Below, piece after piece: positions 1 to 32,417 of a stretch of DNA of 32,417 bases. Made by a program: the position numbers and the translations under genes. How positions within the stretch are numbered: the first letter of the stretch is position 1; each line of letters opens with the position of its first letter. The notes under the pieces are model-generated. The model did not search any database and was not told the DNA's origin. It saw only the letters and a list, made by a program, of their open reading frames with translations. Source of the DNA: Bacteroidota bacterium (GTDB lineage Bacteria; Bacteroidota; Bacteroidia; M30B66); assembly GCA_027490225.1 (NCBI GenBank), contig JAIXYK010000032.1, positions 1-32,417 of the forward strand, written 5' to 3'.

Positions 1-789
1 ACATGGCGTATAGCCACAAGATTTTATTGGTAAATCTTCTGCTTTTTGAATGGTGTCCCTAAAAATGTTGGTGATTGGAACTTCAGCAGTTGGAATCATA
101 TAGTACTGATCTTCCTGCATGTAATACATTTGGCCTTCCTTATCTGGCAATTGACCAGTTCCAAAACCAGAATCTGCATTTACCATTAACGGAGCCTGAT
201 ATTCTGTGTAACCTGCTGCAGTGGCGCGTTCTAAAAAGAAATTGATTAACGCACGTTGTAACTTGGCTCCTTTTCCCTTGTAAAATGGAAAACCCGCCCC
301 AGTTACTTTTACACCTAATTCAAAATCAATAATATCATACTTCTTCGCCAAATCCCAATGTGGTGTAGCGCCTTCATGCAAGACAGGAATAGTTCCATGT
401 TCTTCTACCACTTCGTTTTCTTCAGGACCTCTTCCAAACGGAATGGGCGCAGCGGGAATATTTGGTAAAGTGTACAACACTTGTTTAATAGCTTCTTCAA
501 TTTCTGCAAGTTGCGTTTCTAATGCTTTGCTTTTATCCTTAATAGCAGCTGTTTCAGCCTTTAAATCATTTGCTTCTGCTGCTTTTCCAGACTTAAACAA
601 TTCTCCAATTTCTTTGGCCAAAATATTAGCGCGAGATAACAAAGCATCTAACTCTACCTGTGTTTTTCTTCTATTTTCATCTAATTGAATTACTTCTTCA
701 ATGCGGCTAGTAGCATCGAGGTTGTTTCTTTTTGCTAAACCCGCAATTGCATCGGCTTTATTATCTCTTAAAAATTGAACTTGCAACAT
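1..789 (-). CDS. serS: Seryl-tRNA synthetase, N-terminal 263 residues (cut by window edge)
   Basis: This class II aminoacyl-tRNA synthetase charges tRNA-Ser with serine in the cytoplasm. The frame is open from an ATG at 787-789 to the left edge, so the C-terminal part of the catalytic domain lies outside. The translation opens MLQVQFLRDNKADAIAGLAK and then has a charged helical stretch (about residues 30-100), which fits the tRNA-binding coiled-coil arm. The catalytic domain follows with the SerRS-like stretches HWDLAKKYDIIDFE, GAGFPFYKGKGA and MYYMQEDQYYMIPTAEVP. It is divergent from prfB across a 107-bp spacer and has its own promoter. Identification is by motif and overall pattern; nothing looks broken. 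Confidence 0.95.
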   Translation of the reverse strand, partial: MLQVQFLRDNKADAIAGLAKRNNLDATSRIEEVIQLDENRRKTQVELDALLSRANILAKEIGELFKSGKAAEANDLKAETAAIKDKSKALETQLAEIEEAIKQVLYTLPNIPAAPIPFGRGPEENEVVEEHGTIPVLHEGATPHWDLAKKYDIIDFELGVKVTGAGFPFYKGKGAKLQRALINFFLERATAAGYTEYQAPLMVNADSGFGTGQLPDKEGQMYYMQEDQYYMIPTAEVPITNIFRDTIQKAEDLPIKSCGYTPC

Positions 790-808
790 AAATTATCAGA
801 ATTTGCCG

Positions 809-816
809 CAAAGGTA
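809..816 (-). promoter_or_regulatory. serS promoter, -7 box
   Basis: On the minus strand this reads TACCTTTG, a perfect match to the Bacteroidota -7 consensus TAnnTTTG. It lies 19 bp upstream of the serS ATG, which predicts a leader of roughly 15 nt. A TTTG further upstream is about 25 bp away, longer than the usual spacing, so the -33 box is uncertain. Confidence 0.6.
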
Positions 817-880
817 ATGTTCTCATTAAAAAATTAGACGGCAAATTTTTATTTTCTGTCGGAATCTATTTTCAAATGGC

Positions 881-888
881 TACTTTTG
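881..888 (+). promoter_or_regulatory. prfB promoter, -7 box
   Basis: TACTTTTG matches the Bacteroidota -7 consensus TAnnTTTG exactly and ends 8 bp before the prfB ATG at 897. A transcript starting 4-7 bp after the box would have almost no 5' leader. This also argues against the in-frame upstream ATG at 876, which lies before the box. No clear -33 TTTG is visible. Confidence 0.55.
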
Positions 889-896
889 CCCGCATT

Positions 897-1992
897 ATGA
901 TAAACCAAGAACACGTAACATCTTTGGATGATCGCCTGGAAGCGTTAAGGAGGCATCTTTGACGTTGACCGTAAATTAACAGAACTAGAGTTCGAAGAAA
1001 GACAAACCACAGCCCCTGGATTTTGGGATGACCCTTCAGCCGCAGAAAAAAAGTTAAAATCTATTCGAGATATTAAAGTCTGGACGGATGCTTATCAAAA
1101 AGTATTTTCAGGAATAGAAGATTTGAAAGTATTGCTTGATTTTGCAAAAGAAGGCGGTGCAACAGAATCGGAATTAGATGAGCAATATGCGCTGGTTTCT
1201 GCGGATATGGAAGATTTGGAATTCCGTAACATGTTAAGTGGAAAAGAAGATAGCCTTAGTTGCGTGCTTACCATTAATTCTGGAGCAGGAGGTACCGAAA
1301 GTCAAGATTGGGCCAATATGTTGTTGCGCATGTACCGCATGTGGGCCGATAAGAATAAGTTTAAAGTTACCGATGTTGATATTCAAGATGGAGAAGTTGC
1401 TGGTATAAAATCGGCTACCATTCAGATTGATGGGGAATTTGCTTATGGTTATTTGAAAGGAGAAAGTGGCGTTCACCGCTTGGTGAGAATTTCACCCTTT
1501 GATAGCAATGCGCGCAGACATACCTCATTTTCATCTGTTTACGCCTATCCATTGATTGATGACACTATTGATATTCAAATCAATATGGGTGATATTGAAT
1601 GGGACACATTTAGAGCTGGCGGCGCCGGAGGTCAGAATGTAAACAAGGTAGAAACAGCGGTACGTTTAACACACAAACCAACTGGAATCATTATTAAAAA
1701 TCAGGAAAGTCGTTCTCAGCTGCAGAACAAAGACAAGGCTTTACAATTGTTGAAATCTCAGTTGTACGAAATGGAATTGCGCAAGCGACAAGAAAGCACC
1801 GCTGCTATTGAAGGTTCTAAGAAAAAGATAGAATGGGGTTCTCAAATCAGGAACTATGTTTTTCATCCTTATAAATTGGTAAAAGACCTACGTTCTGATT
1901 TAGAGACATCAGATGTTCAAGGAGTAATGGATGGGAATTTAGACCCATTTATCAAAGCCTACTTAATGGAATTCGGAGCCACGCACGGGTAA
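897..1992 (+). CDS. prfB: Peptide chain release factor 2, with programmed +1 frameshift
   Basis: RF2 ends translation at UGA and UAA by hydrolysing peptidyl-tRNA on the ribosome. The gene is read in two frames. ATG 897 opens a 21-codon segment ([21 protein letters not shown]) ending at an in-frame TGA (960-962). Skipping T960 joins it to the frame 961-1992, continuing [20 protein letters not shown]. The product is about 364 residues, the normal RF2 length. The GGQ catalytic motif is in the stretch [19 protein letters not shown], and a FWDDP stretch typical of RF2 domain 1 lies upstream. The frameshift makes RF2 self-regulating: when RF2 is scarce, the ribosome pauses at TGA and shifts. A naive annotation would start at 1123 or call a truncated gene. 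Confidence 0.95.
948..963 (+). promoter_or_regulatory. RF2 autoregulatory +1 frameshift site
   Basis: The sequence AGGAGG CAT CTT TGA C combines three known parts of prfB frameshift sites: an internal Shine-Dalgarno-like AGGAGG (948-953), a 3-nt spacer, and the slippery CTT before the UGA C stop context. The peptidyl-tRNA slips from CTT to TTT and reading resumes at GAC (961). This matches the classical E. coli arrangement (AGGGGGTATCTTTGAC) in layout and spacing. Confidence 0.93.
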
Positions 1993-2241
1993 AGCATTAT
2001 CGAAATATTCTTCTATCGAATGGGAATTTTTCTGTTGCGGTTATTTTAATTTTTGCAAAATCTTTATGGTTTGAGTTGATAAGCATGTTCTAATCTCCTT
2101 TGGTAACTGCTGAAGGAATTTGTTACAGGCAAAACTTATTCTCTTGAATAAAACTATCTCCAATTTTTTTCAAACTAACTTTATTTAATGCACCTTTACT
2201 TCAAATAATTCTGAGATATAAGATAGAAAGGGGTTAAGTTA

Positions 2242-2249
2242 AATCTTTG
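2242..2249 (+). promoter_or_regulatory. Possible promoter -7 box for the MDR oxidoreductase
   Basis: AATCTTTG has one mismatch to TAnnTTTG and lies 23 bp before the ATG at 2273. No convincing -33 box is visible. The rest of the 280-bp spacer after prfB is AT-rich and shows no gene, tRNA or clear hairpin terminator. Confidence 0.25.
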
Positions 2250-2272
2250 TCATTTCGAAAAAAATAAATTAA

Positions 2273-3238
2273 ATGAAAGCAATTGTCCACACCAAATATG
2301 GCCCACCAGAAGTAGCGCAACTTAAAGAAGTTGAAAAGCCAAAACCAACAAAAAACGAGATTTTAATTAAAATTTATGCAACAACAGTAAATAGAACTGA
2401 TTGTGGAATTAGAAGCGCAGAATATTTCATCTCCCGTTTTTTTAGTGGTTTGTTTCGCCCAAATCAACAAATATTGGGTTGCGAATTTGCTGGTGTTGTA
2501 GAAGCAATTGGACCTGAAGTTAGAGAGTTTAAAATAGGCGATAAAGTATTTGGTCTTGATGACGCCAAATTTGGTGGTCATGCTGAATATAAAGTAATAG
2601 CTGAAGACAAAGCAGTTACAACTATTCCAGAAGGTTTGTCATTTGAAATTGCTGCAGCAATTGGAGAAGGTGCTCACTACGCATGGGTAGATATTAAAGC
2701 AGCAAAAATTCAAAAAGGACAAAATATTTTGATTAATGGCGCCACTGGAGCAATCGGATCTTCGGCTGTGCAGTTGGTAAAATACTTAGGAGCAAAAGTT
2801 ACCGCAGTGTGCGATACTAAAAATGTTGAATTGGTTAAATCTTTGGGCGCTGATGCGGTTATTGATTATAAAAAAGAAGATTTTACCCAAATCAAAGAAA
2901 CTTTTGATTTGGTATTTGATGCTGTAGGGAAAAGTTCTTTTGGAAAATGTAAACCATTGCTTAAAAAAGGTGGAATTTATTTGTCAACAGAATTGGGTTA
3001 CATGTCGCAAAATCCTTTTTTGGCAATGATTACTCCATTTTTAAGTGGAAAAAAAGTTCTGTTTCCAATTCCTGTTACATCAAAAGCAGACATTGAATTT
3101 TTAAAAAAGCTTACAGCAGAAAAACATTTTAAACCTGTTATAGATAGAACATACCAGCTCGAGGAAGTAGTTGAGGCATATCGGTATGTTGAAACCGGAC
3201 AAAAAACTGGCAATGTGATAATTATTGTAAATCAATAG
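2273..3238 (+). CDS. Zinc-free medium-chain dehydrogenase/reductase (quinone oxidoreductase-like)
   Basis: This 321-residue cytoplasmic protein belongs to the MDR superfamily and probably uses NADPH to reduce quinones, enones or similar carbonyl compounds. The N-terminal GroES-like domain contains GCEFAGVVEAIG (69-80) and KIGDKVFG (87-94), typical of the family. The Rossmann domain carries NGATGAIGSSAVQL (155-168), the dinucleotide-binding loop of the quinone oxidoreductase branch. The ADH catalytic-zinc ligands and the four structural-zinc cysteines are not present, so this is a zinc-independent member. The length is normal. It appears to be a single-gene unit: the next gene is on the opposite strand beyond a repeat-rich spacer. 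The exact substrate cannot be told from sequence. Confidence 0.85.
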   Translation: MKAIVHTKYGPPEVAQLKEVEKPKPTKNEILIKIYATTVNRTDCGIRSAEYFISRFFSGLFRPNQQILGCEFAGVVEAIGPEVREFKIGDKVFGLDDAKFGGHAEYKVIAEDKAVTTIPEGLSFEIAAAIGEGAHYAWVDIKAAKIQKGQNILINGATGAIGSSAVQLVKYLGAKVTAVCDTKNVELVKSLGADAVIDYKKEDFTQIKETFDLVFDAVGKSSFGKCKPLLKKGGIYLSTELGYMSQNPFLAMITPFLSGKKVLFPIPVTSKADIEFLKKLTAEKHFKPVIDRTYQLEEVVEAYRYVETGQKTGNVIIIVNQ

Positions 3239-3320
3239 ATTGTTGAAAGAAATACAAAAACATATCTAGCTCCCGGAGAAAATAACAAGATTTACAAAAA
3301 AACTCCGTGGGCTCAGTGCA

Positions 3321-3370
3321 ACAACCTCTGTGCATTCCGTGCTAAAAAACATTAAGCGAAGCGAAGCTAT
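3321..3370 (+). repeat. Intergenic repeat, copy A
   Basis: Fifty bases beginning ACAACCTCTGTGCATTCCGT and ending AAGCGAAGCGAAGCTAT. Copy B lies 62 bp downstream in the same orientation and is about 47 bp long. The two differ by a few substitutions and a 3-bp length change in the central A-rich tract. Confidence 0.7.
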
Positions 3371-3431
3371 CAGCATTTAACAGAAAAAACCTCACTTCGA
3401 CAAGTTCAGTGACCGCTGAGATCTCAGAGCC

Positions 3432-3478
3432 ACAACCTCTGTGTACTCCGTGCAAAATATTGAGCGAAGCGAAGCTAT
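3432..3478 (+). repeat. Intergenic repeat, copy B
   Basis: This is a direct repeat of 3321-3370. It begins ACAACCTCTGTGTACTCCGT and ends GAGCGAAGCGAAGCTAT. Neither copy is in a reading frame, and both lie in the 3' flank shared by two convergent genes. Confidence 0.7.
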
Positions 3479-3530
3479 AGAAATTAAAATAAAAACTCGT
3501 TACCCTAAGTGAGAAAAACTCAGTAATAAA

Positions 3531-4139
3531 TTATCCCAAATCCATATTTCCCAAAACACTCACCATCAACAAAACGTACAATACACTAATCAGCAAAAGA
3601 CCTCCAAAAACAACCGCAGCTACAGTGTATTTTCCATTTCCTTTTTTATTGGAGTAGAGAAATGCTTTTGCAATGTAAATTATCTCCAATAACCACAAAG
3701 CAACAAAAGGAATCAAAAACATAAATCCTCCTGCATCGTAAGTGTATTCAACCAATTTAGAGTAAATATATACTGGTAAAAATCCAGTTAACAAGGTAAA
3801 TGCTCCTAATAAAATATCCCAATTCTCAGGAAATTTAAATTTAACCGGAGTTCCTAAAGTAATTGCAAAAATCAAAGAAACTATGAAAACCCAAAACAGA
3901 TTACCTCTAAATGCCAAATAATCAGCATAGTTACTTTCCATTCTTTTAAGTGTTTCTTTAGAGAATACTAGATTCTCGGCTCTCTCACTAGCATTTTCCA
4001 TTTTAGCCGATGTGCGCACATTTTCTTTAAATTGAGCAATCTGCTTAACATGCACTTTTTCATCCAGTTGCAGCAGACAAAAGGAAATGATACCAACAGC
4101 AAAAACAAACAAAGAGAAAAGGAAAATCTGTTTTAACAT
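3531..4139 (-). CDS. Unrecognised integral membrane protein, five predicted helices
   Basis: I do not recognise this 202-residue protein. It has an N-terminal hydrophobic helix (about 4-24), then a polar stretch of about 55 residues containing SKETLKRMESNYADYLAFRG. Four more membrane helices follow at about 81-100, 107-128, 138-160 and 172-196. There is no obvious catalytic motif, and only one cysteine (in helix 1). The first helix could be a signal anchor with residues 25-80 on one face of the membrane. It is divergent from the amino acid permease gene across a 101-bp spacer. The ATG at 4137-4139 is the first start of the open frame. The regular hydrophobic pattern and sensible length argue for a real gene. 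Confidence 0.7.
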   Translation of the reverse strand: MLKQIFLFSLFVFAVGIISFCLLQLDEKVHVKQIAQFKENVRTSAKMENASERAENLVFSKETLKRMESNYADYLAFRGNLFWVFIVSLIFAITLGTPVKFKFPENWDILLGAFTLLTGFLPVYIYSKLVEYTYDAGGFMFLIPFVALWLLEIIYIAKAFLYSNKKGNGKYTVAAVVFGGLLLISVLYVLLMVSVLGNMDLG

Positions 4140-4227
4140 TCAGTTTCTGATAAGCAATAGCTCAAACTATTTAAACCCAAAAATATTTTAGTTTACTTCA
4201 TATTTTACATTGCATTAAAAAATTATG

Positions 4228-4235
4228 TAGGTTCG
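4228..4235 (+). promoter_or_regulatory. Candidate promoter -7 box for the amino acid permease
   Basis: TAGGTTCG fits TAnnTTTG with one change (TTCG for TTTG) and ends only 5 bp before the ATG at 4241. If it is used, the mRNA would be leaderless or nearly so. The nearest TTG upstream (TTGC at 4210-4213) is about 15 bp away, shorter than usual. Confidence 0.35.
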
Positions 4236-4240
4236 GCTTC

Positions 4241-5956
4241 ATGAATTGGAAAGAACTTTTTCGCAAAAAAACCATCAAAGGCATTTTAAAAGATGCCGAA
4301 CACAAAGAAGGAGAACACCAATTGGTGCGCAACCTCAAACTGAAAGATTTAACATTCATGGGCATTGCCGCCATTATTGGCGCTGGTATATTTTCAACCA
4401 TTGGAAATGCTTCTGCAAGCGGAGGACCGGCCGTGAGTCTTTTGTTCGTTTTTACCGCCATAGCCTGCGCCTTTTCGGCCATGTGTTACGCACAATTTGC
4501 TTCAACAGTTCCAGTGAGCGGAAGCGCTTATACTTACGCGTATGTAGCATTTGGAGAACTCATTGCTTGGATTATCGGTTGGACATTAATTGTAGAATAC
4601 GCCATTGGTAACATTGCCGTTGCCATTTCCTGGTCAGATTATTTTACTGGTCTAGTGCATGGTATCACAGGTTTTCACATTCCCGAATACCTCACCATGG
4701 ACTATTTATCTGCCTCACGCGGTTACGCTGAAGTGCAAGAGCTTTTAGCCAAAGGTGAAATATTAGAAAAACTGCCAAGCTACCAGCAAGAAGCGCATGC
4801 AGCATGGCTAACAGCACCGAGTATTGGTAGCTTAAAGTTAATTCTAGATATTCCAGCTTTAGGAATTGTATTTTTCATTACTACCCTCGTTTACAGAGGA
4901 ATTCACGAGTCTAAAAAAGCCACCAACCTTTTTGTTTACCTCAAATTGGGCGTAATTCTCCTCGTTATCATTGCAGGCGCATTTTACGTTGATCCCGGAA
5001 ACTGGAGTCCTTTTGCGCCCAATGGATTATCGGGTGTTTTAAAAGGCGTTTCTTCTGTTTTCTTCGCCTACATTGGGTTCGATGCCCTTTCTACCACTGC
5101 AGAAGAATGCAAAGACCCACAAAAAGACTTGCCAAAATCCATGATGCTTTCATTGGTAATTTGCACAGTTCTATACATTCTCATCACTTTGGTGCTCACA
5201 GGAATGATAGATTACCGCGAATTAGCCGTTGGCGATCCACTTTCATTTGTGTTTGAGCAAGTTGGTGTACACTGGATTTCCGGAATCGTTGCTGCATCAG
5301 CTGTAGTTGCAATTGCCAGCGTGTTATTGGTTTTTCAATTGGGCCAGCCCCGCATTTGGATGAGCATGAGCCGCGATGGATTGCTGCCCAAAAGATTTTC
5401 TAAAGTACATCCAAAGTTCAAAACACCAGCATTTGCAACCATCATCACAGGTCTGCTGGTCGCAATTCCTGCCCTGTTTATGAACCTCAAAGAAGTTACC
5501 GACCTTTCCAGTATCGGAACCTTATTCGCGTTTGTGCTCGTTTGTGGCGGAATTCTAAAGCTCGATGATGAAAAACATTATGTAAAAGGTCAGTTCAAAG
5601 TGCCTTATTACAATTCCAAATTCATTGTACCGGGTTTACTTATCGCTATTGTTGCCGCTCTGCAATATTTTAATCCCGAAGGACTTTCAAACTTCTTGGC
5701 GATTCATTCTTTCGATGATTTTTCGCAACGCATACCCATGTTTGCCTTCATCCTTTTAGCCACGCTCATTGGTATTGAATCTTTCCGCAAGAATTTATCT
5801 TTACTGCCCGTTTTAGGCCTTTTAGCCAATTTTTACTTAATGACAGAATTAGGCATCAGCAACTGGATGTTTTTCTTTTTCTGGTTGGCTGGTGGACTAA
5901 TTATTTACTTTTTATATGGTGTAAAGCACAGTAAATTGAGGTTAAGTAACCCTTAA
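4241..5956 (+). CDS. APC-superfamily amino acid permease (cationic amino acid transporter type)
   Basis: This 571-residue inner-membrane transporter probably moves an amino acid, possibly by proton symport or exchange. After a charged cytoplasmic N-terminus (1-35), the first helix holds the APC signature GAGIFSTIGNASASGGPA (47-64), which forms the substrate-binding unwound segment. Further family marks are PVSGSAYTYAY, FFAYIGFDALSTTAEECKDP and a long series of hydrophobic helices to the end (about 12-14). A 60-residue hydrophilic insertion (137-197) between early helices is longer than in compact bacterial permeases and probably faces the periplasm. It resembles the CAT/YfnA branch, so arginine, lysine or other amino acids are possible substrates; sequence alone does not decide. 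It is a single-gene unit. Confidence 0.88.
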   Translation: MNWKELFRKKTIKGILKDAEHKEGEHQLVRNLKLKDLTFMGIAAIIGAGIFSTIGNASASGGPAVSLLFVFTAIACAFSAMCYAQFASTVPVSGSAYTYAYVAFGELIAWIIGWTLIVEYAIGNIAVAISWSDYFTGLVHGITGFHIPEYLTMDYLSASRGYAEVQELLAKGEILEKLPSYQQEAHAAWLTAPSIGSLKLILDIPALGIVFFITTLVYRGIHESKKATNLFVYLKLGVILLVIIAGAFYVDPGNWSPFAPNGLSGVLKGVSSVFFAYIGFDALSTTAEECKDPQKDLPKSMMLSLVICTVLYILITLVLTGMIDYRELAVGDPLSFVFEQVGVHWISGIVAASAVVAIASVLLVFQLGQPRIWMSMSRDGLLPKRFSKVHPKFKTPAFATIITGLLVAIPALFMNLKEVTDLSSIGTLFAFVLVCGGILKLDDEKHYVKGQFKVPYYNSKFIVPGLLIAIVAALQYFNPEGLSNFLAIHSFDDFSQRIPMFAFILLATLIGIESFRKNLSLLPVLGLLANFYLMTELGISNWMFFFFWLAGGLIIYFLYGVKHSKLRLSNP

Positions 5957-5974
5957 GAATATAAATATTTATTT

Positions 5975-6049
5975 GGGCGGCATTTCCCGCTATCCGTTCT
6001 AGTCCTCGCTCCTGCGTCGCTGCGGGCTATCACTGCTATCGGGGCCGCG
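5975..6049 (-). repeat. Palindromic intergenic repeat element
   Basis: Read on the minus strand, this GC-rich island opens with a CCCCGATAGCAGTGATAGCCC arm, has an imperfect hairpin in the middle (around CAGCGACGCAGGAGCGAGG) and closes with an AACGGATAGCGGG arm. It stands out sharply from AT-rich flanks. I recall Bacteroidota intergenic repeats with such arms flanking a variable palindrome. The core at 12208-12289 has the same layout. Confidence 0.55.
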
Positions 6050-6225
6050 AAGCTTCTTAGTAACATTTACAAAACCTTTTCGAATTATAAATTATAGAAA
6101 ATTTAAGTTTGGTAGTCGATTAATAAACATTTCTTAGATATAAACATCTTTTTGTGATAATTCACCTAAAAAACAATTCATAAAATAAAAATATACACTT
6201 TTTGTAAAATTTAACATTAAAATAA

Positions 6226-6256
6226 TTTGCACATATTAAATAATATTCTACTTTAG
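6226..6256 (+). promoter_or_regulatory. Promoter of the T9SS cargo operon
   Basis: TTTG (6226-6229) and TACTTTAG (6249-6256, one mismatch to TAnnTTTG) are separated by 19 bp, the spacing expected for Bacteroidota -33/-7 promoters. Transcription would begin near 6260-6263. This leaves a leader of about 260 nt before the ATG at 6520, long for this phylum. Confidence 0.55.
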
Positions 6257-6259
6257 CAA

Positions 6260-6292
6260 CAAACTTAAATCAATGGGTAAAGTTTAAGTTTG
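6260..6292 (+). promoter_or_regulatory. Hairpin at the very start of the leader
   Basis: CAAACTTAAA (6260-6269) and TTTAAGTTTG (6283-6292) form a perfect 10-bp stem with a 13-nt loop. It begins at the predicted transcription start. It lacks a T-tract, so it is not a terminator. It may stabilise the 5' end of the mRNA or bind a regulator, but the function is unknown. Confidence 0.45.
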
Positions 6293-6351
6293 CGATTACA
6301 GGTATATCCGATTTCAACATACGTAATAAGTTTAACTTTTAAATTTTTGTA

Positions 6352-6429
6352 ATGGGCAGTACCGATTTTAAACTTTATGAAAATAATTACAAGCAACTTA
6401 CTAGGGCTTCTAAAAAAATAATTAATTAG
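6352..6429 (+). CDS. Possible 25-codon small ORF in the leader
   Basis: ATG 6352 to TAG 6427-6429 encodes MGSTDFKLYENNYKQLTRAS plus KKIIN. The composition is protein-like, unlike the surrounding AT-rich sequence, and a weak -7-like box (AATTTTTG) lies just upstream. It could be a genuine small protein, the 5' remnant of a larger lost gene, or chance. I recognise no family. Confidence 0.25.
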   Translation: MGSTDFKLYENNYKQLTRASKKIIN

Positions 6430-6496
6430 CAAAAAGAACACAATATTGATTTTATTGGTAATTTATTTTGAAGGTAAACCATTTAAAAGAAGAATA

Positions 6497-6517
6497 ATGA
6501 ACACTAAAAACACTTAG
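6497..6517 (+). other. Six-codon mini-ORF just upstream of the cargo gene
   Basis: ATG AAC ACT AAA AAC ACT TAG ends 2 bp before the ATG at 6520. A ribosome finishing here could restart at 6520, so it may couple or dampen translation. It is short enough to occur by chance in A-rich sequence. Confidence 0.2.
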
Positions 6518-6519
6518 CA

Positions 6520-7353
6520 ATGAAAAAAAAAATATTATTATTCATCTCAATAGTCCTTTTATCTTTAAACAGTTTTACACAACCGCAATGGAAATTTCAC
6601 ATTGCTTTCGAAGATGCTACTGGCGCTAGAGATACTATTTGGCTTATTTGGGATACAACTGCAACTGGTGGTACTCTTGCTTTAGGACAATATGACACAT
6701 TACTAAATGAAGGCCCATTTGCATTTAATTATAATACTTTTAATGTTTTCATAACGAGTGAAAATTCTGACTCCACTAAAACTTGGGCATATCCTTTTTA
6801 CTTTAAAACAATATCGGTTGAGGTTAAAGCATTCAACTATGAATATCCTATTACTATTTCATGGGATACTTCATTATTCAATGCTTCGCTTTTACCTCCT
6901 TCCGAGGGAAGCTTTTTTATTGCTGCCTTTGGCAACGACTATTTTTTTCTTGTAAATAATAACCCGATGTCGCAAAGTTTTAATATGTTATTAGATAATT
7001 CTGTTACAGCCCCAGCATTTAATTGGGGTTCTCAAAGTCAATTTCCCTTATACATCGGCGTATCAAGAGAAGAAGAGACAATTGGTATAAGCAATGCTAA
7101 AATTAAAACGAATGAAATATCTGCTTTTCCTAACCCTTGTTCAGATATTATTAGCCTAAAATCCACAGTTAAAATTAAAGAATATTACCTAATTAGTAAT
7201 GATGGGAAGGTAGTACGCAAGAATTTCGTTTCAGATACTCAACAATCAATCATAATAATTTCAATTACAGATTTAGAACCAGGTCTTTATACCTTAAAAA
7301 CTAACAATTTCAAAAATCAAATTAATTATGAAAAAATTATCATTATTCATTAA
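6520..7353 (+). CDS. Secreted protein with T9SS type A sorting domain
   Basis: This 277-residue protein has a Sec signal peptide (about 1-20: KKK, a hydrophobic core, then SFTQ). It has a beta-rich middle of unknown function (21-195) with an aromatic-rich opening (EDATGARDTIWLIWDTT at 31-47), and a C-terminal T9SS sorting domain (about 200-277). The sorting domain has the FPNP start (203-206), an ISNDGKVV strand, LEPGLYTLK and a hydrophobic basic end (EKIIIIH). It is expected to cross the outer membrane through T9SS and be anchored or released there. The next gene starts inside its last codons (26-bp overlap), so the two are probably made together. The middle has no catalytic motif I recognise; it may be a binding or accessory partner of the protease. 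Confidence 0.85.
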   Translation: MKKKILLFISIVLLSLNSFTQPQWKFHIAFEDATGARDTIWLIWDTTATGGTLALGQYDTLLNEGPFAFNYNTFNVFITSENSDSTKTWAYPFYFKTISVEVKAFNYEYPITISWDTSLFNASLLPPSEGSFFIAAFGNDYFFLVNNNPMSQSFNMLLDNSVTAPAFNWGSQSQFPLYIGVSREEETIGISNAKIKTNEISAFPNPCSDIISLKSTVKIKEYYLISNDGKVVRKNFVSDTQQSIIIISITDLEPGLYTLKTNNFKNQINYEKIIIIH

Positions 7354-10300
7354 TGTATTGTTACTTATTGTGATGGTACAAAAAGCAGCAAATTCGCAAA
7401 ATTGTATTATTGACCCTCCATTTTCTTCGCAACAGGCTAACAGTTCTATGATGATGTCTGCACTTTATGAGAGCAAAAATGGATGGTATTTGCCAGCATC
7501 GGGAGAGATTAGAATCCTTTTCGTGTATTTTGAAATAAACTATACAGGAGGAGTTGATCCAACACCTCCTAATGGAAATCCTGGATGGCTTGCACACCAA
7601 CTTCCAGTTTGGGCTAGTCAAATTGCGGATGCTAATGCGCCGGCTAGTATTTCAACTAAACCATTAACCCGTTATTTCCAATTAGCCTCTTCTGGAAACT
7701 ATACAGTATTGGGCGATTATTTACAAGCGCCAAATGGAGGTATTTTTACTGTAAATAGTTCAACAGGATATAATAATTCAACATTACTTACTCAAGTAAT
7801 TACTTCAATCAACGCAGCTTTAGGAACTAATATAGTAACTGGTCAAGGATTAAATTCTATTAACGATTTTGACAAATGGACAACCAATTCAGCTTCTACA
7901 GGCCCGGGGTTGCCTAAAACAACTCCTAGTGCAGAAAATCCAAGGAAATATGACCATGTTATGTTTATTTGCCGAAACAGCAGGAATAGCGATGGTACAC
8001 CTAACAATGGCACTGGTTATGGAAGTCAATATTTTCCACAGACTAATATGCTTGGCTATCAAGCAAATACGTTTACTAGTTTTGGAGCTTACGACAATTT
8101 ACCATTTGATTGTATAAGGCATGAATTTTCTCATATGATTTATGGGGGCAATAATTTTCATTGCGGAGGGGGAGGAACAGGCAACCCACCTGGTACGAAC
8201 TATTGGATTCCGCTTTTAGGCGGTTGGAGCAATATGAGTTTATACGGAGGCTCCTTAAATAGTTGGAACGCTTGGGATAGACTTCGTTTAGACTGGAAGA
8301 CACTTGGCAGTAATTTTGAAATTACTGCGCGTAACGCAAACAATACTGCCTTTGTAAATGGTGATTTAGATGCAACTATACCTGCACAAGCAGGAACATA
8401 CACCTTAAGAGATTTTACATTGTTTGGAGATGCAATAAGGATAAAATTGCCATTCTTAAATTCTTCTACGGAGTTCCCAGAATATTTATGGATTGAAAAC
8501 CACCAAGGGAGAAACTTAAATGGTGTTGAATTTGACAAATGGCAGCATGAAGTCGGCAATTCGTGTGTTCAACCACTGGTACCTGGCATTTATGCCTACA
8601 TGCAAATAGATAAAGAAATCAAGGAGGGATCATCAGAAGGCGAAGTTTACTATGGATATGCTGATTATTTGAGACCGATTACAGCGAATGGATTTTTTGA
8701 TAGAGAGTATGAAAGTTCACTCGTATTAAATTCTTGTGTGCAAGGCGCTAATACAAAGCCTTTTAAATTGATTAGCGCAAACCCACTCACGGGTGGAGGA
8801 GATCAGGAATTAAATACACAAAATTTTATTAATGACAATGTTTTAAATAATAATGAGAATAATGACAATCACACAGAAAAAGTTGGTACTAATTACAATG
8901 TTAATCTTTATACACTTGGTAACTCGCGTCATGCATTTACTCTAAATGGAAATAAAAAGATAGGTATGGGTACAAATCCTTCAACAGCAAGTATGGTAAA
9001 TTTAGTAAGTTGGGACTCACCAGGAGTTCTTTCTGCAAAAAATGTTCGCAAAAATTATCTTAATGGAATCTCCATAGAAATTTTAAGCCAAACTGCAGGT
9101 ACAATTACAGTACAGATAAAATTTAATGATGTAGATTTAAGAAATAGCATACGTTGGTGTGGAGATGAAATTGTTTTGAATCCAATTGCTTCTCCTTCTG
9201 GTTACTCTATGAATATTAAAAGTTACAGCGGATTGCTACTCGACCAAGGCACAACTGCAACTCGAATGGATAATCCACAAATATTTAATGGGAAAAAAAT
9301 ATTTGTGTCTAACACACTTTTCAGAGTAACTGCCAATGCATTTATAAATATGGAGACAGCTACTAGTTTTACTGTAGATAATAATAGTGTATTAAGATTG
9401 GAAGCTGGCTCAAGATTAGACATTGCAAATGGAGCCACACTTCGCATAAAAAGAGGAGGTAAACTAGAACTGCAATCTGGTAGCGTGATAAATGTAGCAG
9501 ATGGTGGGAAAATAATTATTGATGAAGAAGCGGCTACCAATAATGATGGCTGGCTAGTTTATTTTCCAAATGCTAGAATTAATCTTAATGGAGCTAACGC
9601 TCAATTAGAAATAGCTGGATTCTTGGATATTCAGGACAATGCAACATTTACAACCTCTTCATCAGCAAATATAAATTCAACTTTAGGAAGTGTGAAATTT
9701 AGCAGCACCGACAACCCAAGCCAGAACGTTTTAGCAGGTACAGGATGTAAATTTATAATGCAAAGCAGCGCCAAAGGGAATAAAATTTTATACATAAATC
9801 AAGAAACATTATATGGTCCCAATAACCTTATTGAATTTACTCTTCAAAATGGAACTGCAATAATGGCTCCTAATGCTAGAATTCAAGCGCCAATAAGTAA
9901 TACGTGCCAAATTAAATTCATAAATGCGAGCCTAACAACTACAAATAATGTAAGAAATAGTCACCGAGGTTTGAGATTAAACGGACAATCACTCGTTACA
10001 TTAACAAATTCAGATTTTAATAAAGGATCTTACGGATTGTATGCTTTTAACACAACCCTTGGAAACGGATTAACAATGACAGGCTGTAATTTTAGTGACT
10101 GCGAATATGGCTTGTATACTTATGATAAAAATGTAAATGCAACAAATTGTTCCAATAAATATTGCACTGTGGGTTGGAATGCCGAACAAATGGCATCAAC
10201 TTCTAATTATATAACTTCTGATGCAATATATAATACTCAAAATGGAATTTACTTTCAAGGAGTTTCAATACTTAATGTGACAGACCCGTCTATTAATAAC

Positions 10301-11665
10301 AATCTTACAGGATTAACTGGCGAGCAGGCAACAATAAATGTAAAATGCGGAAGTGTAAGCAACAATACGCAATATGGTATATATGTTAAAAATAGCGCTA
10401 CATTGTTTATGAATGGTACTTCTAGTCTCCCTCACGATCCAACTACAGCTATAAATAATGGTACAACAATAAAATGCTTAAAAGCGAATAATATTTACCT
10501 GAATTTGGGCCGAAACAGCCTGCGTCCATTGTATGTTGGACAACAAAAAACACTAAATGGAACTTTTTTATGCCAGACTTATGGTTCTCAGCCCGCAAAT
10601 CAGAATAATTGGAAAGGTACAGTTGGAATTGCTTTAACGAATGCTGAGTATAATATAGTAACTTCTTGTAGTTTGGCTACTAATGTTGTTTTTACAGATC
10701 CTTCTTCTATTGCCGAGTTACAGTGTGGTCAAGCACTTCCTTGTAGCAATCCTCCTTGTGACATGGCCATGATGGATCCGATTGCAAATTGTCCTACATG
10801 CGACCAAATCAGTACCTTAGATTATGTTAATGTAAAATTGAATGATGCAAGCTTAGATGCAAAATTAATTGCTGAAGATGATAATCTTATAGAAAATGAA
10901 AAAATTGCGCTAAATAGATATAATCAAATATTAATGGAGCCTTTAGCAAATATTGATATTAAAGAAGATTATATTTTGAATTATGATTATCAAATCATGA
11001 AAGAATCTTTTACAGATGCTTTGGCAAAAAGCCAACTTATGCCAGATAAAAATCCAGCACCAATTGACCAATATACGCAAATGTTGCTTGATGTTCAAGA
11101 TAAAATCATACAACAAGCTATTGTAAAAGGTAATTATGATATAAAGTTATATGTAAGTTTAGATAAAGCTCAAACATATCGAGTATCAGGTAAAATAGTA
11201 TCATCATTAAACCTTCTTGATGAAATATCAAGCTGGGTAAATTTGGATGAATATAATTATGTAACCCGAATTCGTTGCTTAACTCAAATTGAACACGATG
11301 TTTTAGAGGGTATACTTTCTCCAAACGATGTAGAAGTTGCCATGCAAAATTGCACACCTGTTTCTTACCGTATTTCCAATACTAATAGTGATACAAGTAC
11401 TATTAGTGAAACTTCTATTTTAAATTTTACTGATGTTCAATTTAATATTTTCCCAAATCCTGCCAACGAATTAGTGACTTTAAATACAAATTTTGAAGGT
11501 CTTTTAAAAATAAATATAGTTGATGCATTAGGTCGAGAATTAATAACTGATAGTTTTACTCACAATATTGATCTAGATATTAAAGATTTGAAACCTGGAA
11601 TTTATTTTTATACACTGTCTAAAAATAATATACAGGTTAGAAATGGGAAATTAATTAAGGAATAG
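7328..11665 (+). CDS. Large T9SS-exported M6-like metalloprotease with beta-helix region
   Basis: The 1445-residue protein starts with a signal peptide (about 1-23). The first 400 residues resemble M6 (immune inhibitor A-like) metalloproteases: HEFSH (265-269) is the HExxH zinc site, GGNNFHCGGG follows, then WNAWDRLRLDW and EYLWIENHQG, which match the usual downstream M6 pattern. Residues of about 640-1130 contain many short repeats such as GSRLDIANGATLRIKRGGKL, suggesting a right-handed parallel beta-helix for surface or carbohydrate binding. A cysteine-rich patch (about 1130-1165) leads into a helical section (about 1165-1345). The end is a T9SS type A domain (about 1370-1445) with FPNP (1375-1378) and LKPGIYFYTL. 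It overlaps the upstream cargo gene by 26 bp and is followed by a strong terminator. The protease assignment is by motif; substrate unknown. Confidence 0.85.
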   Translation: MKKLSLFINVLLLIVMVQKAANSQNCIIDPPFSSQQANSSMMMSALYESKNGWYLPASGEIRILFVYFEINYTGGVDPTPPNGNPGWLAHQLPVWASQIADANAPASISTKPLTRYFQLASSGNYTVLGDYLQAPNGGIFTVNSSTGYNNSTLLTQVITSINAALGTNIVTGQGLNSINDFDKWTTNSASTGPGLPKTTPSAENPRKYDHVMFICRNSRNSDGTPNNGTGYGSQYFPQTNMLGYQANTFTSFGAYDNLPFDCIRHEFSHMIYGGNNFHCGGGGTGNPPGTNYWIPLLGGWSNMSLYGGSLNSWNAWDRLRLDWKTLGSNFEITARNANNTAFVNGDLDATIPAQAGTYTLRDFTLFGDAIRIKLPFLNSSTEFPEYLWIENHQGRNLNGVEFDKWQHEVGNSCVQPLVPGIYAYMQIDKEIKEGSSEGEVYYGYADYLRPITANGFFDREYESSLVLNSCVQGANTKPFKLISANPLTGGGDQELNTQNFINDNVLNNNENNDNHTEKVGTNYNVNLYTLGNSRHAFTLNGNKKIGMGTNPSTASMVNLVSWDSPGVLSAKNVRKNYLNGISIEILSQTAGTITVQIKFNDVDLRNSIRWCGDEIVLNPIASPSGYSMNIKSYSGLLLDQGTTATRMDNPQIFNGKKIFVSNTLFRVTANAFINMETATSFTVDNNSVLRLEAGSRLDIANGATLRIKRGGKLELQSGSVINVADGGKIIIDEEAATNNDGWLVYFPNARINLNGANAQLEIAGFLDIQDNATFTTSSSANINSTLGSVKFSSTDNPSQNVLAGTGCKFIMQSSAKGNKILYINQETLYGPNNLIEFTLQNGTAIMAPNARIQAPISNTCQIKFINASLTTTNNVRNSHRGLRLNGQSLVTLTNSDFNKGSYGLYAFNTTLGNGLTMTGCNFSDCEYGLYTYDKNVNATNCSNKYCTVGWNAEQMASTSNYITSDAIYNTQNGIYFQGVSILNVTDPSINNNLTGLTGEQATINVKCGSVSNNTQYGIYVKNSATLFMNGTSSLPHDPTTAINNGTTIKCLKANNIYLNLGRNSLRPLYVGQQKTLNGTFLCQTYGSQPANQNNWKGTVGIALTNAEYNIVTSCSLATNVVFTDPSSIAELQCGQALPCSNPPCDMAMMDPIANCPTCDQISTLDYVNVKLNDASLDAKLIAEDDNLIENEKIALNRYNQILMEPLANIDIKEDYILNYDYQIMKESFTDALAKSQLMPDKNPAPIDQYTQMLLDVQDKIIQQAIVKGNYDIKLYVSLDKAQTYRVSGKIVSSLNLLDEISSWVNLDEYNYVTRIRCLTQIEHDVLEGILSPNDVEVAMQNCTPVSYRISNTNSDTSTISETSILNFTDVQFNIFPNPANELVTLNTNFEGLLKINIVDALGRELITDSFTHNIDLDIKDLKPGIYFYTLSKNNIQVRNGKLIKE

Positions 11666-11699
11666 TACTTAAATAATAGCTACATTTTGAAAACCTAGT

Positions 11700-11730
11700 T
11701 AAAAAGCCCGATAAAATGTCGGGCTTTTTA
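11700..11730 (+). terminator. Rho-independent terminator of the T9SS cargo operon
   Basis: TAAAAAGCCCGA (11700-11711) pairs perfectly with TCGGGCTTTTTA (11719-11730) around a 7-nt loop, ending in a T-run. It lies 34 bp after the protease stop codon. Because the stem begins with A-run and ends with T-run it could work from either side. Confidence 0.85.
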
Positions 11731-11895
11731 ATAAAAATGAACTTGATTTAACTGTTGAAGAGTTTAATTATTTAAGTTGTTTTGAGCAATAGGGTTTCTA
11801 ATTGCCAATAAACTCTTTTGGAACACCTACTCTAACTGCAGAGCTGAATTCATTATTAATACTAGTGAAAAATTAAAAAATAACTTTACAACTAA
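11731..11895. other. Intergenic sequence without recognisable features
   Basis: This AT-rich stretch lies between the terminator and the T9SS pseudogene. No ORF of useful length, hairpin or promoter is clear. The last bases (AATAACTTTACAACTAATATA) read NNFTTNI in one frame, which would fit the linker before a sorting domain, so part of it may be decayed coding sequence. Confidence 0.4.
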
Positions 11896-12132
11896 TATAT
11901 AATCAACCCGATTACTGGAATTTTAAACATAAACATTCACCAACAAGGTAATTACCATTTGAAAATATATAATTCTGTTGGTCAAGTAATGACACAAAGT
12001 GCTATTGGCAAGGGCACTACAACTATAAACTTACAATCCAAAAATGTAAGCGCAGGTTTGTACTTTGTAGAGATTATAAACGAGCAACAGCAAAGGTTGA
12101 AAGTGGAGAAGGTGGTGGTGGCTGCGGAGTAA
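11896..12132 (+). pseudogene. Decayed gene end: T9SS type A sorting domain remnant
   Basis: One frame, without a start codon, encodes a nearly complete T9SS sorting domain. It begins NPITGILNINI, continues with YHLKIYNSVGQVM, then VSAGLYFVEIINEQQQRLKVEKVV, and stops at TAA 12130-12132. The frame opens at a stop codon (TAA 11893-11895). The expected YPNP motif is damaged there: ATATAT is followed by AATCAACCCG, as if an indel and substitutions broke it. The only ATG in frame is inside the domain (GQVM). This is therefore the 3' end of a lost cargo gene whose secreted part has been deleted. A composite repeat begins 3 bp after its stop. Confidence 0.75.
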
Positions 12133-12135
12133 CGG

Positions 12136-12321
12136 GGCTTCGAGTGCCTCAGCCACTGAACAAAGAAACCCTCGAAACCAGCAATCCATTCAGAACCTTA
12201 ATGCCCCGCGTTAGGGGATGAAGCGGTTATCCTTTTTTGCCTTCACAAAAAAGATAAGAGCGGAATACCCGACCCGAAGGGGAACGCCCTAGAACTATCG
12301 CTGGCTGAGGCACTCGAAGCC
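12136..12321. repeat. Composite repeat bounded by perfect 20-bp inverted repeats
   Basis: GGCTTCGAGTGCCTCAGCCA (12136-12155) is matched by its exact reverse complement at 12302-12321. The 146 bp between hold the palindromic core at 12208-12289. There is no ORF, so this is not an insertion sequence; it could be a non-autonomous mobile unit or a nested pair of repeats. It fills the space between the T9SS pseudogene (3 bp away) and the 3' end of the PhoH gene (4 bp away). A long RNA hairpin could form at the end of either transcript. Confidence 0.65.
12208..12289 (+). repeat. Palindromic core repeat inside the composite element
   Basis: It begins GCGTTAGGGGATGAAGCGG and ends with CCCGACCCGAAGGGGAACGCCC in two pieces. 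The centre is a hairpin: TTATCCTTTTTTG (12227-12239) pairs with CAAAAAAGATAA (12246-12257), one bulged C, loop CCTTCA. I recall GCGTTAGGGATTGAAGCGG...GGGAACGCCC as a widespread Bacteroidota intergenic repeat with a variable central palindrome; this is from memory. Confidence 0.55.
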
Positions 12322-12325
12322 AGTT

Positions 12326-13660
12326 TTACAATAACTCATTCGCCAAATTCGCCAATTCAGACCTTTCGCCTTTTTCTAAGGTAATATGTGCGTACAACTT
12401 GTTGTTTTTAATCTTGTCAATTAAATATGACAAACCGTTGGAAGAGGTGTCCAAGTATGGTGTATCTATTTGGAAAATATCGCCTGTAAATACAATTTTG
12501 GTGTTTTCGCCTGCACGGGTAATAATGGTTTTTACTTCGTGCGGTGTGAGGTTCTGCGCTTCATCTACAATAAAGTAAATATTACTCAAAGAGCGGCCGC
12601 GGATGTAAGCCAATGGCGTTATCATTAACTTCTCGCTGTCAACCATTTCGGTAATTTTCTTGTATTCCTTATCGCTCTCTTCCCATTGGTTTTGAATCAT
12701 TTTTAAATTGTCCCAAAGTGGCTCCATATAAGGATTGAGCTTGCTTTTTATATCTCCTGGCAAATAACCAATGTCTTTGTTACTCAAGGGTACAATTGGC
12801 CTTGCCAAGTACACCTGACGAAACTCGCGTTTTTGTTCCAATGCACCACTCAAGGCCAAAAGCGTTTTTCCCGTTCCCGCCACTCCTTGCAAGGTTACCA
12901 GTTTTATGTCTGGATTCATTAAAGCATGCAAGGCGAAAATTTGTTCTGCGTTTCTTGGTCTGATGCCATAAGCTGAAGTCTTTTCCACCCTTTCTACCAA
13001 TCCAGAATTGGGATTGTACCAAGCCAACACGGAATGTTTCCCATTTTTTAAAATGTAATAATGGTTGTGAATGGGCTCATCGTCCATAAAATCGGGAGCC
13101 TTGCAATGACCGTCTGAATAAATTTGGTCTATGATCGCCACATTTACTCCATGCAAAGTTGTGTGGCCGGTATACAAGGAATCTACATCCTTAATTTTGC
13201 CAGTTTCAAAATCTTCGGAATGCAAATTCAACGACTTTGCTTTTAACCGAAGGTTGATGTCTTTGGTAACTAGCACCACTTTTAAATCTGGATGCAGATC
13301 GGCAAGGTGCAATGCTGTATTGATAATTCTATGGTCGGCTTTATCTTCTCCTAAAATCTTAATAGCATCGTGTTTACCACGACCATTCATGGAAACTATA
13401 AATCTGCCCAGCTTTCCACCTAATGGCAACCATTCTGTAAGATTAAAATTACCCGACAACCGGTCCATTTCTCTAATAAATTCGCGGGCTTCAAAATTTT
13501 TGGTATCGTTACCTTTTTTGAAATTATCGAGTTCTTCTAAAACGGTAATTGGTATCGCTACATCATTATCGTCAAAACTATAAATGGAGTTATGGTTGTA
13601 AAGAATAACTGATGTATCGAGTACAAATATTTTTTTCTGTTTAACTTTCTTAGTGGCCAT
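12326..13660 (-). CDS. PIN-PhoH protein (PhoH2-type RNA helicase/ribonuclease)
   Basis: This 444-residue cytoplasmic protein joins an N-terminal PIN nuclease domain (about 10-150) to a C-terminal PhoH ATPase domain (about 235-444). PIN acidic residues are visible at D15 (FVLDTSVIL), E43 (VLEELDNF), D108 (DKADHRII) and D134 (VTKDINLRLKAKSL). The PhoH part has Walker A GVAGTGKT (259-266) and Walker B IVDEAQN (364-370), followed by FTGD. Characterised PhoH2 proteins unwind and cleave RNA with ATP; I infer the same here. It is a lone minus-strand gene between the repeat element and the nuo operon. A box TAGTTTCG at 13678-13685 (minus strand, one mismatch to TAnnTTTG) may be its promoter. Confidence 0.9.
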   Translation of the reverse strand: MATKKVKQKKIFVLDTSVILYNHNSIYSFDDNDVAIPITVLEELDNFKKGNDTKNFEAREFIREMDRLSGNFNLTEWLPLGGKLGRFIVSMNGRGKHDAIKILGEDKADHRIINTALHLADLHPDLKVVLVTKDINLRLKAKSLNLHSEDFETGKIKDVDSLYTGHTTLHGVNVAIIDQIYSDGHCKAPDFMDDEPIHNHYYILKNGKHSVLAWYNPNSGLVERVEKTSAYGIRPRNAEQIFALHALMNPDIKLVTLQGVAGTGKTLLALSGALEQKREFRQVYLARPIVPLSNKDIGYLPGDIKSKLNPYMEPLWDNLKMIQNQWEESDKEYKKITEMVDSEKLMITPLAYIRGRSLSNIYFIVDEAQNLTPHEVKTIITRAGENTKIVFTGDIFQIDTPYLDTSSNGLSYLIDKIKNNKLYAHITLEKGERSELANLANELL

Positions 13661-13734
13661 TGATAAAAGTGTATATGCGAAACTAAACGTTCTGATTTCT
13701 ATAAGAATTGTGTTTAAAAAAAGATGTGAACAAG

Positions 13735-13772
13735 TTTTGAAGATGGTATAAAAGGAAGATTTTGTACATTCG
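13735..13772 (+). promoter_or_regulatory. Candidate promoter of the nuo operon
   Basis: TACATTCG (13765-13772) is a one-mismatch -7 box. TTTTG (13735-13739) is a possible -33 box, but 25 bp away, longer than the usual 19-21. The start would be near 13777, giving a leader of about 75 nt before nuoA. The rest of the spacer holds no other feature. Confidence 0.4.
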
Positions 13773-13850
13773 CACCCGATTTCAAATCAAGTTGAAAACT
13801 TTCAGGTAAAATGCTTGTTAAGTTTAAGCTTTAATTAAAGAATTGTTAGC

Positions 13851-14216
13851 ATGAACGGAAGTACAAGCGAATATTTACCAATGCTCATTCAGTCAGTATT
13901 TGCACTGGGTTTTGTTGCAATGGTGCTGATTATTACGCACTTAATTGGGCCATCTCGAAAATCTGCAAAAAAATTAGAAAATTTTGAGTGCGGAGTGGAA
14001 GCTAAAGGCAATGCGCGTTTACCTTTTTCAGTAAAGTATTTTTTAACTGCAATTTTATTTGTGTTGTTTGATGTGGAAGTAATATTCTTCTATCCTTGGG
14101 CAACAAATTTTAAAGAATTTGGAATGGATGGCTTGTTAAGCATGGCATTATTTGTAGCCTTATTTTTATTGGGATTCCTTTATCTCCGTAAAAAACAAGC
14201 ATTTAAATGGGAATAA
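13851..14216 (+). CDS. nuoA: NADH-quinone oxidoreductase subunit A
   Basis: NuoA is a small membrane subunit of respiratory complex I, near the junction with the peripheral arm. The 121-residue protein has three membrane helices and the conserved loop FECGVEAKGNARLPFSVKYF between helices 1 and 2, followed by FVLFDVEVIFFYPWA. The length is normal. It is the first of 14 nuo genes in canonical order; nuoB starts 33 bp later. Confidence 0.96.
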   Translation: MNGSTSEYLPMLIQSVFALGFVAMVLIITHLIGPSRKSAKKLENFECGVEAKGNARLPFSVKYFLTAILFVLFDVEVIFFYPWATNFKEFGMDGLLSMALFVALFLLGFLYLRKKQAFKWE

Positions 14217-14249
14217 TAAGTTTTAATTGGAACATTCTATATATATAAT

Positions 14250-14792
14250 ATGAGCAATGTAAAAATGGTGGAAGCCCCCGATGGAATTGAAGGACAAGGC
14301 TTTTTTGCTACAAGTTTAGATACAGTAATTGGAATGGCCCGCGCCAATTCATTATGGCCCTTGCCTTTTGCAACTTCTTGCTGCGGAATTGAGTTCATGG
14401 CTACCATGGGTTCTAATTACGATTTAGCACGTTTTGGAGCAGAGCGTATGAGTTTTTCTCCACGTCAAGCAGATTTGCTTATGGTAATGGGAACCATCGC
14501 TAAAAAAATGGGACCGATTCTTCGTCAGGTTTACGAGCAAATGGCTGAACCGAAATGGGTAATTGCTGTAGGTGCTTGTGCATCTAGCGGTGGAATTTTT
14601 GACACATACAGCGTGTTACAAGGAATTGATAAAATTATTCCTGTGGATGTGTATGTGCCAGGTTGTCCTCCAAGACCAGAACAAATTATTGATGGTGTAA
14701 TGCGCATTCAAGATTTAGCAAGGTCAGAAAGCTTGCGCCGTAGAAGTTCAGAAGAGTACAAACAGCTTTTAGCTTCTTATAATATTGACTAA
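14250..14792 (+). CDS. nuoB: NADH-quinone oxidoreductase subunit B (cluster N2)
   Basis: NuoB carries N2, the last iron-sulfur cluster, which passes electrons to quinone. The four ligands are visible: the adjacent pair C44-C45 (TSCCGIEFM), C110 (VGACASSGG) and C139 (VPGCPPRPE). At 180 residues the length is normal. Its stop codon overlaps the nuoC start by one base (TAATG), indicating translational coupling. Confidence 0.97.
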
Positions 14793-15295
14793 TGGCATTA
14801 TCGAACGAATTTTTATTAGAAAAACTGCAAAGCCAATTTGGTGAGGCAATTTTAGGGTCACAACAGGTTAGAGATTACTTAAATGTTGAAGTTGATGCTT
14901 CTAAAATGGCAGATATCGCCAAATTCTTAAGGTCTGATGCAGAATTAAATTTCATGTACCTCACCGACCTTTGCGGTGTGCACATGCCCGACCAAACTGG
15001 TAAAGAATTAGGTGTGGTTTACCACTTCCATAATTTAGAAGAAAATTACAGATTCCGTTTAAAAGCCTGGCTACCGATTCAAGATCCTAGCATTGAAACT
15101 GTTTCCAATATTTGGGATGGCGCCAATTGGATGGAAAGAGAAACGTTTGATTTTTTTGGTATCAACTTTAAAAATCACCCGAATCTGAAACGAATTTTAA
15201 ATGTTGACCACATGGAAGTTTTCCCTTTACGCAAGGAATTCCCATTAGAAGATACAACAAGAGAAGATAAAGACGACCGCTTCTTTGGAAGATAA
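14792..15295 (+). CDS. nuoC: NADH-quinone oxidoreductase subunit C
   Basis: NuoC (30-kDa subunit) is part of the connecting arm of complex I and packs against NuoD. The 167-residue protein contains the family signature ERETFDFFGINFKNHPNLKR and ends with a EFPLEDTTRED-type tail. It is a separate gene, not fused to nuoD as in E. coli. It starts on the last base of nuoB. Confidence 0.95.
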   Translation: MALSNEFLLEKLQSQFGEAILGSQQVRDYLNVEVDASKMADIAKFLRSDAELNFMYLTDLCGVHMPDQTGKELGVVYHFHNLEENYRFRLKAWLPIQDPSIETVSNIWDGANWMERETFDFFGINFKNHPNLKRILNVDHMEVFPLRKEFPLEDTTREDKDDRFFGR

Positions 15296-15307
15296 TAGTT
15301 GAAAGAT

Positions 15308-16519
15308 ATGCAGGAACAATCAATATTTGGTGAAGAACACGTAATGCAAGATGAGCGTCAGCTCAATACCTTGAATCTCGGCCCAACACATCCATCAACG
15401 CATGGTGTGTTCCAAAATGTATTGCAAATGGATGGCGAAATCATTGTGAGTTCGGAACCAACCATTGGCTACATTCACCGTGCATTCGAAAAACTGGCCG
15501 AACGCCGTCCTTATTACCAAGTTACGCCAATCACCGACCGTTTAAACTATTGCTCATCACCTATCAACAACATCGGTTGGCACATGACAGTAGAGAAACT
15601 ATTACAAGTTGAGACGCCGAAACGTGTGGATTACATGCGTGTTATCATTATGGAATTGGCAAGAATTGCCGACCATTTGGTGTGTAACATGGTGTTGGGT
15701 GTGGATTCAGGAGCGTTAACAGGATTTACCTACATGTTCCAGGAACGCGAACGCATTTATGATATGTACGAGGAGTTATGCGGCGCTCGTTTAACTACGA
15801 ATATTGGACGAATTGGTGGTTTTGAAAGAGATTTCACTCCAGGATTCCGCAAAAAACTGGAAGAATTCCTTGCAGGTTTCCCAAAAAGATTTGATGAGTT
15901 CGACAGACTTTTAACCCGTAACCGTATTTTTATGGACAGGATAAAAGGTGTTGGACCAATATCAGCTGAGCGTGCAATTAGCTACAGTTTTGCAGGACCA
16001 AATTTGCGTGCTGCAGGTGTTGACTATGATGTTAGAGTAATGAATCCTTATAGCTCTTACCAAGATTTTGATTTCATGGTTCCAATTGGAACTGCTGGCG
16101 ATACTTTCGACCGTTTTGCGGTGCGTCAAAGTGAAATTCGTGAAAGTTTAAAGATTATCAATCAGGCGTATAGTAATTTGCCGGAAGGAAATTTCTTTGC
16201 AGACTGCCCGGAATTTTATCTTCCTAAAAAACAAGATGTGTACAATTCTATGGAAGCCTTAATCTGGCATTTCAAAATTGTAATGGGCGAAGTAGATATG
16301 CCAGCAGGTGAGATTTATCACGCTGTGGAAGGGGCCAACGGAGAATTAGGATATTACCTGATTTCAGATGGTGGACGTCAGCCATATCGCTTACATTTCC
16401 GCAGACCTTGTTTTATTTATTATCAGGCTTATGCAGAAATGATTAAAGGACAAATGCTCTCAGATGCGATTATGACCATGTCGAGTATGAATGTAATTGC
16501 AGGAGAATTAGACGCTTAA
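15308..16519 (+). CDS. nuoD: NADH-quinone oxidoreductase subunit D
   Basis: NuoD (49-kDa subunit) forms the quinone-binding pocket with NuoB and is related to NiFe-hydrogenase large subunits. GPTHPSTHGVF (25-35) corresponds to the conserved GPxHPxxHG loop near the quinone site; ESYS-like hydrogenase cysteines are absent as expected. I chose ATG 15308 (403 residues). The frame also has a TTG at 15299, three codons upstream and 3 bp after the nuoC stop, but ATG is the likelier start. The C-terminal stretch SMNVIAGELDA is typical of the NuoD end. Confidence 0.95.
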   Translation: MQEQSIFGEEHVMQDERQLNTLNLGPTHPSTHGVFQNVLQMDGEIIVSSEPTIGYIHRAFEKLAERRPYYQVTPITDRLNYCSSPINNIGWHMTVEKLLQVETPKRVDYMRVIIMELARIADHLVCNMVLGVDSGALTGFTYMFQERERIYDMYEELCGARLTTNIGRIGGFERDFTPGFRKKLEEFLAGFPKRFDEFDRLLTRNRIFMDRIKGVGPISAERAISYSFAGPNLRAAGVDYDVRVMNPYSSYQDFDFMVPIGTAGDTFDRFAVRQSEIRESLKIINQAYSNLPEGNFFADCPEFYLPKKQDVYNSMEALIWHFKIVMGEVDMPAGEIYHAVEGANGELGYYLISDGGRQPYRLHFRRPCFIYYQAYAEMIKGQMLSDAIMTMSSMNVIAGELDA

Positions 16520-16529
16520 AGATTTAAAT

Positions 16530-17111
16530 ATGTCGGCACACGCACACGGAACACAACATTTTGATGAAACAAAACGCGCTAACATAAAGTTCAGCGCAGA
16601 AGCACTTACAACCATTGAGAACCTCATGAAAAGGTATCCCGAAGGAAAGTCAAAATCTGCATTATTACCTGTATTACACGTGGCACAAGCAGAATCTGAA
16701 GGTTGGCTAAGTGCAGAAGTAATGGATTATGTGGCTGAGTTAATGGGAATTCAATCCATTGAAGTGTTTGAAGTAGCTTCATTTTACTCCATGTACAACC
16801 TTAGACCAATTGGAAAATGTCAATTGGAAGTTTGCCGTACTTCATCTTGCTGGGCGCGAGGTGCAGAAGACGTGGTTGATTACATCAGTAAAAAATTAAA
16901 CATCAAAGAAGGAGAAACTACAACCGACGGCATGTTTACACTTAAAACAGTTGAATGCTTAGGCTCATGTGGCTCAGCACCCATGTTACAATGTGGCGCA
17001 GAATACCATGAAAATTTAACGGAAGCCAAAATAGATGCTTTAATTGACCGCTACAGAAGCGAAGGCACCAGAAAAAATTACACAGATTTAAATTACACAA
17101 ACAGTAAGTAA
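16530..17111 (+). CDS. nuoE: NADH-quinone oxidoreductase subunit E (cluster N1a)
   Basis: NuoE is the thioredoxin-like 24-kDa subunit of the NADH-oxidising module and holds the [2Fe-2S] cluster N1a. Its ligands are C102 and C107 (CRTSSC) and C143 and C147 (CLGSC). At 193 residues it is slightly long because of a histidine-containing N-terminal extension (MSAHAHGTQH). nuoF follows after 6 bp. Confidence 0.96.
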   Translation: MSAHAHGTQHFDETKRANIKFSAEALTTIENLMKRYPEGKSKSALLPVLHVAQAESEGWLSAEVMDYVAELMGIQSIEVFEVASFYSMYNLRPIGKCQLEVCRTSSCWARGAEDVVDYISKKLNIKEGETTTDGMFTLKTVECLGSCGSAPMLQCGAEYHENLTEAKIDALIDRYRSEGTRKNYTDLNYTNSK

Positions 17112-17117
17112 AGTAGT

Positions 17118-18479
17118 ATGAGTAGAAAGTTGCTGTTAACACACGATAATGTACCTAATCTGCACACCATTGATGTATACCGCTCAAAAGGTGGCTATGC
17201 TTCTGTAGAAAAGGCATTAAAAAAAATGACTCCGGAGGAAATTGTGGAGGAAGTGAAGAAATCTGGCTTAAGAGGTCGTGGAGGAGCTGGTTTTCCTACT
17301 GGAATGAAATGGAGCTTTTTGGCGAAACCAGAAGGCGTTCCGCGCTATTTGGTTTGTAACGCAGATGAATCTGAGCCAGGAACTTTCAAAGACCGCTATT
17401 TAATGGAAAGAAACCCTCATTTATTAATCGAGGGAATGATTACTTCCAGCTTTGCGCTTGGTGCTAATACATCTTACATTTATATAAGAGGTGAGTATTT
17501 TTACGTTTCAAGAATCTTAGAAACCGCCATTGCCGAAGCTTATGCAAAAGGTTGGTTGGGTAAAAATATTCTTGGAACTGGTTATAATCTAGACCTTTAC
17601 GTGCAAGTGGGCGCTGGTGCTTATATCTGCGGAGAAGAAACAGCGCTTTTAGAATCATTAGAAGGGAAAAGAGGAAATCCTCGCATCAAACCACCATTTC
17701 CAGCAATTGCAGGATTATATGGTTGCCCAACTGTTGTAAATAATGTGGAAACCATTGCTGCAGTCGTTCCTATTGTAAATGATGGTGGAGACGAATACGC
17801 AAAAATTGGAATTGGAAGATCTACTGGAACCAAATTAATTTCAGCATCTGGAAATATCAACAAACCGGGAGTATATGAAATTGAAATGGGTGTGCCTGTG
17901 GAAGAATTTATTTTCTCTGACCAATACTGCGGAGGAATTGCTAATGGAAAACGCATGAAAGCTTGCGTGCCTGGTGGCTCATCGGTTCCTATTTTACCAG
18001 ATTATTTAGTTTGCAAAACTGCAACTGGTGAAGATAGGTTAATGACTTACGAATCCCTTTCAGACGGAGGTTTTGCAACAGGTTCTATGCTAGGTTCTGG
18101 AGGTTTCATTGTTTACGATGAGCACCAATGTGTGGTAAGAAACACCTGGAACTTTAGTCGTTTTTACCACCATGAAAGTTGCGGACAATGCAGCCCTTGC
18201 CGCGAAGGTACAGGTTGGATGGAACGCGTGCTGCACCGCCTTGAAAAAGGAATGGGAAATATGAATGACATTGACCTTTTGGTGGAATTGGCGAAGAAAA
18301 TTGAAGGTAATACGATTTGTCCTTTAGGAGATGCTGCTGCTTGGCCAGTTGCTGCTGCCATCAAACATTTTAGACACGAATTTGAATACCATGTCTTATA
18401 TCCAGAAAAAGTGAAGGATTCTAAACATGGACACAAAGAACCCATTATGCCTGTAAAACCAGCGCCAGTAATGGCATAA
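17118..18479 (+). CDS. nuoF: NADH-quinone oxidoreductase subunit F (NADH/FMN, cluster N3)
   Basis: NuoF binds NADH and FMN and carries the first [4Fe-4S] cluster, N3, so electrons enter complex I here. [13 protein letters not shown] (53-65) is the NADH/FMN glycine-rich loop, and [19 protein letters not shown] is the second flavin-site motif. N3 ligands are C355, C358 and C361 (CGQCSPC) plus C401 (TICPLGD). The 453-residue length is normal, with a histidine- and lysine-containing tail of about 20 residues. Confidence 0.97.
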
Positions 18480-18491
18480 CGAACAAACGCT

Positions 18492-19463
18492 ATGAGTTTA
18501 TTAAAAGTAACTATTGATAATCACACCATTGAAGTGCCTGCTGGAACTACCATTCTGCAAGCAGCACGTTTAATTGGTAAAGAAGTAGCTCCGCCCGCCA
18601 TGTGTTATTACACAAAACTGGCAACTTCTGGTGGATATTGCCGCACATGCTTGGTGAAAGTGAGCAAAGGCTCAGAAAAAGATCCTCGCCCAATGCCGAA
18701 ATTGGTGGCTTCTTGCCGCACAACAGTAATGGATGGTATGGAAGTGCAGAATTTCACATCTCCTGAAGTTATTGAAGCTAGAAAAGGTGTGGTGGAATTT
18801 TTATTAATCAATCACCCATTAGATTGCCCTGTGTGTGACCAAGCTGGAGAATGTCATTTGCAAGATTTATCTTACGAAAATGGCAGAAGCTATAGTCGTT
18901 ACGAATTTGAGCGTCGCACATTTGATAAGATTGACATTGGCGACAAAATAAAATTACACATGACACGCTGCATCCTTTGCTACCGTTGTGTAAAAGTGGC
19001 TGATCAACTTACGCCAGGTCGCGGCCATGGTGTGATAAATCGAGGAGATGTTTCTGAGATCAGTACCTACATTGAACATGCTGTGGACAATGAATTTTCT
19101 GGAAACATGATTGATGTTTGTCCTGTAGGAGCACTTACCGACAGAACTTTCCGTTTTAAAAGTCGTGTTTGGTTTTTAAAACCTATGGATGCGCACCGCG
19201 ATTGTGACAAATGCTCTGGTAAAGCGGTAGTTTGGAAATATGGAAATGATATTTACCGTGTAACAGGTCGCAAGGACCAATGGGGCGAGGTAGACGAATG
19301 GATTTGCAACACTTGCAGATACGATAAAAAAGATGCGAAAGACTGGACAGTTGAAGGTCCAAGAAAAATTGAGAAAACATCTGTTATTTCTCAGAATCAT
19401 TACGAAGCGGGAACTAAATTCGTAGCTTCACCCGAAACTTTACCAGTAAAACAATTGAGCTAA
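18492..19463 (+). CDS. nuoG: NADH-quinone oxidoreductase subunit G, short form
   Basis: NuoG passes electrons along clusters N1b, N4 and N5. Ligands are visible for N1b (C38, C50, C53, C75), N5 (H108, C112, C115, C121) and N4 (C160, C163, C166, C210). The protein stops at 323 residues, while E. coli-type NuoG has about 900 and a large molybdopterin-oxidoreductase-like domain, absent here. After N4 remain a C238-x2-C241 and a C272-x2-C275 pair, in the place of the N7 site of longer forms, but without the third cysteine of C-x2-C-x3-C (A245). The next gene starts 1 bp after the stop, so the short end is not a recent frameshift. I believe short NuoG forms occur in other Bacteroidota. Confidence 0.93.
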   Translation: MSLLKVTIDNHTIEVPAGTTILQAARLIGKEVAPPAMCYYTKLATSGGYCRTCLVKVSKGSEKDPRPMPKLVASCRTTVMDGMEVQNFTSPEVIEARKGVVEFLLINHPLDCPVCDQAGECHLQDLSYENGRSYSRYEFERRTFDKIDIGDKIKLHMTRCILCYRCVKVADQLTPGRGHGVINRGDVSEISTYIEHAVDNEFSGNMIDVCPVGALTDRTFRFKSRVWFLKPMDAHRDCDKCSGKAVVWKYGNDIYRVTGRKDQWGEVDEWICNTCRYDKKDAKDWTVEGPRKIEKTSVISQNHYEAGTKFVASPETLPVKQLS

Positions 19464-19464
19464 T

Positions 19465-20511
19465 ATGGAATGGATTTTTCTCTTAGATAAAACGATAATT
19501 GCTTTTATTGCTTTTTCAATTACTTTGCTGATTGCTACTTACAGCACATACGCTGAAAGAAAAATTGCTGCATTTTTACAAGACAGAGTTGGGCCAGACA
19601 GAGCTGGACCTTTCGGAATGTTTCAACCATTAGCAGATGCCGGAAAATTCTTTTTCAAAGAAGAAATTATACCTGCCACTTCTAATAAGTTTCTTTTCAT
19701 TATTGGGCCAGGCATCGCAATGACTACCGCATTGATGACAAGTGTTGTAATACCATGGGGCGGTACATTAGAAATTGGTGACCGTTTGGTTTCCTTGCAA
19801 GTGTCTGATTTGAATATTGGGGTGCTGTATGTTTTCGGTGTTGTTTCATTGGGCGTTTACGGAATTATGATAGGTGGATGGGCTTCCAACAATAAATTTT
19901 CATTGTTAGGTGCTATTCGCGCTTCTTCACAAATGATTAGTTATGAATTAGGAATGGGCTTGTCGCTAATTTCCTTAATAATGCTGACCGGTACATTAAG
20001 CATGAGCGAAATTGTAGAGCAACAACATGGTTTTTGGGCAGATGGTTACTTTTCTTGGTATTTCTTTAAGCAACCAATTGGCTTTTTGATTTTTATAGTT
20101 TGTGCCTTTGCAGAATGCAATAGAACTCCATTTGACTTAGCTGAATGTGAAGCTGAATTAGTTGGTGGTTATCATACAGAATATAGCTCCATGAAACTTG
20201 GGTTTTACATGTTTGCGGAATATATCAACATGTTTATTTCTTCTGCATTCATGGCAAGTCTTTATTTCGGTGGATATAACTTCCCTTTTATGGATGACTT
20301 AGGTCTTTCGCAAAACTGGATTACCATAATTGGAGTAATCGTATTCTTCTTGAAAATATTTGCTTTCATCTTTTTCTTTATGTGGATCAGATGGACAATT
20401 CCACGTTTCCGTTACGACCAATTGATGCGTTTAGGTTGGCAAGTAATGATGCCAGCGGCCTTGCTTCATATTTTCGCTACAGGAGCAGTAATTTTATTTA
20501 ACCAACATTGA
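19465..20511 (+). CDS. nuoH: NADH-quinone oxidoreductase subunit H
   Basis: NuoH is the membrane subunit that forms the entry to the quinone channel and links it to proton translocation. The signature ERKIAAFLQDRVGPDRAGPF (31-50) and the charged loop AECNRTPFDLAECEAELVGG (216-235) are intact, within about eight membrane helices. Length (348) is normal. It starts 1 bp after nuoG. Confidence 0.97.
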   Translation: MEWIFLLDKTIIAFIAFSITLLIATYSTYAERKIAAFLQDRVGPDRAGPFGMFQPLADAGKFFFKEEIIPATSNKFLFIIGPGIAMTTALMTSVVIPWGGTLEIGDRLVSLQVSDLNIGVLYVFGVVSLGVYGIMIGGWASNNKFSLLGAIRASSQMISYELGMGLSLISLIMLTGTLSMSEIVEQQHGFWADGYFSWYFFKQPIGFLIFIVCAFAECNRTPFDLAECEAELVGGYHTEYSSMKLGFYMFAEYINMFISSAFMASLYFGGYNFPFMDDLGLSQNWITIIGVIVFFLKIFAFIFFFMWIRWTIPRFRYDQLMRLGWQVMMPAALLHIFATGAVILFNQH

Positions 20512-20541
20512 TTTCAACAATCTTTATTTGAATCAACAGGA

Positions 20542-21072
20542 ATGAAACAATTAACTAATAGATCAAAAGTAGTATCAGACAAAAGCATGACAATGGCTGA
20601 AGCAGCTTATTTGCCAGCTGTATTTACTGGTCTTGGAATTACTTTAAAGCACTTTTTTAGAAAGCCTGCCACCTTAAAATACCCAGAACAGAAACGTGAA
20701 TTTACGGCTGTTTACCGCGGTCGACATGTTTTAAAGCGTGATGAGAATGGAGCTGAAAGATGCACTGCATGTGGACTTTGCGCTGTTTCTTGTCCCGCAG
20801 AAGCCATTACAATGGTGGCAGATGAACGCAAAAAGGGTGAAGAAAATTTGTATCGCGAAGAAAAATATGCTGCGATATATGAGATAAACATGTTGCGCTG
20901 CATTTTCTGTGGATTGTGCGAAGAGGCTTGTCCGAAACAAGCAATTTTCTTAACTACAGAAATAGCACCAGCAAGTTACGAACGCGAAGATTTTATTTGG
21001 GGAAAAGATAGATTGGTTGAAGGTGTGGAGTCCACAAAACGAATTGACATAACTGCAAGACAAGACCGATAA
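20542..21072 (+). CDS. nuoI: NADH-quinone oxidoreductase subunit I (clusters N6a, N6b)
   Basis: NuoI holds the two [4Fe-4S] clusters between NuoG and NuoB. The two ferredoxin motifs are C74-x2-C77-x2-C80-x3-C84 (CTACGLCAVSCP) and C120-x2-C123-x2-C126-x3-C130 (CIFCGLCEEACP). Residues 20-40 form an amphipathic region at the membrane surface. At 176 residues it has the usual length. The start at 20542 follows a 30-bp gap after nuoH. Confidence 0.96.
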   Translation: MKQLTNRSKVVSDKSMTMAEAAYLPAVFTGLGITLKHFFRKPATLKYPEQKREFTAVYRGRHVLKRDENGAERCTACGLCAVSCPAEAITMVADERKKGEENLYREEKYAAIYEINMLRCIFCGLCEEACPKQAIFLTTEIAPASYEREDFIWGKDRLVEGVESTKRIDITARQDR

Positions 21073-21100
21073 ATACCTTTCTTTTTTACATAAAAATCCG

Positions 21101-21108
21101 CAAATTCG
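21101..21108 (+). promoter_or_regulatory. Possible internal promoter before nuoJ
   Basis: The 51-bp gap between nuoI and nuoJ is the longest in the operon. It contains CAAATTCGCGCCC, which resembles the nuoA upstream sequence TACATTCGCACCC. The box itself has two mismatches to TAnnTTTG and no -33 TTTG is seen, so this is only a suggestion. Confidence 0.2.
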
Positions 21109-21123
21109 CGCCCTGAAAAATTA

Positions 21124-21621
21124 ATGTTAACTATAGCTTTTTACATACTTTCCGCGCTAACTATTTCCTCCGCATTGATGGTGCTTTTCTCAAAAAGCCC
21201 TATTTACAGTGTGTTGTGGTTGGTTATCTGCTTTTTCTCAATCACAGGACATTATATATTATTGGATGCTCACTTTTTAGCAATTGTAAACCTTATAGTT
21301 TATGCAGGTGCTATTATGGTGCTATTTCTTTATGTAATTATGTTGATGAACCTCAATAAAGAATCAGAACCTCAAAAACCTGTGTGGCTAAAATTTGCTT
21401 CAGTTATTACAGGATGCTTATTAATGATAGTGCTTGCAGGTGCTTTAAAGGGCTACAGCGAACTTCCTCCGGCTGCAATTACAGAAGATTTTGGAACCGC
21501 AAAAGGAGTTGGTAAAGTGCTCTTTACAGAGTTTCTAATGCCATTTGAAGTGGCTTCCATCTTATTTATAACTGCAATGGTTGGTGCAGTTATTTTGGCT
21601 AAAAAACACGTAAACGATTAG
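21124..21621 (+). CDS. nuoJ: NADH-quinone oxidoreductase subunit J
   Basis: NuoJ is a five-helix membrane subunit between NuoA/H and the antiporter-like subunits. The 165-residue protein contains the conserved third helix [19 protein letters not shown], whose pi-bulge rotation is tied to coupling in solved complex I structures. It ends 1 bp before nuoK. Confidence 0.95.
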
Positions 21622-21622
21622 T

Positions 21623-21952
21623 ATGGAGAATATTACACAATTTACCGGAGCACTAACAATTAACCATTACCTGTTTTTAAGTTCAGTATTGTTTTCAATA
21701 GGTGTGATGGGCGTTTTACTTAGACGCAACTTTATCATCATCTTTATGTGTGTTGAGTTGATGTTAAATGCAGTAAACATATTATTGGCGGCATTTTCAA
21801 GGTACAACGGCAATCAATCAGGTCAGGTTTTCGTATTTTTCATTATGGTGGTTGCAGCTGCAGAAGTCGCAGTGGGGCTGGCAATTTTAGTAATGATATT
21901 TCGAAATATTAGAACAACAGATATTAACGCATTAAAAAACCTTAAGTGGTAA
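21623..21952 (+). CDS. nuoK: NADH-quinone oxidoreductase subunit K
   Basis: NuoK is a three-helix, MrpC-like membrane subunit. The two buried glutamates of the proton path are present: E45 ([10 protein letters not shown]) and E81 ([11 protein letters not shown]). Length 109 is normal. nuoL follows after 20 bp. Confidence 0.96.
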
Positions 21953-21972
21953 GCCAAACAGTTTAATAAATT

Positions 21973-23892
21973 ATGGAAAAATTCGCCTGGCTCATTCCCG
22001 CTCTTCCGCTGATTGGTTTTTTATTCAGCATCTTTTTTGGTAAAAAGGTCTCTAAAACAGTAGTTGCTTCTGTTGCTTCTATTTTTGTTTTGATTCCTTT
22101 TATACTTACCGTTGCCATCTTCATTCCTTTTATTTCTGTTGCAGAAGCAGAAGCTATTCGCATTCCTTTGTTGGAGTGGATTAATATTGGAAAGCTCACA
22201 GTAAATTATAGCATTCAATTGGACCAATTGTCTTTAATGATGATGTTAGTTATTACTGGTGTTGGATTCTTAATTCATGTATATTCTGCTGGTTATATGC
22301 ACGATGATGATGGCTTTCATCGCTTTTTTGCTTACCTGAATCTTTTCATCTTTTTCATGTTGGTGTTGGTAATGGGAAGTAATTTCCTAATGCTCTTCAT
22401 TGGCTGGGAAGGTGTTGGATTGTGTTCTTACTTATTAATCGGATTCTGGTACAAAAACATGGATTATAATAAGGCTGCGAACAAAGCCTTTATTATGAAT
22501 CGTATAGGAGATTTAGGTTTGTTATTAGGTATATTCTTAATCTATTTAAGGTTTTCATCTTTCGAATACAGCCGCATCGCTTATGAAGCAATAGATATTG
22601 CTATTGGTGACCCAATCATTACAACCATTACCATATTACTTTTTATTGGTGCAATTGGAAAAAGTGCACAGTTGCCATTATTCACCTGGCTTCCAGATGC
22701 AATGGCTGGCCCAACGCCAGTTTCAGCATTGATTCATGCTGCTACAATGGTAACTGCAGGGGTTTATTTAATCATTAGAACCAATATTCTTTTTACCCTT
22801 GCACCATTTACTCAAGAAATAATCATGTTTGTTGGCCTTGCAACTGCATTATTTGCAGCTACAATCGGCCTTAAACAGAATGACATAAAGAAAGTACTTG
22901 CTTATTCTACTGTTTCCCAATTGGGTTACATGTTTTTTGCACTTGGATTAGGCGCTTACACCGCTGCTTATTTCCATTTATTTACACATGCATTCTTCAA
23001 AGCATTGTTATTCTTAGGCTCAGGTTCGGTAATTCACGCTATGAGTGGAGAACAAGATTTAAGAAAAATGGGAGGCTTGAAAAAAGCATTGCCAATAACT
23101 CATGCAACTTTCTTAATCGGAACCATTGCAATTGCTGGACTTCCTCCTTTAGCTGGTTTCTTTTCTAAAGACCAGATTCTTGCTTCAGCGTTTGCGCATC
23201 ATCCAGTTTTATGGATTATGGGAGTGCTGGGTGCATTGATGACAGCATTTTATATGTTCCGTTTGTATTACCTCGCGTTTCATGGAAGCTTCAGAGGTAC
23301 GCATGAACAAGAGCACCATTTGCACGAATCTCCAAAAACAATGACGTTTCCTTTGGTAATTCTTGCTGTAATGTCAGTTATTGCAGGATTTGTGAATGTT
23401 CCTGAAGTTTTAGGCGGAGGACATTGGTTAGATAATTTCTTTACACCACTTTTAGCCGGAACAACTTTAATTCTCGAAGAAAACGTTCATGCGCACCTTT
23501 CTCATACTGTAGAGTACATTTTAATGGGAAGTTCGGTCTTAGCTGTTTTAGCTGTGATATTTTACGCACGCATTCGCTATAAGAACAATGGACATGTTCC
23601 TGCGGAGGACTCGGAACCAATGTCTTTTTTGGAGCGTTTGTTAAGCAAAAAATATTATGTTGATGAATTATATGATAGTATTGTTTCCAATCCTGTAGTA
23701 AAGGGAGCTGGCTTACTTTACAATTATATTGAAGTTAATTTTATAGATAGAATTGTGAATGGAGTTGGACAGCTTGTGGTGTTGAGTTCGCGAACAGCAC
23801 GTTTCATGCAAACAGGAAACGTTGGTTTTTACATTTTTGCTATGGTAATCGGCGCGCTGGTTATTTTAGCTGCTAACACTTTTCTACATTAA
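21973..23892 (+). CDS. nuoL: NADH-quinone oxidoreductase subunit L (distal antiporter-like)
   Basis: NuoL is the outermost proton-pumping subunit and carries the long lateral helix. E146 lies in GWEGVGLCSYLLIGFW, and the discontinuous-helix stretch LPDAMAGPTPVSALIHAATM is intact. At 639 residues it has full length, including the C-terminal amphipathic helix region and final anchoring helix. A polar segment near 500-560 is rich in charged residues. nuoM starts 2 bp after its stop. Confidence 0.97.
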   Translation: MEKFAWLIPALPLIGFLFSIFFGKKVSKTVVASVASIFVLIPFILTVAIFIPFISVAEAEAIRIPLLEWINIGKLTVNYSIQLDQLSLMMMLVITGVGFLIHVYSAGYMHDDDGFHRFFAYLNLFIFFMLVLVMGSNFLMLFIGWEGVGLCSYLLIGFWYKNMDYNKAANKAFIMNRIGDLGLLLGIFLIYLRFSSFEYSRIAYEAIDIAIGDPIITTITILLFIGAIGKSAQLPLFTWLPDAMAGPTPVSALIHAATMVTAGVYLIIRTNILFTLAPFTQEIIMFVGLATALFAATIGLKQNDIKKVLAYSTVSQLGYMFFALGLGAYTAAYFHLFTHAFFKALLFLGSGSVIHAMSGEQDLRKMGGLKKALPITHATFLIGTIAIAGLPPLAGFFSKDQILASAFAHHPVLWIMGVLGALMTAFYMFRLYYLAFHGSFRGTHEQEHHLHESPKTMTFPLVILAVMSVIAGFVNVPEVLGGGHWLDNFFTPLLAGTTLILEENVHAHLSHTVEYILMGSSVLAVLAVIFYARIRYKNNGHVPAEDSEPMSFLERLLSKKYYVDELYDSIVSNPVVKGAGLLYNYIEVNFIDRIVNGVGQLVVLSSRTARFMQTGNVGFYIFAMVIGALVILAANTFLH

Positions 23893-23894
23893 GT

Positions 23895-25376
23895 ATGATT
23901 ACAGCTTCACTCATTGCCCTTCCTTTTATTGCAGCTATTTTGTTGCTTTTGTTGCCGGGCAATTTATCAAAATGGGCAGCACTTACAGCCACAATTATTC
24001 AAGCGGCATTCACAGCTTATGTCATCGTTATTTTTAATATCAATGAACACAATAGTTTGTTATCTAATGCACAATTCATTATTGACCAACCTTGGATAAG
24101 CAGCATTGGAATTAGATTTTTTGCCGCAATAGATGGCATTAGCATGTTGATGCTGATTTTAACCAATTTCTTGCTTCCATTAATTGTTCTTTCCACTTGG
24201 GATAGACCGATTAACAATTCGAAACTCTTCTACTTCTTAGTACTCCTAATGCAAGGCGCGCTTGTAGGTGTTTTTGTTTCCTTAGATGGTTTCTTGTATT
24301 ACATTTTCTGGGAATTAGCCTTAATCCCAATCTACTTTATTGTCCTATTGTGGGGTGGAGAAAACCGTGTGAAAATTACCTTTAAGTTTTTCATTTACAC
24401 CTTATTAGGTAGTTTATTCATGTTAGCTGCAATTATTTGGTTGTATTTGCAAACCGGAGATTTGCATTCTTTTGGAGTTGATGCATTTTACAACCTAAAC
24501 CTCGATATGGTGCAGCAGCGCTGGATATTCTGGGCTTTCTTTCTGGCTTATGCCATTAAAATCCCATTGCTTCCTTTCCATAGCTGGCAACCAGACACAT
24601 ACAATACTGCACCCAATGCAGGTACAATGCTCCTTTCGGCAATTATGTTGAAAATGGGTATTTACAGCGTGATGCGTTGGTTATTACCTATAGCACCAGG
24701 AGCTGTAATGGCTTATGCTGATTTGGTAATTATACTTTGTATCATTGGAATTATCTATGCTTCTTGGATTGCTATTGGTCAAAAAGAAATTAAAAGGCTT
24801 TTTGCTTGGTCATCTATCGCTCACGTTGCATTAATCACCGCAGGCGTATTTACACTAAGCAGAACAGGTTTTCAGGGTGCATTGATTCAAATGTTATCTC
24901 ACGGTGTTTGTGCAGTAGGTATGTTTTTCGTGGCTGAAATTATTCTGAGAAGAAGAGGCACTTATGCTTTTGATAAATTGGGAGGTATTCGCGAGAAAGC
25001 ACCAGTTTTCGCTTCTGTTTTTCTTGTAATTACTTTTGGAAGTGCTGCTTTGCCTTTAACAAGCGGATTTATTGGTGAATTCTTATTATTGAATTCCCTT
25101 TATGAATACAATTTCTGGTATGCAACTTTCGCAGGATTAACAATTATTTTAGGAGCTGTTTACATGCTTCGTGCTTTCAAATTCAGCATGTTAGGAGCTG
25201 CTGAAGAAGGAAGTGTTTTTCAAGACCTCAGCTTTACCGAAAAATTGGTATTTTTTCCAATAGTAGGTCTCATCATTTTTTTAGGGGTGTTTCCTCAGTT
25301 TATTTTCAATTTAACTGACGAATCAGTAAAATATCTTATCACAGAAATTAACCAACACCTCGCAACAGGACTATAA
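23895..25376 (+). CDS. nuoM: NADH-quinone oxidoreductase subunit M
   Basis: NuoM is the middle antiporter-like proton pump of complex I. The essential glutamate is E140 in FWELALIPIYF, and the family stretch HSWQPDTYNTAPNAGTMLLS marks the discontinuous helix. The 493-residue length and 14-helix pattern are normal. It is spaced 2 bp from both neighbours, which suggests translation in step with nuoL and nuoN. Confidence 0.97.
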   Translation: MITASLIALPFIAAILLLLLPGNLSKWAALTATIIQAAFTAYVIVIFNINEHNSLLSNAQFIIDQPWISSIGIRFFAAIDGISMLMLILTNFLLPLIVLSTWDRPINNSKLFYFLVLLMQGALVGVFVSLDGFLYYIFWELALIPIYFIVLLWGGENRVKITFKFFIYTLLGSLFMLAAIIWLYLQTGDLHSFGVDAFYNLNLDMVQQRWIFWAFFLAYAIKIPLLPFHSWQPDTYNTAPNAGTMLLSAIMLKMGIYSVMRWLLPIAPGAVMAYADLVIILCIIGIIYASWIAIGQKEIKRLFAWSSIAHVALITAGVFTLSRTGFQGALIQMLSHGVCAVGMFFVAEIILRRRGTYAFDKLGGIREKAPVFASVFLVITFGSAALPLTSGFIGEFLLLNSLYEYNFWYATFAGLTIILGAVYMLRAFKFSMLGAAEEGSVFQDLSFTEKLVFFPIVGLIIFLGVFPQFIFNLTDESVKYLITEINQHLATGL

Positions 25377-25378
25377 CC

Positions 25379-26758
25379 ATGACTACACTTATATTTTTGT
25401 CTTTGCTTGGATTTTTGGTGCTTTTTATAGGAGCATTCGATTACAAGAAACTTATTCTTCCAACTGTTATAATTGGTTTGATTGTCGCTTTTTTCTTAAA
25501 TGCGATGGATTGGGAATTAACCGCTACATCATTTTATGGAATGATAGACTACAACCATTACGCAGTTTCTTTTACAGGATTAATGATTGTTTCTGTTTTG
25601 CTGCTCATGCTCGTAGCAAGTTATCATTTTAGAAATGAAGGAAGTCACATTGCAGACATTTACGCATTGATGATTTTTACGCTCATTGGAGGACTTCTGA
25701 TGACTTCCTTTAGCAATTTAGTAATGTTGTTTATTGGAATTGAAATTCTTTCGATAGCGCTTTATATTTTAGCGGGAAGCAGAAGGTTAAATATTGCTTC
25801 CAACGAAGCTTCTTTGAAGTATTTCTTAATGGGAGCTTTTGCTTCTGGATTCCTCCTGTTTGGAATCACCTTAATTTTTGGAGTAACGAATAGTTTTAAC
25901 TTAGCTGAAATTTCTGATTTTGTAGCTGATACCGAAGAACTTCCAACTTTATTCAGTACTGGTGTAATGTTGATTTTAATTGGATTTGCATTTAAAATCG
26001 GTGCTGTTCCATTTCATTTTTGGACGCCTGATGTATACCAAGGTGCTCCAACTTTTATTACAGCCTTTATGGCTACAGTTGTTAAAACTGCTGGTATTGC
26101 TGCTTTTTACAGATTGTTTGATTCTTGTTTCAGCGGAATAGATGGCACTTGGTTTAAAATACTTTGGATTATCTGTGTTGCCACTATTTTATTAGGAAAC
26201 ATTACAGCAGTAATGCAAAACGAATCGAAGCGCATGCTGGCATGGTCAAGTGTTTCACATGCAGGTTATTTATTGATTCCAATATTGGCTTTGAATGAAC
26301 TTTCTTCTAGCGCAATTTTCTACTACTCTGCAGCATATAGTATTGCTTCCATAACAGCATTTGCAGTTTTAATTGGATTGAGTAAATTTCAAAATGATTT
26401 GCCTTTAGACCAGTATAAGGGCTTGGCAAAGAACAACCCAATAATGACTACTGCCTTAGTTGTATCTATGTTTTCATTGGCAGGAATTCCACCACTAGCC
26501 GGCTTTTTTGGTAAGTACTTTGTTTTCCTCACCGCCATGCAAAGCGGTTTAATTTACGTGGTAGTGATTGCGATAATTGGTTCCTTAATTGGAATTTACT
26601 ACTATTTCAAACCTCTTATATACGCTTTCAATAATGAAGGTGGTTCACTTGAAAAAATTGAAACCAATTTTGCATTCAATTTTGTTTTGATGGCAGGAAT
26701 TGTTTTAAGCCTGCTACTTGGAATTTTTCCTGACATTTTGAGAAATTTACCAGGTTAG
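25379..26758 (+). CDS. nuoN: NADH-quinone oxidoreductase subunit N
   Basis: NuoN is the antiporter-like subunit nearest the quinone site and the last gene of the operon. E122 lies in FIGIEILSIALYILAGSRR, and the HFWTPDVYQGAPTFITAFMA stretch is the discontinuous helix. Length 459 is normal. No clear hairpin terminator follows in the 73 bp before the next gene, so read-through into it is possible. Confidence 0.96.
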   Translation: MTTLIFLSLLGFLVLFIGAFDYKKLILPTVIIGLIVAFFLNAMDWELTATSFYGMIDYNHYAVSFTGLMIVSVLLLMLVASYHFRNEGSHIADIYALMIFTLIGGLLMTSFSNLVMLFIGIEILSIALYILAGSRRLNIASNEASLKYFLMGAFASGFLLFGITLIFGVTNSFNLAEISDFVADTEELPTLFSTGVMLILIGFAFKIGAVPFHFWTPDVYQGAPTFITAFMATVVKTAGIAAFYRLFDSCFSGIDGTWFKILWIICVATILLGNITAVMQNESKRMLAWSSVSHAGYLLIPILALNELSSSAIFYYSAAYSIASITAFAVLIGLSKFQNDLPLDQYKGLAKNNPIMTTALVVSMFSLAGIPPLAGFFGKYFVFLTAMQSGLIYVVVIAIIGSLIGIYYYFKPLIYAFNNEGGSLEKIETNFAFNFVLMAGIVLSLLLGIFPDILRNLPG

Positions 26759-26831
26759 TTAGCGTTTTAGCTTCGCATCAATTGATAAATGAGTACATCA
26801 TAGCTGATATTCATTTAACTTATATCATTTT

Positions 26832-27347
26832 ATGAAGAAATTGCTCATCGACATGGATGGAGTTATCTCTGATATCTACACTCAGTTTATTAAATATGAG
26901 CAAGAGGATTTAGGAATTACCCAAACTGCCGCAAGCCTCAACGGGAAACTTGAAAATGAAGCATTTAGAAACCATGATAATTATGTGACTTCTAAAGGTT
27001 TCTTTTTTAATGCACCCCCAATCTTAGAAAGTATAAATGTAGTAAGGCAGTTAAATGATAAATATGACTTGTTTATTGTATCTGCTGCTATTCAATACCC
27101 CAATAGTTTGCAGGAAAAGTTAGATTGGTTGGCGAAACATTTTCCTTTTATAAATTGGAAACAAATTGTTTTTTGTGGAAGCAAAAGCGTTGTTTGTGGT
27201 GATATTATGATTGATGATCACTTTAAGAACTTGGATTCTTTTAATGGCCAAACAATATTATTCAATCAACCGCACAATTTTGGGAAAGATGCCAAACTAC
27301 ATACAAGGGCTGAAACCTGGGCAGAAATTGCTAAAATTTTGCTTTAA
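26832..27347 (+). CDS. 5'(3')-deoxyribonucleotidase-like HAD phosphatase
   Basis: This 171-residue cytoplasmic protein belongs to the HAD superfamily, NT5C (5' nucleotidase, deoxy type C) branch, which dephosphorylates pyrimidine nucleoside monophosphates. Motif I is LLIDMDGVISD (nucleophile D7, acid D9), FIVSAA supplies the motif II position, and GDIMIDDHFKN is the metal-binding aspartate motif near the end. Length matches the family. It follows nuoN by 73 bp with no obvious promoter and is convergent with lspA (27 bp apart). Substrate preference is inferred from family only. Confidence 0.82.
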   Translation: MKKLLIDMDGVISDIYTQFIKYEQEDLGITQTAASLNGKLENEAFRNHDNYVTSKGFFFNAPPILESINVVRQLNDKYDLFIVSAAIQYPNSLQEKLDWLAKHFPFINWKQIVFCGSKSVVCGDIMIDDHFKNLDSFNGQTILFNQPHNFGKDAKLHTRAETWAEIAKILL

Positions 27348-27374
27348 TAAAACTAAAGAAAATAGCTCAGTAGT

Positions 27375-28016
27375 TTATTCCTCTTCTTTGACTTCTTCTG
27401 CAGCAATTTCTTCTTTCTTCTCTTCTTTAAAGAAATGCTTTTGGTAAATAATAAATATACCAACGCCAATTGAAATTGACATATCAGCTAAATTAAATAC
27501 TGGGCTGAAAAAAGTAAACTCCTCGCCTCCCCACAATGGAAACCATGTTGGAAACTGAGATTCAATTATTGGGAAATAGAACATGTCTACCACACGACCG
27601 TGCAAAAACGTTGCATAACCGCCTTCTGCAGGCATAAAACTCGCAACCTGACCGAAGCTATCATTAAACAATAAGCCATAAACTGCACTATCTATGATGT
27701 TCCCAATTGCGCCAGCTATTATCAAGGAAAAAGACACCACCAATCCCTGATGAAGTGAGTTCTTTTTGGCCGCTTTAATTAGAAGATAAAGCATTGTACC
27801 AACCACAACAATTCTAAATAAACTCAAAAAAAGCTTACCATATTCGCCGCCAAACTCCATTCCGAAAGCCATTCCATAGTTTTCTACGAAAGTAATATAG
27901 AACCAATCTCCTGAAATACGAATCGATTCTCCCAAAAACATATGGGTTTTAATCCAGAATTTTAAAATTTGGTCAGCCAGTAAGACCAGAAAAATAATGA
28001 TAAGTGGTTTTTTCAC
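27375..28016 (-). CDS. lspA: Lipoprotein signal peptidase (signal peptidase II)
   Basis: LspA cleaves signal peptides from diacylglyceryl-modified prolipoproteins in the inner membrane. I place the start at GTG 28014-28016 (213 residues, first residues MKKPLIIIFLVLLADQILKF). The longest frame reaches another GTG at 28041-28043, but that codon lies inside the hairpin of a terminator. With this numbering the catalytic aspartates are D109 (GNIIDSAV) and D178 (FNLADMSI); VENYGMAFG is the conserved asparagine motif. Four membrane helices are visible. It is longer than the roughly 165 residues of E. coli because of an insertion between the aspartates and a Lys/Glu-rich C-terminal tail. It is the third gene after ileS and the DksA-like gene. 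Confidence 0.93.
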   Translation of the reverse strand: MKKPLIIIFLVLLADQILKFWIKTHMFLGESIRISGDWFYITFVENYGMAFGMEFGGEYGKLFLSLFRIVVVGTMLYLLIKAAKKNSLHQGLVVSFSLIIAGAIGNIIDSAVYGLLFNDSFGQVASFMPAEGGYATFLHGRVVDMFYFPIIESQFPTWFPLWGGEEFTFFSPVFNLADMSISIGVGIFIIYQKHFFKEEKKEEIAAEEVKEEE

Positions 28017-28031
28017 GATTGGAATAAGCAC

Positions 28032-28057
28032 AAAAAACCCCACACTTTCGCATGGGG
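28032..28057 (-). terminator. Terminator between the DksA-like gene and lspA
   Basis: On the minus strand CCCCATGC, GAAA, GTGTGGGG form an 8-bp stem (two G-T pairs) with a GNRA tetraloop, followed by TTTTTT (28032-28037). It lies 11 bp after the DksA-like stop codon. It probably lowers, not abolishes, expression of lspA, since no separate lspA promoter is obvious. Confidence 0.7.
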
Positions 28058-28067
28058 CGTATATTTA

Positions 28068-28445
28068 TTACTGTTGGTTTTTAGCTTCAATGCTTAAAGT
28101 AGCATGAGGAACTACGCGTAAACGTTCCTTAGGAATTAGTTTACCTGTAACACGACAAACGCCATAAGTATTGTTTTGAATACGGATGAGCGCTGCTTCT
28201 AAATTCTCAATAAACTTCTTTTGACGTGCAGCCAATTGACCGGTTTCTTCTTTTGACAAAACATCAGAACCTTCTTCTAATAATTTAAAAGTTGGTGATG
28301 TATCATCAGTTCCATGGTCGTCTTTATTCGAAAAAGCGCTTTTCAACAAATCGTAATCCTTTTTTGCTTCTTCTAATTTATTTTCTATGATTTCCTTAAA
28401 CTCTAAAAGCTCTTCAGGAGAATATCTTGTTTTTTCTTGATTCAT
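28068..28445 (-). CDS. DksA/TraR-family protein with a degenerate zinc finger
   Basis: DksA-type proteins enter the RNA polymerase secondary channel through a coiled coil and change promoter activity, often with ppGpp. This 125-residue protein has the charged helical N-terminal coiled coil (about 9-90) and a C-terminal DksA signature, YGVCRVTGKLIPKERL then VPHATLSIEAK. Of the four zinc cysteines only C97 remains; the others are T100, S118 and A121. It therefore should not bind zinc in the usual way. Its ATG overlaps the ileS stop (ATGA), so it is translationally coupled to ileS. I recall similar proteins in other Bacteroidota, so this is likely lineage-typical, not a broken gene. Confidence 0.85.
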   Translation of the reverse strand: MNQEKTRYSPEELLEFKEIIENKLEEAKKDYDLLKSAFSNKDDHGTDDTSPTFKLLEEGSDVLSKEETGQLAARQKKFIENLEAALIRIQNNTYGVCRVTGKLIPKERLRVVPHATLSIEAKNQQ

Positions 28446-31400
28446 GACTTGTTTGATTTAGTAATTGCGATATCCGTGTTGATTTCATCTGTAATTTCAA
28501 TAGCTATTCCGTTTGGAATGCTAGCATCATTTGAAATTGTCAGGGAATCGCCCAGCGTTTCGGCGCAAATATAATTTATATTTTTTTCAATTGCAGCGGT
28601 TAGTAGTGGATGGTTTTTAACAATTATAGATATTCTATCAGTAACTTCTAAACCACTTGTCTTACGAATTGTTTGAATTTTGTTCACAAGTTCACGAGAA
28701 AGTCCTTCTTCCAGCAATTCATTCGAAATAGAAATGTCTAGCGCAACAGTATACAATCCTTCATTGGCAACTAACCAGCCCGGAATATCTTCGGTGCTGA
28801 TTTCTACGTCAGAAATCTCAATGGTAATTAATTGTCCATCTACATCAACGGCAATGCTTCCATCTTTTTGAAGTGTATTTATCTGAGCACCATCAAACTG
28901 AGCAATTGCGGCTGCAATATTCTTCATTAATTTTCCATGTTTCGGACCTAACGCTTTAAAATCTGCTTTTATTTTCTTAACGATTACTCCCGCATCTTCA
29001 TTAATGAATTCTAATTCCTTTACGTTGGTTTCAGTGAGAATTAGATTCTTAACATGTTCAAGTTGTTGCTTAATGTGCGCATCCAGCGCAGGAATCATTA
29101 TTTTGGATAATGGCTGCCTCACACGGATATTTACTTTCTTTCTTAAGCCTAACACCAAAGAAGTGATACGCTGGGCAATTTCCATTTGCTCTTCCAAATC
29201 AGGATTGATGTAATCCACATTAACATTTCTCCAATGCGTTAAATGAACAGATTGTTCACCTAAATTTTCAGCATTCAATAAATTTCGGTGTAGCCATTCC
29301 CCAAAAAATGGAGCAACTGGACTCATTAATTGGGCTATGGTTGTTAAACATTCAAACAACGTTTCGTATGCCGCTTGCTTATCTGCACTGCTTTCGCTTT
29401 TCCAAAAACGACGACGGCCCAATCTCACATACCAATTGCTGAGCTGTTCACCTACAAAATCCTCAATAGCACGCACTGCGGGAGTTGGATCGTAATCATC
29501 TAACAATTCGCCCACAGTTTTTTTCAATGTATTTAAACGAGATAAAATCCAACGGTCTAATTCTGCCCGTTCAGCTAAAGGAATTTCTGTTGCTTTGTCG
29601 TATTTGAAACCATCGATATTGGCATAAAGCGCGAAGAAATTATAGGTATTGTAAAGCGTTCCGAAAAATTTACGTTGAATCTCAGCAATTCCCTCTTCAT
29701 TAAACTTTAAATTATCCCAAGGTTGTGCATTTCCAATCATGTACCAGCGTGTGGCATCTGCACCGTACTTATCTAAGGTTGCAAATGGATCTACCGCATT
29801 GCCTAATCTTTTAGACATCTTATTTCCATTTTTATCTAATACCAATCCATTAGATATTACATTCTTAAATGCCACACTATCAAAGCACATGGTAGCAATA
29901 GCATGCAATGTAAAGAACCAGCCTCTCGTTTGGTCAACACCTTCTGCAATAAAATCTGCTGGAAATGTTATGTTGTTATCAATTAACGCTTTATTCTCGA
30001 ATGGATAATGCAGTTGTGCGTAAGGCATTGCTCCTGAGTCAAACCAAACATCAATTAAATCGGCTTCTCTGTAAAGCGCTTGTCCTGTTGATGATACCAA
30101 AACAATATCGTCTGCATAAGGTCTGTGCAAATCAAAAGTTTGATAATTCTCTTTGCTAAAATTGCCGGGTTCAAATTGAGCCAGCGGATTTTGTGTCATC
30201 ATTCCAGCAGCAATTGATTTTTCAACTTCAATTTTCAATTGTTCAGCAGAACCAATACAAATTTGCTCGGTTTTATCTTTACTTGTCCAGATAGGAATTG
30301 GAATTCCCCAATACCTAGAACGGCTCAAGTTCCAATCCTGCAAATTTTCTAACCAATTGCCGAAACGTCCGGTACCAGTGCTTTCTGGGTGCCAGTTAAT
30401 GGTTTTGTTTAATTCAATGAGCCTGTCTTTTGCAGCAGTGCTTTTTATAAACCAACTATCTAAAGGATAATATAAAATGGGCTTATCAGTCCTCCAGCAA
30501 TGCGGATAGGTATGCTCGTACTTCTCTATTTTAAATGCTTTTCCTTCTATCTTTAATTTTAAACCAATCCTTTCATCAACACTTAAATACTTATCCAGAT
30601 TAGGAATAATAGACTTTAACATGTCTTTTTGCTTCTGCAATTCATGGTGCTTTTCCTCATCGCTTAAATATTGCTCTTTTACAAACTCACGAGAGAAACC
30701 AAAAACTGGATCGCTCACCTCTGATTTAAATTTTCCCTGTAAATCGACTAAAGTTAAAGAGCCAATGCCATGTTGACGGGCAACTTTAAAATCGTCGGCC
30801 CCAAAACTAGGAGCTGTATGTACGATACCCGTTCCATCCTCTGTAGTTACGAAATCTCCGGTAATCACTTTAAATGAGTCGCCATCTTCTGGTTGAGCGT
30901 ATGGAAACAATTGTTCATAGCGAACTCCCATCAATTCAGAACCTTTAAAATTCCCTACAACCTGATAAGGAATTTCTTTGTTTCCCGGTTGGTAGCTATT
31001 GAAATCTAAGTCAGCATTGTTTGCGCTAAAGTATTTACCCATAAGGTCCTTAGCGAGAATTACAACTATTGGCGCATGCGCATATTGATTAAATGTCCTA
31101 ACGGCCACATAATCAATATTTTTACCAACCGACAATGCGGTATTAGATGGTAAAGTCCAAGGCGTAGTAGTCCATGCCAGCAAATAAATATCCTCCTTTG
31201 AAAAATCCCCAAAAAGTCCATTTGCTTTTTCATCCATTTGCACCTTAAACTGCGCAACGATGGTACTGTCTTTTACATCCTTGTAAGTTCCCGGCATATT
31301 TAGTTCGTGCGAACTTAAGCCAGTTCCTGCCGCAGGAGAATAAGGTTGAATGGTGTATCCCTTATAGAGCAAGCCTTTGGTGTATAATATCGACAACAAA

Positions 31401-31882
31401 TGCCAAACAGACTCTATATACGTATTTTCATAAGTAACATATGGATCGGCCATATCTACCCAATAACCCATTTTTCTGGTAATATCGTTCCAAATACCAG
31501 TATACTTCATCACATCTTTTCGGCAAGCATCGTTATATTCTTCAATGCTAATGGTCTTGCCTATATCTTCTTTGGTAATTCCCAAAGCTTTTTCAACTCC
31601 AAGTTCAACTGGCAAACCGTGCGTGTCCCAACCTGCTTTTCGTTTTACCTGAAATCCTTTTAAAGTTTTGTACCTGCAGAATATATCTTTAATGGCTCTT
31701 CCCATTACATGGTGAATTCCGGGAAGACCATTTGCAGACGGTGGACCTTCGTAGAAAGTAAATGAATTACTTTCCGGACGCGACTCAACGGATTTTTCGA
31801 AAACTTGGTTTTTCTCCCACCAATCTAAGATTTCCTTAGATATTTCGGGGAGGTTTAAATGTTTGTACTCAGGATATTGCAT
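28442..31882 (-). CDS. ileS: Isoleucyl-tRNA synthetase, type 2 (IleRS2-like), GIHH signature
   Basis: IleRS charges tRNA-Ile and edits mischarged valine. The 1146-residue class I enzyme begins with the catalytic domain, where the signature HIGH is replaced by GIHH (55-58, in ANGLPGIHHVMG). The CP1 editing domain includes TTTPWTLPSNTAL. The second class I motif is KMSKR (688-692). The anticodon-binding domain follows, and the end resembles the long C-terminal extension of type 2/eukaryote-like IleRS (KALGPKHGKLMKNI) with no zinc-finger cysteines. Size and C-terminus point to IleRS2, the class with natural mupirocin resistance. Its promoter lies just upstream, and the DksA-like gene overlaps its stop by 4 bp. 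Confidence 0.96.
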   Translation of the reverse strand: MQYPEYKHLNLPEISKEILDWWEKNQVFEKSVESRPESNSFTFYEGPPSANGLPGIHHVMGRAIKDIFCRYKTLKGFQVKRKAGWDTHGLPVELGVEKALGITKEDIGKTISIEEYNDACRKDVMKYTGIWNDITRKMGYWVDMADPYVTYENTYIESVWHLLSILYTKGLLYKGYTIQPYSPAAGTGLSSHELNMPGTYKDVKDSTIVAQFKVQMDEKANGLFGDFSKEDIYLLAWTTTPWTLPSNTALSVGKNIDYVAVRTFNQYAHAPIVVILAKDLMGKYFSANNADLDFNSYQPGNKEIPYQVVGNFKGSELMGVRYEQLFPYAQPEDGDSFKVITGDFVTTEDGTGIVHTAPSFGADDFKVARQHGIGSLTLVDLQGKFKSEVSDPVFGFSREFVKEQYLSDEEKHHELQKQKDMLKSIIPNLDKYLSVDERIGLKLKIEGKAFKIEKYEHTYPHCWRTDKPILYYPLDSWFIKSTAAKDRLIELNKTINWHPESTGTGRFGNWLENLQDWNLSRSRYWGIPIPIWTSKDKTEQICIGSAEQLKIEVEKSIAAGMMTQNPLAQFEPGNFSKENYQTFDLHRPYADDIVLVSSTGQALYREADLIDVWFDSGAMPYAQLHYPFENKALIDNNITFPADFIAEGVDQTRGWFFTLHAIATMCFDSVAFKNVISNGLVLDKNGNKMSKRLGNAVDPFATLDKYGADATRWYMIGNAQPWDNLKFNEEGIAEIQRKFFGTLYNTYNFFALYANIDGFKYDKATEIPLAERAELDRWILSRLNTLKKTVGELLDDYDPTPAVRAIEDFVGEQLSNWYVRLGRRRFWKSESSADKQAAYETLFECLTTIAQLMSPVAPFFGEWLHRNLLNAENLGEQSVHLTHWRNVNVDYINPDLEEQMEIAQRITSLVLGLRKKVNIRVRQPLSKIMIPALDAHIKQQLEHVKNLILTETNVKELEFINEDAGVIVKKIKADFKALGPKHGKLMKNIAAAIAQFDGAQINTLQKDGSIAVDVDGQLITIEISDVEISTEDIPGWLVANEGLYTVALDISISNELLEEGLSRELVNKIQTIRKTSGLEVTDRISIIVKNHPLLTAAIEKNINYICAETLGDSLTISNDASIPNGIAIEITDEINTDIAITKSNKS

Positions 31883-31901
31883 CTATTTCTTAAAGGGCTG
31901 C

Positions 31902-31933
31902 AAATATATAAAGTAAAAGGGCAAAAAATGCAA
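31902..31933 (-). promoter_or_regulatory. ileS operon promoter
   Basis: On the minus strand TATATTTG (31902-31909) matches the -7 consensus exactly, and TTG (31931-31933) lies 21 bp upstream as a -33 box. The start would be near 31897, giving a leader of about 15 nt. This would drive ileS, the DksA-like gene and probably lspA. Confidence 0.65.
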
Positions 31934-31984
31934 TAGAATATGTCCTCAGAAAGTATTCGTTAAATGTAATACTTACTTAACATT

Positions 31985-32417
31985 TCAATAAAGACCAGTA
32001 TGCGTGTTTGATTTGGGAATGGCCAGAAAAAGCATTAATTGTGCTGCAAAAAGCATTGAGCCTAAAAGCAAATGCAGAGGTTGTGCGAAAGCCGGCATAC
32101 TGAAATAAGCCAATACAATTCCCAACACAATTTCAGCAAGTAAAATAGCCATTAATAAAAAAGCATAACGAAGTGCTGAATCGGCAGTAGACTTAAAGAT
32201 TCTGTAAAACAAATATCCATTGACAGCCAATACGATTATTGAAAAAGAACGGTGAACAGGAAAAATTACCGACAATTGATCAATCCATAATTCTCTGCTT
32301 TCAAAATTCATCGATTTTGCAACCACATCTACCACTTCTCTCACTTGCGTTCCCATCATTATTTGCGCAAATGTGAGCAACAGTGTTATCAACGAAAGCG
32401 CTTTAATCGTTTTAAAA
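31985..32417 (-). CDS. ctaA: Heme A synthase (CtaA/COX15 family), C-terminal part (cut by window edge)
   Basis: Heme A synthase oxidises heme O to heme A for cytochrome c oxidase in the inner membrane. The frame is open to the right edge without a stop, so the true start lies outside. The visible 144 residues cover the C-terminal half. They include the family motif MMGTQVREVVD, a heme-ligand histidine in PVHRSFS and a second in QPLHLLLG, set in four membrane helices. Known CtaA proteins have conserved histidine pairs in each half. It is followed on the same strand by ileS, 102 bp away, with a separate promoter. Confidence 0.85.
   Translation of the reverse strand, partial: FKTIKALSLITLLLTFAQIMMGTQVREVVDVVAKSMNFESRELWIDQLSVIFPVHRSFSIIVLAVNGYLFYRIFKSTADSALRYAFLLMAILLAEIVLGIVLAYFSMPAFAQPLHLLLGSMLFAAQLMLFLAIPKSNTHTGLY

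Follow-up and report, generated by a model that had tools for sequence, protein, structure and literature searches.

Canonical NuoG/Nqo3 proteins, such as those of E. coli and Thermus, combine the domains of clusters N1b, N5 and N4 with a small N7 domain, in which the ligands follow the pattern C-x2-C-x3-C...C, and with a large molybdopterin-fold half. Their genes adjoin nuoF and nuoH. Passages in PMC8357420 and PMC5123574 place N7 off the electron path in E. coli, and those in PMC5123574 describe it as needed for stability and not for electron transfer. Mitochondrial NDUFS1 and the N7-less long NuoG proteins of other Bacteroidota classes resemble the short NuoG described here in having lost the canonical N7 site, but they retain the large half and have no cysteines at the N7 ligand positions. 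NfnA, a subunit of the Thermococcus sibiricus NfnABC complex (9n5u/9n5v), has, like short NuoG, an extra cysteine past N7 ligand 4 (C-x2-C-R-F) and is the best PDB profile match of the short-form domain; in contrast to short NuoG, it retains the canonical C-x2-C-x3-C, so that it has five cysteines, and it belongs to a transhydrogenase, not to complex I. Its C-terminal domain is called partial, by prediction, in a passage of PMC10482914. Euglena NDUFS1a (8iuf_1A) is a short NuoG-like chain of a eukaryotic complex I. HoxU (NCBIfam PRK07569) is also a short N1b/N4/N5 protein, and its model matches residues 1-218 of the NuoG studied here; with 238 positions it is too short to include a four-cysteine domain. 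NDUFS6 of mitochondrial complex I binds zinc, but it is a separate subunit and not a NuoG domain. Its small site is thought to stabilize the NDUFS1 clusters, according to a passage in PMC8762328. No description of a short NuoG or of its four-cysteine site was found in the open-access literature searched, a scope outside which most subscription papers fall.

The window, that is, the whole stretch of 32,417 nucleotides that was analyzed, carries all 14 nuo genes in order at 13851-26758 (ORF list, Pfam, NCBIfam), in agreement with a preliminary description of the operon as otherwise complete. nuoG sits between nuoF and nuoH, as in nuo operons, and nuoH starts at 19465, directly after the end of nuoG at 19463. 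The features are as follows.

13851..18479, + strand: nuoA, nuoB, nuoC, nuoD, nuoE and nuoF (Pfam, NCBIfam)
18492..19463, + strand: nuoG, short form, 323 aa (ORF translation; Pfam, NCBIfam)
18603..18716, + strand: N1b [2Fe-2S] ligands C38, C50, C53 and C75 (PF13510/PF00111; 93/93 short NuoG)
18813..18854, + strand: N5 [4Fe-4S] ligands H108, C112, C115 and C121 (PF10588; Cys in 93/93, His in 75/75)
18969..19121, + strand: N4 [4Fe-4S] ligands C160, C163, C166 and C210 (PF22117; 93/93 short NuoG)
19149..19361, + strand: probable N7 domain remnant, residues 220-290 (hhalign; residue 290 reached in many alignments of the model with NDUFS1/NuoG chains)
19203..19214, + strand: first pair, C238-x2-C241, aligned to N7 ligands 1 and 2 (sequence, conservation, hhalign)
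19305..19316, + strand: second pair, C272-x2-C275, at the start of predicted helix 273-278 (sequence, conservation, hhalign, model)
19347..19361, + strand: predicted strand 286-290, apparently at the position of the returning strand in full-length NuoG (model alignments, range ends only)
19380..19403, + strand: tail motif SVIS-x-NHY, a possible docking segment (conservation in 93 short NuoG)
19465..26758, + strand: nuoH, nuoI, nuoJ, nuoK, nuoL, nuoM and nuoN (Pfam, NCBIfam)

The preliminary description had presented a NuoG of 323 residues with complete N1b, N4 and N5 ligands, and translation and Pfam agree. The cysteines lie at positions 38, 50, 53, 75, 112, 115, 121, 160, 163, 166, 210, 238, 241, 272 and 275, H108 is the N5 histidine, and the N1b, N5 and N4 ligand sets are complete. 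Pfam found no Molybdopterin domain and nothing past residue 216 at E<=0.001. TIGR01973, the NCBIfam NuoG model, covers profile positions 1-260 of 606 only, with 295.1 bits against an equivalog cut-off of 470.05; the protein falls below that cut-off, and its orthology rests on operon context and N-terminal homology. The canonical N7 pattern C-x2-C-x3-C...C is absent. As the preliminary description had it, the region holds C238-x2-C241 and C272-x2-C275 and has no cysteine at the third N7 position, which both the sequence and hhalign confirm. Compared with canonical NuoG, the protein thus lacks ligand 3 and the large half and has a new cysteine three residues past ligand 4. It does not fit the N7-less NDUFS1 type either, since it has cysteines at the site and no large half. 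A search of the same genome with this nuoG at E<=0.001 returned nuoG itself as the sole match.

Conservation was examined in two sets of proteins. Of the 105 loci given by genome searches, 93 supplied a complete short NuoG, 300-420 residues long, from 93 genomes that carry 28 family labels and 51 genus labels; the 12 loci left out were five long proteins, six fragments (at contig ends, or parts of a single broken gene) and locus L097. All 15 cysteines, including C238, C241, C272 and C275, were present in 93/93 proteins, so that the proposed check on the four cysteines found them invariant. Other cysteines of the segment vary, with position 242 being cysteine in 31/93 and position 236 in 12/93. 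The spacing of the first pair was 2, 4 and 10 residues in 68, 22 and 3 of the 93 proteins, respectively. In the tail, S297 and V298 occur in 93/93 and Y304 in 91/93, and these residues may mark a docking segment. The second set came from a scan of 84,980 species genomes and consists of the window protein and 74 complete proteins among the best 80 of at least 570 confirmed stretches. The four cysteines were present in 75/75 of these, in a set that is biased because the scan pattern itself held C-x2-C, and the six incomplete proteins among the best 80 of at least 570 likewise carry them. The equivalent of H108 was kept in 75/75, and first-pair spacings of 2 and 4 residues were found in 72 and 3 of 75, again among the best 80 of at least 570 stretches. 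In a comparison of 80 loci from relatives, nuoH lay downstream at 78/80, starting at most 200 bases away in 76, and nuoF lay upstream at 71/80.

Two variants were seen among these loci. L094, L095 and L098, with 10 residues between the cysteines of the first pair, have a charged loop inserted in the knuckle. L097 (G594, a draft genome) has a frame shift near residue 260 that could be an assembly error; its DNA still codes for all four cysteines, and the downstream pair lies in another frame.

Alignment of profiles with hhalign related the short-form domain (15 rows) to canonical N7 domains (16 rows) with a probability of 94 and an E value of 1.3e-7, which bears out the proposal that the site stands in place of N7 and supports homology of the four-cysteine segment to the N7 domain and its probable derivation from it. 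In this alignment, C238 and C241 correspond to N7 ligands 1 and 2 and C272 to ligand 4, a two-residue gap removes the third ligand, and C275 stands on the glycine of the canonical C-D-x-G-R (ligand 4 +3). It was preferred to a MAFFT alignment, in which the first cysteine pair is displaced. Among 55 long NuoG rows from 53 genomes, 24 carry a strict C-x2-C-x3-C...C, with glycine at ligand 4 +3 in 24/24; the uniform C-x2-C-x3-C spacing in these rows follows from the search pattern itself. The other 31 have no N7 motif and have lost the ligand cysteines. As 30 of the 55 rows were the best matches to an N7-less query and 20 had been selected by hand, these shares are not frequencies. The nearest PDB chain to the domain by profile search was NfnA (9n5u), with E 0.015 (0.017 when another profile was used). 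Zinc-binding Pfam families gave no significant match to single members (E 0.05-0.5), and the score of the N7 family PF22151 was of a similar order (E 0.077 in 1 of 15 single members). A LIM-domain chain appeared at E 0.093 and 0.2 in two domain-profile PDB searches, a weak match that was not used.

An AlphaFold2 model of short NuoG, built from 62 aligned sequences, had a mean pLDDT of 80, with block means of 86-94 over residues 231-290 and values below 50 for nearly all residues from 302 on. Foldseek and VIA place the full model with NDUFS1/NuoG chains (Z up to 24.3). The predicted order is strand 230-235, knuckle 238-241, strands 244-250 and 253-258, then C272 followed by helix 273-278, and strand 286-290. 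A treble-clef zinc finger consists of a knuckle, then a hairpin, then a C-x2-C at the start of a helix, and the predicted secondary structure follows this order with its two cysteine pairs, knuckle, hairpin and helix start. A model of the domain alone was of lower confidence (mean pLDDT 72) and matched N7 domains weakly (best Foldseek E 0.48; VIA Z at most 3.5); among the 50 matches listed of 141 and a further 46, none was named a zinc finger, a weak search in which absence is not evidence. Many of the alignments of the full model end near its residue 290, which corresponds to about residue 586 of bovine NDUFS1 and about residue 627 of Thermus Nqo3, whereas those to E. coli extend as far as residue 299 of the model and residue 763 of the chain. 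This suggests that the predicted strand 286-290 fills the position taken in full-length NuoG by the strand coming back from the distal half, a placement that is indirect because the alignments show range ends only. The earlier idea that the site caps the truncated subunit gains indirect support to this extent, as strand 286-290 seems to be placed where a downstream strand closes the full-length domain.

Our preferred reading, to which we give a probability of about 0.57, is that N7 was remodeled into a structural Zn(Cys)4 site, which now closes off the truncated subunit. The molybdopterin-fold half would have been lost entire in an ancestor of the short-NuoG clade, and the small N7 domain adjoining it kept. 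A two-residue deletion past the first cysteine pair would have removed N7 ligand 3, and a cysteine would have replaced the glycine three residues past ligand 4. The resulting C-x(2,4,10)-C, beta-hairpin and C-x2-C-helix arrangement would most likely hold one structural zinc in a treble-clef-like site and do the stabilizing job of E. coli N7, with local strand 286-290 closing the sheet formerly closed by the lost half. A working short NuoG would still carry the usual on-path clusters, N1b, N4 and N5. The analysis itself establishes the sequence, its conservation, the homology to the N7 domain, the failure to find a second half in the genome and the predicted topology. We infer the grouping of the four cysteines into one site, the identity of the metal as zinc, its structural role and the order of the losses. 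Zinc is favored because the first-pair spacing varies (2, 4 or 10 residues) and because the predicted order resembles a treble clef; a structural role is expected because E. coli requires N7, which is off the electron path, for the stability of complex I. The preliminary description had offered zinc or an altered cluster, and the predicted topology and tolerant spacing move the balance toward zinc, a choice of metal that we infer.

The main rival to zinc is an altered iron-sulfur cluster, either a [4Fe-4S] or a [2Fe-2S] variant of N7 whose third ligand has moved to ligand 4 +3. C-x2-C pairs ligate iron-sulfur clusters in many proteins, the segment appears to descend from an N7 domain with ligands 1, 2 and 4 retained, and NfnA, with the canonical third cysteine plus an equivalent of C275, is a plausible intermediate. 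For the same reason, a cysteine of the C275 type does not by itself imply zinc, since NfnA has it in addition to the canonical N7 cysteines. Four-cysteine sites of zinc-like appearance can hold iron-sulfur clusters, as PMC12356973 reports for nsp14 and nsp10. This reading must, however, accommodate a first-pair spacing that ranges from 2 to 10, against C-x2-C-x3-C in all of the pattern-selected canonical rows, and the deletion of two residues beside the cluster pocket. We regard it as possible and rather unlikely.

A mononuclear, rubredoxin-like Fe(Cys)4 site, possibly redox-active, would be compatible with the C-x2-C/C-x2-C arrangement, but no result favors iron over zinc, and a redox role would be without an obvious partner because N7 is off the electron path in E. 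coli (passages in PMC8357420 and PMC5123574); we consider this very unlikely. Also very unlikely, in our view, would be four cysteines that are metal-free remnants kept for other reasons. N7 can indeed vanish, as in sheep NDUFS1, which has Asp/Asp/Ser/Ser at the ligand positions (passage in PMC8357420), and as in the 31 of 55 chosen long Bacteroidota rows that have no N7 motif; those rows, however, lost the ligand cysteines, whereas the short form keeps four in 93/93.

The second half of NuoG was sought as a separate gene. PF00384 had no match at E<=0.001 in the window's own genome, whose listed completeness is 100%; it did match in 11 of 14 control genomes. Profile A5, made from nine NuoG second halves of other Bacteroidota, was run twice against the own genome and gave no match at E<=1. 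It did find the half in 5/5 long-NuoG genomes from outside the profile (G147, G236, G179, G188 and G240; 2e-92 to 1e-114) and in three that had supplied its rows (G172, G073 and G030; 7e-107 to 3e-129); G001, also searched, is in the profile as well. Five other short-NuoG genomes yielded nothing in two cases and matches at E 0.005-0.02 to frames of 1019-1044 aa in three, frames that we take to be possibly the molybdopterin-fold subunit of alternative complex III. The separate gene whose discovery would have counted against a truncated subunit was thus found in the own genome by neither profile. A split gene is disfavored, as the own genome matches neither PF00384 nor A5 and the independent controls were positive; the half therefore appears, from these searches, to be gone rather than split. 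The same results make it very unlikely that another gene supplies the half in trans, as perhaps for Euglena NDUFS1, whose chain is similarly short (8iuf_1A, 385 residues, 352 modeled, VIA Z 23.0) and whose other half is presumably a separate subunit. No large compensating extension was seen in the lengths of nuo subunits, which were compared between 8 short-type and 10 long-type stretches, with broken frames for nuoE and nuoF in L264.

The short NuoG is a fixed type common in class Bacteroidia. In a search of 296 genomes across the phylum, 46 matched at the short-form score level (rows at E<=1e-138), and in a search of 395 genomes of the class, 199 did so (E<=1e-60), the short form being judged there by score and not gene by gene, with at least G537, G339 and G500 being fragments. 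Origin by artifact or frameshift is unlikely because 199/395 class genomes match and nuoH closely follows nuoG. N7-less long NuoG was matched by 138 of the 296 phylum genomes (E<=1e-70), all outside the window's class. The long NuoG proteins that were read are mostly of 550-700 residues and have either a canonical N7 or no N7 ligands. Within the window's class, two genomes have a long canonical NuoG, as locus L047 and, beside a short one, as L102. In a tree of the NuoG N-terminal region, 16/16 sampled short proteins grouped in a single clade (100/98) that is separate from long NuoG of the other classes, where N7-less rows were nested among canonical ones; the tree is midpoint-rooted, and its long branches, which include the placement of L047 and L102 with the short clade, are flagged. 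Two of its short rows, L094 and L100, have the C2-C2 arrangement by their alignment rows. The simplest inference from these sequences would be a canonical-N7 ancestor and a single origin of the short form.

Four cases stand out in this distribution. The Bacteroidia genome G617 carries both a short NuoG (L092) and a long canonical-N7 NuoG (L102, a 924-residue open frame), which suggests that it has two complex I enzymes. L026, L032 and L036 (G013, G034 and G131), from one genus of another class, encode a short four-cysteine NuoG with 67-68% identity; among 57 other sampled relatives, 52 match only at the long-NuoG level and five have no match at E<=1e-30. L026 lies inside the short clade of the tree with modest support, and the pattern looks like horizontal transfer of the gene or operon. 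L140, from a metagenome-assembled genome named Spirochaetes bacterium, encodes a short NuoG 69% identical to that of the window, for which mislabeling, contamination and transfer are all candidates. The reduced genome G317 (L100/L261; 489,825 bases, 0.49 Mb) keeps nuoA-G, with a short NuoG and all four cysteines; its nuoH is not beside nuoG but about 0.4 Mb away in the record, and there is a second, weaker NuoH-like match too. No relative was found in the viral contigs searched.

That the enzyme probably works, as the preliminary description supposed, would fit the conservation of the protein, its operon of 14 genes and the persistence of short NuoG in the 0.49-Mb genome. The protein is a known kind of NuoG with a variant site and a missing half, widespread and consistent, and not categorically new. 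In many Bacteroidia, the second half of NuoG is absent and N7 has given way to a conserved four-cysteine site, probably a zinc site that keeps the protein folded. We put at even odds the broader proposal that an off-path [4Fe-4S] cluster was exchanged for a zinc finger in Bacteroidia complex I, allowing the loss of the NuoG half. If true, a core subunit of respiration would have undergone a natural iron-sulfur-to-zinc conversion that became fixed in much of a large class. The short form itself suggests that NuoG can do without its molybdopterin-derived half, provided that the N7 domain is re-stabilized. Three outcomes for N7 can be compared within one phylum, namely, both N7 and the large half kept, N7 lost but the large half kept, and N7 remodeled where the large half is gone. 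The short form makes the roles of N7 and of the molybdopterin-derived half directly testable and may represent a natural NuoEFG module of minimal size.

In short-NuoG operons, NuoF carries a C-terminal tail, which is GLAHYADP-like in 4 of the 8 relatives read (18419-18479 in the window). This tail might pack against the shortened NuoG.
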